From: Olivibacter sp. XZL3
GTDB lineage: Bacteria > Bacteroidota > Bacteroidia > Sphingobacteriales > Sphingobacteriaceae
Length of the DNA: 64,000 nt
Direction: 5' to 3'
Assembly (NCBI RefSeq): GCF_004368405.1
Contig: NZ_SBJH01000059.1
Location: forward strand, 62,001-126,000
This document shows positions 1 to 64,000 of the stretch, one piece after another. Both the position numbers and the translations under genes were made by a program. The stretch's first letter is position 1; each line of letters starts with the position of its first letter. The notes beneath the pieces are model-generated. The model was not told the DNA's origin, made no database searches, and saw only the letters and a list, made by a program, of their open reading frames with translations.

Positions 1-246
1 GCAAATCAAGTTGGACGTGTCGTAATTACCAGTAATCTTTCTTCAATGCCGGAAGTCGCAGGTGATTCATGTGTATTGGTAGACCCTTATGATAGCAAGA
101 AGATAAGGGAGGCTATTGATTTAGTAAGCGAAGATACCGCATTGAGGGAGAAACTTATCAAAAAGGGAAAAGAAAACGTATTAAGATTCGATCCAACGTT
201 GATCGCCGGCAAATATTTGTCCTTATACAAAGAGTTAAGCCAATAA
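1..246 (+). CDS. Glycosyltransferase, C-terminal fragment (GT4-like), cut by window start
   Basis: The reading frame is open from base 1 and ends at 246, so only the last 81 or so residues are present. The segment has the usual C-terminal part of a GT-B glycosyltransferase of family GT4: a 'SNLSSMPEVAGDSCVLVDP' stretch, which corresponds to the nucleotide-sugar binding region with its conserved acidic residue, followed by a helical tail. It lies 5 bases before the next glycosyltransferase and so is the first visible member of the polysaccharide operon. The donor and acceptor sugars cannot be told. Confidence 0.85.
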   Translation, partial: ANQVGRVVITSNLSSMPEVAGDSCVLVDPYDSKKIREAIDLVSEDTALREKLIKKGKENVLRFDPTLIAGKYLSLYKELSQ

Positions 247-251
247 TAGTT

Positions 252-1382
252 ATGCAGAAAATGATATTCTTTTGGCAGAACATAGTAAGCATTCATCAAG
301 CCCCTTTTCTGAACGCCCTGGCAGATGAACCGAATCTTTCTGTTTTCCTTATAGTGGGGGAATCTCTCTCTGAATTTAGAAAGGGAATGGGATGGACCGA
401 ACCCACCTTACACAGTCGTATTACGTTGATTAGATTCGATGATCAGATTGATTGGAAAGACCTAATTAATAAAAATTGTGGCTCAGATTGTCTCCATATA
501 TTTTCCGGCATCGCTGCTTTTTCCAATGTGCATAAAGCTTTTAAGTATTCTGTCAGATTGAAGTGCCGGATAGGGATATTGTCCGAGTCGCTCGATTTGC
601 GTGGCAGGAAAGGATTGCTTAGGAATATAAGGGGTTACTATCATAGGTTCATATATGGTAAAAGTATCAGGTTGGTGTTAGCCATAGGTGAACAGGCTAA
701 ATCTCAATTCTTGAATTGGGGATATAAGTCAGATTGTGTTTTTGACTGGGCCTACACTGTCCCTTTATCCAAAACAACTTTACTTTTTCAAGATGCAAAC
801 CAAAACGACCCGTTTAAAATCTTATTTGTTGGTTCTTTAATTCAAAGGAAGGGATATGATCTGCTTATCGAAGCTTTATGTAAGCTTCATACAACTGCTT
901 TTTTAGCCGACTTATATTGCTTAAGAACTCCTCAAGACCTGGAGAGAAGAAGTATTCCAGGCCTTAGGGAGCTTAAGGGAAAAGTCCGGCTGCTTCCTTT
1001 TGAAACTAATGAGAGAATTCGTTCAATTATGAGTTCTTATGACCTTTTTATCTTGCCGAGCAGACGGGACGGCTGGGGGGCCGTAATTAGCGAAAGCTTA
1101 TGTGAGGGATTGCCTGCCTTGGTCAGTAGGAATTGCGGGGCAAGTACTTTGATCAATAGTACGCTGCAGGGTGAAGTACTAAAGGATATTGAGCCCAAGC
1201 ATATGAGTAACGTACTTAACAAGTTAATTCAAAAAGGAAAGCCGTCTGCGGCGCATAGAAGAGATTTACGAATATGGGCTGAAAAAAGTATTTCCGGAAG
1301 TGCCATGAGTGCATATTTTATTGAGATTTTGAATTCTTTAGCTGCTGCAAATGAAAAACCAATAGCACCATGGAAAAGATAA
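252..1382 (+). CDS. GT4-like glycosyltransferase
   Basis: This 376-residue protein has a GT-B layout. The C-terminal half (from about residue 190) has the donor-binding domain, with 'ILFVGSLIQRKGYDLLIEA' after the linker and 'SSYDLFILPSRRDGWGAVIS' around residues 260-280, the typical E/GW-containing sugar-nucleotide pocket of GT4 enzymes. The N-terminal half is divergent, which is normal for the acceptor domain. It begins 5 bases after the preceding gene and its stop shares one base with the start of the next (TAATG), showing tight operon coupling. It probably adds one sugar to the lipid-linked repeat unit at the cytoplasmic face of the inner membrane. The sugar is unknown. Confidence 0.85.
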   Translation: MQKMIFFWQNIVSIHQAPFLNALADEPNLSVFLIVGESLSEFRKGMGWTEPTLHSRITLIRFDDQIDWKDLINKNCGSDCLHIFSGIAAFSNVHKAFKYSVRLKCRIGILSESLDLRGRKGLLRNIRGYYHRFIYGKSIRLVLAIGEQAKSQFLNWGYKSDCVFDWAYTVPLSKTTLLFQDANQNDPFKILFVGSLIQRKGYDLLIEALCKLHTTAFLADLYCLRTPQDLERRSIPGLRELKGKVRLLPFETNERIRSIMSSYDLFILPSRRDGWGAVISESLCEGLPALVSRNCGASTLINSTLQGEVLKDIEPKHMSNVLNKLIQKGKPSAAHRRDLRIWAEKSISGSAMSAYFIEILNSLAAANEKPIAPWKR

Positions 1383-2575
1383 TGAAAATTCTACGTGTCA
1401 TATCAAGTATGAATCCTACGCATGGCGGCCCATGCCAAGGTATTCGAAATTCTGTGCCTGCTCTGCAGTCGCACGGTATTGAAAATGACGTAGTGTCCTT
1501 AGATGATCCGTCAGCAGCGTACCTGGGAAATGATCCTTTCACTATTTATGCACTGGGCAATAGCAGGGGCCCCTGGGCTTACAATAGCAAACTGCTTGGA
1601 TGGCTAACAGATAACCTGAGTAAGTATGATGCGGTGATTATCCATGGCTTATGGTTGTATCATAGCTATGCTGCATTTAAAGCAGTAAAGGTGCTAAGAA
1701 AAGCGGGTAGTGCCGTCCCTAAAGTATTTATTATGCCGCATGGCATGCTCGATCCTTATTTTCAGAAAGCAGAAGGGCGTAAACTGAAAGCTTTGCGAAA
1801 TAATCTCTACTGGAAACTTATCGAATCAAAAGTGGTGAATGGTGTGGATGGGGTGCTTTTTACCTGCGAAGAAGAATTACTGTTGGCACGAACAACCTTC
1901 AGCGCCTACCATCCAAAAAAGGAACTGAATGTGGGCTATGGTATCCGAAAGCCAAAAGCCCGGACACCAGAAATGCACGCTGCTTTAAAAGAGAGGCTCG
2001 GAGAAGTGGCTGACCGACCTTATCTGTTATTTCTTAGCCGGATCCATGAAAAAAAAGGAGTCGACCTGTTAATTAAAGCATATAAATCAGTAGCGAAGAC
2101 AATCGAAGGCCAGCATAAAATACCTGCCCTGGTTATTGCCGGGCCTGGGCTGGATACCGTATTTGGAAAGCAGATGATAGAACTCGCTGCCAGCCATGCG
2201 TCCATTGTATTTCCAGGTATGCTCTCAGGCGATCTGAAATGGGCCGCTTTTCATTATTGCGAAGTCTTTATATTGCCGAGCCATCAGGAAAATTTTGGTA
2301 TATCCGTAGTAGAAGCATTGGCATGCGAAAAGCCTGTATTGATTACCGACAAGGTGAACATTTGGCGAGAGATAAAAAGTGAAGGCGCCGGAATTATTGA
2401 CAAGGATACGCTGGATGGCATTGTTACCCTATTGAAGGAATGGATACTGATGGATCTGGCCGGCAAGTCATTCCTGACTACGCGGGCTTACAGTGCCTAT
2501 GAGAAATATTTTACTGTAGAGAAGGCAGCTGTGAATATGGGGGATACAATCCGTAGGGAGGTGGCGAATGCATAA
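1382..2575 (+). CDS. GT4 family glycosyltransferase
   Basis: This is a group 1 glycosyltransferase with an N-terminal 'KILRVISSMNPTHGGP' Rossmann start, the core segment 'LLFLSRIHEKKGVDLLIKAY' and the donor-binding 'LPSHQENFGISVVEALACEK' containing the EX7E-type glutamates. I place the start at 1382, where TAATG couples it to the previous stop and gives the usual 'MKILRV' beginning; an in-frame ATG at 1370 would add only four residues. The 3' end overlaps the next gene by 8 bases. It is expected to work in the cytoplasm on the undecaprenyl-linked glycan of the same operon. Confidence 0.9.
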   Translation: MKILRVISSMNPTHGGPCQGIRNSVPALQSHGIENDVVSLDDPSAAYLGNDPFTIYALGNSRGPWAYNSKLLGWLTDNLSKYDAVIIHGLWLYHSYAAFKAVKVLRKAGSAVPKVFIMPHGMLDPYFQKAEGRKLKALRNNLYWKLIESKVVNGVDGVLFTCEEELLLARTTFSAYHPKKELNVGYGIRKPKARTPEMHAALKERLGEVADRPYLLFLSRIHEKKGVDLLIKAYKSVAKTIEGQHKIPALVIAGPGLDTVFGKQMIELAASHASIVFPGMLSGDLKWAAFHYCEVFILPSHQENFGISVVEALACEKPVLITDKVNIWREIKSEGAGIIDKDTLDGIVTLLKEWILMDLAGKSFLTTRAYSAYEKYFTVEKAAVNMGDTIRREVANA

Positions 2576-3116
2576 TCAGGATACATATACAGGTGCTTCC
2601 TTTTCCCTGGCAAATCGTTTAAAGCGCTTGCTCTGGAACTTGGTCTATCTGATCTTATTTAAGTTTTCCCCGCGGCCTTTTCACGCATATAGAGCGTTTA
2701 TCCTACGTTGCTTCGGTGCGCAGGTAGGGAAAGGAGTGCATGTATATCCCGGGGTAAAAATATGGGCACCATGGAACTTAGTATTAGGAGATGAATGTGG
2801 CATCGCCTCGGGAGTCGAATTATATTCGCAAGGCTTGATTACTGTCGGATACCGGGCAATTATCTCACAAGGCACTTATATCTGTACGGGCACCCATGAC
2901 TATACCAAGGCCGGACACCCTTTATACACACTGCCGATTACCATAAAGGATAAGGCTTGGGTAGCTGCCGATTGTTTCGTTCATCCGGGGATAACCATTG
3001 GAGAAGGCGCCGTAATTGGTGCACGTTCGGTAGTTACAAAGGATATGCCTGCATGGATGGTATGTGCCGGGCATCCTTGTAAACCGCTAAAAGAGCGAAT
3101 GATGAGCGGCGATTAA
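2568..3116 (+). CDS. WcaF-like hexapeptide-repeat acyltransferase
   Basis: This 182-residue protein has the left-handed beta-helix pattern of the LacA/WcaF/NodL family of O-acetyltransferases: imperfect hexapeptides through residues 50-165 ('GAQVGKGVHVYPGVKIWAP', 'ITIGEGAVIGARSVVTKD'). The catalytic histidine is probably in 'CTGTHDYTKAGHP', with the acetyl-CoA site near the C terminus ('GHPCKPLK'). Members transfer acetyl from acetyl-CoA to a sugar hydroxyl. Here the likely role is acetylation of the exopolysaccharide repeat unit. It overlaps the upstream glycosyltransferase by 8 bases, so the two are translationally coupled. Confidence 0.9.
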   Translation: MHNQDTYTGASFSLANRLKRLLWNLVYLILFKFSPRPFHAYRAFILRCFGAQVGKGVHVYPGVKIWAPWNLVLGDECGIASGVELYSQGLITVGYRAIISQGTYICTGTHDYTKAGHPLYTLPITIKDKAWVAADCFVHPGITIGEGAVIGARSVVTKDMPAWMVCAGHPCKPLKERMMSGD

Positions 3117-3176
3117 AAAAGCAAATGGAAGATAGTTTATGCATTACGTATAACTTACAACTTATTACTTAAAGAA

Positions 3177-4004
3177 ATGGTCTCGGTATTAATTTTAACA
3201 AAGAACGAAGAACAAGATTTACCCGGCTGCTTAGCTTCGGTAGCTTGGTGCGATGATATTCATGTGTTCGATTCTTTTAGCGAAGACCGTACTGTGGAGA
3301 TTGCAAAAGCAGCAGGCGCGCAAGTGATACAACGCAAATTTGATGGTTATGCCTCCCAAAGAAATGCGGCGATGACGATACCGTCCTTTAAATACGATTG
3401 GCTTTTTATCTTGGATGCAGACGAGCGTATACCGGAAGCATTAAAAGTGGAGATAGAGGTGAAGTTGAGAACATGCCCGGAAGAGGTAAAGGGCTTTCGG
3501 ATACGCAGGCGGGATTTTCTTGGAAAAACCTGGCTTAAGCATGCGCAAATTTCACCTTTTTATATTAGGCTTGTTAGGCGTGGCTATGCAGGCTACCATC
3601 GAGAAATAAACGAGGTCATGGAGGTAAACGGCCAGGTGGTCGATTTACAAAGTTATTTTGATCATTACCCTTTTTCTAAGGGATATCAGCATTGGTTAGA
3701 CAAGCATAACGTTTACTCTAGCATGGAAGCCAAAAGGTGGATGGAAGAACATGAACAGCAGCTACATTTTTCCTGGAAGAAAGCGCTTTTCAGTAAAGAT
3801 TTTAATGAGAAGCGCTATCACCAGAAAGGTTTGTATTATAAAATACCAGGTAGGCCATTGATAAAGTGGCTCTATATGATGTTTTGGCGAAGAGCCATTT
3901 TAGATAGGAGGGCAGGGCTTACTTATGCAACCTTGCAGTCTATCTACGAGTATTTTATTGTTTTGAAGACAAAAGAGTTGATCAGTAAACAACGTTCCAA
4001 ATAG
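3177..4004 (+). CDS. GT2 glycosyltransferase, WaaE/KdtX-like
   Basis: The 275-residue protein is a GT-A family 2 enzyme. It begins with 'VSVLILTKNEEQDLPGCLAS', the nucleotide-binding beta strand, has an early 'DSFSEDRTVEIAKAAGA' and the 'FILDADERI' metal/UDP-binding DxD-like motif near residue 80. Length and the C-terminal basic and aromatic region match the WaaE/KdtX group, which adds a beta-linked hexose to lipid A core or to a capsule acceptor. It sits in the capsule operon 60 bases after the acyltransferase, the largest gap of this run. The exact sugar is not predictable. Confidence 0.88.
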   Translation: MVSVLILTKNEEQDLPGCLASVAWCDDIHVFDSFSEDRTVEIAKAAGAQVIQRKFDGYASQRNAAMTIPSFKYDWLFILDADERIPEALKVEIEVKLRTCPEEVKGFRIRRRDFLGKTWLKHAQISPFYIRLVRRGYAGYHREINEVMEVNGQVVDLQSYFDHYPFSKGYQHWLDKHNVYSSMEAKRWMEEHEQQLHFSWKKALFSKDFNEKRYHQKGLYYKIPGRPLIKWLYMMFWRRAILDRRAGLTYATLQSIYEYFIVLKTKELISKQRSK

Positions 4005-4011
4005 GCGTCCT

Positions 4012-5241
4012 ATGAAGATATTAATATTTGGCATCAATTATTATCCCGAGCTTACGGGTATCGGCAAATATACCGGAGAAATGGCTGCATGGTTGGCCGC
4101 GCAAGGCCATGAGGTTGCGGTTGTGACTGCGCCGCCCTATTATCCGGAATGGGATATCCATCCTGCGTATAAAGGCAAAAAATGGTTTAAAGAAATAATT
4201 GATGGTGTAACCGTCTATCGTGTGCCGATATATGTGCCGAAGGAAGTAACTTCCAAAAAGCGGATCGTCCACGAGTTTTCCTTTTTGGGTGGGGTTTTCC
4301 CGCAGTGGTTTGCCCTGCTGTTGAAAAAAAAGTACGAGGTGGTGATCAATATCAATCCCCCTTTTCATCTGGGCTTTTTTGCCTTGTTATATGCTAAGAT
4401 TAAGCGGGCACGTTTACTGACGCATATTCAAGATCTACAAATCGATGCCGCGAAAGATTTGGGCATGATTAACAACAAACGCTTATTGAACTGGATGTTC
4501 AAGTCCGAGCGCTATTTGCTGAACAATAGCCATGGCGTGTCCTCTATCAGCTTGGGCATGAAACGTAAGATTATCGACAAGGGGGTGCCGCTAGAAAAGT
4601 ATATTATGTTTCCAAACTGGGTAGATGAAGGAGCTATCAGGCCGCTCAGCCTGCAACATTCGCTGAGGAGCGAATGGAATATACCGATGGAAGATAAGGT
4701 CGTGCTTTATTCAGGGAATCTAGGAGAAAAACAGGGTTTGGACATTATTATAGATGCTGCTGAACAGTTTAGGGATGTCGGGAAACTTCACTTCTTGATT
4801 GTCGGATCAGGCGGCTATAAGGAAACACTGGAGAAAATGGCGAAGAAGAAAGAGTTAAGGAATGTGCAATTTTTTCCCTTACAGCCTTATCCCAAATTAA
4901 GTGCCTTATTAGCGTGTGCAGATATACACCTGGTGTTGCAGAAAAAATCGGCGGCTGACTTGGTAATGCCGAGCAAACTCACGAGTATCTTGGCGGCCGG
5001 TGGCTGCCCTTTGGTAACGGCCATGCCAAATACCACCCTGCATGATCTGATTCTGGAAGAAAAAATAGGGGTAGTTGTGGAGCCGGAGTCAGTTGGGGCG
5101 CTTTGCAGTGGATTAAAGTATATGTTGAAGGAGGATTTGAATGTATTTAAAGAAGCGGCGCGGACTTATGCCGTTAAAAATTTATCAAAAGAACAAATAA
5201 TGAGAACTTTTGAAACAAATTTGTATAAATTGGCTCAGTAA
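4012..5241 (+). CDS. wcaI: WcaI-like colanic-acid-type glycosyltransferase
   Basis: The 409-residue protein opens with 'MKILIFGINYYPELTGIGKY' and has the 'TAPPYYPEWDI' segment, both hallmarks of the WcaI group of GT4 enzymes. The C-terminal donor-binding domain contains 'VLYSGNLGEKQGLDIIIDAA' and 'VMPSKLTSILAAGG'. In Enterobacteria WcaI is a fucosyltransferase of colanic acid; here only the family assignment is firm. The gene starts 7 bases after the GT2 gene and ends 9 bases before the Wzi-like gene, so synthesis and export genes are co-transcribed. Confidence 0.88.
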   Translation: MKILIFGINYYPELTGIGKYTGEMAAWLAAQGHEVAVVTAPPYYPEWDIHPAYKGKKWFKEIIDGVTVYRVPIYVPKEVTSKKRIVHEFSFLGGVFPQWFALLLKKKYEVVININPPFHLGFFALLYAKIKRARLLTHIQDLQIDAAKDLGMINNKRLLNWMFKSERYLLNNSHGVSSISLGMKRKIIDKGVPLEKYIMFPNWVDEGAIRPLSLQHSLRSEWNIPMEDKVVLYSGNLGEKQGLDIIIDAAEQFRDVGKLHFLIVGSGGYKETLEKMAKKKELRNVQFFPLQPYPKLSALLACADIHLVLQKKSAADLVMPSKLTSILAAGGCPLVTAMPNTTLHDLILEEKIGVVVEPESVGALCSGLKYMLKEDLNVFKEAARTYAVKNLSKEQIMRTFETNLYKLAQ

Positions 5242-5250
5242 TTCATAACT

Positions 5251-6714
5251 ATGCGGGTTGTATACTTTCTATTTATCATAGGTTCACTACTACAGTCGCT
5301 TCGATTAGCCTCGCAGGAGCTGAAGCCGGCTTGGCAGGATTCGCTGAAGCTTTCGATAGGAACGGTGGGCACAGCCGCCGCGAAAGATTTCCAGCCTTTT
5401 TGGTTGGTCGCAAATCAATTTGGGACGATTACGGACCAGCAATGGGATTTCTCAACGAATGTCCGCTTAGCGAATGAACACGTGTTGAACTATGGCAAAT
5501 GGAGAGCGGGAGCACAGCGGTATCCATTTAAGCTTAGTTATACTTTTGATATTTATAATAATAATCACTTCAAAGATGTTAACATTATCGAAGGGAACCT
5601 AAAGTTGAATTGGCGGGGCTGGCAATTCCGCGCCGGCCGGTATCGGGAGGTGATAGGGGAGGTGGATTCGGCCTTATCAACCGGTTCTTTGGGTATTAGT
5701 GGCAATGCGATGCCTATCCCAAAGATCAGCATCGCTGTGCCGGAATATAAGCCCTTTCCATGGACCAATGGTTGGCTACAGTTTAAGGGTTTGTTCAGCC
5801 ATGGTTGGATGGGGAACGATCGCTATTTTTATTCCTATCTGCATGAAAAGGCTTTTTATTTGCGGGCGGGCCGTGGAAAATTGAAACTATTTGGGGGAAT
5901 TGCACATTTCGCCGAATGGGGCGGAAAGCGGGCTGATTATCAGCTAGACCGAGGGCTGAAGGCATTTTGGAATGTCATTTCTCTTCGGGAGGCAAATGAT
6001 GGTAGTGTTCCGGAAGAAAGTGGGAAAAGGCCTAATCGCGCAGGCGACCATAGGGGAATGATGGAGCTCGGATTTGATTTAGAGGCTAATAAAGGGTACT
6101 GGCATTTCTATCATCAAACACCGTTTGAAAGTGGCACCGGAATCGACATTCGTAATGTCGATAGATTAGCCGGTATATCTTTTCGCTGGAAAGAATCAAG
6201 CAGTTTGTTTAAAAAATTGGTTTTTGAGTTTATCTATACAAAACAAATGGAAGGTTTTGCCACAGAGCAGCAAAGCTATTACAACAACGGCGCTTACAAA
6301 ACTGGGTGGGAATACAATGGGGCGATAGTAGGTACGCCTCTTTTTATAAATCGCAAACGCGGACGCTATTTCTTTCCTTTACAACCGTTTGATTGGGGAT
6401 TGGACGCCGAAGCCGATCCGCCGGGGAATTCTAATATCATAGGCAATAGAATAATCGGAGTTAACCTGGCGGGAGAATGGACCGTGCACAACAATTTATT
6501 GCTTACGACCATATTAACGTTTAATTCCCATAGCCTCGATAGATCAATTTTGAGAAACGACATATCGTCGGTTCAAAACCAGTTTTATTCGGTTCAGAAA
6601 CTCAGTTTTCGTTTAAAAGATAAGCTTACGCTTCTTTCTGCGATCGCAATAGATGTCGGCGATCTGTACAATAATTTTGGTGGTATGCTCGGTTTAAAAT
6701 ATGATATTAAATAA
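5251..6714 (+). CDS. Wzi-family capsule assembly outer-membrane protein
   Basis: The 487-residue protein starts with a signal peptide ('VVYFLFIIGSLLQSLRLASQ') and continues with the 'GTITDQQWDFSTNVRLANEH' and long beta-strand-rich sequence of the capsule assembly protein Wzi family (18-stranded outer-membrane barrel). Alternating aromatic residues and a terminal strand ending 'GLKYDIK' fit a barrel. Wzi anchors or organises capsule at the cell surface. Its place between the glycosyltransferases and the Wza/Wzc genes supports surface attachment of the polymer made by this operon. Confidence 0.85.
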   Translation: MRVVYFLFIIGSLLQSLRLASQELKPAWQDSLKLSIGTVGTAAAKDFQPFWLVANQFGTITDQQWDFSTNVRLANEHVLNYGKWRAGAQRYPFKLSYTFDIYNNNHFKDVNIIEGNLKLNWRGWQFRAGRYREVIGEVDSALSTGSLGISGNAMPIPKISIAVPEYKPFPWTNGWLQFKGLFSHGWMGNDRYFYSYLHEKAFYLRAGRGKLKLFGGIAHFAEWGGKRADYQLDRGLKAFWNVISLREANDGSVPEESGKRPNRAGDHRGMMELGFDLEANKGYWHFYHQTPFESGTGIDIRNVDRLAGISFRWKESSSLFKKLVFEFIYTKQMEGFATEQQSYYNNGAYKTGWEYNGAIVGTPLFINRKRGRYFFPLQPFDWGLDAEADPPGNSNIIGNRIIGVNLAGEWTVHNNLLLTTILTFNSHSLDRSILRNDISSVQNQFYSVQKLSFRLKDKLTLLSAIAIDVGDLYNNFGGMLGLKYDIK

Positions 6715-6723
6715 ATTAAGAAA

Positions 6724-7545
6724 ATGGGAAGTAGTTTGTTAACAAAAATTAACGGTGGAAATTCGAATACACGGAAGTTATGCATGCTTTTACTGTTGCC
6801 TGTCCTGCTCGGCTTTCTTACCGGTTGCAAAAGCCAACGGGCAATACCTTATTTTCAGGATATGACCTCGCTGGATAAGACGAAGCTAAATCAAGTAAAG
6901 TATACGGAGCCAACGATTATATCCGATGACATTTTGGATATCACTATTCAGACGGCAGATGCAAATGCGTCTCGTTCTATAAATGCGGCCGCTACGGATA
7001 ATAGTATTGTTGCACCCAATGTGCAGGCCAGAGCAACAGGATTTGTTGTCGATAGAAATGGTGAAGTTGAACTTCCTATTCTGGGTAAAATAAAATTAGA
7101 GGGACTCACTAGTTTTGAAGCTCGGAACGTGATCAGAGAGAAGGCCAGGAAATTTTTTATCGAACCTACTGTGCAGGTGAGATTCGTTAATTTCAAAGTG
7201 ACTGTTATTGGAGAGGTAAACCGGCCTTCGAGCTATACTATGCCCTCTGAACGCGTGACGATATTAGATGCATTAGGCCTTGCGGGGGATTTGACGATTT
7301 ATGGGAAACGAGAGAATGTGTTGCTTGTGCGGGAAACCACGAACGGAAAAGAAATGGTTCGCTTTAATCTGAACAATTCCGAAATTTTTAATTCGCCTTA
7401 TTATTATTTAAAGCAAAACGATATTATATATGTGGAGCCAAGTGAATCAAAAGTTGCAGCCGCAGATAATGCGCAGCTTATGAGGTTCTCCGTCGCAGCA
7501 TCTGTTCTTTCCGCGTTGGCAATTATTGCAAATCTTATTATATAG
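6724..7545 (+). CDS. Wza-like polysaccharide export lipoprotein
   Basis: This 273-residue protein has a lipoprotein signal with the lipobox 'GFLTGC' (Cys35), then the poly-saccharide export domain ('DDILDITIQTADANASRS') and a SLBB-type domain ('FKVTVIGEVNRPSSYTMPSE', then 'ILDALGLAGDL'). It ends with a hydrophobic segment ('SVLSALAIIANLII') that could span a membrane. Wza proteins form the outer-membrane translocon for capsule and exopolysaccharide. It is 9 bases after wzi-like and 17 before the tyrosine kinase, its usual partner. Confidence 0.92.
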   Translation: MGSSLLTKINGGNSNTRKLCMLLLLPVLLGFLTGCKSQRAIPYFQDMTSLDKTKLNQVKYTEPTIISDDILDITIQTADANASRSINAAATDNSIVAPNVQARATGFVVDRNGEVELPILGKIKLEGLTSFEARNVIREKARKFFIEPTVQVRFVNFKVTVIGEVNRPSSYTMPSERVTILDALGLAGDLTIYGKRENVLLVRETTNGKEMVRFNLNNSEIFNSPYYYLKQNDIIYVEPSESKVAAADNAQLMRFSVAASVLSALAIIANLII

Positions 7546-7562
7546 CATAGCTAGTTTTATAT

Positions 7563-9935
7563 ATGAATAAAGAAACAAAATCAATCTGGAATATGGAAAA
7601 GGCCGACCCGACCTTCGACATAAAAGATTATCTTCAGCGATTTTTGCGCATTTGGCCTCTGATAATATTAAGTGTAATTGTTTTTTTGCTTGCATCGATC
7701 GCTTACCTCCGTTATTATAGCGTTCCCAGTTATCACATTAATGCTAAAGTGTTAATTAACGATGAGAATAGCTCTTCAGGCAACAACGCGGCACCTGCTA
7801 TCGATCTGAGCTTGATGTTCGGGGCAAAGAATTCGGTTGATAATGAAATCGAAGTGCTGAAAACCCGTTCGCTTATGGAAGCGCTGGTGAGCGATTTAAA
7901 TTTGCATATCAATTGGTTCCATGTTGGCTCTATAAAAGATGTAGAGATATTTGAACATCCATTGTTCCTGTACGTTGAAAACATCACTGATGAAGATGAG
8001 CCTTTGACGTTTTTAATTGAGGATATAAATACTGAGGGCTTTTCTCTGGGCTTTAAAAGTAAAGAAACGGGGGAGTTCGAAAAAATGCATGTTGCGTATA
8101 ATAAATCGATCACCGTTCCTAAATGCGGTGTATTTCGATTCAAAATGACGAATGCGGATGTGGCGAGTTTTAAAGGTAGTTACAGGTTGCTAATTAATAC
8201 TATTGATGACCAGGTTGAGGACCTGAGAAAACGTCTGCTGGTTAATTTAACAAACAAGATGACATCGGTTATTGATTTGCAGCTTAATTATCCCATAAAG
8301 GAAAAGGGCGAGTTCATATTAGAGCATTTTATTCAAAAGTACGTAGAAGAGAGCATTAGAGATAAAAGTCGGATCGCGGATAGTACGATAGCCTTTATAG
8401 ATGATCGGATATTGCTTGTTAGCGCGGAGCTTGCAGGTATTGAGGGTAATATACAGAAATTTATGCAGGGGCGCGGAATTACAAATTTAACCGCCCAGAC
8501 GCAAATTTTGCTTGAAAACAGTAGTCAATATGCAGGGAAGGTTGCTGATATCATGAACAGGGTTGAAATCCTGGAGGCTATTGGGGAAACAATTAGCCGA
8601 CCGAATGGCAAAAGTTTGGTGTCAGGATCTGTCTTAGGCGCGGGGCCGGTTGATCCGGGTTTTGGTAACCTGGTATCGAGCTATAACAATTTGATTCTGG
8701 AGAAGGAAAAATTAGCCATGGTATACACCGCTGACAATCCCTATATTGTTAACATAGATAAGCAAATAGAGAGTGCCAAGCAGAACATTAGTGATTACAT
8801 AGCTAACACCAAAGAGTCCCTTCTGGCTTCAGTTGCGGGTCTTGAACGGAATACCAACAAGATAGAGGGCGACATCCGGCAAGTGCCTGAAAAGGAGCGC
8901 GCATTTTTAGACCTCTCCCGACAACAGCAGCTAAAACAGGAACTTTATCTCTTTTTGTTGCAGAAGCGTGAGGAAACAGCTTTATCGAATACTTCCAATA
9001 TCGCAGGTATCCGCAGACTCGATAATCCTAAGGCAGAAAAGCTTCCCTTCAGTCCGAATAAACGTGCAATTTTAGCGTTTAGCTTCCTGATTGGTCTCAT
9101 ACTGCCGGCTATTGGTTTGTACGTAAGTGATTCGATGAACACCACAATTAATTCAAGGAAAGACATTGAAAAGCGAACTAACTTACCGGTGGTTGCAGAA
9201 TTACAACACAACGACGCTCAAAAAGATCTTATTGAATTCGATAATGCACGAAGTGCGCTGGCGGAACAATTCAGAGGTCTCCGGACGAATCTTCAGTTCC
9301 TAATGCCACAAGATATGGATAAAGTCATTTTGGTAACTTCCGGTATGCCTGGTGAAGGAAAGTCTTTTATCTCGTTAAATTTGGCAAATGTTTACGCCGC
9401 CTCTGGGTTAAGAGTCCTTTTACTGGAGTTTGATCTAAGAAAGCCAAAGCTTTCAAAAACTTATACCGATAGCAAAGGGCTTGGTATTTCTAATTTTATT
9501 GTTAACGCCAACTTCGGCTTGAACGATATTATTGCTCCTGTTCCTTCCAGTGATAATTTGATGTTTGGCGCCTGTGGTCCTATTCCACCTAACCCTTCGG
9601 AGTTGATCATGAACCCCCGTACAGCGGAACTGTTTAAGCAAGCACGCGAACAATTTGATATTGTCATTGTCGATGCACCGCCTATTGGAGCGGTAACGGA
9701 TGGGCAACTCTTAAGCGAATTTTCCGATGTAGCCTTGTATGTGGTGAGAGCTGGTTACACGCCGAAAGATTTGGTTTCTTTACCTGAAGATATGCGTCGC
9801 GAAGGAAAAATAAAAAATTTAAATATCGTTCTCAACGATGTTTCCGCAAAAAATAAGGGCTATTACGGCTACACCTATGGCTATTATGGGCAGGAGGAAA
9901 CCAAAAAGTCCTGGTTGAAACGAAATAAATCATAA
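7563..9935 (+). CDS. Wzc-like chain-length determinant and tyrosine autokinase
   Basis: The 790-residue protein has an N-terminal Wzz domain with a membrane segment at about 33-50 and a second near 510-530, a periplasmic coiled-coil region between them, and a cytoplasmic BY-kinase domain. Walker A is 'SGMPGEGKS' (about 592-601), Walker A' is 'LLLEFDLRKP' (about 620) and Walker B is 'IVIVDAPP' (about 700). The C terminus has a tyrosine cluster ('YYGYTYGYYG'), the autophosphorylation tail that controls oligomer cycling. Walker A' has Glu-Phe-Asp in place of the common Asp-x-Asp. It controls polymer length and export with the Wza-like protein. It is the last gene of the operon. Confidence 0.93.
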   Translation: MNKETKSIWNMEKADPTFDIKDYLQRFLRIWPLIILSVIVFLLASIAYLRYYSVPSYHINAKVLINDENSSSGNNAAPAIDLSLMFGAKNSVDNEIEVLKTRSLMEALVSDLNLHINWFHVGSIKDVEIFEHPLFLYVENITDEDEPLTFLIEDINTEGFSLGFKSKETGEFEKMHVAYNKSITVPKCGVFRFKMTNADVASFKGSYRLLINTIDDQVEDLRKRLLVNLTNKMTSVIDLQLNYPIKEKGEFILEHFIQKYVEESIRDKSRIADSTIAFIDDRILLVSAELAGIEGNIQKFMQGRGITNLTAQTQILLENSSQYAGKVADIMNRVEILEAIGETISRPNGKSLVSGSVLGAGPVDPGFGNLVSSYNNLILEKEKLAMVYTADNPYIVNIDKQIESAKQNISDYIANTKESLLASVAGLERNTNKIEGDIRQVPEKERAFLDLSRQQQLKQELYLFLLQKREETALSNTSNIAGIRRLDNPKAEKLPFSPNKRAILAFSFLIGLILPAIGLYVSDSMNTTINSRKDIEKRTNLPVVAELQHNDAQKDLIEFDNARSALAEQFRGLRTNLQFLMPQDMDKVILVTSGMPGEGKSFISLNLANVYAASGLRVLLLEFDLRKPKLSKTYTDSKGLGISNFIVNANFGLNDIIAPVPSSDNLMFGACGPIPPNPSELIMNPRTAELFKQAREQFDIVIVDAPPIGAVTDGQLLSEFSDVALYVVRAGYTPKDLVSLPEDMRREGKIKNLNIVLNDVSAKNKGYYGYTYGYYGQEETKKSWLKRNKS

Positions 9936-9996
9936 GCTTGTGATACCAGCGGTTTGTTATATGACGGTTCGATTAATTAAGAATTAGTACTTAAAG

Positions 9997-10022
9997 GCGG
10001 CGGAGGCTTCGGTCCCCGCCGC
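9997..10022. terminator. GC-rich hairpin after the capsule operon
   Basis: Arms GCGGCGG (9997-10003) and CCGCCGC (10016-10022) form a perfect 7-bp stem with a 12-base loop, 62 bases after the Wzc stop. It is followed by GTTTACTGTTG, which is only weakly T-rich, so it is an imperfect intrinsic terminator or transcript-end stabiliser. Nothing else is supported in the 470-base gap 9936-10407; the short reading frame at 9984-10175 on the other strand has no protein-like features. Confidence 0.45.
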
Positions 10023-10407
10023 GTTTACTGTTGTACTGAAAGCTAGCCATTTTCTCAAGTTCTTTTCATGATTTCTCAGGGTAAAGAATACGTTCATGTA
10101 CGTTAATCTGTCGTTCAGCACGTTTTTTTGCGAAATTCGGAGCAGGCTGCCCGCATCTATTGTTTTGATAAACAATTATTTCCTATATTAGTGCCTGTGT
10201 AAAAATGTGAAAACTTGTTTAAGTAATTCCCGGATATTTGGCCGATGTGAGAAAAGTTGTTGTGTTGTATTCCCGATGGGAGGGCAGCAATATATTTTGG
10301 AACCTTAACTCATGTTGAACTAAATTTTTAAAACGCATACCGATGGGTAGAGCTTCGTTCTGTTTTATAGACACAGCTTGGAACCCGAAACTTAAATCAG
10401 CTTTATT

Positions 10408-11160
10408 ATGAAAACAAACAGACGACGGAAAGTAAGTCTAGCTGTTATCATGTTGACCCTGCTTTGTGCAAACGTCTTCGCGGGAACAAATGATACAGAC
10501 AAAAACGAAAAAAAGAGAAAACAAACAGGAACGGTTAAGAACGACGCCCCTTTTATTCCTGCTTTTGGTGTAAATGTCGGAACCCAGGGCGTGGGTTTAC
10601 AATTTTACGGCCCCATAGGTGGTAACTTTGGCTTTCAAGTGGGCGGTACCTTTTTACCCCTCAGTGCCAACATATTTGATCGCTTCGGTAGTTACGATAC
10701 CCGTAACAGGATACGCGGGAAAGCAGGAAATGTGCGTGCCATGATTGAATTTGCCCCTGCCGGACAAAGCGAATCCTGGTGGAAGCATTTCGTGATCAGT
10801 GCCGGAGCGGCCTATTTTTACAAGGCCGATGGTTATATCAATACCATGCTCCGTGATCCCTATCAATATGGCGATATCCAGGTGCCGGTAGATAAAGTAG
10901 GCGAGATGGTTACCAATGTGTCGTGGAAAAATAACATCGCCCCTTACCTGGGCATCGGCTTCCGGAACATCACCATCGATGAACGCTTCGGTTTTAGTTT
11001 CGACCTGGGGTCTTATTATATGGATAGCCCGGAAATCGACTTATACGGCACCAGAATGCTGCAGAACAATCAGCATAACGAAGCCATTTTGAACGAGAAC
11101 TTGAAAGACTATCGCTTTTATCCTGTGCTGCAGGTAGGCGTTTCTTATAAATTGAAATAA
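10408..11160 (+). CDS. Predicted outer-membrane beta-barrel protein
   Basis: The 250-residue protein has a clear signal peptide ('VSLAVIMLTLLCANVFAG'), a lysine-rich linker, and a body of alternating strands such as 'FGVNVGTQGVGLQFYGPIGG' and 'FGFQVGGTFLPLSANIF', ending in 'YPVLQVGVSYKLK', a typical final barrel strand. I do not recognise a specific family. It begins after a long gap and is followed 19 bases later by a large lipoprotein, so the two probably form an operon. The function is unknown; an 8- to 12-stranded porin-like or lipid-binding barrel is likely. Confidence 0.7.
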   Translation: MKTNRRRKVSLAVIMLTLLCANVFAGTNDTDKNEKKRKQTGTVKNDAPFIPAFGVNVGTQGVGLQFYGPIGGNFGFQVGGTFLPLSANIFDRFGSYDTRNRIRGKAGNVRAMIEFAPAGQSESWWKHFVISAGAAYFYKADGYINTMLRDPYQYGDIQVPVDKVGEMVTNVSWKNNIAPYLGIGFRNITIDERFGFSFDLGSYYMDSPEIDLYGTRMLQNNQHNEAILNENLKDYRFYPVLQVGVSYKLK

Positions 11161-11179
11161 GCTATATAAAGAGATTATC

Positions 11180-12787
11180 ATGAAGAAGATATTTACCATT
11201 CTATGTTTGGCCGCAATAGGCTTAACGCTGTCCCGTTGCAAAGATCCGCTGGAAAACGTAACCTTGAACATTACGGGAGACGTAATCAATTATTCTACTG
11301 TATTGCAGATCGAGGATGGCAATGGCAGTCCCGTCAACGATATACAGGTGAGTATTTCCGGCGCTGATGGCGATCATATTTACAATATGGAGGGCTATAA
11401 ACAGTTCACCGTAGCAGAGGGTACCTTGGTCTTGGGTGTTGACCCTTCTTACGAACCTACGGCCGATCGGCCTACCGAGTTTGTTGTCGAACTGAGAAAA
11501 TCAGGCTATTTAACCCAAAAGGTGCCGGTAACCATCAGCATGCAACAGGCGCCTGCTATCATTCAGGTGAATATGCTGGATTTGAACAATCTACCCATCG
11601 GCGTTGCAGTAAGCATGCAAACAGAGGCGCTTGTGAATAATGCGACAACTAGAGACCTTGTTTTTCAAACCAGACGCGAGAACTACGCTGAACGGATTAC
11701 CACCGTGCGGATTTCGAGAGGTACACAGTTCCACGAAATAAACGGCAATCTTTTGGAAGGGTCCACTTTGAACTCAACATTGATTACACTCGATGCTGCG
11801 ATACCCGAAGCTTTAGCGGTTTTTCCTGGAGGTTCGCTGATAGCTCGTGGTGTCAGAAAGACCGATGGCATCCATGCGGACGGTGTATTCAATCCGGCGG
11901 CGGTGTCGAACATCGACTTTACCGTAGGCGGTGGTGAGGTGCGTGGCTTTAGTCAAGCGATTAATGTGGCTATGGAGATTGATCCGGCCTTTACCAATCT
12001 ACGTACCGGTGGTACCGTGCAAGCGGGCGACCAGCTGGAAATATATAGTTACAATACAGGAGAAGGAGTGTGGAAATACGAGCAGGATGTCAGCGTGAGT
12101 AGCACTGACGGTCAGCTCGTGGCCGAATTCGAAACGGACCACTTGACTTGGTACATGGTGGGCAATTTTGTGGAAAGCTGCAATACCCCGTCTTCATTTA
12201 ATTTAACCGGCAGCTGGCTGCAGGATAACTTTAATTATCCCTTCACGGTGCGCGCGCTTATCGGCAACCGCGTGATCACTACCTTGGAAGCTTCCATCAT
12301 GACCAACAACAATACGGTGGTTATCCCCGGCTTACCGGCATCGGGTATTACCATAGAAGTGGTGCGCGATGGCGAGGTACTGGCATCACAAGCCATTGAC
12401 GGAGCTTGCGGCGCGGCAACTACCATTAATCTAACGCAGCCGATTGAAGGCCCTACGGTCAGTTTGCAATTGTATGTGCGCTGTCCGATTGACAATGGTA
12501 TCATAAGTTATATTCCAACCTTTTATGTCTTCTATCGCGAACCCGCAGGTAGTAGCAACGATGGCTGGCAGTTGCTGGGCATTGCCTCCAACGGTTTCTT
12601 GAATACTACCAAATTGACCGCTGGCAATCGTTATGATTTCCGCGCTATTTGGGGCAGTAAAACACGTACGGTGTTGAATCGCGTTGTACAGGAAACAAAT
12701 GAGGCCGTCATCGGTAACGGCGAAGGCGATATCATACCAAGAGATAATGCGCTCGACTTTGTCGCCGAAAACTGTGGCAATCAATAG
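11180..12787 (+). CDS. Large lipoprotein with Ig-like/carboxypeptidase-regulatory-like domain
   Basis: The 535-residue protein has a lipoprotein signal ending 'LTLSRCKDP' (Cys20). Residues 30-130 look like a carboxypeptidase-regulatory-like or other beta-sandwich domain ('LQIEDGNGSPVNDIQVSISG', 'ELRKSGYLTQKVPVTI'). The middle has segments resembling surface adhesin repeats, and cysteines near 330 and 405-430 may pair. No catalytic motif is visible. Co-transcription with the barrel protein suggests a surface complex. I do not recognise the family. An intrinsic terminator follows. Confidence 0.65.
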   Translation: MKKIFTILCLAAIGLTLSRCKDPLENVTLNITGDVINYSTVLQIEDGNGSPVNDIQVSISGADGDHIYNMEGYKQFTVAEGTLVLGVDPSYEPTADRPTEFVVELRKSGYLTQKVPVTISMQQAPAIIQVNMLDLNNLPIGVAVSMQTEALVNNATTRDLVFQTRRENYAERITTVRISRGTQFHEINGNLLEGSTLNSTLITLDAAIPEALAVFPGGSLIARGVRKTDGIHADGVFNPAAVSNIDFTVGGGEVRGFSQAINVAMEIDPAFTNLRTGGTVQAGDQLEIYSYNTGEGVWKYEQDVSVSSTDGQLVAEFETDHLTWYMVGNFVESCNTPSSFNLTGSWLQDNFNYPFTVRALIGNRVITTLEASIMTNNNTVVIPGLPASGITIEVVRDGEVLASQAIDGACGAATTINLTQPIEGPTVSLQLYVRCPIDNGIISYIPTFYVFYREPAGSSNDGWQLLGIASNGFLNTTKLTAGNRYDFRAIWGSKTRTVLNRVVQETNEAVIGNGEGDIIPRDNALDFVAENCGNQ

Positions 12788-12819
12788 CTTAAATACAATG
12801 ATCTAATGTGTGGTTGGAA

Positions 12820-12849
12820 GGCGCGTTCCTGAGGGACGCGTCTTCTTTT
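12820..12849 (+). terminator. Intrinsic terminator of the barrel/lipoprotein operon
   Basis: Arms at 12820-12829 and 12833-12842 form a 10-bp stem (two G-T wobbles) around the loop TGA, followed by TTCTTTT. It lies 33 bases after the lipoprotein stop. The rest of the gap to 13104 shows no further structure apart from a purine-rich GGAGG at about 12983. Confidence 0.8.
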
Positions 12850-13104
12850 ATACCGTTTTATTTGTAGAATTTTCTTGAAATAGTTACTTTTAACTGAAGT
12901 ACAGGTTCATTTTGGTCACTTTTTGTACTAACTTAATCAGCCATTGAACTCGTTTTTTCTGACGTGTAGAGATATATTTTCCGGAGGCTTTTGTTTAATG
13001 CTTCGAGATATGTGTTGCCGTGTTTTAAGCATGAGCCTTATATAGTTGCAGTGACGGTTGTTGTCCCTGCTTCCAAATGTTTCAATCACCTTAAAACCAT
13101 CACC

Positions 13105-13266
13105 ATGCACTCACAAAGAGTTGATCAGGAAGTAAAATGTCCGCGATGCAAAACTGCTACTGACTATCGAATACCACGCGCGAAATTAGTTAAATTGCTT
13201 TTTCCTTTTTTCAAGAAGAGGTATATGTGTCCTAAATGTTCCAATCGCTTTTATACCATAAATTAG
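13105..13266 (+). CDS. Small zinc-ribbon protein (53 residues)
   Basis: The protein carries two CPxC knuckles, 'KCPRCKTA' (Cys12, Cys15) and 'MCPKCSNRFY' (Cys42, Cys45), a four-cysteine zinc ribbon, with a basic/hydrophobic linker. I start it at ATG 13105. The frame stays open upstream to a TTG at 12991 but that part ('MFNASRYVLPC...') is not protein-like. Its role is unknown; such mini-ribbons bind nucleic acid or act as adaptors. A 10-of-11-bp hairpin (13263-13288) overlaps its stop but lacks a T-tract. Confidence 0.6.
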   Translation: MHSQRVDQEVKCPRCKTATDYRIPRAKLVKLLFPFFKKRYMCPKCSNRFYTIN

Positions 13267-13331
13267 CCCCTATCATTATAGAGGCTAATGGGTATGTGCT
13301 TGTGGGATGCGGTCGTATAGAAGAACCGTTT

Positions 13332-14534
13332 TTAACCCTGCCGGGGTTTTAAAGCGAGCTGACCAACTTCCTGCCCGTTATCGGCTACCATGGATAGCTG
13401 GAGATGCTCCTTATTGGCTGTTAAGTGTATGGCCGTTCGGGTTCCTTCTTTGGGGCCGCCGCCGATTACAATAGGATAGGAGTGATCAGGCTGAGCCAAG
13501 TGTACGCCATAACGATGTGTATGCCCACTGATTACTAAGTCTACCTGGTGTTTTTCAAATACGGGCGAGAAGACTTGCCTGCAATGGCTTGTCCCATGCC
13601 AGTCTCCCGAGTGGTAGGGGGGAATGTGCATGAGTATGACGCGGTAATGTGCCTGCCGTGCGGCAGGAGTTTGGAGTGCACGCGCTAGCCAAGCGGCTTG
13701 TTCTTCCCGAAAAGGATCGAAGGCCGCCATGCCATAATAGGCTTCATGGTCGTCTTCTTTGTCTTCACCGGTGTCCAATGCCGCGAAAAAAACGGGCCCA
13801 CGGGTAAATGTAAAATAGGCTTGCTTATCGATGTTCTCGAAATAATCGTTCAGATGATAGGCGAAATGCCCTCGGGTTTCATGATTTCCTCTTACAAATA
13901 AAAAGGGCTTTGCCGAGGCAAAAATGGCTGTACATGGGGCGATGAGGTGGTCAATCAACTGTTGCTCGCCGTCTTGGTAGTCAAACATATCGCCATTTAA
14001 GAACACTTCATCATAAGGGCGGTCGCGATGCAGACCAATGAGCGCTGCAAAAGAATGTGGCCTGTCGTGTATGTCGTTCAGTATTAACATAGCCATCTCT
14101 TCTTTTTCAGGAGCTACGGTGGAAAAGTTAAATACCTCGCTTTGTAAGGTAGGGCCAAATACTTTTTTGTAGGCCTGGAAGTCGATAATTTCTTTGCTGT
14201 ATACTTGGTAGCTGTACTGCTGCCCGGCCTTTAGTCCTGTTAACCTGATTTTGTTTACCGTATTGTTCGCTATGGCCAAGCCGTCTACCAGGGTTTGCTT
14301 TTTTGTTTTCTTATCGCTTTGTCCCTGCTCCCAGTATACTACCCAGCTATGGGCAGGTTTGTTGGTTAACCAGCAAATCGTCATGCCGTCTTCTGAGGGA
14401 TGTTGAAGATAGGGCTTGGTCAACAATAAGAAAGCCTCTTCTGAATGCCTTGCAAGGACATCACTTCCGGTTAAGGTAAGTAAGGAAGTACCCGAAAGGG
14501 TCTTGATGAAATTTCTTCTTTTTAGTTTTGTCAT
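13332..14534 (-). CDS. Exported purple-acid-phosphatase-like metallophosphoesterase
   Basis: The 400-residue protein has a twin-arginine-type leader ('KLKRRNFIKTLSGTSLLTLT'), an N-terminal fibronectin-like domain (about 35-140) as in purple acid phosphatases, and the full calcineurin-type metal site: Asp154/His156 in 'LNDIHD', Asp182 in 'NGDMFD', 'GNHE' at 216-219, His303 in 'LMHIPP' and 'GHTH' at 337-340. It hydrolyses phosphate mono- or diesters in the periplasm or at the surface. It is the last gene of the sigma/FecR/SusC/SusD locus, 20 bases after susD, so it probably acts on the imported substrate. Confidence 0.88.
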   Translation of the reverse strand: MTKLKRRNFIKTLSGTSLLTLTGSDVLARHSEEAFLLLTKPYLQHPSEDGMTICWLTNKPAHSWVVYWEQGQSDKKTKKQTLVDGLAIANNTVNKIRLTGLKAGQQYSYQVYSKEIIDFQAYKKVFGPTLQSEVFNFSTVAPEKEEMAMLILNDIHDRPHSFAALIGLHRDRPYDEVFLNGDMFDYQDGEQQLIDHLIAPCTAIFASAKPFLFVRGNHETRGHFAYHLNDYFENIDKQAYFTFTRGPVFFAALDTGEDKEDDHEAYYGMAAFDPFREEQAAWLARALQTPAARQAHYRVILMHIPPYHSGDWHGTSHCRQVFSPVFEKHQVDLVISGHTHRYGVHLAQPDHSYPIVIGGGPKEGTRTAIHLTANKEHLQLSMVADNGQEVGQLALKPRQG

Positions 14535-14554
14535 GATCTATATCGAATACTTAA

Positions 14555-16351
14555 TCAATATCCTGGGTTTTGTATTAACAGATTGTTTTTGTTGAGCTCG
14601 TCTCTAAAAATAGGAAAGAAATAAGACTTATCATTCCACGATCGGTCCTCAAATTTTACGTGCGTTATAGTAGGCACCGACGAGGTGGTGTTGTTGGCCG
14701 CTAAGGGATAGATTACGCGGGCTTGATAAGCCGGACTATAGGCTTCTGGCCCGATCATCCATCGCCGAACATCAAAAAAGCGGTGTTCTTCAAAGGCGAG
14801 TTCAATGCGGCGTTCATTTCTATATAGGGCTCGAAGAGCCGTGCCGGATGCGCTGGTAGCGGGTAGTCCGGCTCTTTTCCGTATCCTATTGATATAGGTT
14901 CTTGCTTCCTCTTCTTGGCCGAGTTCTAGACAGGCTTCGGCATAGTTGAGCAGTATTTCTGTATAACGGAAGAAACGCCAGGTTACTGATTGCGAAAGGT
15001 ACTGCACATTGATGGCCGGATCAATGTATTTACGGCAATAATACCCGGTATAAGAGCCGTTCCAGTTTTCGATGGGGCCATTTCTGGTGTCAATGCCATA
15101 GGTTTCGTATTCACTGTTGTTCGAAGCGTTCCACCGCTTGTACACGCCGGTCTGTATTTTATTATCGGGATCTAATCCTTTGGCATCTGTCGGCCGCTCC
15201 CGCCAAGAGGCGCCGTTATATAAGAGGGTCGCATAGAACCGAGGTTCCCGATTGGCATAGGGGTTCTCCGCATGCGCGGGGTTGTTCCAATCGAAAGGTG
15301 TACCGTCTGCCATTTGGAACGCATCGACAAAATTGGCAATGGGCGCATTGACGCCCCAGCCGTAATACCCGTTCGGCGAGCTATATAAACCCCAGCGTTG
15401 GCCCATCACCTGGGTGAAGAACTTGACAAAGATGTCTTCTTCTGTATTGTTGGTTAGAAATATTTCGGTAATGTGCTGTGCAACCGAATCGCCTGCCGCA
15501 GGCTCTGCTTTATGCAATTGGTATAGATCGAGGTCAATCACGGCTTTAGCGGCGTCTTTGGCTTTTTGCCAACGTTCCGTCCGATTGTTATCGGTGTAGC
15601 CCAATAGTGCTGGCTCAGCAAATGAGGAGGTGACGGGGTTCGGACTGTGTAGGTCGCTCGCCGCATAGAGCAAGGCTCTTGATTTGAGTGCCAGGGCCGC
15701 GCCTCTCGTGGCGCGCCCGAGGTTTGACCCGCTGTGTATATCGGGTAGGAGGGCAGCCGCCTTGTCACATTCCGCTACCACGAAGGCAATACCGTCTGCA
15801 TAGCTGTTCCTCGCCTGGGCAAAGTCGCTTCCCAGATCAAAGGGTTCGGTAATCAGCGGTACGCCTCCATATAGCGAAAGGAGGTAATGGTAGAGGAAGG
15901 CTCGCAGGAAATGGGCTTCTCCGGTCATCCTATCGGCATCCGTTTTTCCGTCTGTCACTTCGTTGGTAAACGGTATTTCATCCACTTTGCTGAAATAGAT
16001 GTTGCAATAACGAATGGACTTATACAGCTCGTTCCATACGAGGAAGCGTTGGTACCCCCAGGCATAGAGGTTATCTTGCGTGGATAGGCTGTTGTTAAAT
16101 TGTGTGGAGGCGCTATTCCCCCGGTAATGCCCTTCATCCACGATGTTGGCCGTGCCGCGTCCGTCTGTAAGTGGTTCATAGAGGCGGAAATAGATTTCGT
16201 TGAGAAAAGTTTCTACCAATGCCGGGTCAGACCATACCATTTCATCGGTAAACTCTTCCTGCGATGGCGTGTCCAGAAAATCTTTCTTGCAGGAAAACAG
16301 GGTGAGCACGCAAAAGGTTGTTAAGAGCAGTAGCTTAAGCTTATTTTTCAT
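14555..16351 (-). CDS. SusD/RagB family surface lipoprotein
   Basis: The 598-residue protein has a lipobox 'TLFSCKKDFLD' (Cys21), the N-terminal SusD-like domain and C-terminal RagB domain ('RFFRYTEILLNYAEACLELG', 'NRIRKRAGLP', 'ERRIELAFEEHRFFDVRRW'). These TPR-rich proteins sit over the SusC barrel as a substrate-capturing lid. It lies 19 bases after the SusC gene. The terminal 'QNPGY' is typical. Gene context with a phosphoesterase suggests a phosphorylated ligand; the sequence does not show which. Confidence 0.95.
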   Translation of the reverse strand: MKNKLKLLLLTTFCVLTLFSCKKDFLDTPSQEEFTDEMVWSDPALVETFLNEIYFRLYEPLTDGRGTANIVDEGHYRGNSASTQFNNSLSTQDNLYAWGYQRFLVWNELYKSIRYCNIYFSKVDEIPFTNEVTDGKTDADRMTGEAHFLRAFLYHYLLSLYGGVPLITEPFDLGSDFAQARNSYADGIAFVVAECDKAAALLPDIHSGSNLGRATRGAALALKSRALLYAASDLHSPNPVTSSFAEPALLGYTDNNRTERWQKAKDAAKAVIDLDLYQLHKAEPAAGDSVAQHITEIFLTNNTEEDIFVKFFTQVMGQRWGLYSSPNGYYGWGVNAPIANFVDAFQMADGTPFDWNNPAHAENPYANREPRFYATLLYNGASWRERPTDAKGLDPDNKIQTGVYKRWNASNNSEYETYGIDTRNGPIENWNGSYTGYYCRKYIDPAINVQYLSQSVTWRFFRYTEILLNYAEACLELGQEEEARTYINRIRKRAGLPATSASGTALRALYRNERRIELAFEEHRFFDVRRWMIGPEAYSPAYQARVIYPLAANNTTSSVPTITHVKFEDRSWNDKSYFFPIFRDELNKNNLLIQNPGY

Positions 16352-16370
16352 TGTCTTTTTATTATCAATA

Positions 16371-19300
16371 TCAAAATGTGACGGAAACGCCTAGGTTATA
16401 AACTTTGTTAGCCGGATACGAGGTGGCAGCAGTACTTTCCGGATCGAAATCTTCCACGCCGGTAAACGTTAACAGGTTTAAACCGGAGAGGTAGACCTGA
16501 ACAGCTTTCGCCGAGATCTTACTGCAGATGGAGGATGGCAGGTTGTAGCCAAGCTGCACGCTCTTTAATCGCAGGTAGTCGGTCTTCTGTAGCCAATAGG
16601 TGTTGCTGTTACTTCTCCAATACTCGTTGTATCTGTTCCAGGTGCGCGGTTTTTCTGCATCGGGATTTTCGGGTGTCCAGCGTCCTGCTGCATTTCTGGC
16701 CAAATAGTTTCCAATTTGCCCTTGCATCTCGTAGTAGTCGTTACGTACGGCTCCCAATGCCCATTGAAAGAAAAGGGAGGCATATAGGCCTTTCCATGAT
16801 AAATCGGCGTTGAATCCGCCTATATGGGTCGGTAAGGAGGTTTTATCTATGCGAATGCGGTCGAGTGCGTTAATCTCGTTATCGCCGTTGACGTCTTCAA
16901 AAATAATATCACCAGGCCGTGCTCCTGCCCAATGCGGGTAGTTTTCCAGGGCTGCCTCATCCCGGAAGATGCCAATGGCATTATAATAAAGTCCGGTATT
17001 CATCGGCCGGCCGGTTGATTGTTGATAACTTGGTACGCCCGGTGTTTCGTCCCAGAAACGTATCTTGTTCTTGTTGAGGGATACATTGGCTGAAAGCGTG
17101 TATTTGAAGTCGCCACTGCCTCCATTGTATCCTACTTGGAACTCAGCTCCTTTGTTGATGACTTCCCCGATATTTTCGTCGGGCAGGGTTAAGCCGGTGG
17201 AGCCGGGAACCGATGCATTTCTTTCCCATAGGATGTCGGTCCGCAGGTTATAAAAGTATTCGGCCGATAGAACGAATTTACTATTGAAAAGATGGAGGTC
17301 CAACCCAAGGTTTGTTTGGTTGGCCACTTCCCAGGTGACACCCGGATTGGCTATTCGCGCCTCGTACAGTATTTTAGAAACTTCGCTTTCATTGAATACG
17401 TAGATATCAGCCGCACCTGTAGCATAGGCATAACTGCTTAGGAACTGATAGGGGTCAATGCGATCGTTTCCGGTTTTTCCCCAGGAACCTCTTAATTTGA
17501 AGTCGTTGATATAGGGCAGCAGCGGCTTCCAGAAGGGCTCTTCAGAGACTCTCCAGCCACCGGATACGCCGGGGAAAAAGCCAAAACGGCTTTCTTTTGG
17601 AAAGATATAGGAGCCATCATATCGCCACACAAACTCCAATAGGTACCGGTCTTTAAAATTGTAGTTGGCTCGTCCGAAATAATTTAATCGGGCTTCGGTA
17701 CTGGCGGAACCACCGTTGTTCTTGTCGATGTCTCCGCCTGCAAAAAGCTGGTCAATTGCCGTGGAGACATAGTTCTTACGGAACGCATTAAAGGCCATCA
17801 AGTTGCCATCCATCCGTTCAACACCAGCCATGAAATTGAACTTATGGTGGTTGGCTAAACTGAAGTCGTACTTGGCCAGGGCGTTCAATGTTACCAGCCG
17901 AGATTCTTCTATCTCTTGGGTGAGTTCGGCATTGGAATAGCCTCTTTGTACACGACTCAGCACCGGGCTGCCGTCTTCCAGAAGCGATGTGCGGTCCCAG
18001 GCATAGAGGTACCAAGGGGTTTTCCAAAGCTTATCATTCTGGGTGCTTTTGTCTAATGCCGCATTTCCACTGATGGATAAGCCTTGTACCCAGGGGACTT
18101 GAACGTCTATAGTGGCCCGCGTTTCCAACACGGTTGTTTTGTTTCTATCATAGCCCGTCTGATTGGTGGTAATGACGACGGGATTGCCGCTGTCTCCATT
18201 ATCGGCGGCTTCGCCATGTGGCCAGAACGCGGGCATGTTGGGTTTGGAGGCGCGTAGCCGATCCCAGATTGTCGAACTCGACTCGGTCGGATAATCGCGG
18301 TATACTTCCCTCGCGGCTACATTAACACCGTACTTTACATATTTGGATAGATCGCCATCCAGGTTGAGGCGGATGTTGTGTTGCTTATAGGAGGTGGCGC
18401 TGTTATTATAGATGGCATCTTGAAAGCGGGTGCCTGCCGAAATATAGTAGCGCAGGTTTTCCTGTCCGCCCGAAATGTTGAGGTCGGCATTACGCTGGCT
18501 GGCCCAATCCTTTAGGGTCACATCGTACCAATTGGTGTTGGGAAAGCGTAAAGGGTCGGATCCGTCCTGATATTTCTGGATATCCTCATTGGAATATATA
18601 GGCGCTGCCCCCTCATACGCTAGGATTTCATTGAGCAGTTGCGCGTAGGTAGCCGCGTCGGCTGCCCGCGGAATGACGGTAGGAGCGCTTTTCGCCTCAT
18701 TGTAACTAAACTGTATCTGGGTATGGCCTGCACTGCCCTTCTTGGTGGTAACCATAATAACACCGTTCGCGGCCCGCGCACCATAAATGGCAGCCGAAGC
18801 ATCTTTCAATACGGTGATGCTTTCGATATCCTGGGGGTTCAAGCGTTCCCATTCCCGGTTGGGAATGCCGTCCACAACAACCAAAGGGGCATTGTTCCCC
18901 AAGGTATTTGCTCCTCTGATGGTAATGTTTGAACTGCTCCCGGGCTCTCCCGACGGTGTCAACGCTACTAAACCGGGAATTCTGCCGGCTATTCCATCGG
19001 AGGGGTTCGTTGCGGGGGCTGCTGTTATTTTTTCGCCCTTCAAGGTGCTTACCGATCCGGTGATGTTCTCTTTCTTTTGTGTTCCGTAACCCACTACGAT
19101 CACTTCTTCCAAATCTCCAAAAGCTTCTTTCATGGTGAAGTTTAGCGTTATCGCTTGGCCTTCGTCCACACGTATTTCGCTTTTCCGATCCGGGGTATAG
19201 GAGATAAAATTCGCCTCGACGGTATAAATGCCCGGCGGTACGGCGATGTCAAAGTTCCCGTCTTTGTCTGTACTGGTGCTGCGGGCTGCTTCTACTACTT

Positions 19301-19718
19301 TAACGCTTGCTCCTGCCAGCGGCGCGCCTTTATCGTCCGATACCTTGCCGCGGATGCGCCCGGCCTGTTGTACGCGGGAGAGGATGATGGCACCGGCTTT
19401 TTCGGTGTACGCGATCTTTGTTGGTGCAAGCAGACTTTGCAGTACTTGCGCTAGTGTTTCATTTTCAAAGTTTTTATGCTCAATCGTTATTTTCTCAATT
19501 CCCAATTCCTGTGTAAATCCGAAATCGATATTCGTTTTAGCCTTTAGATCAAGGATTACTTGATGAAGGTTGGTTCGCGTATAAGTCGCTGTTACCCTTT
19601 TCTCCAATGCTTGTGCATGCACAGGAGCGGCTTTTAGTGCGGGCATTGCAAGGGCGACTAGTGCATAAAGTAGGGTTGTGATTTTCATATACCACCGCCA
19701 ATACGGTAAAATTTTCAT
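16371..19718 (-). CDS. SusC/RagA TonB-dependent transporter with STN signalling domain
   Basis: The 1115-residue protein has a signal peptide (roughly 11-35), an STN secretin/TonB short N-terminal domain at about 42-113, a carboxypeptidase-D regulatory-like domain at 121-197, a TonB-box-like 'EEVIVVGYG' at 204-212, a plug ending 'YGARAANGVIMVTTKKG', and a barrel. The STN domain is the part that signals to a FecR anti-sigma factor, matching the fecR and ECF sigma genes just upstream. The start could be 19718 or ATG at 19688 (residue 11), which gives a better signal peptide. It imports its ligand through the outer membrane with SusD. Confidence 0.95.
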   Translation of the reverse strand: MKILPYWRWYMKITTLLYALVALAMPALKAAPVHAQALEKRVTATYTRTNLHQVILDLKAKTNIDFGFTQELGIEKITIEHKNFENETLAQVLQSLLAPTKIAYTEKAGAIILSRVQQAGRIRGKVSDDKGAPLAGASVKVVEAARSTSTDKDGNFDIAVPPGIYTVEANFISYTPDRKSEIRVDEGQAITLNFTMKEAFGDLEEVIVVGYGTQKKENITGSVSTLKGEKITAAPATNPSDGIAGRIPGLVALTPSGEPGSSSNITIRGANTLGNNAPLVVVDGIPNREWERLNPQDIESITVLKDASAAIYGARAANGVIMVTTKKGSAGHTQIQFSYNEAKSAPTVIPRAADAATYAQLLNEILAYEGAAPIYSNEDIQKYQDGSDPLRFPNTNWYDVTLKDWASQRNADLNISGGQENLRYYISAGTRFQDAIYNNSATSYKQHNIRLNLDGDLSKYVKYGVNVAAREVYRDYPTESSSTIWDRLRASKPNMPAFWPHGEAADNGDSGNPVVITTNQTGYDRNKTTVLETRATIDVQVPWVQGLSISGNAALDKSTQNDKLWKTPWYLYAWDRTSLLEDGSPVLSRVQRGYSNAELTQEIEESRLVTLNALAKYDFSLANHHKFNFMAGVERMDGNLMAFNAFRKNYVSTAIDQLFAGGDIDKNNGGSASTEARLNYFGRANYNFKDRYLLEFVWRYDGSYIFPKESRFGFFPGVSGGWRVSEEPFWKPLLPYINDFKLRGSWGKTGNDRIDPYQFLSSYAYATGAADIYVFNESEVSKILYEARIANPGVTWEVANQTNLGLDLHLFNSKFVLSAEYFYNLRTDILWERNASVPGSTGLTLPDENIGEVINKGAEFQVGYNGGSGDFKYTLSANVSLNKNKIRFWDETPGVPSYQQSTGRPMNTGLYYNAIGIFRDEAALENYPHWAGARPGDIIFEDVNGDNEINALDRIRIDKTSLPTHIGGFNADLSWKGLYASLFFQWALGAVRNDYYEMQGQIGNYLARNAAGRWTPENPDAEKPRTWNRYNEYWRSNSNTYWLQKTDYLRLKSVQLGYNLPSSICSKISAKAVQVYLSGLNLLTFTGVEDFDPESTAATSYPANKVYNLGVSVTF

Positions 19719-19808
19719 TATATAAGCACGGTTGTTAAAACACCTGGATGTATACTTTTTTTGTTTACATTTGGTGTGTTGGTGAATTGTTTGATTTGCT
19801 AACTCGAT

Positions 19809-19875
19809 AAGTAGCCATAAGGGTCCAAGCTATAGGCTACTTGCTGGATACAAGTGTCACGCTGCGTGGCACTTG
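19809..19875. promoter_or_regulatory. Two inverted repeats between fecR and susC
   Basis: An 8-bp inverted repeat (AAGTAGCC 19809-19816, GGCTACTT 19835-19842, 18-base spacer) is followed by an 11-bp hairpin (19851-19861 with 19865-19875, loop CTG, one G-T pair) that ends 13 bases before the fecR stop. On the transcribed (- strand) side the hairpin is not followed by a T-tract, so it is more likely a processing or stability element separating fecR from susC messages, or part of the ECF-dependent susC promoter region, than a terminator. Confidence 0.4.
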
Positions 19876-19888
19876 TTGTCTTTTGTTC

Positions 19889-20848
19889 TTAATAAATATG
19901 GATACGGTTTCCCTCCTTTCTATAACGTTTGTTAATCATTTCACACAGCTGTTCCATGGCCTGGTCGACCGTGCGGGTTGTGCGGATGGTAAAATGGTAA
20001 TGATTTTGCCGCACTTTTAGGTCCTTGCTTAGGAGATGTACACCATAGGTATTATAATAGGCTTGTGCCAGCTCGTCAAAATTCGCTCCGTCCAATACCA
20101 CCGTGCCGTTCCTCCATGAAGAGCGTACATCGGATGGAACCGTGGATAAACTAGCGGTACTGCTTTTCTTGTCGTAAACCAAATGATCCCTTCCATTTAG
20201 TAAGCCGAGCACCTCCGCCGGATTGGATACCCGCACCTGGCCCGATTCAACAGTTATACTGATATGGTCGATTGCCTCGTAATCTTGTATATTGAAGGTG
20301 GTGCCGAGGACTTGGATAGCTAGTTGTCCGACGTGTACGTTGAAGGGAAGTTGAGGGTTTTTTCGAACCTCAAAATAGGCCTCGCCCATCAGTGTTATGT
20401 CGCGGTTTGCATGATTGAAGTCTGGCGGAATGGTTAAGATGGAGTTGGCATTGAGGTATACCACCGAGCTGTCGGGGAGGGTCACCTGTTTTACTTCCCG
20501 CACGCCTGTGCTGACCGAGTGGGAGCGCATAAGTGGATCCTCGTCTTTAGGGTTGCCGGCACCGTACCGGTATAGCATTCCGATTGCCGATATAAGGAAC
20601 AGCATCACAGCAGCTGCAGATATCCATTTATACGGGCGCCATCGTTTAATGGGAATGGTCGACTGCAATGCGCGCCGAACAAGCTGTTCTTGGAAGGCCT
20701 TGTGGTCGATAGCATCGGCGAAATGATCCATTTCCGTGCCTTCCTGAAGAAGCGATTCGTACCAACGCTCCACCACATAGCGCTCGGCTGCCGAGGCGGT
20801 TCCCGCCTCGTACTTTTTTATCAAGTGTTTGAGATGTTCTTGGTCCAC
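19889..20848 (-). CDS. FecR-family anti-sigma factor
   Basis: The 319-residue protein has an N-terminal cytoplasmic part with a 'LIKKYEAGTASAAERYVVER' segment that binds the sigma factor, a membrane helix at about 74-93, the periplasmic FecR domain ('KQVTLPDSSVVYLNANS', 'GEAYFEVRKNPQLPFNVHVG') and the C-terminal DUF4974-like domain. It relays the ligand-bound state of the STN domain of the SusC protein to the ECF sigma factor. It follows the sigma gene by 72 bases and precedes susC by about 170. Confidence 0.95.
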   Translation of the reverse strand: MDQEHLKHLIKKYEAGTASAAERYVVERWYESLLQEGTEMDHFADAIDHKAFQEQLVRRALQSTIPIKRWRPYKWISAAAVMLFLISAIGMLYRYGAGNPKDEDPLMRSHSVSTGVREVKQVTLPDSSVVYLNANSILTIPPDFNHANRDITLMGEAYFEVRKNPQLPFNVHVGQLAIQVLGTTFNIQDYEAIDHISITVESGQVRVSNPAEVLGLLNGRDHLVYDKKSSTASLSTVPSDVRSSWRNGTVVLDGANFDELAQAYYNTYGVHLLSKDLKVRQNHYHFTIRTTRTVDQAMEQLCEMINKRYRKEGNRIHIY

Positions 20849-20920
20849 TATCTTGTCTTTTTACATGATAGTAGATACCTGAGAGGCGGGAAAGTATATA
20901 AAATAAATGATACGGAATGG

Positions 20921-21529
20921 TTAATTTTCTGTTAACAGCGAAACTAACAGCAAGGCTAAGGGATATCCAATATCCGGATGTCGGGCCAAAAGCGCTACCT
21001 TAATTCTTCTTTTAAGTTCGGTATGGTAACTCTTTATGGTCTGTTCTGCCAGCCCCAGTGCTTCGGCTATTTCACGGAGGGAGTAATCTTCGTTGCGGAG
21101 AACGAATATACGTTGCATGTTGGCGGGCAGTTGATGTACGATTTCGGTAAGTGATTGTTCGAGCTCCGTTACGGTAAGTATATCGGCAATCGATTCCTGC
21201 ATTTGGTTGATGTGCAGTAATAATTGCTGCGTGGCTTTTTCATGTAAGGTAGAACGGGACACCTCGCGCAGAAAGCGGTTCCGTAACATCGTATTCAGGT
21301 AAGCTTCCAGCGAAGTGGCAACGTTTAGTTGGCCGGCACGCTCCCAAAGTGTTACCAAGACATCCTGCACGAGATCTTTGGCCATATCCACATCTTTGGT
21401 AAGCCGGACGGCCTTCCGAAGCAACTTGGGCGAATAGTGTTCCACTATTGATTCGAAAGCCCGAGCATCACCTGTTGCCAGTCCTTTTAGCAGGGCAAAC
21501 TCCTCTCTTTTTTCGGACATTCTTTCCAT
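20921..21529 (-). CDS. ECF-type RNA polymerase sigma-70 factor
   Basis: The protein has region 2 ('FESIVEHYSPKLLRKAVRLT', 'KDLVQDVLVTLW') and region 4 with a helix-turn-helix ('IFVLRNEDYSLREIAEALGL', 'TIKSYHTELKRR'), without region 3, as in ECF factors of Bacteroidota SusCD loci. I start it at ATG 21529 (202 residues); ATG 21520 is also possible. The frame extends to a TTG at 21571 but that would overlap the predicted promoter. It is freed by the FecR protein to transcribe the adjacent susC operon. Confidence 0.9.
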   Translation of the reverse strand: MERMSEKREEFALLKGLATGDARAFESIVEHYSPKLLRKAVRLTKDVDMAKDLVQDVLVTLWERAGQLNVATSLEAYLNTMLRNRFLREVSRSTLHEKATQQLLLHINQMQESIADILTVTELEQSLTEIVHQLPANMQRIFVLRNEDYSLREIAEALGLAEQTIKSYHTELKRRIKVALLARHPDIGYPLALLLVSLLTEN

Positions 21530-21536
21530 CGAACGC

Positions 21537-21570
21537 CAAAAATATTTAAAGGGAAGTAATAAACTGAACA
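21537..21570 (-). promoter_or_regulatory. Predicted Bacteroidota housekeeping promoter of the ECF sigma gene
   Basis: On the - strand a -7 box TATTTTTG (21544-21537) matches TAnnTTTG. A TTTG lies 23 bases upstream, at the long end of accepted spacing. The transcript would start within a few bases of ATG 21529, giving a nearly leaderless message. Confidence 0.45.
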
Positions 21571-21639
21571 AACGTCATTATGAATACGTTAAATTTTCGT
21601 TGTGATCCGTTCCTGCCCGATAACGGTTGAGAAATGAGC

Positions 21640-22416
21640 TTATTTATAAAGCTCCGCGATTTCCTCGTCAACTATCCACCGGTTGTAGCGCCTGATTTCA
21701 TCGAACTGTCCATGAAAATGCCATAGAATAATATCCTCGTGGCTACCAGGGTTTCTCCAAGCCATGCCCATAGCGGTTACATTGTAATCGTCATCGCCGT
21801 CCCAAGGCCGCCAATCCGGTATATAAGATTCGGTCAGTATTTTTTTATTGTTGACAAAGATTTCGATTTGTTCGTTTTCATCCGACCAACGAACAACCAC
21901 ATGATACCACTCGTTGGGCTGTATTACTGGTTTTGTTCGGAGTGCCGAATAATCCAAATAGCCCTCATCGTCCCGAGCATAGCCCCATTTGTAACTGCAC
22001 CAGGTAACGATTTCACCTGTAGGGGCAATAGCCAATTGGTATTCGCCGAAGTTGATATACTGGTACGTGTTGTTAAAAAGCATACCGGTCTCTTCGAAGT
22101 CGCGGACCTTCACCCAAAACGATAGCGATCCTACAGCATCGCTAAAGCCGGCGTTCAGTTCCATGTAATTGTTGGTTAAGCAAAGCGCAGATTGAGGATT
22201 GCCGTGACGATCGTTCTCAAAGCTTGCGCCGTGCGTATCAAATGAGGTCTGACTCACTTGGTCAACGCTGTTGCCCGAAAAAGGAAAGTAATATACTAAG
22301 CCTTGATCAAGGTTTATATTAGGGGTAATTGATTCCGATCTATCGCAGGACGAAAGGAGCAGTCCCCATAATATAAAGCTCAGCATGAATGAGCTTGGAT
22401 AACTAAATATTTTCAT
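21640..22416 (-). CDS. LamG-like (concanavalin-A fold) lipoprotein
   Basis: The 258-residue protein has a lipoprotein signal 'LLLSSCDRS' (Cys24) and a LamG/laminin-G-3-type beta-sandwich: 'GLVYYFPFSGNSVDQVSQ', 'LSFWVKVRDFEETGMLF', 'NEWYHVVVRWSDENEQIEIF', and the closing 'QFDEIRRYNRWIVDEEIAEL'. Such domains bind glycans or proteins at the cell surface. It is transcribed toward the sigma gene but 110 bases separate them, so co-transcription is uncertain. No catalytic residues are seen. Confidence 0.85.
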   Translation of the reverse strand: MKIFSYPSSFMLSFILWGLLLSSCDRSESITPNINLDQGLVYYFPFSGNSVDQVSQTSFDTHGASFENDRHGNPQSALCLTNNYMELNAGFSDAVGSLSFWVKVRDFEETGMLFNNTYQYINFGEYQLAIAPTGEIVTWCSYKWGYARDDEGYLDYSALRTKPVIQPNEWYHVVVRWSDENEQIEIFVNNKKILTESYIPDWRPWDGDDDYNVTAMGMAWRNPGSHEDIILWHFHGQFDEIRRYNRWIVDEEIAELYK

Positions 22417-22570
22417 TATTGTAATGTTTTAGTAGCTGACGGCCATTTAGATAATAGGATCAAAGTTAGGGAAACGGTCTTTCGATTAGCATCGCTTTTG
22501 GTTTATGTGTTTGATATTGTGTTTTTTTGGGCTTTTGTTTCCTGTATTTTCATAGCTTTACACATTTGGT

Positions 22571-22712
22571 TGCCGGTTGGCAGTTGTCGGTTATCGGTTG
22601 TTAGTTATCAGTTGCCGGTTGTGAGAGTAGTAGCCGTGGCAGGAGCAGTAGCACGTTTACGCCATGGTCACTTACAGTCGTCACCCTGAGCAAAGCCGAA
22701 GGGTCTGTATGG
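22571..22712 (-). repeat. Composite intergenic repeat, copy 1 (inverted)
   Basis: This is the reverse complement of the element seen three times at 32588-33304. It has a block of degenerate 7- to 10-base words (GGCAGTTGTCGG, ATCAGTTGCCGG) followed by a module containing ACCCTGAGCAAAGCCGAAGG, which carries a short ACCCT/AGGGT inverted repeat. The 417-base gap 22417-22833 holds nothing else recognisable. Confidence 0.7.
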
Positions 22713-22833
22713 ATGTATAGGTTCGGATACTTTGATTCGAATCAGTTGAGATTATCGGGAATATAAAAATTTGATAAGCGGCTATAGCCGAGCTCTTCCT
22801 CCCGGGAAGGATCATACTGGGAGGCCTTGTGAT

Positions 22834-23100
22834 TTACTTTACATCGGCGTTTTCACGACCGACGGTGTGTTTCTGTTTCGCTTTCATAATTTGTACAAAT
22901 TTAAGTTCCAGCATATCCGCTACGTTATGCGAGGTAAGGGGCTGCGAATCGTAGGTTTCTAAACTGTTAAGTTCAATTTCTTTGGTTAAGGGATTCTCGG
23001 TTATAACGTAGACATCGTTTATCTGAATATACCTAATGTCACCTTTTTGATGAATGCTTGCATTCAAAAGCTTAGCAAGAGATAATAGCCTGATTTTCAT
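22834..23100 (-). CDS. Hypothetical small protein (88 residues)
   Basis: From ATG 23100 the protein begins 'MKIRLLSLAKLLNASIHQKG', which reads like a DNA-binding helix pair, followed by a short beta-rich section ('IRYIQINDVYVITENPL') and a lysine-rich tail. I do not recognise the family. The frame is open to 23139, but that region holds a palindrome likely to be regulatory. It lies alone between repeats and a predicted sRNA. A small DNA-binding or antitoxin-like protein is possible; confidence is limited. Confidence 0.4.
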   Translation of the reverse strand: MKIRLLSLAKLLNASIHQKGDIRYIQINDVYVITENPLTKEIELNSLETYDSQPLTSHNVADMLELKFVQIMKAKQKHTVGRENADVK

Positions 23101-23123
23101 GCAATAAACATACGAATTTTTTG

Positions 23124-23139
23124 ATGCAATCGGTTGCAT
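23124..23139. promoter_or_regulatory. Palindromic operator-like site ATGCAATCGGTTGCAT
   Basis: A perfect 6+4+6 inverted repeat (ATGCAA/TTGCAT) lies 24 bases upstream of the 88-residue gene. A second perfect palindrome, TGAATGCTTGCATTCA (23051-23066), sits inside the gene about 60 bases away and shares the ATGC/GCAT half-site. The pair suggests autoregulation. Confidence 0.4.
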
Positions 23140-23215
23140 TAATTTAAAATTTAATTATTAAATTGTTGTGTTCGAACTAAACTGGCATTTTGTCTATGGA
23201 ACAGGAAATAGGATT

Positions 23216-23280
23216 AAAACGAAAACGCCCAGCTTTTGGGGATGCTGGACGTTTTTCTATTTTTAATCAACCTAAACCTT
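23216..23280 (-). ncRNA. Predicted sigma-54-driven small RNA, copy 1
   Basis: The predicted RNA of about 65 nt starts with GGTTTAGGTTGATTAAAAA and ends in a hairpin (arms 23244-23256 and 23221-23233, loop ATCCCCAAAA) followed by T-rich sequence. It is nearly identical to copies 2 and 3; the arm has one C-A mismatch near the base. It begins 12-13 bases after a -24/-12 element and lies 80 bases downstream of susD2 on the same strand, so it could also be read as a 3' terminator of that operon. Confidence 0.55.
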
Positions 23281-23292
23281 GTACAAAGATAA

Positions 23293-23310
23293 ACAAAGCT
23301 TATGCCAAAA
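23293..23310 (-). promoter_or_regulatory. Sigma-54-like promoter of sRNA copy 1
   Basis: On the - strand TTTTGGCATAAGCTTTGT gives GG-N10-GT (GG at 23306-23305, GT at 23294-23293), close to the sigma-54 consensus TGGCAC-N5-TTGC, with T in place of the last C. The same pattern is kept in all three copies while the bases between it and the RNA start are not. Confidence 0.5.
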
Positions 23311-23361
23311 GAGAGATCTCAATTGTAACATATTTGTTTTTTTCTTCGATTAAAAAAACGG

Positions 23362-25044
23362 TTAATAGCCTGGGTTCTGTGTTAAACTGTTATTGCCCGA
23401 AATCGCTTGCGTTGGAACCGGAAATCGCTTCAAATGATCAGACTGCGAGGCGCTATGATCCCACCAGTTTTCGCTTGTAAACATATTCCATCGAATAAGG
23501 TCTGTGCGTCTCCGCCCTTCTCCCAGAAATTCAATACTCCACTCATCAACGAAACGGTATTTGTCAAAGGTAGCCGCCTGTACCGGATTAGGGTCTGCGC
23601 CGTTCTCAAAATTGCGTTTCCTTACCGTATTGATAAGCTCTGCCGCCCCCGCGAGGTCACCACTGCGCCATTTGCATTCGGCTAACATGTAATAAACCTC
23701 GGTCAGCCGGATGACGGGGTTGTCTGCTCCCCAGCGTAAGCTGTTCTCCGCCAAGGTAGGGATAGGCACCTTCACTAAGCGGATACCGGTGTTCTCTTCG
23801 CCTTCCGACATTTTTGAGGGCACTTGAGATACTGTACTGTACTTTTTCCCCGGTCCGACTTCGGTGAAGCGGCCAACCTGATCCCGTAAAACAAGTGCTT
23901 GGTCTTTGTATTCCTGTGTTCCAACGATGATACCGCCATTGGGTTTTGTTTGCGGGCCTACTAAGAACATGCCTTCGTAACTGCCACTTCCCAAATAACG
24001 GTAAGCTTTTTTTCTTAAATCCCCTTCATCGAATTTTTCAAAGGGCGAGCCGAGTTTCCATTCGGTTTGGTAAAGCGTGGAATCCGGGCGGCGTGAGGGT
24101 GTAAGGTGCGCGCCGTTGTCTGCCGACATGTCTTGGTCGAAGTATTCGCGACTGTTATAGTGGTAGAAGTTGCTATAAAACCAGTCGTACTGCAGCTTGT
24201 TGAATTCAGAGGGAATTGACCAGATAATTTCGGGCGACTCATTGTTTCTGAAACCGTGGGGCCCGTTCCAAGTAGGGTCTAACTGATACGAACCGTATTG
24301 GCCATCAATAACCGCTTGTGCCAACTGCTGACATTCCGCATACATGGGTTTGCCGATATACGCTTCTGCATTGAAATAGAGCTGAGCCAACATGGTGGCC
24401 GCGGCCGCTTGTTTCAACTCGCCCGCCTCCCGTTGCCCGGCCTCTTTTTTAGGTAAGGCCGTCATCGCGGTTTTCAATAGCTGCTCGATGTGGTCGAATA
24501 CCTCCTGATCGGTGTTACGCGGCAAACTTTCGCCTGCTAAATCATTGAATAAGGGCATGCCTCCAAAATAGTCGAGCCCGCGCAGATAAAAGTAGGCAAC
24601 CAAGGTATTAAGCTGGTTAACATGTGCTGCCTGATCTTCAGCGGTCAGGGCAAACTTGGTGTAGTCTAACTTTTCCAGATCACTTCGCGCGTCAAGGGCG
24701 AGTGCAATACCCATTAAGGTGCCGCGCCAGGTTCCCCAGATCCATCCTTCGTCTGGTGTCCAGGTATGATAATGAAAGCGTTCATTGGTTCCGCCGTTAT
24801 ACCAGTGGGGTCCTTTGGTGGTAATGGCGAAGTTGTCGGCCGTCTGCTCCTGCAATTGCCAGCGGTCTTCACCCATATACCAACGGGCATGGGTAAATGG
24901 CCGATTGAGCGCGGCCAGAATATCTTTTTCGCTCTTGAAAAATGTTTCCGGAGTGACTTGGCTATAAAACTCTTGGTCGAGTTTCGTACAACTGCCTAAG
25001 AGTATTAAAAGCGATGATAGGGTATAGATGAATAGCTTATTCAT
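23362..25044 (-). CDS. SusD/RagB family surface lipoprotein (locus 2)
   Basis: The 560-residue protein has a lipobox 'LILLGSCTKLDQ' (Cys19), SusD N-terminal sequence and RagB C-terminal features ('VIRLTEVYYMLAECKWRSGD', 'LINTVRKRNFENGADPNPVQ', 'EFLGEGRRRTDLIRW'), and ends 'LTQNPGY'. It lies 18 bases after its SusC gene. It presents the ligand to the TonB transporter at the surface. No enzyme gene is linked, so the substrate cannot be guessed. Confidence 0.95.
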   Translation of the reverse strand: MNKLFIYTLSSLLILLGSCTKLDQEFYSQVTPETFFKSEKDILAALNRPFTHARWYMGEDRWQLQEQTADNFAITTKGPHWYNGGTNERFHYHTWTPDEGWIWGTWRGTLMGIALALDARSDLEKLDYTKFALTAEDQAAHVNQLNTLVAYFYLRGLDYFGGMPLFNDLAGESLPRNTDQEVFDHIEQLLKTAMTALPKKEAGQREAGELKQAAAATMLAQLYFNAEAYIGKPMYAECQQLAQAVIDGQYGSYQLDPTWNGPHGFRNNESPEIIWSIPSEFNKLQYDWFYSNFYHYNSREYFDQDMSADNGAHLTPSRRPDSTLYQTEWKLGSPFEKFDEGDLRKKAYRYLGSGSYEGMFLVGPQTKPNGGIIVGTQEYKDQALVLRDQVGRFTEVGPGKKYSTVSQVPSKMSEGEENTGIRLVKVPIPTLAENSLRWGADNPVIRLTEVYYMLAECKWRSGDLAGAAELINTVRKRNFENGADPNPVQAATFDKYRFVDEWSIEFLGEGRRRTDLIRWNMFTSENWWDHSASQSDHLKRFPVPTQAISGNNSLTQNPGY

Positions 25045-25062
25045 TTTTGTCGTTTTTTATAG

Positions 25063-28000
25063 TTAAAAGCTTGCCTGTAAACCGAACATGAAGGTGCGTG
25101 TCCGCGGATAAACATCCAGTTCTTCAAATCCGGGCGTTAAGCCGTTGATATTGACTTCCGGATCCAAACCGCTGTATTTGGTGAAAACAAAGAGATCTCT
25201 TCCGGCCGCATATAACCGCAGGTTTTTGAAGGGACCAATCCAGCTCTGCTTAAAGGTATAGCCTAAGCTGATGGCGTCCACTTTCAGGAAGTTTCCTTTT
25301 TCGAGCCAGTAATCGCTTAATTGCTTTTCGCCTGTCACGTTTGCTAGCTCTTCATAAGCGCTCTTCAATACGTTTCTTCCCGTCACATTGGCGATGCCAT
25401 AATACATATTGATCATGTTGAATACATCATAGCCTAACCAACTACGTAGGTAAATACTTGCATCCCAATTTTTGTAGGATAGCGAGTGATTCCAAGACAG
25501 CTGGAGTTTCGGGATACCATTACCGATGAAGCGCTTATCTTCCAGTCTTTTTTCGCTTGCAGGAACGGCTTCGTTGTTCTGGTTATAAAGCAACCATTGA
25601 CCGTCGTCCGTAAAGCCGGCGAATTGCCAAAGGAAGAACCGACCGATGTCTTCACCCGGATAAAGCCGAACCGCTGTACCCGGTGATCCCGGAGCCGGAA
25701 AGCCTTTTTCATCTTGGAAGGTTTGGCTGCCCCAAAGGCTGCGCAAGGTGCTCTTATTATGCGAGGCGACGATGGAAGTGGTATAGGTCCAGTCGTTTTT
25801 ATTGACTACGTTATAGTTCAATTCAAACTCGAAGCCCTGGTTTTCCATGCTGCCCACATTCATGGTCGTCTTATCGTGGATAGCCGGTGGTTGCGACACG
25901 CTGATGTCGTAAATAAGATTGTCGATCACTCTTTTATAATAGTCGAATCGGCCGCTTAACTTGTTGTTCAAGATGGTGAAGTCCATACCAAGGTTATATT
26001 CTTTTTTTACTTCCCAGCGGATGTCTTGGTTTTGGTTGTGCTTGACACCAAAGGTGCGGTTCCAGTTGCCGTCGAAGAGCCACCAGGTGTCGGCAGAATA
26101 CATGCGGGACGAAACCTCGGCGCCAAATCCTTCGTTTCCGGTTTCCCCATAGCCTCCGCGGATTTTAATGTCATCGATAAATTCGAGATTGCGCATAAAG
26201 GGCTCCTCACTGAGTCGCCAGCCCGCCGATACGCCGGGGAAAGTACCCCAGCGGTTGCCGGGAGCAAACTTGGAAGAACCTTCATGGCGGAGGTTTGCGG
26301 TTAAGATATAGCGGTCTTTGAAAGAATAATTGACGCGACCAAAGAAAGCCGCCAGTTTTACCCAAGGATCTTTCCACGAACCTAAGCCGGCACGCCCGTC
26401 GGCCAGCCATGTGCCCGATCCCATGTCATGCTCCTGCAGTCCGTCAACCGGAAATTGGGAGTTTTCTGCCCAGAATCCTTGTCCGTTGAAATCTTGGTAG
26501 CTGTAGCCCGCTACAGCGGTGACCTGATGGTTTTCGAACCGCTTGCTGTAATTTAAAGTCCATTCCACGATGCGGTCATCCCAGCGTTTATATTCCTGTT
26601 TCGCATAGCCGTCGACGTTTTGCTCGCGCGACACGCGGTGCTGCGCCGAGCGGAAGAAGCTTGGGTGCTCAGTATTGTTCTTTATACCCACCATAGCGGT
26701 GGTGTATAGGTCTTGCGTAATATTCACTTTCAGCGTTGCATTGGCAAGGAGATAGCGGTATTGATTTTGCTTCTTACGGAGCATTACTTCCGCTAAGGGA
26801 TTCCAGGTATTGTATCCGCCAGTCAGTACATTATAACCCGAAGGGTCCGAAGCATCGTAGGGAGAAATGGTAGGATCTAAGCCGATCGCAATGTTATATA
26901 GGCTGTTGTTTTCATCGCGGAAGTCTCCCGGTGCGCCATTGCCCGGGAAGTCGGCATCTACTTGGTTATAACTGATATTGGTGCTCAACTCAGCCCGGCC
27001 GTCGAAAAATTTGAAATTGCTGTTTATACGTCCCCCAATTTCACCACGCGCTGAGCCGATGGAAATCCCCTTGGCGTCGCGTTTAAAGAAGGTAGTATAG
27101 ACGTTGGCATTTTCCGAACCTCCGCTGATGTTTACCACTTGGCGATGACTGAAGGGATTTTTGTTGGTCACCACGTCGTACCAGTCGGTCCGCGCCCCAT
27201 TATCTTCTCCTAAACCATGGGCAAGGTATTCCTCCGCTGAGAGCACCTCCGGACGTCTTCGTACGCTTTCAACGAAGTATTCGGAAGTGAAATTAACCGT
27301 CGCCTTGCCGACTTGAGGCCGTTTGGTGGTGATGAGAATAACCCCGCCGGAAGCCCGTGTGCCATAGATGGCAGCTGCCGAGGCGTCTCGCAGTACGTTG
27401 ATCGATTCAATATCTTCTTTTGCAACTGCGTTAATATCGCCGCCGGGAACCCCGTCGATCACGACTAAAGGTCCTTGCGAAGCTTTGACGGAATTTACGC
27501 CGCGAAGCTGTAAAGAGACATTGGCATTGGGATCTGATCCATTGTTCGACGAGATATTCAAGCCTGGGACCTTCCCTTGAATAGCCAGGAGTGGTGAAAC
27601 CGTTCCGGCTACCAGGTCGCGCTGCTTCAAATTGGAAACCGCACTGGTGAGTTCGCGCTTGTCTAATGAGCCGTAGCCGACAACCACCACTTCTTCTAAG
27701 TTGTTGGCGTCTTCTTGTAGCTGAATAGTCAGTGTTTGCTGATCGCTAACCAGGATCTCTTTGGTGATGTAACCGAGAGAAGAGACTACCAGGGTCACTT
27801 CGGGTCCTGGTAATGCCAATTCAAATACACCGTCTTTGTCGGTAGAAGTACCGCCTTGAGCACCCTTGATTTTGATACTGGCACCGATTAACGGCACCGA
27901 TCCCATAGCGCTGGTCACCTTTCCCCGAATGCGATGTTGTTGACCATTTTTTAGATAGACCGCGGAGGTCGCCGGCTTGTTTATCCGTGATGCTGCATAG

Positions 28001-28074
28001 AGGTTGTTTGTAACCAGTGCACAGCCAAGGATAGGAATGCTGCAGAAAGCAATCCATTTGCTGTTTTTTGTCAT
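25063..28074 (-). CDS. SusC/RagA TonB-dependent transporter (locus 2)
   Basis: The 1003-residue protein has a signal peptide ('FCSIPILGCALVTNNLYAAS'), a carboxypeptidase-D regulatory-like domain (about 47-125, 'RIRGKVTSAMGSVPLIGASI'), the TonB-box-like 'EEVVVVGYG', a plug ('VVIDGVPGGDINAVAKEDIE', 'AAAIYGTRASGGVILITTK') and a long barrel ending 'RTFMFGLQASF'. It has no STN domain, so it is not expected to signal through a FecR protein, unlike locus 1. Predicted sRNA copy 2 lies about 265 bases upstream and copy 1 just beyond susD. Confidence 0.95.
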   Translation of the reverse strand: MTKNSKWIAFCSIPILGCALVTNNLYAASRINKPATSAVYLKNGQQHRIRGKVTSAMGSVPLIGASIKIKGAQGGTSTDKDGVFELALPGPEVTLVVSSLGYITKEILVSDQQTLTIQLQEDANNLEEVVVVGYGSLDKRELTSAVSNLKQRDLVAGTVSPLLAIQGKVPGLNISSNNGSDPNANVSLQLRGVNSVKASQGPLVVIDGVPGGDINAVAKEDIESINVLRDASAAAIYGTRASGGVILITTKRPQVGKATVNFTSEYFVESVRRRPEVLSAEEYLAHGLGEDNGARTDWYDVVTNKNPFSHRQVVNISGGSENANVYTTFFKRDAKGISIGSARGEIGGRINSNFKFFDGRAELSTNISYNQVDADFPGNGAPGDFRDENNSLYNIAIGLDPTISPYDASDPSGYNVLTGGYNTWNPLAEVMLRKKQNQYRYLLANATLKVNITQDLYTTAMVGIKNNTEHPSFFRSAQHRVSREQNVDGYAKQEYKRWDDRIVEWTLNYSKRFENHQVTAVAGYSYQDFNGQGFWAENSQFPVDGLQEHDMGSGTWLADGRAGLGSWKDPWVKLAAFFGRVNYSFKDRYILTANLRHEGSSKFAPGNRWGTFPGVSAGWRLSEEPFMRNLEFIDDIKIRGGYGETGNEGFGAEVSSRMYSADTWWLFDGNWNRTFGVKHNQNQDIRWEVKKEYNLGMDFTILNNKLSGRFDYYKRVIDNLIYDISVSQPPAIHDKTTMNVGSMENQGFEFELNYNVVNKNDWTYTTSIVASHNKSTLRSLWGSQTFQDEKGFPAPGSPGTAVRLYPGEDIGRFFLWQFAGFTDDGQWLLYNQNNEAVPASEKRLEDKRFIGNGIPKLQLSWNHSLSYKNWDASIYLRSWLGYDVFNMINMYYGIANVTGRNVLKSAYEELANVTGEKQLSDYWLEKGNFLKVDAISLGYTFKQSWIGPFKNLRLYAAGRDLFVFTKYSGLDPEVNINGLTPGFEELDVYPRTRTFMFGLQASF

Positions 28075-28338
28075 AAAAAGTTGTGTTAGTTATTATGTTA
28101 TGAAAGCAATGTGCTTATGTTTTTGCTGATGGGAAACGGAAAATGGTCTAAATACGTCATAAATAAGGTGGTTAGTTTTATCGCTAGCATTTTTTGATGA
28201 CTTTAATGAGCCAAACAAGATGTTATATTAATTTAGTTACGAAGCCTTTCTTTTATTTGCTTACTTGGTTAGCTTTCGCTTCGCAATATTAGTAAATTAT
28301 TTCGTTTTCAAGAAAACAAAAAGAAACTGGACGGTGTG

Positions 28339-28403
28339 AAAGCGAAAACGTCCAGCTTTTGGGGATGCTGGACGTTTTTCTATTTTTAATCAACCTAAAC
28401 CTT
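28339..28403 (-). ncRNA. Predicted sigma-54-driven small RNA, copy 2
   Basis: This copy has the most regular stem: arms 28367-28380 and 28344-28356 pair without mismatch around the loop ATCCCCAAAA, with A-rich and T-rich sides as in an intrinsic terminator. The 5' segment is identical to that of copy 1. It reads toward susC2 and ends 265 bases before its start, so it might be a terminated leader of that operon as well as a free RNA. Confidence 0.6.
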
Positions 28404-28414
28404 GCTCTTAATAC

Positions 28415-28432
28415 ACAAAGCCCATGCCAAAC
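28415..28432 (-). promoter_or_regulatory. Sigma-54-like promoter of sRNA copy 2
   Basis: On the - strand GTTTGGCATGGGCTTTGT has GG at 28428-28427 and GT at 28416-28415 with 10 bases between. The conserved RNA start follows 12 bases later. Confidence 0.5.
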
Positions 28433-28555
28433 TTGGCTTTGTTGGTAAAAAATGCTCCTTATATCGAAAGGCACCAGCCAAGCACCTTGCTCTACTTGGG
28501 TGCTTCCAAGTAGAAAAGAATTTAAGCTAGTTATTAGCTGTCTACTTTAGACCAT

Positions 28556-28857
28556 AAGCCGTAAGCGCGCTTCCATCTAAGTCATACTGTTCTCTCCGCT
28601 CCCCCGAAGTATCGGGGTTCGGTCGAGAGGACGGAGAGGGATAGCGCGTCATGTCGAACGGCGCGCAATGGAGTTGAGACATCGGTATGTATAAGCTTTA
28701 GGCCTTAAGCCCTAAGCGCGCTTCCATTTAAGTCATACTGTTCTCTCCGCTCTCCCGAAGTGTCGGGGTTCGGTCGAGAGGACGGAGGGGGATAGCGCGT
28801 CATGTCGAACGGCATGCAATGGAGTTGAGACATCGGTATGTATAAGCTTTAGGCTTT
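28556..28857 (+). repeat. Two tandem copies of a 151-bp repeat
   Basis: Copy A (28556-28706) and copy B (28707-28857) are over 90% alike by eye, with a few extra bases of a third copy to 28869. Each contains a CCCCGAAGT/TCGGGG inverted repeat, TCGGTCGAGAGGACGGAG, and TCATGTCGAACG ... GTTGAGACATC; the last part recurs reversed at about 32735-32775. No reading frame runs through it. The rest of 28075-29144 holds sRNA copy 2, a 7-bp hairpin (28480-28505) and otherwise nothing I can name. Confidence 0.85.
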
Positions 28858-29144
28858 AAGCCGTAAGCAATAGACTATAGCAAGTTCCATACGGGATAGC
28901 CGTTGCCAAGCGGGTGCTTTCTCGATTGTACTATAAAGTAGACACTTGGTCTGGTTTTTTATTCAAAATTATTCGCTTGGAGCAAGCCGAAGCGATAACA
29001 AGTTGATTAAGAAAAGACGTCCTTATTAATATAAGCAATATTCCACGGTAATGCGGTTGCCCTGAGTAAATAAGGCGGTTTGCCAATGAATAAAAGAAAA
29101 GTCTTATTTTCGAGGCGAAGCAAAAGTAAGCGTATTATTTAAAA

Positions 29145-30461
29145 ATGAACGTATATAAATTGATTGAGAAGTTCAGTATTTCTTCAGAAAGAGAAGAATA
29201 CGGCTTAATACACGAAACGGTAGAAAAGGGAATTTACTTTAAGGGTACCAATCTCTGGATTCTAATTTTCGCCATTGTCATCGCCTGTGTAGGGCTTAAT
29301 GTGAATTCGACGGCGGTTATTATCGGCGCGATGCTTATTTCGCCCTTAATGGGGCCAATTCTCGGAATGGGGTATAGCTTGGCGACCTATGATTTTAAAT
29401 TGCTCAGAAAGGCCCTTACCAACTTTGGCTTCGCTGTGAGCGCAAGTTTGGCTACTTCCACTTTGTACTTCCTTCTCACGCCACTCAGCGAGGCCCATTC
29501 GGAATTGCTGGCCCGTACCCAACCTAATATATACGACGTTATTATTGCGATGGTTGGTGGTTTGGCTGGTATTGTTGCGCTTTCCAGCAAGCAAAAAGGG
29601 AACGTTATTCCCGGCGCGGCCATTGCAACGGCGTTAATGCCGCCTCTTTGTACTGCGGGTTACGGTTTATCGACTGCCAATTGGTCATATTTTTTCGGTG
29701 CTTTTTATCTTTTTACGATCAATACGGTTTTTATTGCGGCGGCAACTTTGGTAACCGTACGTTTTCTTAAGTATCCCATATGGCATCAAACCGAGGAAGG
29801 ACTAAAACAACGCGCTAACATGTGGGTCAGCATCATTGTCACCATTACGATCATTCCAAGTATTTATTTTGGCTATGTCTTAGTGCAACGGGAGAAATTT
29901 AAACAAGAAGCGGCCAGGTTTATCAAAAACGAAACTTATATAGAAGGGGATTATTTGCTCAAGTCGGATATCGATCCATTGGAACAAAGTATCCACTTGA
30001 CCTATGGAGGCAAGCTGATTCCTGAAACTGCAAAGGCTCAGCTACAGGAGAGGCTGAAAAACTATGCGCTCACTGGAGCGAAAGTTTCTATTCAGCAGGG
30101 ATTCTCCTTTTCAGAAGTAGGGGACGATCTATTGGAGTTGACCCAGCAGCAGGCGGAAATCAATCGCTTACGGTCGGAACTTTCCTTGAATTTGCGGCGC
30201 CAGGATAGTTTGCAGCAGAAAAATAGGCTCGGACAGCAATTATTGAAGGAACTGAAGCCAATGTTTCCGGAAGTGCAGGCTTGTGCGACTGCCGAGCAGA
30301 TCTTTTACAGCGATTCGCTAAAAGTGTATCGCTATCACTCGCTTACGCTGCAAAGTCGGGATGTGAAAAAAACCTCGGCCAGCAAGGCACGTATAACGGA
30401 TTGGTACCGCAATCGCTTGCAAGAAGATTCGGTTCAGGTTTACATTGAAAAAGCCTTTTGA
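29145..30461 (+). CDS. DUF389 / TIGR00341 family membrane protein
   Basis: The 438-residue protein has the DUF389 core of about six membrane segments with 'VNSTAVIIGAMLISPLMGPI' at about 53-72, 'AMVGGLAGIVALSSKQKGN' and 'VIPGAAIATALMPPLCTAGY'. The C-terminal third (about 250-438) is soluble, with a coiled-coil-like 'LTQQQAEINRLRSELSLNLR'. The family has no agreed function; a transport or stress role has been proposed. It stands alone, with repeats upstream and sRNA copy 3 convergent downstream. Confidence 0.9.
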   Translation: MNVYKLIEKFSISSEREEYGLIHETVEKGIYFKGTNLWILIFAIVIACVGLNVNSTAVIIGAMLISPLMGPILGMGYSLATYDFKLLRKALTNFGFAVSASLATSTLYFLLTPLSEAHSELLARTQPNIYDVIIAMVGGLAGIVALSSKQKGNVIPGAAIATALMPPLCTAGYGLSTANWSYFFGAFYLFTINTVFIAAATLVTVRFLKYPIWHQTEEGLKQRANMWVSIIVTITIIPSIYFGYVLVQREKFKQEAARFIKNETYIEGDYLLKSDIDPLEQSIHLTYGGKLIPETAKAQLQERLKNYALTGAKVSIQQGFSFSEVGDDLLELTQQQAEINRLRSELSLNLRRQDSLQQKNRLGQQLLKELKPMFPEVQACATAEQIFYSDSLKVYRYHSLTLQSRDVKKTSASKARITDWYRNRLQEDSVQVYIEKAF

Positions 30462-30587
30462 TACAGCCTCGCGTCCGCAATGAACGAGTACAACAGTGAA
30501 GCTGTATAGTTTTTAGTCACTTAAAAACAGTGAAAAGGTCACCTGTGTAATAAACGCTTACCGCCTATAGCGTAGAGCTACAATTAC

Positions 30588-30652
30588 AAAAACGAAAAGG
30601 TCCAGCTTTTGGGGATGCCGGACCTTTTCTTATTTTTAATCAACCTAAACCT
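30588..30652 (-). ncRNA. Predicted sigma-54-driven small RNA, copy 3
   Basis: The RNA has the same 5' segment and the same ATCCCCAAAA loop as copies 1 and 2, but the outer stem pair is changed on both sides (C-G to G-C, giving GGTCC/GGACC), a compensatory change that keeps the fold (arms 30617-30629 and 30594-30606, one internal mismatch). It lies 53 bases after the serine hydrolase stop on the same strand and faces the end of the DUF389 gene. Confidence 0.6.
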
Positions 30653-30664
30653 ACCGATAAATAT

Positions 30665-30682
30665 ACAAAGCCCGTGCCAAAA
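30665..30682 (-). promoter_or_regulatory. Sigma-54-like promoter of sRNA copy 3
   Basis: On the - strand TTTTGGCACGGGCTTTGT is the best match of the three to TGGCAC-N5-TTGC (GG at 30678-30677, GT at 30666-30665, 10 bases between). Confidence 0.55.
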
Positions 30683-30704
30683 AATGAAATGGTGACACTT
30701 GTCC

Positions 30705-32504
30705 TTAATCGTTTATACGCGTCGCTTTGAATGTTCCATTGGGTTGGATGGCATACAGCGCGGAAACTTTACCTGTTTTCGGATCAGTCTCGAAGCGGAC
30801 GGAAAAACCATTTAGTATTTTTAGTTTAAATAAGTGATCGCCCTGTGGTATCGTTTCATAGTTAGTTTGGCCCGGTACATCCATAAAAATTATTCCTTTA
30901 TCCACGGTAATTTTAACCCGCATGCCTGCGACTTCATAGGTGCCAACATAAGCTTGCAATTGCTCGTCGCCTATCGTCACCGGGTTAGCTTCACGCTTAA
31001 AAACGACGGGTTCGCCGGAAGGATCGTTCAGATCCAATGTGGCGGAAACAATACGCCCCTCTAAACCTGTCTGGAAATTGATTTTAAATTGACCGTCGGA
31101 AGTGTCGGCTAAGCCATTCTTAATTTGTTTAAAGTCGAACACGTCATAATGATAATGGCTGAGCCATAAGCTGTCTTGTGTTAAGTGCGTTTTCAATGTG
31201 TCTTTATCAATGGAGATGTGAAACCGACCATAAGCGTCGTTTTGATACATGCCCGTGTAATCGCCTAAGCTGTGCGAAGGTTTGGTTCCCTGAACGCGAG
31301 CCATGTCTTTTTCCTTTTTCGGCGTGTCTTTCAGGGTGCTATCCTGTTTTACACTTTTTGTGTTCCAATTATCTTTAGATAAATTTAAAAATCGGTCTGC
31401 CAGCGAATTACGGATTACATCGGGAGCTGCTGATCCATTTTGATTGGTCAGCACCACAATGCCGAGTTTATCGCTCGGAAAGAAACAAACGCTCGCGGAA
31501 AAACCATCTATATTGCCTCCATGCTCTACCCGGTAATGGCCTTTGTAGGAGCTAAGCATCCATCCTAGGCCATAGTTGCTCATATGGATATCGGGATGTT
31601 CAGCACCGGGCAATCCGCTGCCTATGACCATTTGCGAACTGGCTGCATCCCGGATGTAAGACTTGGACAGCAATGTGTCCTTGCCATAGGTTCCTCCGTT
31701 AATCCACAATTTTAACCAATTGGCCAGCTCTAGAACCGAGCTATTGATACTTCCCGCAGGCCCCATTCCTTTGAGATTATAGTACGGAATTTTTTTGATC
31801 GAATCGTTTTCGGTAACGGTGTACCCTAAGGAAGCATTCGTGTCAACCGCCATTTCGTTGATGCTGAAATTTGAGCGCTTCATGCCGAGGGGAATAAAGA
31901 AATGTTGGTTGACATTCTCTTCCCAGGTCTTTCCCGTCATCCGCTCAGCAATCATGCCTTGTGCCAGGTACATAAAGTTGTTGTACTGCCATTTCGTCCG
32001 CAAGTCAGCCGTCGGTTTCATAAAGGCCACTCTTTGTAGCAGGCTGTCGCGCCTCATGCTATTAAAGATGTACCAGGAGAAGTCGTAGCGTGTTATTCCC
32101 GTGCGGTGGGTCATTAGGTCGCGTACCGTCACCTGCGCTTCGCGGCCATCCTGAAAATGGAGTTGCGGTAGGTGTTTCCCTATCTTATCGTCCAGTGATA
32201 GGCTGTCGCCGAAAAGCTTAGCCACTAAAGCCGCTGTAAAAGCTTTACTGGAAGAACCAATGGCATAGAGCGTATTGGGTGTGGCTGGCAAGCGCTTTTC
32301 ATAGTCCCGATAGCCAAAACCTTTAGAGTAGATTAGGCTATCGCCTTGTACAACCGCCACTGAAAAGCCAGCCAAGCGATAATCCCTTAGCACTTTATTG
32401 AAAATAGAATCGATGTCCGTCAGGCGCTTGTCGGTTGTTTGATTTTGCGCAAAAACGAGCGAACATAAACAAGTAAATAAGAGACTGAGTAGATTTAGGC
32501 GCAT
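30705..32504 (-). CDS. Secreted serine hydrolase (class C beta-lactamase fold)
   Basis: The 599-residue protein has a signal peptide ('LNLLSLLFTCLCSLVFAQ') and the class C beta-lactamase/penicillin-binding motifs: SxxK at Ser84-Lys87 ('GSSSKAFT'), YxN at Tyr174-Asn176 and HGG at 328-330 ('VEHGGNIDGF'). A C-terminal beta-rich domain (about 420-599) of the DUF3471 type follows. Such proteins are D-amino-acid peptidases, esterases or amidases rather than true lactamases. It is a single gene; sRNA copy 3 follows it. Confidence 0.9.
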   Translation of the reverse strand: MRLNLLSLLFTCLCSLVFAQNQTTDKRLTDIDSIFNKVLRDYRLAGFSVAVVQGDSLIYSKGFGYRDYEKRLPATPNTLYAIGSSSKAFTAALVAKLFGDSLSLDDKIGKHLPQLHFQDGREAQVTVRDLMTHRTGITRYDFSWYIFNSMRRDSLLQRVAFMKPTADLRTKWQYNNFMYLAQGMIAERMTGKTWEENVNQHFFIPLGMKRSNFSINEMAVDTNASLGYTVTENDSIKKIPYYNLKGMGPAGSINSSVLELANWLKLWINGGTYGKDTLLSKSYIRDAASSQMVIGSGLPGAEHPDIHMSNYGLGWMLSSYKGHYRVEHGGNIDGFSASVCFFPSDKLGIVVLTNQNGSAAPDVIRNSLADRFLNLSKDNWNTKSVKQDSTLKDTPKKEKDMARVQGTKPSHSLGDYTGMYQNDAYGRFHISIDKDTLKTHLTQDSLWLSHYHYDVFDFKQIKNGLADTSDGQFKINFQTGLEGRIVSATLDLNDPSGEPVVFKREANPVTIGDEQLQAYVGTYEVAGMRVKITVDKGIIFMDVPGQTNYETIPQGDHLFKLKILNGFSVRFETDPKTGKVSALYAIQPNGTFKATRIND

Positions 32505-32587
32505 AAGTATATATATGATTTTGTAGTGTAAATTTATATGTAATTATATGAGATTATAAATATAGGAAAAAATCCATTGCCCGCTGT

Positions 32588-33304
32588 CCGTCGCTAAAGC
32601 TTATTGTATACAGACCCTTCGGCTTTGCTCAGGGTGACGAGTAGCGTACTACCCATGTTGGCTACTGCTCCTGTCACGGCTACTACTCTGGCACTGGCAA
32701 CCCACAACTGGCAACTGATAACCAATAACACATATTGATGTCTCAACTTCATTACATTACGTTCGACATGACGGAAGCGTTCCCGATTATTAAGGAGCCT
32801 ACCGGGAGGAGGGCGGCATATAGCTTTCGCTTAAAACTTACTATTTAAAACTGAAGCCTAGGTCGGTTTCGGTTCTTCGGAACGCTTATTTCAAAGTGAA
32901 AGTCAAAAGTCTGTCGCTAAAGCTTATTGTATACAGACCCTTCGGCTTTGCTCAGGGTGACGAGTAGCGTAGTACCCATGCTGGCTACTGCTCCTGCCAC
33001 GGTTACCACTCTACCACTCGCAACCGATAACTGCCAACTAACAACTGATAACTGGCAACTGGCAACTGGCAACTAATAACGATAAAGGCATTACGCTATA
33101 GGCTTTAATTCACAAACGAATAATGAGTCAATCGCATACAGACCCTTCGGCTTTGCTCAGGGTGACGACTGTAAGTGACCATGGCGTAAACGTGCTACAG
33201 CTCCTGCCACCGCTACTCTTCAGTTACTCACAACTCACAACTCACAACTAACAACTAACAACTGCAACCGGCAACCGACAACTGATAACCGGCAACCGAT
33301 AACC
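32588..33304 (+). repeat. Three copies of the composite intergenic repeat
   Basis: Copies lie at about 32588-32730, 32910-33080 and 33133-33304. Each starts near a CAGACCCTTCGGCTTTGCTC module and ends in a run of degenerate words of the type CAACTGATAACTGGCAACC. The first two share about 120 nearly identical bases. A fourth, inverted, copy is at 22571-22712. Between copies 1 and 2 (about 32735-32775) is a fragment related to the 151-bp tandem repeat. The 960-base gap between the hydrolase and xusA is almost entirely made of such sequence. Confidence 0.8.
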
Positions 33305-33347
33305 AAACTAAACTTACGGGCTACCGCTTCACGCAAAAAGATTGTTG

Positions 33348-33378
33348 TTTGGAATTTGTCTAAATAAGTATATATTTG
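33348..33378 (+). promoter_or_regulatory. Canonical Bacteroidota promoter of the xusABC-like operon
   Basis: TTTG (33348-33351) and TATATTTG (33371-33378) are separated by exactly 19 bases, an ideal match to TTTG-N19-TAnnTTTG. Transcription should start at about 33384, giving a leader of about 80 bases. Confidence 0.75.
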
Positions 33379-33396
33379 CCACGTGTCTTAAAAAGA

Positions 33397-33465
33397 AGCC
33401 GCGCAGCGGGAACTGCACGGCTCTATCCCGATTAAGGGAAGGCGCTTTAAAGTGATATAAAAGCG
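33397..33465 (+). promoter_or_regulatory. Structured RNA leader of xusA-like gene
   Basis: Stem 33397-33406/33413-33422 (one mismatch) has the loop CGGGAA. The loop can pair with TCCCG at 33426-33430, giving an H-type pseudoknot. Alternatively TCCC (33426-33429) pairs with GGGA (33436-33439); the two cannot coexist. A third hairpin, CGCTTT 33443-33448 with AAAGCG 33460-33465, ends directly at the ATG (33466) and could hide it. The arrangement suggests translational control, perhaps by iron or heme status, but no known riboswitch class was recognised. Confidence 0.45.
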
Positions 33466-35763
33466 ATGCAATTTAAACAAATTTTGCTATATGCCGTATT
33501 TTCGGCCTATAGTTTGGTTACTTACGCCCAAAATTATGGATCCGTGCGTGGTTATGTACGCACGGAATCGGGCGAACCCATTCCTTCCGTCAGCCTGAAA
33601 GTACAAGGCGGATCCATTGGGACGATGTCCAATTCATCCGGTTTCTTTACGCTTCAAAAGCTTTCGCCGGGGCGCTATATGCTCCACATCAGTGGCGTAG
33701 GCTATCCAGCCTTGGAGAAGGAGATTAACATTCAGGCAGGAAAGGAAAGCGAACTTCACATTACCATGCGGGAAGAAAGCATCGCCATGGAATCGGCCAC
33801 CGTTATCGGACGGACGGTGGTGCAGGACCGGAATCGACAGGCCTATAATGTCACGGCAGTGGATGCCAAGCAACTTTATAATACCACACTCGATTTGGCC
33901 GGAGCTTTGGATCGGGTATCAGGCATCCGTGTACGTGAGTCGGGCGGTGTCGGTTCCAACTTTAATCTCTCCCTCAACGGCTTTTCCGGAAACCATGTCC
34001 GTTACTTCATCGATGGTATCCCGATGGATAATTTTGGTACCTCCTTTCAGATCAACAATATTCCAATTAACATCGCCGAGCGAATTGAGGTGTATAAGGG
34101 GGTAGTGCCTATCTGGTTGGGTTCAGACGCTTTGGGAGGCGCCATTAACATTATTACCGGAAGTAAGCAACGCAATTACATCGATGCCTCTTACTCTTAC
34201 GGCTCCTTTAATACCCATCGCAGTGTCATCAATGCCGCGCTTACCAGCGAAAAAGGTTTGACATTCCGATTAAGTGCTTTTCAAAACTATTCGGATAACG
34301 ACTACAAGGTAAAAGTGGATGCGGCAGATATTTATACCGGGGCTTACAGTCCCAATACTTGGGTTCGCCGCTTTCATGATACCTACCATAATGAGACCTT
34401 GATTAGCCAAGTAGGGGTGGTTGATAAACCTTATGCCGATCAGCTGTTGCTGGGCATTACGCTTGGCCAAAATTATAAGGAGATTCAAACAGGCGCCCGG
34501 ATGGTTTCTGTGTTCGGTGCTTGGCACCGTCGGGGCAACATCATCATGCCTACCTTGAAATATAAAAAGACCGATCTGATTAAAGGGCTCGATGTGACCT
34601 TGAATGCGAATTACAACTTGGGCAGTGAGCGTAATATTGACACCGTAAATGCACGTTACGGGTGGTACGGCGATAGTAAACCGAATGGCTCCAATGGTGA
34701 GCGTTCACGCAGCTTATACAAATACAAGAATAACAACGGCATTGCCAATGCGATGTTCAACTACCGTATCGGTAAAAAGCAGGCGATCGCTTTGAGCAAT
34801 GTGTTCACCACCTTTAACCGCGAAGGCACCGATCCTTTAAATCCCGAAGTACAGGAAAATGAGGAAAAGAAAAAGTCGCAGAAAAATGTGCTGGGCTTAG
34901 CTTATAATTTCGATGAAGAAGACCAATGGAGCATCTCGGTTTTCGGTAAACATCTTTTGCAGAACAACCATAGCGGATCAAGGGCAACCACCACGAATAA
35001 GTTAGGTTATGGCGTGGCGGGTACTTATTTTTTACAGCCCGATTTACAGCTGAAAGCGTCTTATGAACGGACGAATCGTTTGCCCGAAGCGCAGGAAATT
35101 TTTGGCGATGTGGAAAATCAGGAGGGAAATCCGGATTTACGTCCCGAACAAAGTAATAACATCAATTTTGGGATCAGTTACAGTTTCGCGCTGAATCCGA
35201 ATAGCAAATTTATGGTCAATGCAAATGCCATCTATCGCCATTCGGATAACTTTATCTATAACCGACTCAATAACAATCAATCGAAATTAATAGCCGATAA
35301 CCGGGAAGGGGTGCGTACCATTGGCGGGGACGGCGAAATCCGCTATTCGTATAAGGATTGGCTCTCTGCCGGAGCTACCATTACCTATCAATACTTGCAG
35401 AATTTGCAGCAATACGAAACGGGTTTTACGGGGGTCAGTCCGGTTTATAAAGATCAAATGCCGAACATCCCTTATTTATTCGGTAACAGCGATGTTTCGG
35501 TATCTCTTCGGCTTAACCTTGGCTATAACTTGCTATATGTACATGCCTTTTACCTCTATTGGCCCAGTCGCGGCGGCGATAAATTGGATATCCCGCAGCA
35601 GCTTAGCCACGATCTCAATCTCGTCTATAGTATCCGGAATGGCCGTTATAACATCGGCTTGGAAGGCCGGAACATCGGCAATGCCTTGCTGTACGACAAC
35701 TTTAGTTTGCAGAAACCCGGACGGGCTTTTTACCTCAACTTACGCTATTTCTTTAACAAATAA
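33466..35763 (+). CDS. xusA: TonB-dependent outer-membrane receptor, XusA-like
   Basis: The 765-residue protein has a signal peptide ('ILLYAVFSAYSLVTYAQ'), a carboxypeptidase-D regulatory-like domain ('GSVRGYVRTESGEPIPSVSL', about 24-100), a plug domain ('GALDRVSGIRVRESGGVGSN', 'PIWLGSDALGGAINIITG') and a 22-strand-type barrel ending 'GRAFYLNLRYFFNK'. It is much shorter than the SusC proteins and resembles siderophore receptors. Together with the following DUF4374 lipoprotein and PepSY protein it matches the XusABC xenosiderophore uptake arrangement known from Bacteroides; the ligand is inferred, not shown. Confidence 0.85.
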   Translation: MQFKQILLYAVFSAYSLVTYAQNYGSVRGYVRTESGEPIPSVSLKVQGGSIGTMSNSSGFFTLQKLSPGRYMLHISGVGYPALEKEINIQAGKESELHITMREESIAMESATVIGRTVVQDRNRQAYNVTAVDAKQLYNTTLDLAGALDRVSGIRVRESGGVGSNFNLSLNGFSGNHVRYFIDGIPMDNFGTSFQINNIPINIAERIEVYKGVVPIWLGSDALGGAINIITGSKQRNYIDASYSYGSFNTHRSVINAALTSEKGLTFRLSAFQNYSDNDYKVKVDAADIYTGAYSPNTWVRRFHDTYHNETLISQVGVVDKPYADQLLLGITLGQNYKEIQTGARMVSVFGAWHRRGNIIMPTLKYKKTDLIKGLDVTLNANYNLGSERNIDTVNARYGWYGDSKPNGSNGERSRSLYKYKNNNGIANAMFNYRIGKKQAIALSNVFTTFNREGTDPLNPEVQENEEKKKSQKNVLGLAYNFDEEDQWSISVFGKHLLQNNHSGSRATTTNKLGYGVAGTYFLQPDLQLKASYERTNRLPEAQEIFGDVENQEGNPDLRPEQSNNINFGISYSFALNPNSKFMVNANAIYRHSDNFIYNRLNNNQSKLIADNREGVRTIGGDGEIRYSYKDWLSAGATITYQYLQNLQQYETGFTGVSPVYKDQMPNIPYLFGNSDVSVSLRLNLGYNLLYVHAFYLYWPSRGGDKLDIPQQLSHDLNLVYSIRNGRYNIGLEGRNIGNALLYDNFSLQKPGRAFYLNLRYFFNK

Positions 35764-35779
35764 ACGATAAATAAAACAT

Positions 35780-37000
35780 ATGAAACCTCTACAAACAATG
35801 ATTGCGGCCTTTGTTGCCGCTGCCACGTTGGCTTCCTGCTCTAAGAGCGATAGTGATGTGACGCCTCCCACACCGGACAATCCCGGCAATTACATTTTAA
35901 CCGTTACTCCCGCTGCTTCTGAAGCGGTAGCGGATTATCTGCTTACAGCAAGTAACTTAGACGCCGGGAAAATATCTACGGCCGGTAATGGGATTGAACA
36001 AGACGGGACTTATCGGTACTATGTAACCCACAACAATAAATTCTTCAGTATGCTGTACGGGCAGGGGAATCCGGGGGCGGTAACCGCCTATGACATCCAA
36101 GACGGTAAACTGAACAAGTTGACGAACTTTCAAACAGAAACGGTGCAGGCCTTTGAACCGGTGAATGACGATCTGTTGTTGTTTAAGATTTCCAGAAGCC
36201 TAACATCACCGCTTTCGAATTGGTATAAAGTAAATACCAATAGCTTACTGATTACTTCCGAAGGAAGCACCAATACGCTTGAGTTGACGGGCAATGGCGA
36301 ACTGGCGCACTTCAGCTGGTTGAAGCAGGTGGGCGACAAGGTTTATGCGCCGTATTTTTCCATAAAAGGAGGCAATTTCGCTACCGACTACCCAGACAGC
36401 GCCTGGATCGCGGTATTCAACTATGCCGACATGAGCGTTGAAAAGGTCATTAAAGGCGATCGCACCAGCTTTATCGGTCGGTATTTCAGGGATGGATTGG
36501 CCTTGACGGAAAACGGCGATCTCTATGGTTTCTCGGCCGCCGTTGCAACCGATGGAGCGGCTTTCAACTCCACGAAGCCTTCTGCCGTTGTTAAGATTGA
36601 TACCGAAAGGGAAGAATTCGATCCATCCTACTTTTTCAATTTTGAAGAGGCCAGTGGCGGTATGAACATCACCGAATGGCTATATCTGGGCAACAATACC
36701 TTTATGGTACTTGCGTCAACTAAAGAGGAAAAGGGTGCCTATGCTACAGGCAAGCATGTGGGTATTATTAACGTGGTCGACAAAAGCTTTAAATCGGTTA
36801 GCGGCATGCCCGATGCGGCATCAATCGAAAGCCTAACTTATAATAATTATACACCAAAGGATGGAGAAACGGCCTATCTCGGCGTTAACCTAGCAGACGG
36901 AACCACTTGGGTATATAAAATTGATGCAAGTACCTCAACGGCTACGCGCGGACTGCAAGTAGAAGGCGGCCGCTTAACCGCTATTCAATATTTACCATAA
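35780..37000 (+). CDS. xusB: DUF4374 lipoprotein, XusB-like siderophore-binding protein
   Basis: The 406-residue protein has a lipobox 'TLASCSKSDSD' (Cys20) and a seven-bladed-propeller-like pattern of repeats, the DUF4374 family ('NYILTVTPAASEAVADYLLT', 'LFKISRSLTSPLSNWYKVNT'). In Bacteroides thetaiotaomicron the member XusB binds ferric enterobactin at the cell surface. It lies 16 bases after the receptor gene. Surface exposure and siderophore binding are inferred from family and neighbours. Confidence 0.85.
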   Translation: MKPLQTMIAAFVAAATLASCSKSDSDVTPPTPDNPGNYILTVTPAASEAVADYLLTASNLDAGKISTAGNGIEQDGTYRYYVTHNNKFFSMLYGQGNPGAVTAYDIQDGKLNKLTNFQTETVQAFEPVNDDLLLFKISRSLTSPLSNWYKVNTNSLLITSEGSTNTLELTGNGELAHFSWLKQVGDKVYAPYFSIKGGNFATDYPDSAWIAVFNYADMSVEKVIKGDRTSFIGRYFRDGLALTENGDLYGFSAAVATDGAAFNSTKPSAVVKIDTEREEFDPSYFFNFEEASGGMNITEWLYLGNNTFMVLASTKEEKGAYATGKHVGIINVVDKSFKSVSGMPDAASIESLTYNNYTPKDGETAYLGVNLADGTTWVYKIDASTSTATRGLQVEGGRLTAIQYLP

Positions 37001-37018
37001 ACGTATAAACGGCACAGG

Positions 37019-38293
37019 ATGAACAGGGTAAAACAAAGCAAGAAAAAAGCAAAAGATTCTTTATTCAGAAGAGTTAATAATTGGTTGCACCTCTGGCTAG
37101 GACTGGTATCGGGTATTATTGTGTTCATCGTGTGCATAACGGGTTGCCTTTGGGTTTTTCAGGAAGAAATCACCGATTTATTGGAGCCCGAATCGCGCGT
37201 TGCCTATGAGGAGAAGCCGGTCCTTAGCCCGAGTGAGCTGGCAGCCATCGGCCAGGCGGTCTATCCGGGCTGGCTTCCCTCTTATGCCAATTACCATCAA
37301 GGAAAAGCGGTCAACCTGACCTTACGTAAGGCGGGGGAGACGCGACGCCGGGGTGGGGAAAGTGTTTTGCTGAAGGTCAACCCTTATACCGGCACAATCA
37401 TCAGTGAAAAGCGGAGTCAGGGGCGCGGAGATGCTAACTTTTTCCGCTTCGTATTGGATGGGCACCGGGCCCTATGGCTTCCCTATGATATCGGTCGACC
37501 TATTGTAAACTATGGCACCTTGATCTTTGTCGTCTTACTGATAACCGGTCTTGTTTGGTGGTACCCGAAAAAGTGGAACAAGTCGACGCGCGACAAAAGT
37601 TTTAAAATCAAATGGGGAGCATCCTTTAAACGGGTCAATCTCGACCTGCACAATGTATTGGGCTTTTACTCCCTCTTGTTTCTCTTGGCTATAGCCTTAA
37701 CAGGTATGGTGTACGGCTTGCAATGGTATAGTAAAGGTCTGTATTGGGTCACTACCGGTGGACAAAAACTGGAAAATGGCCGCCGGATGCAGTCGGACAG
37801 TACGCAGCGGACGCAGGCAAAAGACCCGAATGTAGCCATGGATCTGCTGTGGAATCAAGTGTTAGCGGAAAATCCGGCATCCCAGGGCTTTTATTATAAC
37901 TATCCCGATCGGGCCAATCCCGCCTCCACCATCTATGTGATTGTCTATCCAAGAGCCGGGCAATTTTACAATAGCAGAAGTTACCTGTTCGACCAGTACA
38001 CCCTTCAGCCAATTACGCGCAATGATCCATTCTCTGTTGCTTACGAAAAAGCCAGTTTTGGCCAAAAGCTGAGAAAGATGAATTACGATATTCATGTCGG
38101 ATCCATCCTAGGGCTGCCCGGTAAGGTATTGGCCTTTTTGGCTTCGCTGATCGGCGCCAGTTTACCGATTACAGGCTTTCTGATCTGGTGGGGGAAGCGG
38201 AATAAGAAGCCACGTAAGTCCCCAGCAAAGGCGGTGTTACCGATGAAAAGGCGGGTACCTGTTTCGATGTACAGCAAAGCGGATACTTTATAA
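37019..38293 (+). CDS. xusC: PepSY-domain inner-membrane protein, XusC-like
   Basis: The 424-residue protein is a PepSY-associated membrane protein with a first segment 'LWLGLVSGIIVFIVCITGCL' at about 28-47, a periplasmic PepSY domain, membrane segments near 165-182 and 215-232, and a last one near 360-390. The conserved histidines in the membrane segments ('NWLHLWLGL', 'DLHNVLGFY', 'MNYDIHVGS') could bind heme or act in reduction, and family members are thought to reduce ferric-siderophore in the periplasm. It follows the lipoprotein gene by 18 bases and ends the operon. Confidence 0.85.
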   Translation: MNRVKQSKKKAKDSLFRRVNNWLHLWLGLVSGIIVFIVCITGCLWVFQEEITDLLEPESRVAYEEKPVLSPSELAAIGQAVYPGWLPSYANYHQGKAVNLTLRKAGETRRRGGESVLLKVNPYTGTIISEKRSQGRGDANFFRFVLDGHRALWLPYDIGRPIVNYGTLIFVVLLITGLVWWYPKKWNKSTRDKSFKIKWGASFKRVNLDLHNVLGFYSLLFLLAIALTGMVYGLQWYSKGLYWVTTGGQKLENGRRMQSDSTQRTQAKDPNVAMDLLWNQVLAENPASQGFYYNYPDRANPASTIYVIVYPRAGQFYNSRSYLFDQYTLQPITRNDPFSVAYEKASFGQKLRKMNYDIHVGSILGLPGKVLAFLASLIGASLPITGFLIWWGKRNKKPRKSPAKAVLPMKRRVPVSMYSKADTL

Positions 38294-38411
38294 CATCGCC
38301 TTATTTTTCTTGTCATCGTTATCATTAAAAAAAATACCATTTTCTGCAATAAAATGTGTTACTTGTGGTTGAAAATAGGGAAAACAGGGTACACCATTTT
38401 AGAAAAGTACG

Positions 38412-39908
38412 ATGGCCATAAAAGTCGTTAGAAAAGAGAAAATATTCGAACCCGATTCGAGTAGGGTTATTGCACGTTTTATGTTTGCAGGAGATGAACG
38501 GGCAAAGCACCTGATTGCTCAGGTATTACAACTCACTGATACGCAACAGCAAGAACTGTTAGACCGGGTTATGCGGAAATATGCCGGCAGGCACCGCAAT
38601 ATTGAAAAGATTTTTGTAAAACACTTCAGGCGCCTGGACGCCTTAATGAAGCAGTTGGATTTAGCACCCGAAAAGCTTCCGGAACGGGCACGGTTGCTTA
38701 TTGGGGCTTATTTTACCATGGAGTATTCCATAGAGGCTGCGGCATTTTTTAATCCGTCCATTATAGAGCATCCCGATCAATCGATGCTTGGCGATGGGGA
38801 GAAGCGGATAATCATTAGTTTCCGCGCAACCGGAGAAGGACACATTTCTTCCATCGTGTTTCGGCAAGGAATACTCGACAAGCATAATAACATCCAAATT
38901 GAGCACCCGGGTAAAGTGTTGGAAGTTCCTGAACATGTTAAAAACCATATTTACCATAAAAAATCTTTTTTACGCAAGCTTACCGAAATGTGCGAGGATA
39001 GTGGCTACTGCAGCAACGAGAGCTATACCCTGGTAAGCGAGGCGCTTCCGGAAACATTTACTTATGAAGATCTCAAACATTCGTTAAAAATTGTCGAATC
39101 AAAATTGGAAGCCAGGCCGGAGCATGTTACGTTTTTGCAAGAAGTGAGATGGTTAGCCTCGTCTCATTATGAGATGACCTTTGCTACAGATACCACTATT
39201 TGCGAACGGGTAATTTTTCCCATTGCCGAAACAGAAAAAAATGGTATCGAGGATGCCCGCTTTGTACGCTTCGTCAATACAACTGGGGGAGTGACCTATT
39301 ATGCCACTTATACGGCTTACGATGGCGTAGCCATATTGCCCAAACTCCTGATGACCAAAGATTTTTTACATTTCAAGGTGATGCCTATACATGGACATAT
39401 CGCACAGAACAAAGGCATGGCTTTATTCCCTAGGCTTGTTAGCGGAAAGTATGCCATGCTTTGTAGAATTGACGGCGTAAACAATTACATAGCCTTCTCC
39501 GATAACATCAATGTATGGCGTGAAGCGCAACAGATACAAGCACCAAAATATCCGTGGGAGTTCATCCAAATGGGGAATTGCGGCTCACCCCTGGAAACGG
39601 ATGCAGGATGGCTGGTTGTAACCCATGGCGTCGGGCCGATGCGCGAATATGTGCTGGGTGTATCGCTGCTTGACTTAGACGATCCAACCATCGAGCTCGG
39701 TAGGCTTAGCGAACCGCTGTTAAGGCCGAATGCGAAAGAGCGCGAAGGCTATGTGCCTAACGTGGTGTACTCTTGCGGGGCGTATATTCATGCCGGGGAG
39801 TTGGTGATTCCTTATGCCATGTCCGACTATGCTTCCACCTATGCGGCGATTAATTTGGAAGAATTACTAACGAAGTTGCTTGAAAAAGAGCGGGCTTCAA
39901 GTATTTAG
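38412..39908 (+). CDS. GH130-family glycoside hydrolase/phosphorylase
   Basis: The 498-residue protein has a helical N-terminal region (about 1-170) and then the five-bladed beta-propeller of GH130 enzymes ('EDARFVRFVNTTGGVTYYAT', 'KGMALFPRLVSGKYAMLCRI', 'GNCGSPLETDAGWLVVTHGV', 'SYGCGAYI'-like end segment). GH130 enzymes are phosphorylases or hydrolases of beta-mannosides (beta-1,2- or beta-1,4-linked). Its 3' end overlaps the oppositely oriented GT4 gene by 12 bases. The neighbourhood of two GT4 enzymes suggests synthesis and turnover of a storage or surface mannan; that is inference. Confidence 0.85.
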   Translation: MAIKVVRKEKIFEPDSSRVIARFMFAGDERAKHLIAQVLQLTDTQQQELLDRVMRKYAGRHRNIEKIFVKHFRRLDALMKQLDLAPEKLPERARLLIGAYFTMEYSIEAAAFFNPSIIEHPDQSMLGDGEKRIIISFRATGEGHISSIVFRQGILDKHNNIQIEHPGKVLEVPEHVKNHIYHKKSFLRKLTEMCEDSGYCSNESYTLVSEALPETFTYEDLKHSLKIVESKLEARPEHVTFLQEVRWLASSHYEMTFATDTTICERVIFPIAETEKNGIEDARFVRFVNTTGGVTYYATYTAYDGVAILPKLLMTKDFLHFKVMPIHGHIAQNKGMALFPRLVSGKYAMLCRIDGVNNYIAFSDNINVWREAQQIQAPKYPWEFIQMGNCGSPLETDAGWLVVTHGVGPMREYVLGVSLLDLDDPTIELGRLSEPLLRPNAKEREGYVPNVVYSCGAYIHAGELVIPYAMSDYASTYAAINLEELLTKLLEKERASSI

Positions 39909-40910
39909 CATACGCCGATAAACGGAGAGATAATCTGCTGTCATTTTTTCCAGGGTGAATTGGCTTTTAGCCCACAGAAAGCATGCTTCACGCGAAAGGC
40001 TACCGATGTGGCTAACGGCTTTTACGGCTTCTTCCAAGCTGTTGACCAAGAAGCCTGTGGAACCATGCCGGATGAGCTCGGGCATGGAGCCTCTGTTCAT
40101 TGCTATTACAGGCGTGCCACACAACATGGCCTCCGCAACGCTCAGTCCAAAAGGTTCATTAAAATCAATCAGGTGAAGCAGTGCGGTAGCGTTTCCCAAT
40201 AAGCGATTTCTTTCATTAGGCCCCACATTGCCCACATATTGAACTTGCTTGCTCTCCAGGTGCGGTTGAATGTACTTGGCAAAATAGGCTTGATCCTGTA
40301 TCAGTCCGGCCATAACCAGGCGCATGCCTGCGCGTCGGGCAACTTCAATGGCCAAATGAGCGCCTTTTTCGGGGTGTATCCGGCCGAAATATAGCAGGTA
40401 AACCATGTTCGGTGTGTTTACAAATTGAAACTGTGCTGTATTTATACCATTGTATACGGTGGCTACGTAGTCCAATTCCGGCGACCGATCTGCATCGCTA
40501 ATGGAAACATAAAAGCAGTGTCCGTTATATTTTTTATAGACGGGAATAATTTTTGGTGACGAAAATCCATGAATGGTGGTCAGTATGGGCCTGTCGATCA
40601 GTTTGGAGTAAGTAAGCGGTAGAAAATCGAAATGATTATGGATAATATCGAAGTCATTTGCTGCTTCCATTACCTGGCTGATATGCAAGCACTCTTCAAC
40701 CTTAGCATCTAAGGTAGGATCGTCGGCATAGCCGCGCGGCGCACTGTAGCTGAGTTGTGCTGCGGTGACCGAATCGCCAGTAGCAAAGAGCGTGACCGCT
40801 ATTCCTTGGCGAACCAGGCCTTCCGTAAGGTTGGAAGCCACCTGCTCCCATGGTCCATACTTATAAGGAGGGCTTCGCCAGGCGATGGGTGCTAATATCG
40901 CGACTTTCAT
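39897..40910 (-). CDS. GT4 glycosyltransferase
   Basis: From ATG 40910 the 337-residue protein starts 'KVAILAPIAWRSPPYKYGPW', then has 'LYFGRIHPEKGAHLAIEVAR' and the donor site 'IDFNEPFGLSVAEAMLCG'. I prefer this start because the upstream in-frame extension (to 40979) lies inside the preceding gene and is not protein-like. It overlaps the 3' end of the upstream gene by 50 bases, so the two are certainly transcribed together. It is probably a mannosyl- or glucosyltransferase acting with its neighbours. Confidence 0.85.
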   Translation of the reverse strand: MKVAILAPIAWRSPPYKYGPWEQVASNLTEGLVRQGIAVTLFATGDSVTAAQLSYSAPRGYADDPTLDAKVEECLHISQVMEAANDFDIIHNHFDFLPLTYSKLIDRPILTTIHGFSSPKIIPVYKKYNGHCFYVSISDADRSPELDYVATVYNGINTAQFQFVNTPNMVYLLYFGRIHPEKGAHLAIEVARRAGMRLVMAGLIQDQAYFAKYIQPHLESKQVQYVGNVGPNERNRLLGNATALLHLIDFNEPFGLSVAEAMLCGTPVIAMNRGSMPELIRHGSTGFLVNSLEEAVKAVSHIGSLSREACFLWAKSQFTLEKMTADYLSVYRRMLNT

Positions 40911-43143
40911 TTTGAACAGATTTGCTGTGGGGTTTTTCAAAAGTATGTTGAATGGCCAGGTAGGAAATGATATACGCAATGGTACTTTCGGCTCCTTGAT
41001 TTCGGTTCACGCCGTCGGCTTGCAACCCATCGCAACAACCGTGTGTTTCAAAATCATAGAGGCTTACACGAAGGTCATTTTCTCCTAAAAACCACATGAA
41101 TGACCGGTACAATAGCTTGAGATAGTGTGATTCCTGCGTTTGATTATAAACTTCCAGATAAAGCAATACCATGGCCATGGCATCAATGGGTTGCTGCGAA
41201 AAAGGCGATGGCAAAGCGGTATGACGGTACCAGTTCTCATTGCCGATTAAACTTAAATACCCTTTCTGTAGGGTGTGGGATTCCAAAAAGGCCAAGCTTT
41301 CAAATGCAGTGTGCCGAAATGCCGAATTACCCGTGATTTTTGCTGCATACAACATCGCTAGGGGAAGCAGCGCATTGTCATAAGCTAATAAGGTTTCATA
41401 CCAATGCCATTTTTCTTTACGATGAGCATTATACTCGCCAAGAAGGCGCGTGGCTAAGGTCCTTGTTATTTCCATCATCCCTTCGTCAGACGGATTATCT
41501 TTTAGATAATGGTAAATGCCTATAATGGTATTGGCGATGCCCCGGACGGATTGCAATTGGCTGAAGTGTGGTACCGCTTTGAAAAATACTTGACGGGCAA
41601 GCTGATAATAGGCGTCTACCGGGGAATAAGCCAAAGCATACCCTAATGCCCAGATGGTTCGCCCAAAAGCATCTTCAGAACCCACTTCGTCCAGAAAGGT
41701 ACGGTTAAAAGCCATAAAATTCCGAAAAGTCCCATCCGGATTTTGTGCATAGTGGATATAGCCTAAGTAAATCGCTATGTACGTAATGGCCATATCACTT
41801 TTGCTTCTTCGGTGGGCCATCAGCATCATAAGCAGAGCCCTTGCATTGTCGTCCAAACAATATCCTTCTCGATAATTAGGAATGCCGTAGGTGGCATGTT
41901 GAAATATGCCCGTCCTGTCAGTAAGCCTTTTGATATGATCAAAGTGTAAAGGCGGTAATACGTTGCGATCTAAGATAGCATCCTTTTTAATAGCCGCTTT
42001 ATGTGCATTTTTGGCAAGGTGCTGCGCAAGCCCGTAATACTTGCTCCCGGTTTTTGGCCAAGTGATCGTCTCTCCGTATGCACTTGCACGGGCACGGAGA
42101 TGCGCTAACTGCTGTGGATGGCCGAGTAAATCCGTCAGCACATGCGCCAGCTCCTTCGTATCGTTAAACTGGAACAATCGACCTCTTCCGTCGGCTAGTA
42201 GTTCCGCGGCATGCCAATAGGGTGTAGAAACCGCCGCACAGCCTACCCCTACCGCATAGGACAGGGTACCACTGGTAATCTGGGCTTCATTGAGATAGGG
42301 TGTGAGGTATATGTCAGTAGCACTGAGGTATTTAAATAAGTCTTCCTGCGAAGCGTATTGATCCAGGAAAAGCACATGATCCTCGAGTTTGAGCTTTTTG
42401 ACAAGATGATATAAAAATAAGCGGTACTCTTCACCTGCGTGTTTAATGACATTCGGATGCGTTTTCCCTAAGACGATATAGACGACGTCCGGGTATTCGG
42501 CAACGACTTCGGTAAGGGCACAAATGGCGGTTTCGATGCCTTTGTTGCGACCGATAAAGCCGAACGTAAGCAGCACTTTTTTATGGTTAAGTCCAAGTGA
42601 TTGGCGCGCGATGTTCTTGTCGTACCGAATATGGGGAACGCCGTGGGGAATCTTTTCAATTTTACTGGCCGGAACCGCGTATAGTTCCTGCAGCATCTGC
42701 ACGGCTTTATCGGCCATAACAATAATTTTTTGGGCAACTTTGGCTATCTCTCTTAGTATAACAGATTGGTTATAGGAGGGCTTTTGTAAAACGGTATGCA
42801 AAGTGACCATGATAGGCATAGCTATGTCATGTAACAGGGTAAGCACGAATACCCCGTTCTGCCCTCCGAAAATGCCATACTCATGTTGTATAATACAGAC
42901 ATCTACATTTTGCCGATTAATAAACTTAGCGGCTTCAATATAGGTATTATGATCCTCCTGATCGATGATGTATTGAACCTCATCGGGATAAAGATAGCTG
43001 TTGCCGGGATCGTTGATAGCGATCACAATATGTTCCGAATCTTGCGAACTTTTTAAATCGCTGATGGATTCAAACAAGTGCTGCGAGAAGGAACCGATGC
43101 CACATTGGCGCGGTCTGTAGGTTCCTATGAATGCGATTTTCAT
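40861..43143 (-). CDS. Two-domain protein: GT4 glycosyltransferase fused to an alpha/alpha-barrel-like domain
   Basis: The 760-residue protein has an N-terminal GT4 domain (1 to about 370: 'AFIGTYRPRQCGIGSFSQHL', 'LLTFGFIGRNKGIETAICAL', 'YLNEAQITSGTLSYAVGVGC') and a C-terminal helical domain (about 400-750) with 'YCLDDNARALLMMLMAHR' and repeated helix pairs, resembling an alpha/alpha six-hairpin glycosidase fold. Aspartates in 'CLDDNAR' and 'YDNALLPLAML' could be part of an active site. The fusion is seen in Bacteroidota and Proteobacteria near GH130 genes. It suggests one protein that both builds and trims a glycan. The precise linkage is unknown. Confidence 0.8.
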   Translation of the reverse strand: MKIAFIGTYRPRQCGIGSFSQHLFESISDLKSSQDSEHIVIAINDPGNSYLYPDEVQYIIDQEDHNTYIEAAKFINRQNVDVCIIQHEYGIFGGQNGVFVLTLLHDIAMPIMVTLHTVLQKPSYNQSVILREIAKVAQKIIVMADKAVQMLQELYAVPASKIEKIPHGVPHIRYDKNIARQSLGLNHKKVLLTFGFIGRNKGIETAICALTEVVAEYPDVVYIVLGKTHPNVIKHAGEEYRLFLYHLVKKLKLEDHVLFLDQYASQEDLFKYLSATDIYLTPYLNEAQITSGTLSYAVGVGCAAVSTPYWHAAELLADGRGRLFQFNDTKELAHVLTDLLGHPQQLAHLRARASAYGETITWPKTGSKYYGLAQHLAKNAHKAAIKKDAILDRNVLPPLHFDHIKRLTDRTGIFQHATYGIPNYREGYCLDDNARALLMMLMAHRRSKSDMAITYIAIYLGYIHYAQNPDGTFRNFMAFNRTFLDEVGSEDAFGRTIWALGYALAYSPVDAYYQLARQVFFKAVPHFSQLQSVRGIANTIIGIYHYLKDNPSDEGMMEITRTLATRLLGEYNAHRKEKWHWYETLLAYDNALLPLAMLYAAKITGNSAFRHTAFESLAFLESHTLQKGYLSLIGNENWYRHTALPSPFSQQPIDAMAMVLLYLEVYNQTQESHYLKLLYRSFMWFLGENDLRVSLYDFETHGCCDGLQADGVNRNQGAESTIAYIISYLAIQHTFEKPHSKSVQNESRDISTHRLAKPSL

Positions 43144-43277
43144 TTATCTATGCGTTAATCCAGTGCTGTATTAGATAAAGAACAAAAAGCCGATTTTGTT
43201 TGTATAGTGCTGGTATTGATACTTGAAATGTACAGGCGATCATCACGAAGGGTAGCAGAGCTAGTTATCTCAATGCC

Positions 43278-45788
43278 TTACCGGAAGCCCAGCCTGATCG
43301 CCTTCAGTCGCAGTGCATTACCGATAACCGATACCGAGCTGAGGCTCATAGCCAATGCAGCAATCATCGGCGACAACAGGATGCCGGTGAAGGGATATAA
43401 AATACCCGCAGCGATAGGAATGCCCAATGCATTGTATCCAAGTGCAAAAAACAGGTTCTGTTTAATATTCTGCATAACCTGGTGACTCAAAAGCCGCGCT
43501 TTGGCAATGCCGTTCAAATCGCCTTTCACCAGCGTAATGGCAGCACTCTCAATGGCTACATCTGTACCTGTACCCATGGCTATGCCTATATCGGCCTGCG
43601 ACAGGGCCGGGGCATCATTGATCCCATCACCGGCCATAGCCACTTTTTTGCCCTCCGATTGCAGGCGCTTTATTTCCTCCAGTTTGTTTTCGGGCAGCAT
43701 CTGCGCTTTAAATCCATTTAGACCTAAGGTGCTGCTTACGGCGCTGGCCGTATGTTCATTGTCGCCGGTCAACATGATCACCTGCAGGCCTTCCGCCTGT
43801 AGCCGTCGTATAGCCTCCCGGCTGGTGGCTTTGATTTTATCGGTGATTACCACAAAACCGATCGCCTCTTTGTTTTCCGATAAAAAGGAAACCGTCTTAC
43901 CCGCCTGCTGCTCCTTGGCGGCCTGTGCGAATAAGGCCGCCGGTATGGCCACCTGCAATGCTTGTAGCAGCTTGCTGTTCCCCAAACCAAAGGTTTTGCC
44001 GTTGATACTGCCCTTGACGCCTTTGCCCGTCACCGCTTCAAAGCCGGTTACCGGTAGGAGCACTACATTTTTGGTTTTTCCATACTGCACGGTCGCCTGC
44101 GCCAAGGGGTGTTCACTGCTGCTGTTCAGCGATACAATATAGGGCAGCAGCGCGGCTTCTTGCCATCCATCGGCCGCCACGACCTTTTCCACGGAAGGTT
44201 TACCTTCCGTGACGGTGCCGGTTTTATCAATTACCAGTACGTCAATGGTATTCATCTTTTCAAGCGATTCCGCATTTTTAATCAGCACCCCATTCTGGGC
44301 ACCTTTCCCCACGCCAACCATGACGGACATCGGCGTTGCCAGGCCCAAGGCGCAGGGGCAGGCGATAATTAGCACGGCAAGGGCATTTACGAAGGCATAT
44401 ACATAGCGCGGATCGGGCCCCCATATTGCCCAAAGGATAGCGGTAAGCACGGCAATGCCGATGACCACCGGTACAAAATATCCGGATATTTTATCGGCAA
44501 GTTTCTGGATGGGAGCTTTCGAGCGGCTGGCATGATTAACCATCTCGACGATTTGCGAAAGCAGGGTGTCTGCGCCCACTTTTTCGGCTTTCATGACAAA
44601 GGTTTTGTTTCCGTTTATAGTGGCGGCCACAACCGGATCTCCCGGGTGTCTACTTATTGGTATGGGCTCGCCGGTAATCATGGATTCATCGATGGTGGGC
44701 TCGCCGTCTGTGATGACTCCATCCACCGGAATCTTCTCTCCCGGCTTTACCCTTAGCAGGTCTCCTGGCTGAATGCGATCAATGTCTACGGTCTCCTCCT
44801 TGCCATCGCTAATTTTGGTCGCCTGATTCGGGGCGAGCTTCAACAGCTCGCTGATCGCTGTATTGGTTTTGCTGTGCGCTTTCGCTTCCAGTACTTGTCC
44901 AAGCAGTACCAGTGTGAGAATTACGGTAGCTGCCTCGAAATAAACATATACCGATTCGTGCATTTTAAAGCGGTCGGGAAAAATGCCCGGGAACAGTAAA
45001 GCGATCACGCTGAACACCCATGCTGCGCCTGCTCCGATACCGATCAGGGTAAACATATTGTAATGGCGGGATAAGAGCGATTGCCAGGCCCGTTGAAAGA
45101 ACATCCAAGTGGCATAAAAAATAACCGGGATAGAGAGTCCGAATTGAACCAGGTCCCAACCTCTTTTGCTCATGATTTGATGTAACGGATTATTGGGTAG
45201 CATATCCGACATGGAAATCAAAAAAATAGGTAGGGTAAAGGCGACGGCTATCGTCAGTTTACGGAGCAGCTGTTGGTAGCTTACATCGTCTTCGTCGTTA
45301 CTGCTGCCTTGCAAGGGCACGAGGTTCATCCCGCAGATCGGGCAGGCACCCGGCCTGTCGCGGATAATTTCAGGATGCATGGGGCAGGTATACTGTGTGC
45401 GCCTTTGTTCGGACACGGGCGCTTTCACCAGGTTCATCCCGCAAACCGGGCAATTACCCGGGCCATCGTAGGCTTTATCGCCCTCGCAATGCATCGGGCA
45501 ATAATATTTTTGGCCGGCGGTGGGAGGTAACGGCCCCGGCGATATCACGGACTTTGCCGGTGGATGTGCGTGGTGATTCCCCGAAGCCATTTCGAGACTG
45601 TAATTGCCTGCACGTGCGATTGCTTTTTGAAGAGTGCCCGTATTGACATGCTGCGCCATAGATATAGTTGCTTCGGGCGGATCAAGGCTTACCACCGCAT
45701 GGATACCTTCTATTCCGTTCAATGCCTCCTCTACTTTTTCACGGCAGCCTGCGCAGCTCATGCCGTGGATGATGTATCGATGTGTCAT
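43278..45788 (-). CDS. copA: Copper-translocating P1B-type ATPase
   Basis: The 836-residue protein has an N-terminal HMA domain ('GMSCAGC', Cys12, Cys15), two short heavy-metal-binding knuckles ('YCPMHCEGD...CPVCGM', about 96-118, and 'YTCPMHPEII...CPICGM', about 133-154), membrane segments, the actuator 'TGEP' (372-375), the membrane 'CPC' at 477-479, the phosphorylation 'DKTGT' (521-525) and 'HP' (560-561). CPC with a CxxC HMA domain marks Cu(I) export. It is a single gene; no chaperone or regulator gene is linked. A palindrome lies upstream. Confidence 0.95.
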   Translation of the reverse strand: MTHRYIIHGMSCAGCREKVEEALNGIEGIHAVVSLDPPEATISMAQHVNTGTLQKAIARAGNYSLEMASGNHHAHPPAKSVISPGPLPPTAGQKYYCPMHCEGDKAYDGPGNCPVCGMNLVKAPVSEQRRTQYTCPMHPEIIRDRPGACPICGMNLVPLQGSSNDEDDVSYQQLLRKLTIAVAFTLPIFLISMSDMLPNNPLHQIMSKRGWDLVQFGLSIPVIFYATWMFFQRAWQSLLSRHYNMFTLIGIGAGAAWVFSVIALLFPGIFPDRFKMHESVYVYFEAATVILTLVLLGQVLEAKAHSKTNTAISELLKLAPNQATKISDGKEETVDIDRIQPGDLLRVKPGEKIPVDGVITDGEPTIDESMITGEPIPISRHPGDPVVAATINGNKTFVMKAEKVGADTLLSQIVEMVNHASRSKAPIQKLADKISGYFVPVVIGIAVLTAILWAIWGPDPRYVYAFVNALAVLIIACPCALGLATPMSVMVGVGKGAQNGVLIKNAESLEKMNTIDVLVIDKTGTVTEGKPSVEKVVAADGWQEAALLPYIVSLNSSSEHPLAQATVQYGKTKNVVLLPVTGFEAVTGKGVKGSINGKTFGLGNSKLLQALQVAIPAALFAQAAKEQQAGKTVSFLSENKEAIGFVVITDKIKATSREAIRRLQAEGLQVIMLTGDNEHTASAVSSTLGLNGFKAQMLPENKLEEIKRLQSEGKKVAMAGDGINDAPALSQADIGIAMGTGTDVAIESAAITLVKGDLNGIAKARLLSHQVMQNIKQNLFFALGYNALGIPIAAGILYPFTGILLSPMIAALAMSLSSVSVIGNALRLKAIRLGFR

Positions 45789-45820
45789 TGTGTTCTTCGC
45801 TGAGAGATGCTTCCGCAGGT

Positions 45821-45839
45821 TAACTGGTTAAATCAGTTA
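45821..45839. promoter_or_regulatory. Inverted repeat TAACTG-N7-CAGTTA upstream of copA
   Basis: A perfect 6-bp inverted repeat (45821-45826 and 45834-45839) lies 33-51 bases before the copA start, extended by a near-match (GGT[T]AACTG/CAGTTACC). This is a good position for a metal-responsive repressor or activator, but the regulator is not in the window. Confidence 0.4.
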
Positions 45840-46043
45840 CCTGTGTCGCTTACAAAATAAAAAAAAATAGTGCTATTATGCTAATTCGTAGGAAGAAATT
45901 TTAAAAGCGAGCGATTTATATATAGCCTGATCAGTGGCCGGTAAACATTTTTGTCTCTCAGCTGTATCATAATGGGGAGACTGATACCAACATTCGGATC
46001 GAGAAGAAGGATAAGGAACAGCCCTCAATATAGAATATGCCTT

Positions 46044-47525
46044 ATGAAAGCAGCGATTTTAAAGAAATACGGTACGCCGGAGCAATTTCATTTTGCAGAG
46101 CTTGATGTGCCTGTGATAAAAGAAGGAGAAATTCTGGTCAGAAACAAAGCTTCGTCAGTCAATCCGGTTGATATACTGGTGCGGCAGGGAAAGCTGAAGC
46201 TGCTGACCGGCATCAGCAGCGGGCAGGTGATCGGCAGTGACTTTAGCGGCGTAGTTGTCGCCTCTAAAAGCGCCCGGTTCAAGGAAGGTGATGAGGTTTT
46301 TGGTGTTTTGAACGCTACAAAAGGCGGGGCCTACGCCGAACTTCTGCAGGCGAATGGACAACATGCCGCGCTAAAGCCATCAACATTAAGCCATACTGAA
46401 GCGGCCGCTTTGCCAATGGTCGCATTAACCGCATGGCAAGGTCTTGTAAAGGACGGTAAAATTCAAGGCGGTGATAAAGTGCTGATCCTTGGCTGTACCG
46501 GTGGGGTTGGTTCGGTTGCAGTGCAAATTGCTAAGGCTTTTGAAGCGAAGGTATCGGGCACGTGCAGCAAAGAACATATGGAATTTGCTAAATCGCTCGG
46601 TTGCGACCGCATTCTTGACTATGAAAAAGAAAAGGTTCCGAGTGACGAAAAATTCGACCTTATTTTTGATGCCAGTGGTTTTTTCAGTATCAGCGATTAT
46701 AAGGACAATCTCACTTCGGATGCCATGTTTGTGTCCACCCGGGGAGGTACAGACGATGCTTCGGGAATAGTAAAGGCTGCTAAGGGTGCGATCTTTGATA
46801 AACGGATGCGGATCGTTGTTGAACAGCCGAACTCGGCAGATCTCGACAAGATACGTGAGTTGGTAGATTCGGGCCAGCTAAAGCCTGTGGTTGCGCAGAC
46901 TTTTCTGTTCGAGAATGTGGCCGAGGCACATCATTATATGGAGAAAGAAAGTGTCGTAGGTAAGGTGGTTATTGAGATACCCGACGTTGGCCTCACTCCG
47001 AAAGACCAACAGGCGATCCAACGGATAAAAACAACGAAAGAGCCAAACTACACGCGGGAGCTCGTTGCTACCGGCTTTATAGCCGGTCTGCGAAGTATGT
47101 CTGCACCGGTAATTGCACGGGATATGATCTTAAATACAACTGGCGGGCAACTCCAATCCAGTCGTTTACGTTTCTTACAGAGTCCGGCAGTGTCCACCGT
47201 TTTGAAACTCCTTGCAACAACGGAGATGGTTGCTGATAAGCTACCTTCAGTACCCAACAGAATAAAGCCGCTGTCGCTTGTCGTGCGGGCCGCCTCGGGT
47301 GCCACCTCGTCGGCGGCGGTGGCAAAGAAGACCCGCCATAGTACAGTTGCGGCAGCAATTGTGGGCGGACTTGCGGCAATCGCGGCCACCTATGCCATGT
47401 ATTACGTTAGAACGGGTGTCGCAAAAAAGACTAAATTGCCGGACGTCGTTCTCGGGATGATGGAGGACGCACTCGTTTTGGCGGTTGGCGCAGCACTCGC
47501 ACAACGGACAAAAGGTACGACATGA
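46044..47525 (+). CDS. MDR-family NAD(P)H oxidoreductase fused to a DUF4126 membrane domain
   Basis: From ATG 46044 the 493-residue protein has the quinone-oxidoreductase/zinc-independent MDR fold (1 to about 315: 'MKAAILKKYGTPEQFHF', 'KVLILGCTGGVGSVAVQIAK' as the Rossmann dinucleotide loop, 'VGKVVIEI'). After about residue 325 a second domain follows: 'ATGFIAGLRSMSAPVIARD', 'LLATTEMVADKLPSVPNRI', 'RAASGATSSAAVAKK' and a hydrophobic end, the DUF4126 pattern. Both domains are usually separate proteins. The upstream in-frame start at 45951 is less likely. It is divergent from copA. Confidence 0.8.
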   Translation: MKAAILKKYGTPEQFHFAELDVPVIKEGEILVRNKASSVNPVDILVRQGKLKLLTGISSGQVIGSDFSGVVVASKSARFKEGDEVFGVLNATKGGAYAELLQANGQHAALKPSTLSHTEAAALPMVALTAWQGLVKDGKIQGGDKVLILGCTGGVGSVAVQIAKAFEAKVSGTCSKEHMEFAKSLGCDRILDYEKEKVPSDEKFDLIFDASGFFSISDYKDNLTSDAMFVSTRGGTDDASGIVKAAKGAIFDKRMRIVVEQPNSADLDKIRELVDSGQLKPVVAQTFLFENVAEAHHYMEKESVVGKVVIEIPDVGLTPKDQQAIQRIKTTKEPNYTRELVATGFIAGLRSMSAPVIARDMILNTTGGQLQSSRLRFLQSPAVSTVLKLLATTEMVADKLPSVPNRIKPLSLVVRAASGATSSAAVAKKTRHSTVAAAIVGGLAAIAATYAMYYVRTGVAKKTKLPDVVLGMMEDALVLAVGAALAQRTKGTT

Positions 47526-47657
47526 CCTGGTTTGTTGTTTGTTTGTTATTCGTTGTGAGCGATAAAACAGTAGCAGTAGCAGGCGACCCAAGCCTAAAGC
47601 CTAAAGCGTAATACCAATTGCCTACCGCCTATTGCCTAAAGCCTAGTGCGAGACGAT

Positions 47658-48098
47658 TTATGCTTCATGCGATTCGAAACGACCGGTTCCTTCTTCTATA
47701 TTGATTCGATAGACGATCAAACTGTCCCGAAGATCCGGGCTTATCGCATGGGAAGGGTTTCGTCCGGGCTCATTGGTATTGGGCATAATACGCAAAATTA
47801 AGCCTTGCATGGCCTGCTGACGCTCCATGTCTTTCAATTCCTCAAAGGTTCCCCAAAGAATGATACTCTTCCATTTGAACATGCTTTCAATTTCATCAAC
47901 CTGAAAACATACCCGTGGATTCGCGCGCAGCATTTCTATTTTTTTGCCTTCGCCCGAATGGGCGTATATCGCATTGTTTTGGTAAACATAATTGATCGGC
48001 ACGATATAGGTTTCTCCGTTTACATGGCATCCCAGGCGGCCAATGAATTGGCTTTTCAATAAATCGACTATTTCTCTTTTATTTAGTTCTCCAAGCAT
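47658..48098 (-). CDS. Pyridoxamine 5'-phosphate oxidase-like flavin-binding protein
   Basis: The 146-residue protein has the split-barrel fold of the PNPOx-like/NimA group: 'IGRLGCHVNGETYIVPINYV', 'AIYAHSGEGKKIEMLRANPR', 'VCFQVDEIESMFKWKSIILW'. Such proteins bind FMN, F420 or heme and reduce small molecules or protect against stress. The gene has no close operon partner. The specific substrate is unknown. Confidence 0.85.
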   Translation of the reverse strand: MLGELNKREIVDLLKSQFIGRLGCHVNGETYIVPINYVYQNNAIYAHSGEGKKIEMLRANPRVCFQVDEIESMFKWKSIILWGTFEELKDMERQQAMQGLILRIMPNTNEPGRNPSHAISPDLRDSLIVYRINIEEGTGRFESHEA

Positions 48099-48198
48099 AG
48101 TGTCATTGAATATCTTTAAAATTACTTAAAATTCTTGATTATCAAAAACAAGAGGTTTACGTGGGTAAATGCTTACGGTTATAAAAACCGCCATATCG

Positions 48199-48963
48199 TT
48201 AAGTTCCCTTCTTTTCAACCAAATAGTTCCAATATCTTCTTGGAACATGCTTTAAATGTAGTTTGATGTTTTTTCTAGATTCTATATTGGTACTTTTAAA
48301 GTAAGTGATCCATAAATGCTGAAACTCCAGTTCTCGGGGATCCAGCTCTACTTCAAAACTATATGGATCCGATATGCGCTCGTCATTGGAACGGGAAACC
48401 TCCTGTACGGCATGTCCATCATAATGGTAGCCATAATTCCGGCGCAGGTCATAGATCAACCAATGCTGATCTGCAAACCTGTTCTTAAAGAAATTTGTTA
48501 CCAAGGGCAGTACATTGAAATCCGGTTCTATCAGGGCTGTATAGAGATTTTCGGAAGATTTTACAAACCGAACGAAAGCTTTCATGCGATGCCTTTCCCT
48601 ACTTACTTTTTTTATGGTTTGATGCATCATTAGCATTTCTGTATTTCCATAGTTTCCCATGTCAATGCTACCTGTCTTAAAGAGCTTTACGATCAATCGG
48701 AAACCGTTCTGCCAGGCCTGCGGTGTATCAGCCAGAAAATTATGGTAAAAAGTTTGGATACCCTTCTTTCCTATGATTTTTTCCATGCCGACGAATATCC
48801 GATTCCACTTGGTGTCATCGGTAATAATCATGCGATGCTTACTGAACAGGTCGGTTTCCGGTATCTTGTCTTTTATTGGAATAGCATTAAACTCCTTGCG
48901 TTCAAAGGCTTCGAATACACAGCACAAAAAACCACTGAAGCTTCCATCAAATATATAATGCAT
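48199..48963 (-). CDS. TIGR03915-family DNA-metabolism protein (DUF4130)
   Basis: The 254-residue protein starts 'MHYIFDGSFSGFLCCVFEAF', the characteristic opening of the TIGR03915 family, and contains the DUF4130-like segment 'LYTALIEPDFNVLPLVTNFF' and 'WLIYDLRRNYGYHYDGHAVQ'. The family is always next to a TIGR03916 radical-SAM protein, here directly upstream with a one-base overlap (48963). The pair is predicted to act in DNA modification or repair; the reaction is not known. Confidence 0.88.
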   Translation of the reverse strand: MHYIFDGSFSGFLCCVFEAFERKEFNAIPIKDKIPETDLFSKHRMIITDDTKWNRIFVGMEKIIGKKGIQTFYHNFLADTPQAWQNGFRLIVKLFKTGSIDMGNYGNTEMLMMHQTIKKVSRERHRMKAFVRFVKSSENLYTALIEPDFNVLPLVTNFFKNRFADQHWLIYDLRRNYGYHYDGHAVQEVSRSNDERISDPYSFEVELDPRELEFQHLWITYFKSTNIESRKNIKLHLKHVPRRYWNYLVEKKGT

Positions 48964-50216
48964 CAGAATAAAGATAATTGAGATGCTGAACGGATCAGCG
49001 CTGATTTTGGATTATGTTCGAGGATTGCTTTTTTGATACGCTCAGGATATAGAAATCCCGAACTGGCCACGGTATCCTGGCAGATCATGAAATATTTGGC
49101 TCTACTGTGGGCTATCCCTAATTTTTGGAGCTGAAATTCCTTTAATTTGCCATATTTCCTAGCTTGGATGATCTTGCGAGCGGAATGCGTGCCAATTCCG
49201 GGAATTCTTATGATCCAATTATAATCGGCTTTGTTAATATCGATTGGAAAATACTGGGGGTTTCGCAGGGCCCAGGATAATTTGGGGTCTATATCCAACT
49301 CCAGATGCTGATGTTTGTTATTAAGAATTTCATTCAAGGAAAACCCATAGAACCGCAACAGCCAATCGGTCTGATAAAGCCGGTTTTCACGGACCAATGG
49401 CGGGGTAGTACCTACTTGCGGAAGTTTACTGTCCTTATCGTTGATAGGTATATATCCTGAATAGTACACCCGCTTTAAGTCGAAATCTTTATAATATTCG
49501 CTTGCGGTTTGCATAATCTGCAAGTCGTTCTCAGGAGTGGCGCCTATTACCATCTGTGTACTCTGTCCGGCCGGTACAAATAGTGGAACTTTCTTGAGGA
49601 ACTTTTTATCTCGTTGCGCTGCTTTAATTTCATTTTTGACTATGGTGAGGGGTTCACGTACGGACTGATGGTCTTTTTCCGGGGCAACGAGTTTTAGCCC
49701 TTCCTCTGTTGGAATTTCAAGATTAACGCTCATACGATCTACATATAATCCGGCCTCTTTTAGCAAAGCTTCACTTGCTCCGGGAATAGCTTTTAGATGG
49801 ATATAGCCATTGAACCTCTCTTCTGTTCTGAGCTTTTTGACTACCAACATAAGCCGCTCCATCGTATAATCCGCCGACTTAAATATTCCGGAGCTTAAAA
49901 AGAGACCTTCAATATAATTCCTGCGATAAAAATTCATAGTCAGCTCTACCACTTCTTTTACTGAAAATGCTGATCGCTGGACATCATTGCTGCGTCGGCT
50001 AACACAAAATGCACAATCATATATGCAATAATTCGTCATCAAAATCTTTAATAGAGACACACAACGTCCGTCTTCTGTATAAGTATGACAGATTCCACTC
50101 GCAGAAGAATCCCCAATACCACCCCCATTTTTTCGCTTTCCGCCACTCGAGCTACAACTGACATCGTATTTTGCGGCATCCGCCAATATTTTCAACTTTT
50201 CATCAAATCCAAGCAT
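48963..50216 (-). CDS. TIGR03916-family radical-SAM DNA modification/repair protein
   Basis: The 417-residue protein has the radical-SAM cluster Cys64-x3-Cys68-x2-Cys71 ('NYCIYDCAFCVSRR'), a SAM-binding TIM-barrel (about 60-290), and a C-terminal helix-hairpin-helix DNA-binding motif at about 336-352 ('IRIPGIGTHSARKIIQARK'). An N-terminal 'CSSSGG' segment adds cysteines. It is the partner of the TIGR03915 protein, with which it shares one base. The combination of radical SAM and HhH points to chemistry on DNA. Confidence 0.92.
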   Translation of the reverse strand: MLGFDEKLKILADAAKYDVSCSSSGGKRKNGGGIGDSSASGICHTYTEDGRCVSLLKILMTNYCIYDCAFCVSRRSNDVQRSAFSVKEVVELTMNFYRRNYIEGLFLSSGIFKSADYTMERLMLVVKKLRTEERFNGYIHLKAIPGASEALLKEAGLYVDRMSVNLEIPTEEGLKLVAPEKDHQSVREPLTIVKNEIKAAQRDKKFLKKVPLFVPAGQSTQMVIGATPENDLQIMQTASEYYKDFDLKRVYYSGYIPINDKDSKLPQVGTTPPLVRENRLYQTDWLLRFYGFSLNEILNNKHQHLELDIDPKLSWALRNPQYFPIDINKADYNWIIRIPGIGTHSARKIIQARKYGKLKEFQLQKLGIAHSRAKYFMICQDTVASSGFLYPERIKKAILEHNPKSALIRSASQLSLF

Positions 50217-50378
50217 ATGCTCAATATATTAGTCGAATCGTTTCAAATGTACTAAAAAAATTAGTATAAAAGGTGATTTGCGGATAAGTTTTCAATTATA
50301 ACTTTGGCGTTGGAGGCTTTAAACGTTATATCGACATAAATCGATTGTGTATGCCAAGGAATCCGATTGTGATGTTGA

Positions 50379-51122
50379 CTATTTTTTGAAAGATAGTGTT
50401 TTCTTAATAAGCGCTGCATTGCTTTCCGCTTTGGTGGTTTCGTCAATATAAAGGGTGTCCTCAAATCCAACCCGCGTGCTGTAGTTTCGTTCGAATGCTT
50501 TTTCAATCAGAGCCCAGCAAGTCCCGTTCAAACCGTGTAAAAGAATCTCTTGTCTGGAGATAACCGGCAATATAACTTTTTCAATTGCAGAAACGTTTTC
50601 CAGCGCACCTGAAATTGTATGCTCTTGCGGTTCGATTAATATTCGGAAACAATATTTAAGCAGGCCAGAGTTTATCAATTTTTTCGCGTCGGCTACCTTC
50701 GAAATTCCTGCTTCAATAGAAACTGCTTTATCCAAAAGCATTTTAATAATTTGCTCACAATTGTCTTCGCCAAAATTAACAGAAACAAAGTCCGGAAAAG
50801 TCGTCCATCCGTTTATAAGTTTTTTTCTTAATTCAAAATTCGGTTCTATCCAGTCGCCGGTACTGATACCTATTGGAATATTTAATAGATGTTGCCTTAG
50901 GAGTGATAGCTGTTCAGCTACAAATTTGCCGTCCAATGTTTCTCTGCCATTTTTGTCCCTGACATGAAAATGAATTTGTTGGGCACCGGCAATTACCGAA
51001 AGTTTAGCTTCCGCTAAAATTTCTTCCTTGCTTGTTGGTATTTTTGTGCTGTCTAGCTTTGTTCTAGAGCCGTTTATAGCTGCCTTAATAAGTGGTGAGG
51101 TTAGTTTTTGGCTCATATTCAT
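50379..51122 (-). CDS. BKACE-family (DUF849) beta-keto acid cleavage enzyme
   Basis: The 247-residue protein has 'PLIKAAINGSRTKLDSTKIP', the metal-binding 'QIHFHVRDKNGRETLD' (His-x-His) and later 'ISTGDWIEPN', all typical for 3-keto-5-aminohexanoate cleavage enzymes, which split beta-keto acids with acetyl-CoA using zinc. It is about 30-50 residues shorter than the founding members. ATG 51116 (second Met) is an equal start choice. It is a single gene, so its true keto acid is unknown. Confidence 0.82.
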   Translation of the reverse strand: MNMSQKLTSPLIKAAINGSRTKLDSTKIPTSKEEILAEAKLSVIAGAQQIHFHVRDKNGRETLDGKFVAEQLSLLRQHLLNIPIGISTGDWIEPNFELRKKLINGWTTFPDFVSVNFGEDNCEQIIKMLLDKAVSIEAGISKVADAKKLINSGLLKYCFRILIEPQEHTISGALENVSAIEKVILPVISRQEILLHGLNGTCWALIEKAFERNYSTRVGFEDTLYIDETTKAESNAALIKKTLSFKK

Positions 51123-51383
51123 CGTTTTTTAGGACACCTCATGTTTCGATAGATCATAAAACTAGTTTATTTTTTTACTATCCGAAATCTCTAAGCCTTC
51201 AATTTTGAATTTTGACGGATGGCTTCTATTCTTTTCCCTTATACCGAAAGAGGTCTTTTATCTGGATAAGAAATTTGAAACAAATTTGCGATTTTCTTAT
51301 ACAATATAAACAACCTCCAGATTACCTTGTTCTCCTAACACATAGTTATAATTGCTAAAGGGCGCAAAATCGCTGCATTATTT

Positions 51384-52187
51384 ATGAAGATTGTCACCGC
51401 TGTTATTGAGACACCCAAAGGGCAAGGGCTAAAATATGATTTTGATCCTAAGTTAGGCTATTACCTACTGACAAAAGTCCTACCGATGGGCTTGGTATTC
51501 CCGTTCGATTTCGGCTTTATAATGGGAACGGTGGGAGAAGACGGGGATCCCTTGGACATGATCGTTCTATCCGAGCTTGGCACATTTACCGGCTGTGCAG
51601 TGAACTGTCGGGTCATCGGATGCCTGAAGGCCGATCAAAAGGAGCGGGATGGTGCTGTATTTAGAAACAATCGTTTCATTGGCATCCCGGAGGTATCCGT
51701 TTTGTACAGAGCCGTGCAGGATATCGCTGATTTGACGCCAGAAGTGAAGGAACAATTGGAACAGTTCTTTATTAATTATAACCAACAAGCCGGTAAAAAA
51801 TTCAAGCCCTTGGAATGGCTGCCAGCAGTCCGGGCAAACCAGCTGTTAGCGCAGGCCTTAGCAGAAAAGACAAGGCCCAATAAGCTGATCCAACTTTTTC
51901 TTCCTTTGTACGATTCGAATGCGAAGCCCTTTCCGGAGAAATACTATCTCACATTGCGGCAAGAGCTTACCGATCGTTTCGGGGGTGTGTCGATTTATAT
52001 GCATTCGCCGGTTAGCGGAATTTGGAACGACGAAAAAGGAAGAAAAGAAAAAGACATGTTGGTTGTCTATGAAGTTATGGTTGATCGGATTGAGGTCGAC
52101 TTCTGGACGAGTTACAAAAAAAAATTAGCGAAAACCTTTAAGCAAGATGAACTGCTTATCCGGCAAATGGAGATTGGTGTGCTGTAA
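51384..52187 (+). CDS. Inorganic-pyrophosphatase-like protein with C-terminal extension
   Basis: The 267-residue protein has the soluble family I pyrophosphatase core: 'ETPKGQGLKYDFDPKLGYY', 'PFDFGFI' and the metal-binding signature 'DGDPLDM' (53-59). The core ends at about residue 130. The remaining 135 residues ('RPNKLIQLFLPLYDSNAKPF', 'VSIYMHSPVSGIWNDEKGRK') are not part of usual 175-residue bacterial enzymes. It cleaves pyrophosphate if active; the tail may add a regulatory or partner-binding role. Confidence 0.82.
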   Translation: MKIVTAVIETPKGQGLKYDFDPKLGYYLLTKVLPMGLVFPFDFGFIMGTVGEDGDPLDMIVLSELGTFTGCAVNCRVIGCLKADQKERDGAVFRNNRFIGIPEVSVLYRAVQDIADLTPEVKEQLEQFFINYNQQAGKKFKPLEWLPAVRANQLLAQALAEKTRPNKLIQLFLPLYDSNAKPFPEKYYLTLRQELTDRFGGVSIYMHSPVSGIWNDEKGRKEKDMLVVYEVMVDRIEVDFWTSYKKKLAKTFKQDELLIRQMEIGVL

Positions 52188-52275
52188 GAAAAATCAGCTT
52201 ATTTATAAAGCTTAATGAAATTTCCGTCTTATAGTGTTTGTCTTTCTTTATGAAGGTCTAACCGAAGGTACGGTC

Positions 52276-52704
52276 TTAATTGGCATTATCAGACAACGTG
52301 ATTAATACAGCGCCGGCAACCATGATCGTTGCGCCCACAATAAGCTGCCAGGTAACCTTTTCTTTTAGGAAGAAAACAGAGAGAATGATGGCAATGACTA
52401 AGGATGTACGCTCTATCGTAGTGACGTATGATGCCGGCCCCATAGATAAAGCTTTATAAGAGAATAAAGTTGAAAGGGATGTACATACGCCTGCACTGAG
52501 CAAGAAGATCCATGCATTTTTTTCGATGGCTTTCCAAGTGCCAAAATTGCCTTGATAGAGAACAACAGACCACGAAATCATAAGAATCAGTATTGCCTGT
52601 ATAGCAAAGGCCAAACTCGAGTCTACGTCTTTTAATCCCGCTTTTGTTAGTACTATTACTAATGCAGCACATATCGCCGCTAATATTGCCCATAAAACCC
52701 ACAT
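52276..52704 (-). CDS. Half-size EamA (DMT superfamily) transporter
   Basis: From ATG 52704 the protein is 142 residues with about five membrane segments ('MWVLWAILAAICAALVIVL', 'FAIQAILILMISWSVVL', 'FLLSAGVCTSLSTLFSYKAL', 'TSLVIAIILSVFFLKEKV', 'LIVGATIMVAGAVLITLS'), one EamA unit in place of the usual two. Such half-size members dimerise to form a transporter. The frame is open to 52779, but the upstream part is not membrane-like. The substrate is unknown. Confidence 0.82.
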   Translation of the reverse strand: MWVLWAILAAICAALVIVLTKAGLKDVDSSLAFAIQAILILMISWSVVLYQGNFGTWKAIEKNAWIFLLSAGVCTSLSTLFSYKALSMGPASYVTTIERTSLVIAIILSVFFLKEKVTWQLIVGATIMVAGAVLITLSDNAN

Positions 52705-52924
52705 AGCTGTTCTCTTTCTATCACAAACAAGCGGATCCGTAAAAAGTTGTGCACCGAGATGTATCCAACAATAGTCCACACATATTTCTTCAAATTAATA
52801 TACATAAAACATCGTTAGGCTGAAGACATTATTTACCTTTTAACTGTTTTTCTCAGCTTTTCACAATTTAAGCTTTCCAATAGTACAATCGACTTAATTT
52901 GTGATTAACTGATTGGCTTTTAGG

Positions 52925-52932
52925 TACTTTTG
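52925..52932 (+). promoter_or_regulatory. Predicted -7 box TACTTTTG
   Basis: TACTTTTG fits TAnnTTTG and lies 19 bases before the lipoprotein start. The nearest TTTG upstream (52898-52901) is 23 bases away, a long spacing. Confidence 0.4.
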
Positions 52933-52951
52933 AAAACCAAAAAACAAGATT

Positions 52952-53884
52952 ATGATACAAAACAAACTTTCGTACATGTATTTGCTGCTGTTGATCCTAT
53001 CGGTATCCTGCAGCAAAGACCGGGAAACAGCAGGGCCTTCCAATGAGAAACACGCGGTTACATTTAGGGTGTCCAACCTGCAGGTAATAACGGAACCCCT
53101 TGCCAAAGGGGGTGGAAAACTGGCTGTTGCAAAAAAAATGGAGCAGGTTTGGGGAAATGATTTGAAACATCATATTAACTATCTGTACATGGCTATCAGA
53201 GACCGAAATACTTTTGAAAGTGTAGCATTGGTGACACAGGATACTTCTTCCGATAATTTCGGGGTTTTAATAGCTGATCTCCATTATGGTCAGTATGATA
53301 TCGGGGTGGTGGGTTCAACGGTGCCCGTTGACGGTTTTGATGTTCGCCGTGGTTTGGCTTATATGCCGAGTACATTGGGTGATTTGTTCTCCTCGTCAAC
53401 GGAATTTGAGTTTTTGGATGAACCTACTACCAATGTGCGGGAGATTGAGTTACAACGCTCCATCGGCAAATTAGTGTTGGATTTTACGGCTTTGCCTGAA
53501 GAAGCGCAATCAGTACATGTCCGTGCGGTAGACGAGTATAACGACCCTGCTTACTGGCCATACCTGTTTAGTTATTACTCGGGTAGCTTTAGTGGTTTTA
53601 CATATGATTTTAATTATACGATTAGTCATACGTTTACCGAAGAAGAGCACGCGGCGGCACGTTTCGTGCGGGGCTTCTTTGCTCCGCATAACTCGGCGCA
53701 GCACTTTGCTGTCGAAATTTATAATTGGTATGGAGAGCTGATGAATCGGGTAATTGTTCACGATGTGCCCATCCAGGCGAACCGCGCAACTATTTTAAGA
53801 GGTGATCCTTACAGTACCCGTGGAGGCGTATATGCAACCTTGGATCCGGATTGGCAGCCTGACTCGATACGCGTCGACTTTTAA
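52952..53884 (+). CDS. Lipoprotein of fimbrillin/Mfa2-FimB-like type
   Basis: The 310-residue protein has a lipobox 'LILSVSCSKDRE' (Cys20). The layout (strand-rich 'VTFRVSNLQVITEPL', then 'TNVREIELQRSIGKLVLDFT' which matches the fimbrial anchor pattern of an acidic-basic strand at the start of the second sandwich) fits the fimbrillin-like FimB/Mfa2 family. Such proteins anchor or form short fimbriae. No other fimbrial genes are linked, so the role here is uncertain. Confidence 0.6.
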   Translation: MIQNKLSYMYLLLLILSVSCSKDRETAGPSNEKHAVTFRVSNLQVITEPLAKGGGKLAVAKKMEQVWGNDLKHHINYLYMAIRDRNTFESVALVTQDTSSDNFGVLIADLHYGQYDIGVVGSTVPVDGFDVRRGLAYMPSTLGDLFSSSTEFEFLDEPTTNVREIELQRSIGKLVLDFTALPEEAQSVHVRAVDEYNDPAYWPYLFSYYSGSFSGFTYDFNYTISHTFTEEEHAAARFVRGFFAPHNSAQHFAVEIYNWYGELMNRVIVHDVPIQANRATILRGDPYSTRGGVYATLDPDWQPDSIRVDF

Positions 53885-54080
53885 GGACGCTGTTCTCCCG
53901 TGATGTGTATCCGTCCGGTTGACGCTATTTACGAAGGCTTGGTACTTTTGACAGTCGGCCCTACATTTTTCAAGCAGGTCTGGATACTTTGGTGGCTATT
54001 ATGTTGAAGAGGTCATTCTCAAGCCAAATTATAAGAAAATTTTAACCGGTGGAGGTTTTGGATCCGTCATACCAATGGAT

Positions 54081-54473
54081 TTAGGAAGCTCGATAGATAA
54101 CAGAATCAGGGAATCTTTGTCCGTTGATATAATTACCGAAAAAGTTAATTCTGCTAATCGTGTTTCCTGTATGGATCATCCTTTGCAAAGCACGGATTGT
54201 CTCCTCATCTTTATCAATGACGCGTATGTCTGCCAAGGATAATGGTATTCCGTTTTCTTGTATGGTGGAAAGAATCTTTTGATAATATTGTCTAGAACCA
54301 TTGTCCTTGACACCCTCCATGGCCAAAACGAGCGACCAGTTATAGTCTTCTTCAGAAATTCTCATCAGGAATGCCGTAGGTACAGAAATTCCCTGTTTGT
54401 CCAAAGCAATAATCAATTCCTTTCCCTTTTCATATAAATCTTCTACCAATATTGCTGTATCCATGGTGATCAC
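54081..54473 (-). CDS. Hypothetical protein downstream of ORF6N gene
   Basis: The 130-residue protein starts at GTG 54473 directly after the stop of the ORF6N gene (or at ATG 54464), so the two are coupled. It has helical character with 'DTAILVEDLYEKGKELIIAL' and 'YQKILSTIQENGIPLSLADI' and no cysteine or membrane segment. I do not recognise a family. It may be the partner of the ORF6N protein. The 196-base gap 53885-54080 shows nothing. Confidence 0.6.
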   Translation of the reverse strand: MITMDTAILVEDLYEKGKELIIALDKQGISVPTAFLMRISEEDYNWSLVLAMEGVKDNGSRQYYQKILSTIQENGIPLSLADIRVIDKDEETIRALQRMIHTGNTISRINFFGNYINGQRFPDSVIYRAS

Positions 54474-55028
54474 TTATCCCTTGTTCTTCCCAATCTCATA
54501 TCCAACCTTTTTTCTCGGTTTTTCCCCTTTTTCGATGAATTTACTGAGGTAACTGAACAGTACTTCTATTTTCTGGTCTTGCTTGATCATTTGTTTTTCT
54601 ACTTGTTCAACCCTTAAGAACACATCTTTATGAGCTAAGAGTAGCTCTCGAATTTTAGTATAGATGCGCATGATCTGGATATTTACCTGGATGGCTTGCT
54701 CGCTGTTTAAAACGCTGGATAGCATCAAAATACCATGTTCTGTGAAAACATTAGGCAGATAGGTTCTGCCTCCTCTTCCTGCTTTTGAGGTCGCAAATTG
54801 CGACCTCAAAGATTCCCATTCGATTTCATTCAATTGAAACATGAAGTCTTCGGGGAAACGAGCCATATTACGTTTAACCTGCTCATTTAGGCGCTTTGTG
54901 GTTACTCCATATAGTTCTGCTAGGTCGCTATCTAACATTACTTTCTGCTCTCGAATAAAATATATTTTATTAATTACTATTTCATCGGGTATAACGGATC
55001 TGTCATCTATTGATTTGGTTTCGGTCAT
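54474..55028 (-). CDS. ORF6N-domain DNA-binding protein
   Basis: The 184-residue protein has the ORF6N (KilA-N-like) domain at about 10-100: 'KIYFIREQKVMLDSDLAELY', 'VTTKRLNEQVKRNMARFPED', 'TYLPNVFTEHGILMLSSVL', followed by a coiled-coil tail ('QVEKQMIKQDQKIEVLFSYL'). ORF6N proteins are common in phages and mobile islands but also occur as chromosomal genes of Bacteroidota, where the function is unclear. It is the first gene of a two-gene unit. Confidence 0.88.
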   Translation of the reverse strand: MTETKSIDDRSVIPDEIVINKIYFIREQKVMLDSDLAELYGVTTKRLNEQVKRNMARFPEDFMFQLNEIEWESLRSQFATSKAGRGGRTYLPNVFTEHGILMLSSVLNSEQAIQVNIQIMRIYTKIRELLLAHKDVFLRVEQVEKQMIKQDQKIEVLFSYLSKFIEKGEKPRKKVGYEIGKNKG

Positions 55029-55556
55029 GGCTAATCAAGGGTTTAGATTGACTACTGTTTATGGCTCTAATATAGTGAAAATAGGAGTATTTCGAGAAAT
55101 GTTTTTAGCGTTTCGTATCAACTTATGTATACGCTAGAGGAGATTTTAGCATAGGCATAATCCTTTTACTAGTTTTCTTTTGATATCTCTTCCAGCGGTT
55201 TCTTTAACGCCCACACAGACTTTAAGTAAGATTGAGAACGTATAATCTTCATAAGTATTTTCGATTTTACTGATTTTTGCTCTCGTCACACCGTCACATT
55301 TATCTGCTTAAGTCCTCCTGAATCCAATCTTCTTCAAAGCCTAAATCTTTTTTATTTTTTTTCCTATCGTTGAATAGGGGATTTTATGCTTGGTGATGTA
55401 GGGTCTTATTCGCCATTGGCAAAAGCATCATCGTTTTCTTTCTCAAGGATACTATTGAAAAGAAATATTAAATCTTCCCAATGATGAACGACAAGTGACA
55501 GATAGTATCTTAATAAGTTTTGAACTTATAGAAACAAGGGTAAAACCAATTGTTCC
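55029..55556. other. Gene-poor stretch between ORF6N and XRE genes
   Basis: I see no complete gene. On the - strand an open run of about 39 codons (55525-55406) has protein-like composition ('LVVHHWEDLIFLFNSILEKE') but no start codon, so it may be the tail of a decayed gene. No repeat or hairpin stands out. Confidence 0.35.
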
Positions 55557-55823
55557 TTATTGTTTTTCATGGCTTTTAACTTGTGCTTCAGATTTTCCGG
55601 ATTTAGTTGGAGTTGAAATCAGTAGTTCTCTAATATCTACATTTAAAATTTTCGCAATTAACGGTAATTTATTGGTTTCCGGATAAGTCTTATGATTGAT
55701 CCATTCTGAAACGGTACCTGTATTTACACCCACTAGCTCCGCGAACACCTGCTTTTTGACGCCTTGTTCAGCAAGTATTGCACCAATTCTAAATATTGCC
55801 TCTTTCCTTGATTTTTTAGCCAT
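55557..55823 (-). CDS. XRE-family helix-turn-helix regulator
   Basis: From ATG 55823 the 88-residue protein has a Cro/C1-type HTH ('RIGAILAEQGVKKQVFAELV', 'TVSEWINHKTYPETNKLPLI') spanning about residues 10-65 and a basic tail. The start at 55853 adds ten non-conserved residues. Its promoter region contains a cluster of ATTATG/CATAAT half-sites, a likely operator. It may be autoregulated. Confidence 0.85.
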   Translation of the reverse strand: MAKKSRKEAIFRIGAILAEQGVKKQVFAELVGVNTGTVSEWINHKTYPETNKLPLIAKILNVDIRELLISTPTKSGKSEAQVKSHEKQ

Positions 55824-55898
55824 CGTACGTTTATTGCAGCTAAAATAGCACATTTATAGCTGATTTTCAAAATGTAAATGCTTGATATTCAATGCGTT

Positions 55899-55946
55899 AT
55901 TATGTTTTATTCATAATTGTTTATGTATAAAACATAATATATTATG
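55899..55946. promoter_or_regulatory. Cluster of ATTATG/CATAAT inverted half-sites
   Basis: A perfect 12-bp inverted repeat (ATTATGTTTTAT 55899-55910, ATAAAACATAAT 55927-55938, 16-base spacer) overlaps the 14-base palindrome CATAATATATTATG (55933-55946), with another CATAAT at 55912-55917. It lies 76 bases upstream of the XRE gene and is a good candidate operator for it. Confidence 0.5.
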
Positions 55947-56005
55947 ATTTAAATGAAAAATATAGTAGTTTTGAATGTGGTTTCCAATTTGAGAAACCTT
56001 AGGCA

Positions 56006-56260
56006 TTAATTAAAGAGTCTCGACTGCAAATTCCGACACTTTGCGAACGGACGAGGCGGTAGGTTAATGCCTGTGGTGGCTTTTGTGTACATTTGTATCA
56101 CTATAGCGCCACGGGCTCTATCGTAAATCCGTTCCGTTCGGCCGTCGGAAGCCTGCAGTGCGGTTGATGGAGCCCGGGCTATAGTGAAAGGCTTCGCTGC
56201 TAAAGAGACTTGCCCATTGAAGCGAGTTATGAAAAGAAAACCTAATCCAAACCAATCCAA
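56006..56260 (-). other. Structured element / uncertain 84-codon reading frame
   Basis: The region is more GC-rich than its surroundings and contains a long-range inverted repeat (56099-56118 with 56170-56186: CACTATAGC...CGGGCTC / GAGCCCG.GCTATAGTG). The - strand frame is open for 84 codons with no domain I recognise ('PFTIARAPSTALQASDGRTE'). The inverted repeat and lack of recognisable features make a repeated, structured intergenic element more likely than a gene. The remainder of 55854-56417 is AT-rich leader. Confidence 0.3.
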
Positions 56261-56417
56261 CCAACGTTCTAAAGCATTAGAACATGCGCCTTGTTATGTA
56301 AGTCAATTACATTCCCGTAAATTTCTCTTCAAAAACATTATCCGTAAGCCCGAATAGCTCCGGTTAAAATTTCTTTGAGTACCTAACAAGATTTTTTAAC
56401 CCAACCTATTCAAAAAA

Positions 56418-59400
56418 ATGAACGATAAAATCGTAAGGGCTGTGCTATGGCCGAAGCACAAGCTGTCAGAAATCAGCTGTCAGCTATCGGCTGGATACCA
56501 GATCAAAAAGAGAAATAAAGATAAAAGAAAGCGACGAACGACTTCCGGTAGAGACGAACGACCTACTAAAGGGCAGGCCTTGCGCCCCCTTAAACCTTAT
56601 GCCTTTTACCTTATAACCTTAAAGATTTTGTTCTGTGTTTGTTTGGCACACGCCCGGCAGTCCTCCTCCCCGGAGGCTGCCCACGGCGTGGCTTTGCAAA
56701 GTTTTTATCTACTTAATGGACAAGTTGTATCTGCCGAAACAAATGAACCACTGGATGGAGCTACTGTAAAAATATGGGAACAGAATGTCAAGGTCTTGAC
56801 GGATGCGGATGGTATGTTCCGGTTGACAGTGCCCGATACAGGTGGGATTTTGCTCGTCAGTTATGTAGGCTATAAGATTGCCGAAGTTCCCTTCGGAGGG
56901 AGCCAATCGACCCCGTTAAAGGTTCGATTGGAAAGCAATGGCACCCAGCTGGAAGAAGTGCAGGTGAGTACAGGATACCAAGTTTTACCCAAAGAAAGGG
57001 CAACGGGGAGTTTTGTGCACATGGATAGTGCTTTACTAAACAGAAGGATTTCAACGAATATTCTTGATCGTTTAGACGGGATGTCCACAGGGATATACTT
57101 TAATCGGGCCAATACCGGAAATATAGCGACCTCTCCACTATTGAAAAATACGGGGATCAACATTCGCGGTGAAAGTACCTTCAACAGCTCTACTGACCCA
57201 CTGATCGTTGTGGATAATTTTCCTTATGAAGGCGAGATTAGTAATATCAATCCTAATGATGTCGAGTCTATTACTATTCTTAAAGATGCTGCAGCCGCTT
57301 CCATATGGGGCGCGAGAGCTGGTAATGGGGTGATCGTGATTACTACAAAGAGCGGAAAACAGAATGAACCGCTGAAGCTGAATGTTTCGGCTAATGTGAG
57401 TATTACGGAAAAGCCTAATCTTTTCTATGATCCTTTTTATGTGGGGGCTAGCGATTATATCGAGTTAGAACGGTATCTCTTTAATCAAGGATATTTTGAT
57501 ACCGACCTCAATGATAGGCGCTCATGGCCGTCTATAACACCCGTAGTAGATTGGCTGGCTAAACAAAGGAACGGTGAGTTGACCGAAACTGAAGTTAACG
57601 ATAGGTTGGCTCAGCTTGCTAGCAACGATGTGCGCCAGGATTATGCGAACTTTATATACCAACCGGCTATCAATCAGCAATATTATATTGGCGTGCGCGG
57701 AGGGAACAACAAACTGGCTTATAATTTTTCTGTTGGGCATGACCGTAATCGTGAAAGCCTTGTAGCTAACCAGTTTCAGCGTACGTCCATAAATAGCAAT
57801 CAAACCTACTCTTTTTCAACAAAATTTTCAGTATCCCTAGGGTTAAACTATAGCCAAAATAAAACGACACAGAACAATGATTTTGCATATGGATCCTATA
57901 GTTCCGTAGGAGGTAAATACAATCGTATTTATCCTTACGCACGATTGAAGAATGCAGACGGTTCCAATGCTGATATTCTACGAGGGATCAATGGTATTTA
58001 TCTCAACGAATGGGAAACCGAAGGAGGCATGGATTGGCGTTATCGGCCCTTAGATGAAATTCATTTAACTGACAATTTTACCAAAGTTAACGACCTGCTG
58101 TTGAGGGTTTCGGCTGATTATCAAGTTGTGCCCGGATTCACCGCACGCCTGTTTTACCAGAACGAAAGACAGACGATCAATAGCTATGATTATAGCAACC
58201 CACTATCGTATAATGCGCGTAATATGGTCAACAGATTCGTAGTCAGAGGGGAAGATGCCAACGATTGGCAGTATAATTTTCCACAAGGCGGCCTGCTGGA
58301 TCTGGGCAATTATGAATGGCTTTCCCAGAATGCGAGAGGACAATTGGACTATAATCAGGCGTTTGGCCTTCATGAGCTGAATGGTATCCTTGGAACTGAA
58401 CTGCGAGAATTGAAAACCGAAGGCTATAATAATAGCTTTTATGGCTATGACGATCAGTTTGGTACCGGAGTGGGTTTTCTCGACTATACTACATGGTACC
58501 CAGCAAATCCATCAGGTTCTGCACTGATTCCTGCACCGCCAAGTGGCATAGACGGCCAATTGAACCGATATGTTTCTTATTATACCAATCTTGGTTATTC
58601 TTATGCAGGTAGATATCTGTTAAATCTGAGTGGCCGGAAGGATGGAGCAAATCTCTTCGGTACAAAGCCCAATCAAAGGGTTACCCCGCTTTGGTCTGCC
58701 GGGTTGGGTTGGCTATTGAGCAAAGAACATTTTTATCCTTTGGCATGGTTGCCCTATTTAAAACTTCGGGCAACCTATGGCGTTAATGGCAACGTATACA
58801 ATTATGGTTCGGCTTATCTCACTGGGTCTTATTCCACAGACACACAAACCGGCGCAAAGGTCATTGTGGGCGCCAAAGCTCCAAATCCTGAACTGGCTTG
58901 GGAAAAAGTAAGGAATACCAATCTTGGGGTTGACTTTGCATCTAAAGCAAATAGGATTTCCGGAACGTTGGAATTTTACTGGAAAAAAGGACGGGATTTG
59001 ATCCAACCCACCAACCTTGCTCCGCAAACAGGATTTACCACTTTTATGGCCAATACAGCCAGTAGCAATACGCAAGGTTTGGAACTAAACCTCAATGCTA
59101 AGATTTTGGTAAAGGCTTTCAAGTGGAATAGTACCTTATTATTGAGTACCGTGAACGATAAGGTGATACGGTACGATGCTCCGCTGACTTCTACAAGTAT
59201 CCAATCTGCCGGAGGGGTGGTGGGCAGGCCTATGTATGGCCTCTTTAGTTACCGTTGGGCTGGTCTCGACCCGCAAAGCGGTGATCCTTTAGGATTTCTT
59301 CAGGGGACGGTCAGCAACGATTATAACGCTATACGGAATAACTATAGTCCTGACAGCCTGGTGTATAACGGAACGATTCGGCCTACTGCTTTCGGCGCAT

Positions 59401-59870
59401 TTCGGCAGGACGTCAGTTACCGTAATTTTAGCCTTTCTTTCAATATTACTTATCAGTTGGGTTATGTTTTCCGTAGGTCTTCCGTGAATCTCAATTATGC
59501 AAACTTATTGGCTACAGGACTACATAGCGATTACCTGCAACGGTGGCAGCAACCGGGAGACGAGCAGCATACTCAGGTGCCTTCTATCAGTTATGCCAGC
59601 AATACGAATCGTAGTATATTCTACCAGTATTCGGAGGCGTTGGTGGAAGATGGTGACCATATTCGTCTGCAGGACGTACGTTTGTCCTATCATTTCAATG
59701 ATCGGTTATGGGGACGAAGTGGGATTAAAAATTTAGAGATTTTTTGCTACGCTAAAAACCTGGGCATTTTGTGGCGCAAAAATAAACTGGGACTTGATCC
59801 TTTAGCTATTTATTATGGCAATTATCCTGCCCCAACTTATTGGTCATTTGGCGCTTCTTTTCACCTTTAA
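56418..59870 (+). CDS. SusC/RagA TonB-dependent transporter (locus 3)
   Basis: The 1150-residue protein has an unusual basic, low-complexity N-terminal extension (1-60), then a hydrophobic segment 'YAFYLITLKILFCVCLAHA' at about 61-79 that would be the signal anchor or peptide, a carboxypeptidase-D regulatory-like domain ('LNGQVVSAETNEPLDGATVK', about 98-175), a plug ('VVDNFPYEGEISNINPNDVE', 'AAAASIWGARAGNGVIVITTK') and a barrel ending 'YWSFGASFHL'. No in-frame ATG lies between codon 1 and the signal. It is followed by SusD and a thioredoxin-like protein. No STN domain is seen. Confidence 0.93.
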   Translation: MNDKIVRAVLWPKHKLSEISCQLSAGYQIKKRNKDKRKRRTTSGRDERPTKGQALRPLKPYAFYLITLKILFCVCLAHARQSSSPEAAHGVALQSFYLLNGQVVSAETNEPLDGATVKIWEQNVKVLTDADGMFRLTVPDTGGILLVSYVGYKIAEVPFGGSQSTPLKVRLESNGTQLEEVQVSTGYQVLPKERATGSFVHMDSALLNRRISTNILDRLDGMSTGIYFNRANTGNIATSPLLKNTGINIRGESTFNSSTDPLIVVDNFPYEGEISNINPNDVESITILKDAAAASIWGARAGNGVIVITTKSGKQNEPLKLNVSANVSITEKPNLFYDPFYVGASDYIELERYLFNQGYFDTDLNDRRSWPSITPVVDWLAKQRNGELTETEVNDRLAQLASNDVRQDYANFIYQPAINQQYYIGVRGGNNKLAYNFSVGHDRNRESLVANQFQRTSINSNQTYSFSTKFSVSLGLNYSQNKTTQNNDFAYGSYSSVGGKYNRIYPYARLKNADGSNADILRGINGIYLNEWETEGGMDWRYRPLDEIHLTDNFTKVNDLLLRVSADYQVVPGFTARLFYQNERQTINSYDYSNPLSYNARNMVNRFVVRGEDANDWQYNFPQGGLLDLGNYEWLSQNARGQLDYNQAFGLHELNGILGTELRELKTEGYNNSFYGYDDQFGTGVGFLDYTTWYPANPSGSALIPAPPSGIDGQLNRYVSYYTNLGYSYAGRYLLNLSGRKDGANLFGTKPNQRVTPLWSAGLGWLLSKEHFYPLAWLPYLKLRATYGVNGNVYNYGSAYLTGSYSTDTQTGAKVIVGAKAPNPELAWEKVRNTNLGVDFASKANRISGTLEFYWKKGRDLIQPTNLAPQTGFTTFMANTASSNTQGLELNLNAKILVKAFKWNSTLLLSTVNDKVIRYDAPLTSTSIQSAGGVVGRPMYGLFSYRWAGLDPQSGDPLGFLQGTVSNDYNAIRNNYSPDSLVYNGTIRPTAFGAFRQDVSYRNFSLSFNITYQLGYVFRRSSVNLNYANLLATGLHSDYLQRWQQPGDEQHTQVPSISYASNTNRSIFYQYSEALVEDGDHIRLQDVRLSYHFNDRLWGRSGIKNLEIFCYAKNLGILWRKNKLGLDPLAIYYGNYPAPTYWSFGASFHL

Positions 59871-59887
59871 CATAAAATTTAATCAAT

Positions 59888-61270
59888 ATGAAACAGATAA
59901 TAAGCTATATAATGCTGATTACTTTGCTACTAAGCTTTGGTTCCTGTAGCAAAAAGGATGAATGGCTTGATGTCAAAAGTAGCAAGGGTTTTGTAGTGCC
60001 TGAAACGCTTAATGATTTTCAAGCCTTGTTGGATAATTCCAATGTGATGAATGGCAATTTTTCCACCCCGGGTCTAGTTGGCTCGGACAATTTATATATA
60101 CCGGATGAAATATTGCCAACCGCTACGGAGACCGAACGGAATCTATACCTCTGGGCAGACGAAATATGGGCCGATGGAACAAGTGCGGAATGGAATCTCA
60201 TGTATGCGATCGTTGAGTATGCCAATTTGGTTTTAGAAGGTCTGGATGATTTAGATGAGGCACAGTCAGAATATGCGAATGTAAAGGGGCAAGCTTATTT
60301 TTTCAGGGCTTATGCTTTTTACAACATTACGCAGGCTTTTTGTAAGGCTTATGATGCTTCAACTGCCTCCCTTGATCAGGGCATTCCATTGCGGTTAACG
60401 ACTGATGTAAATATCATCGTGTCCCGTGCCTCTTTATCTGATACATTTCAGCAAATGTTGGCAGATGCTCAAGAGGCAGCGGCCCTCTTGCCTGATGAAC
60501 AAAAGTATATACAGAGGCCATCTAAAGCAGCCGCTTTGGCATTGCTTGCAAAAATATACCTAAATATGGCTGATTACGGACAGGCAGAATATTATGCAGA
60601 TCAAGCGTTATCCATCAACGATAATCTGCTCGATTTTAACAGTGACCTCGTTTCAGAGAATATTACCTACAGATTTCCGGCAAAAGGAAACGGTAATCCG
60701 GAAGTATCCTTTTACGCCGATGCTATTGCTTATCGCTCCGTTCGTCCATTGACCTCAAGTTACGGCATTATAGACTCTTCACTTTATTCAAGTTACGAGG
60801 ATAATGATTTGCGTAAACGCTTCTTCTATAGAATCGCCGAAGGTTATCCAAAGTTTATTGGAGGTTATTCGGGAACCCTAGCAAATTTCTGCGGCATAGC
60901 AAATAATGAAGTGTTATTAATTAGGGCGGAAGCTAGGGCTAGACTGGGGGCATTGGAACTGGCTTCTGCAGATCTGGATTATCTATTGGAGCATCGGTTT
61001 GCCCACGGTACTTATCGTCCTTTGACTATAAATACTCAACAAGGCTTGTTGGAGGCGATTCTTTTGGAGCGCCGAAAAGAATTGCCATTTACGGGTAATT
61101 TACGATGGGAAGATCTTAAACGGTTGAATCGAGAGACGGCATTTCAAAAAACTTTAACAAGAAGAGTGGGAGATAGGGAGTATACGCTCCCTCCAAATGA
61201 TATCCGCTATGTTATGCCGATACCTATGCAGGAAATAGAACAAAGTGGGATACACCAAAACGAAAGGTAA
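59888..61270 (+). CDS. SusD/RagB family lipoprotein (locus 3)
   Basis: The 460-residue protein has a lipobox 'LLLSFGSCSKKDEW' (Cys20) and a shorter SusD layout ('SKGFVVPETLNDFQALLDNS', 'KGQAYFFRAYAFYNITQAFC', 'NNEVLLIRAEARARLGALEL', 'ERRKELPFTGNLRWEDLKRL'). It follows SusC by 17 bases and precedes the thioredoxin-like gene by 5. The 'DFQALLDN' opening is typical of the subgroup found with TlpA-like partners. Confidence 0.95.
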   Translation: MKQIISYIMLITLLLSFGSCSKKDEWLDVKSSKGFVVPETLNDFQALLDNSNVMNGNFSTPGLVGSDNLYIPDEILPTATETERNLYLWADEIWADGTSAEWNLMYAIVEYANLVLEGLDDLDEAQSEYANVKGQAYFFRAYAFYNITQAFCKAYDASTASLDQGIPLRLTTDVNIIVSRASLSDTFQQMLADAQEAAALLPDEQKYIQRPSKAAALALLAKIYLNMADYGQAEYYADQALSINDNLLDFNSDLVSENITYRFPAKGNGNPEVSFYADAIAYRSVRPLTSSYGIIDSSLYSSYEDNDLRKRFFYRIAEGYPKFIGGYSGTLANFCGIANNEVLLIRAEARARLGALELASADLDYLLEHRFAHGTYRPLTINTQQGLLEAILLERRKELPFTGNLRWEDLKRLNRETAFQKTLTRRVGDREYTLPPNDIRYVMPIPMQEIEQSGIHQNER

Positions 61271-61275
61271 TATTA

Positions 61276-62754
61276 ATGAAAAACTTTATAAGATCTTGTA
61301 TAACGTACACTGCGGCAGTTGTCTTGATCAATTTACTGTCTACATTGACTAATATCTCAGTTTTTGCTTCCGAAAGTTCTTACACATTCCGAATAACGGT
61401 GGACCTCCAGGACAGTAAGGAGGGTGATTCGTTAACATTGGTCGTAGCCGATGGGATTTTTGACAATTATAACAGCGGACAACAATTTACCGTTGGGAGA
61501 AATAGCCGAGGGGTTTATCAATTTAATATTACTAATGAGGAGAGTTACGGTTTTTTCTTTTTGTTAAAAACTAGAACATTTAGCTATAAGGGCGGCCCAA
61601 ATAAAATGGCTATGGTGATTGAAAAGCAGTTTTGGGAAAAGGGGGACGATGTTTCTTTGGAGTTGGCGTATCGAGAAACATTTGGAGGAATATATTCCCA
61701 ATGTGCTTTTTCCGGTGAAGGATCAGCGAAATATACTGCACGATATAAGGTTTTTTCAGAGCAATCTGCGACGAACGTTCAAACGGAACTGAAGAACAGA
61801 AGTCTGCTTTCTGATCTTTACGCCTTGACCGATCGGCAGCTTGATCAGTTGGAAATATTGCAGCATTATAGACCGATGACGAGTAGATTAGCGTATGATC
61901 TGATCAAAGCAGATATATTGTTTCAATACAAAAAGACTATGCTGGATCTAGAAGTAAACCATCTAACGGATTTAGGATCACAGATAGCCTCGGTAGATAT
62001 ATTGAGAAAACCTGATTCTTATCTTGACCTTGCTCCCGAAGCATTGAGTTTATCGAAAGCATATCTTGATTTTACTTTGAAGAGATTTTCAGCGTATGTG
62101 AATATAGCTCAAAAGGAGGAAGAATTGTTAGCAGGTGTTTTTAACTTGATTAATACTAATTTTAATGGGTTATTACGTGACAGGCTCTTAGCATACATGG
62201 TGGTTGTTTTGGCGAAAGGGAAAAAACAAGATGTCCTTTATCGACACATGCTCTCCTTCATTGAGGATCCTATGGCGGTATCGGTTTTGAAACGACAGCT
62301 TGCCATCACTTCCAAAAGGCAATTGGCAAATTATTGTTTTGAGCGTATGGAAGGAGGTGACATTTGTTTAGACGAATTTAAAGGGAAAGTGGCGTTGATC
62401 GATTTTTGGTTTGTAGGATGCGGTTATTGTACCAAATTGTACAAACAGGTGCTTAGCACACTTGAAAAGGAATTTGTTGATAGTAGTGAACTGGTTTTTC
62501 TATCAATAAACATTGATAAGGACAGAGAAAAATGGTTAAAAGGCGTAGCGTCGGGAGAATATACTGGTGATAGAGCGATTAACCTCCGTGTAAACGACGT
62601 CGACAAAAGCATATTAGCAGATAATAAAATAACATTTTTCCCTACACTGATATTGATCGATGGGAATCGAAAAGTTTTGGACTTTAACTCTAATGATTTA
62701 CATGATTTGGTAAAACTGCGAAATAAAATAGCATCGTTGGTAGGTAGTAAATAA
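61276..62754 (+). CDS. TlpA-like thioredoxin-family exported protein
   Basis: The 492-residue protein has a signal peptide (about 1-32), a long N-terminal region (about 33-350) of the DUF4369-like/helical type found before TlpA domains in Bacteroidota, and a C-terminal thioredoxin fold with the redox motif 'GCGYC' (Cys382, Cys385; 'VALIDFWFVGCGYCTKLY') and a later cis-proline region ('ITFFPTLILIDG'). It probably reduces or exchanges disulfides in the periplasm or at the surface. It is the last gene of the SusCD operon and ends at a bidirectional terminator. Confidence 0.88.
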   Translation: MKNFIRSCITYTAAVVLINLLSTLTNISVFASESSYTFRITVDLQDSKEGDSLTLVVADGIFDNYNSGQQFTVGRNSRGVYQFNITNEESYGFFFLLKTRTFSYKGGPNKMAMVIEKQFWEKGDDVSLELAYRETFGGIYSQCAFSGEGSAKYTARYKVFSEQSATNVQTELKNRSLLSDLYALTDRQLDQLEILQHYRPMTSRLAYDLIKADILFQYKKTMLDLEVNHLTDLGSQIASVDILRKPDSYLDLAPEALSLSKAYLDFTLKRFSAYVNIAQKEEELLAGVFNLINTNFNGLLRDRLLAYMVVVLAKGKKQDVLYRHMLSFIEDPMAVSVLKRQLAITSKRQLANYCFERMEGGDICLDEFKGKVALIDFWFVGCGYCTKLYKQVLSTLEKEFVDSSELVFLSINIDKDREKWLKGVASGEYTGDRAINLRVNDVDKSILADNKITFFPTLILIDGNRKVLDFNSNDLHDLVKLRNKIASLVGSK

Positions 62755-62779
62755 GAAAAGGGCCCTGAGCCCTTTTCTT
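62753..62779. terminator. Bidirectional intrinsic terminator
   Basis: AAGAAAAGGGC (62753-62763) and GCCCTTTTCTT (62769-62779) form a perfect 11-bp stem with the loop CCTGA, flanked by A- and T-rich runs on both sides. It serves the thioredoxin-like gene on + and the small exported protein gene on -. Confidence 0.9.
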
Positions 62780-62780
62780 A

Positions 62781-63101
62781 TTAAAATGAATCACGCCACG
62801 CATCTATGGTGAGATTCATCTGGTTATCTATTACTTGCTTGTCCACCTCGCTGGGAAGTGTGGCAGAGCCTGTAGTAGTAACCTGGCATGGACGAGAGCC
62901 TGTAAGATTACATTCTTCTCCTTGCTCTGGATTTTGGGAAAGCAAATAGGTGTTAGCGGTTTCGCCGATAACATAATAAGTGGTTGCTCTCTTACTGGCA
63001 TGGAAGAAGGATGTGCCGTTTGCTCCGGCGTAGGCTACACTTCCTGTGATTAACATTCCTAGAATGGCAATCACATTCATCCTTTTTAGTAAGTTTTTCA
63101 T
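62781..63101 (-). CDS. Small exported protein with two cysteines (DUF6520-like)
   Basis: From ATG 63101 the 106-residue protein has a signal peptide ('MNVIAILGMLITGSVAYAG') and a mature region of about 80 residues with only two cysteines (Cys64 and Cys72, 'EECNLTGSRPCQVTT'). Layout and length fit the DUF6520-type small exported proteins that accompany MauE/DoxX-like genes in Bacteroidota. The cysteines could form one disulfide. It lies 138 bases after the MauE-like gene on the same strand. The function is unknown. Confidence 0.6.
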   Translation of the reverse strand: MKNLLKRMNVIAILGMLITGSVAYAGANGTSFFHASKRATTYYVIGETANTYLLSQNPEQGEECNLTGSRPCQVTTTGSATLPSEVDKQVIDNQMNLTIDAWRDSF

Positions 63102-63239
63102 GATACTAAAACCATTGAGTGAAGTGCTGAATTCCTCAGGTACAGTCACATTACCTGCCGCTTGGGTTTCCCGGGATCTAAACCGTTGCGGTTAACCGTT
63201 TTTTATTTCACAGGGGAAATCCGTACCCTGCATTGAGGC

Positions 63240-63707
63240 CTATCCAATAGTCTGTATATGCCGTTTGTATTTCTTAAATTGAATAAGCCGGTTGAACCAT
63301 CTTTTTTCAAGGGCAATGGCGATAAGGGCAAAGACAATGAATACCAGGTTAAAGTTTAATTGATCCCGATAGGTGCCATCCTCAGAAAGAATGCCTCCAC
63401 AGCTACAGGGTATCCTATCAAAGAACTTATTCATCCCTAGGATGATGTATAGGCAAAATCCACTGAGCAAAGCAAAAGAAGCCCATAGGCCAAGCAGCTT
63501 TTTAGGTTTATAAACTAAACACCCGAGAATCAGTAGTTCAATCAATGGTATCAGCCAAGTCAGTATGTCTGCAATCGCATCGGGAAAGACCTGGTTGCGC
63601 ATCTGTCGATGTGCTTCTTCATAGTCCGAAAGTTTGCTAACAATAGCATAGAAAAACATCATCGCTATAAAAGCCGTAAGTGCATTGATTATTTTTTCTC
63701 TTTTCAT
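63240..63707 (-). CDS. MauE/DoxX-like membrane protein
   Basis: The 155-residue protein has about four membrane segments ('ALTAFIAMMFFYAIVSKLSD', 'DILTWLIPLIELLILGCLVY', 'LLGLWASFALLSGFCLYIIL', 'FNLVFIVFALIAIALE') and a conserved 'PCSCGG' (Cys101, Cys103) in the loop after the third, as in the MauE/DoxX group. MauE is needed for disulfide formation in methylamine dehydrogenase. Here it probably handles electrons or thiols for the neighbouring small exported protein. Confidence 0.85.
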   Translation of the reverse strand: MKREKIINALTAFIAMMFFYAIVSKLSDYEEAHRQMRNQVFPDAIADILTWLIPLIELLILGCLVYKPKKLLGLWASFALLSGFCLYIILGMNKFFDRIPCSCGGILSEDGTYRDQLNFNLVFIVFALIAIALEKRWFNRLIQFKKYKRHIQTIG

Positions 63708-63852
63708 TTCACTTCTCCTTTCTTTTTAACCAGCGGCCGGCGATTGATTCACCCGGCAACTTCTACCTTTCCCTTTCCATTTAAAAGTAAAGTTAGTGCA
63801 TGTATCTGCTTGGCAGTTAGCGTTTTTTGGCCATCTATGTTGTTTCTTTTGG

Positions 63853-64000
63853 TCATTTTGCCGGGGGCGTTTTAAGATGGCGCAGACGGTATGAACTTGG
63901 AGAAATACCGTAATGCCGCTTAAAGCGTTGGTGAAAGGAGGTGTTTACGGTATAGCCTAAAAAATGAGCAATTTCTTTGATCGGCATATCGGTATGGACG
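63853..64000 (-). CDS. AraC-family regulator, C-terminal fragment, cut by window end
   Basis: The frame read from base 64000 leftwards to the stop at 63853-63855 encodes 'DMPIKEIAHFLGYTVNTSF' and 'HQRFKRHYGISPSSYR', the second helix-turn-helix and end of an AraC/XylS DNA-binding domain. The N-terminal part lies beyond the window. It is oriented like the MauE-like gene, about 145 bases upstream of it, and may control the cluster. Confidence 0.85.
   Translation of the reverse strand, partial: VHTDMPIKEIAHFLGYTVNTSFHQRFKRHYGISPSSYRLRHLKTPPAK

What the first reader, a model, noticed from the sequence alone, without database searches (positions are those of the whole stretch)
56418..64000. Possible exported thiol/disulfide system: SusCD + TlpA + two-cysteine small protein + MauE + AraC
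A SusC/SusD pair is in one operon with a large thioredoxin-like protein; across a shared bidirectional terminator lie a small exported protein with exactly two cysteines, a MauE/DoxX-like protein with CSCGG, and an AraC regulator. MauE has a known part in disulfide formation of an exported protein. The combination suggests that the small protein is oxidised or reduced and perhaps handled by the transporter. No such system has a described function that I know of.
Basis: inference. Interest (0 to 1): 0.6.

Follow-up and report, generated by a model that had tools for sequence, protein, structure and literature searches.

The report
Secreted disulfide protein with its own importer
Many Bacteroidota carry several copies of a never-described gene set in which a small secreted two-cysteine protein and a membrane enzyme thought to make disulfide bonds are placed tail to tail with a dedicated outer-membrane SusCD importer, which suggests a bacterium that makes, seals, releases and takes back its own small protein.

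Summary
All six non-housekeeping MauE genes of this genome (genus Olivibacter by contig match) lie in the same arrangement: SusC-SusD, with a TlpA-like thioredoxin up- or downstream, tail to tail with [small exported Cys protein - MauE]. Of 124 further MauE loci from Sphingobacteriaceae, Cytophagales, Chitinophagaceae and Flavobacteriaceae, 117 have this layout. The small protein, a divergent DUF6520 relative, has exactly two cysteines 6-8 residues apart in at least 101 of 124 loci; the rest is hypervariable. Its variation tracks SusC/SusD but not its operon-mate MauE. Among solved structures the cassette SusCD is nearest to ButCD, the B. fragilis SusCD solved with BfUbb, a 76-residue secreted protein toxin. 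The accessory slot holds a disulfide reductase or a protease. Most likely mechanism: the small protein is exported, MauE closes its disulfide, it leaves the cell (alone or carrying something), its own SusCD takes it up, and TlpA or a protease opens it. None of the redox or transport steps has been tested biochemically. No paper describing the system was found.

The parts
56418..59870 (+). SusC/RagA-family TonB-dependent outer membrane transporter (start codon uncertain)
   Evidence: TIGR04056 547 bits, TIGR04057; nearest solved chain is ButC of the BfUbb-ButCD complex, E 5.6e-66
56550..56700 (+). 5' leader with signal-peptide code, shared with four other cassette operons of the genome
   Evidence: 86-95% identity at C110, C69, C97 and C49; otherwise only a 70-bp partial copy in the whole genome
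59888..61270 (+). SusD/RagB-family lipoprotein lid
   Evidence: PF14322, PF07980; AlphaFold2 model pLDDT 90, best structural match ButD 8ypt_A, Z 42.8 (rmsd 4.7 over 409 residues) against 38.0 for the next
61276..62754 (+). TlpA-like periplasmic thioredoxin with about 350-aa N-terminal region, motif WFVGCGYC
   Evidence: PF13905; solved relatives are thiol:disulfide interchange proteins
62750..62782 (.). bidirectional terminator whose arms hold both stop codons
   Evidence: 14-bp stem, -19.3 kcal/mol, z -6.3
62781..63101 (-). small exported two-Cys protein (divergent DUF6520 relative), putative ligand of the SusCD
   Evidence: PF20130 16 bits, below cut-off; 18 of 20 scanned members of alignment A5 match DUF6520 at E up to 0.5; Cys pair conserved
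63240..63707 (-). MauE-family four-helix membrane protein with CSCGG
   Evidence: PF07291 100.4 bits; C-x-C in all 86 MauE examined
63853..64000 (-). AraC-family regulator, continues beyond the window (L003:9853-10899)
   Evidence: PF12833 72.7 bits

Best explanation
The locus is one functional module. The small protein is made as a pre-protein, exported by Sec, and its two cysteines are joined in a 6-8-residue disulfide loop by MauE, whose C-x-C (predicted periplasmic) would pass electrons to the quinone pool. The closed protein leaves the cell, either by itself or carrying a bound compound, and is the cognate ligand of the SusC/SusD pair encoded tail to tail with it, which takes it (or its cargo) back through the outer membrane with TonB energy. 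In the periplasm the TlpA-like protein reopens the disulfide. In other lineages a protease (S9, S8, M16 or met-zincin) in the same place takes the protein apart. Shown here: conserved linkage, orientation, Cys pair, and co-variation of the small protein with SusC/SusD. Inferred from family knowledge: the redox chemistry. Inferred: secretion past the outer membrane and re-import.
For: Linkage: 6/6 in this genome and 117/124 further loci from several families of the class, with a median tail-to-tail gap of 56 bp. Two cysteines 6-8 apart in 101 of 124 picked small proteins. MauE and the small protein are fused in frame in four loci. The small protein's distances follow SusC (partial Mantel r 0.26) and SusD (0.19), 0 of 999 permutations as high, but not MauE once SusC is held constant (0.036, 87 of 999); this holds in length-matched windows and in most subsets. 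Three of three cassette SusC and a profile of 30 cassette SusD have BfUbb-bound ButCD as nearest solved relative by a wide margin, while a non-cassette SusC does not. The main cassette SusD clade is sister to the ButD clade, and the small-MauE pair has also joined a second, separate SusD lineage. The accessory slot holds TlpA or one of four protease kinds. MauE is speculated in the literature to form disulfides in methylamine dehydrogenase (PMC7794033). BfUbb is a signal-peptidase-I-processed, secreted 76-aa toxin (PMC5705921).
Against: No biochemical data. Most cassettes lack the FecR/sigma system that would couple import to gene expression. Co-variation can also arise if the small gene is exchanged together with SusCD; in the type II subset a weak residual correlation with MauE remains (0.08, 5 of 499 permutations). 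ButCD orthologues carry neither MauE nor a small protein. The small protein of locus C49 (L020) has only one Cys. A few loci have MauE and a small protein without SusCD (L100, L189), and two have SusCD on the same strand (L097, L108).
Confidence: 0.5

Rival explanations
1. Antagonism: the small protein is a secreted bacteriocin-like protein that enters rivals through their matching SusCD. The adjacent SusCD is the producer's own receptor variant, and TlpA or the protease is the immunity function that disarms it.
For: The nearest solved SusCD is the one solved with the BfUbb toxin. BSAP toxin genes were acquired with adjacent receptor orthologues (PMC5705921). The small protein is hypervariable and the cassettes are multi-copy.
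Against: Receptor and small protein rarely occur apart: 6 of the 7 close SusD relatives in this genome carry the pair. Toxin systems usually leave many receptor-only strains. There is no separate immunity gene, and the same layout is kept over a whole class.
Confidence: 0.2
2. Accessory subunit or periplasmic carrier: the small protein stays in the periplasm or on the surface as a disulfide-stabilised partner of SusCD that receives or gates an unrelated nutrient. MauE and TlpA only maintain its redox state.
For: Co-variation with SusC/SusD is equally expected for a subunit. The small beta domain of a homologue is predicted with fair confidence.
Against: It is not a lipoprotein and not in the SusCD operon. 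It varies far more (18% mean identity) than SusC or SusD (35%, 34%). The alternation of reductase and proteases in one slot fits a peptide or protein substrate better.
Confidence: 0.2
3. Linked but not interacting: SusCD-TlpA is an ordinary peptide importer, MauE-small is an unrelated disulfide module, and the two were spread together as one mobile unit.
For: SusCD loci with a protease or thioredoxin but without MauE exist (ButCD orthologues; C114). The shared 5' leader hints at recombination among the loci.
Against: The small-MauE pair has joined at least two separate SusD lineages. MauE and SusC histories correlate weakly (0.21), so the unit is not simply inherited whole, yet the small protein still follows SusC.
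Confidence: 0.1

Closest known systems
BfUbb and its SusCD receptor ButCD (Bacteroides fragilis; PDB 8YPT/8YPU; BfUbb in PMC5705921)
   Same: SusCD of the nearest solved type; a Sec-exported mature protein of about 70-80 residues bound by it; an enzyme (met-zincin) next to the SusCD in its orthologues.
   Different: BfUbb is a ubiquitin fold, not DUF6520-like, and the paper read here does not mention a disulfide or cysteine in it. ButCD orthologue loci have no MauE and no small gene; the known ligand is foreign to the receptor locus.
MauE/MauD maturation of methylamine dehydrogenase (Paracoccus; reference cited in PMC7794033)
   Same: MauE membrane protein plus a thioredoxin-like periplasmic partner acting on a small exported Cys protein.
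   Different: No amine dehydrogenase subunits or other mau genes; a transporter is part of the module; one disulfide rather than many.
Candidate RiPP clusters with mauE/mauD in Streptomyces (decRiPPter, PMC7794033)
   Same: MauE (and MauD) next to a small precursor peptide.
   Different: Actinobacteria; no SusCD; no further modifying enzymes seen here; function unknown there too.
RagAB peptide importer and other SusCD systems
   Same: SusC barrel with SusD lid ('pedal bin') importing peptides.
   Different: RagAB imports peptides of outside origin; here a candidate substrate is encoded next to the importer.

Membership tests
SusCD (RagAB-type) outer membrane importer | SusC/RagA TonB-dependent barrel with the family signature | tested here: met
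   TIGR04056 547 bits over cut-off 368, TIGR04057 55.5 over 46.2
SusCD (RagAB-type) outer membrane importer | SusD/RagB lipoprotein lid encoded directly downstream | tested here: met
   PF14322 and PF07980 over cut-off; model matches SusD chains with Z up to 42.8
MauE (PF07291) | profile match and paired Cys (C-x-C) | tested here: met
   100.4 bits against 27; C-x-C in all 86 MauE examined
MauE (PF07291) | required for disulfide formation in an exported protein | not testable with these tools
   needs a mutant
DUF6520 (PF20130) | score over the curated cut-off | tested here: not met
   window protein 16.0 bits against 25.4; 18 of 20 scanned members of A5 match at E up to 0.5; some flavobacterial members pass; so a divergent relative, not a filed member
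ButCD/BfUbb receptor-ligand system | SusCD of the ButCD type | tested here: met
   nearest solved relative for three SusC and a SusD profile; sister clade in the tree
ButCD/BfUbb receptor-ligand system | ubiquitin-like secreted ligand | tested here: inconclusive
   a homologue's model has no structural match of Z 2 or more among the chains compared; no sequence match
Methylamine dehydrogenase maturation | MADH subunits and other mau genes nearby | tested here: not met
   no mau gene other than mauE among the neighbours scanned
TlpA/ResA thiol-disulfide oxidoreductase | thioredoxin fold with C-x-x-C | tested here: met
   PF13905 37.2 bits over 27, CGYC; solved relatives
Anti-phage defence | match to PADLOC models | tested here: not met
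   no match

The most novel reading that the evidence does not exclude
A class-wide, multi-copy secrete-and-retrieve system: each cassette encodes its own small disulfide-closed protein, the membrane enzyme that closes it, the TonB-driven importer specific for it, and the reductase or protease that opens it after import. It would serve to fetch a cargo or to sense or exclude non-kin, with specificity set by co-evolving small protein and SusC.
Probability: 0.4. Interest if true: 0.9.

Novelty: new variant of a known kind. Interest (0 to 1): 0.75.

Why it matters
SusCD complexes are the hallmark importers of Bacteroidota, and most have no known substrate. Here a candidate protein substrate is encoded beside the importer in well over a hundred places examined, which makes the substrate question directly testable. 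It would also give MauE-type proteins and DUF6520 a function outside methylamine metabolism, and would show self-encoded proteins being imported by SusCD as normal physiology rather than only as a toxin's way in.

Tried and rejected
Chance neighbourhood: rejected by recurrence in 117 of 124 loci. The loci of the 80-locus set were taken by MauE score, not by neighbourhood.

Amine dehydrogenase maturation: no other mau genes. The ~350-aa membrane-anchored protein that follows or is fused to MauE in Flavobacteriaceae and some own-family loci recalls a beta-propeller to my eye, but has no Pfam match and was not folded, so a link to amine dehydrogenase subunits is only a thought.

Defence system: no PADLOC match.

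Fold of the small protein: a homologue (L172 protein, alignment A5) is predicted as a small beta domain (blocks of pLDDT 83-93 in the mature part, but only 52-78 mean over the five models), and no PDB match was found. The window protein itself was not the predicted sequence.

A first MauE scan with the window protein alone found nothing, and the six-sequence alignment was too divergent; alignment A3 worked.

Automatic picking of small ORFs went wrong in about eight loci. Three loci in which it failed or found nothing convincing (L053, L076, L080, also L116) turned out to be MauE-small fusions. The count of 101 is therefore a lower bound.

Literature: no paper holds MauE+SusD+TlpA or DUF6520. 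Only openly licensed PubMed Central papers could be searched, and no paper on the ButCD structure was held.
Full report
What is there. The finding's genes are all present at the stated coordinates. The TlpA-like protein carries CGYC in a C-terminal thioredoxin domain behind about 350 residues with no known domain. The small minus-strand protein has a signal peptide, no lipobox and two cysteines. MauE carries PCSCGG. TlpA and the small gene meet tail to tail over a strong bidirectional terminator whose arms hold both stop codons. The AraC regulator continues beyond the window.

It recurs in the same genome. The window lies in a 5.36-Mb genome with seven MauE genes above the Pfam cut-off. One is a 394-aa housekeeping form with no SusCD nearby. 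The other six all sit in the same arrangement: SusC-SusD tail to tail with small protein - MauE. Five of the six continue with a Crp-like or AraC regulator, and all six have a TlpA-like thioredoxin either between SusD and the small gene or upstream of SusC. The six SusD proteins are the window SusD itself and its five closest relatives in the genome (38-44% identity). A seventh (33%) has SusCD and two thioredoxin proteins but no MauE and no small gene, and all others are far more distant.

It recurs across the class. From 101 genomes of the family, 80 non-housekeeping MauE genes were taken by score, without regard to neighbours. Of the 77 with enough contig, 72 have convergent SusC and SusD, 2 have them on the same strand and 3 have none. 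A scan of named genomes added 35 independent loci from Pedobacter, Dyadobacter, Echinicola, Belliella, Cecembia, Paraflavitalea, Arachidicoccus, Leeuwenhoekiella, Chryseobacterium and others: 31 of 32 with enough contig. Contig matches to same-genus genomes (L167/L091, L183/L092) identify the window's genus as Olivibacter. Of 15 further high-scoring loci in other families of the class, 14 show it; four loci of other classes do not. A rough chance level for a convergent SusCD within 3.5 kb in this genome is 2-3% (my estimate from SusC/SusD numbers).

The small protein. In 124 loci with a picked small ORF, 108 have exactly two Cys in the mature part, 101 of them 6-8 residues apart. Four-Cys forms occur in Flavobacteriaceae and a few others, five- and six-Cys forms rarely. 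Some Flavobacteriaceae members pass the DUF6520 cut-off, and 18 of 20 scanned two-Cys forms match DUF6520, most of them weakly. Apart from the signal peptide and the cysteines little is conserved (mean identity 18%, against 32-35% for MauE, SusD and SusC). In four loci MauE and the small protein are one open frame, which ties the two together. A homologue is predicted as a small beta domain for which no match was found.

Whom does it follow? The small protein shares an operon with MauE and only faces SusCD, yet its distances follow SusC and SusD (partial Mantel 0.26 and 0.19, 0 of 999 permutations as high) and not MauE when SusC is held constant (0.036, 87 of 999). Windows of SusC or SusD as short as MauE, each thioredoxin layout taken alone, and the own family alone give the same picture, with a small residual MauE signal only in the type II set. 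The simplest reading is that the small protein and SusCD recognise each other, while MauE is a generic enzyme. Joint exchange of small gene and SusCD by recombination is not excluded.

What kind of SusCD? By sequence the nearest solved relatives of the window's SusC and SusD are the chains of 8YPT/8YPU, and the structure comparison gives the title 'Cryo-EM structure of BfUbb-ButCD complex' with Z 42.8 (rmsd 4.7 over 409 residues) against 38.0 for the next. Two other cassette SusC and a profile of 30 cassette SusD agree, and a non-cassette SusC does not. BfUbb is a ubiquitin-like, signal-peptidase-I-processed, secreted 76-residue toxin of B. fragilis (PMC5705921). In a tree the main cassette SusD clade is sister to the ButD clade, while flavobacterial and some other cassette SusD belong to a separate lineage, so the small-MauE pair joined SusCD at least twice. 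ButCD orthologues sit next to a met-zincin and have no MauE or small gene.

The accessory slot. In the convergent loci a thioredoxin-like protein is the usual accessory, downstream of SusD or upstream of SusC, never both in the counted sets. In Flavobacteriaceae and relatives the slot holds an S9 peptidase (L131, L134), a met-zincin (L132), an S8 subtilase together with a thioredoxin (L143) or an M16 peptidase (L173). What a disulfide reductase and four kinds of protease share is the ability to open or dismantle a disulfide-closed polypeptide, which points to a protein or peptide as the thing imported.

Mechanism. I commit to a secrete-and-retrieve module: Sec export, disulfide closure by MauE (chemistry inferred; MauE's role in methylamine dehydrogenase is itself only speculated, PMC7794033), release, specific uptake by the facing SusCD, and opening by TlpA or a protease. 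Whether the protein carries a cargo back, serves as a signal, or acts on competitors is open. The antagonism version and the subunit version are the main rivals.

Novelty. The parts are known families and a secreted-protein/SusCD pair is known from BfUbb, but a locus that encodes the small protein, its disulfide enzyme, its own SusCD and a matching reductase or protease was not found in the literature that could be searched. I therefore rate it a new variant of a known kind, with a fair chance that it is more than that.

Noticed in passing
window 56550-56700; G000 C110:1350-1495, C69:12496-12616, C97:294039-294161, C49:86-159: A 5' leader with signal-peptide code (..LKPYxxYLITLKILFCVCLAHARQSS..) is shared at 86-95% DNA identity by five of the six cassette operons and otherwise occurs in the genome only as a 70-bp partial copy. 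It is joined in frame to SusC in two and to TlpA in three, as if operon bodies were shuffled under one leader.
   Followed up: partly
L003:11367-14601; L018, L019, L020: Beyond the regulator, four of six cassettes have a ~340-aa protein of unknown family (acyltransferase-like to the eye) with a LytS-type kinase and a LytTR regulator; this recurs in related genomes.
   Followed up: partly
L132:6495-7544, L143:5749-6831, L061, L087, L118, L119, L068, L094; fused to MauE in L131, L133, L134, L136-L139: A ~350-aa membrane-anchored protein without Pfam match accompanies or is fused to MauE in some cassettes, mostly flavobacterial ones.
   Followed up: partly
L053, L076, L080, L116: MauE and the small two-Cys protein form one uninterrupted reading frame.
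   Followed up: yes
L020:6234-6566: One paralogue in the same genome has lost the second cysteine of the small protein.
   Followed up: no
L097, L108: Two loci have a six-Cys small protein and SusCD on the same strand as MauE instead of convergent.
   Followed up: no
L173:10885-13701: In Leeuwenhoekiella the slot after SusD holds an M16 peptidase.
   Followed up: yes
L003:15075-16288: DUF6266 and DUF5675 genes follow the LytS/LytTR block beyond the cassette.
   Followed up: no
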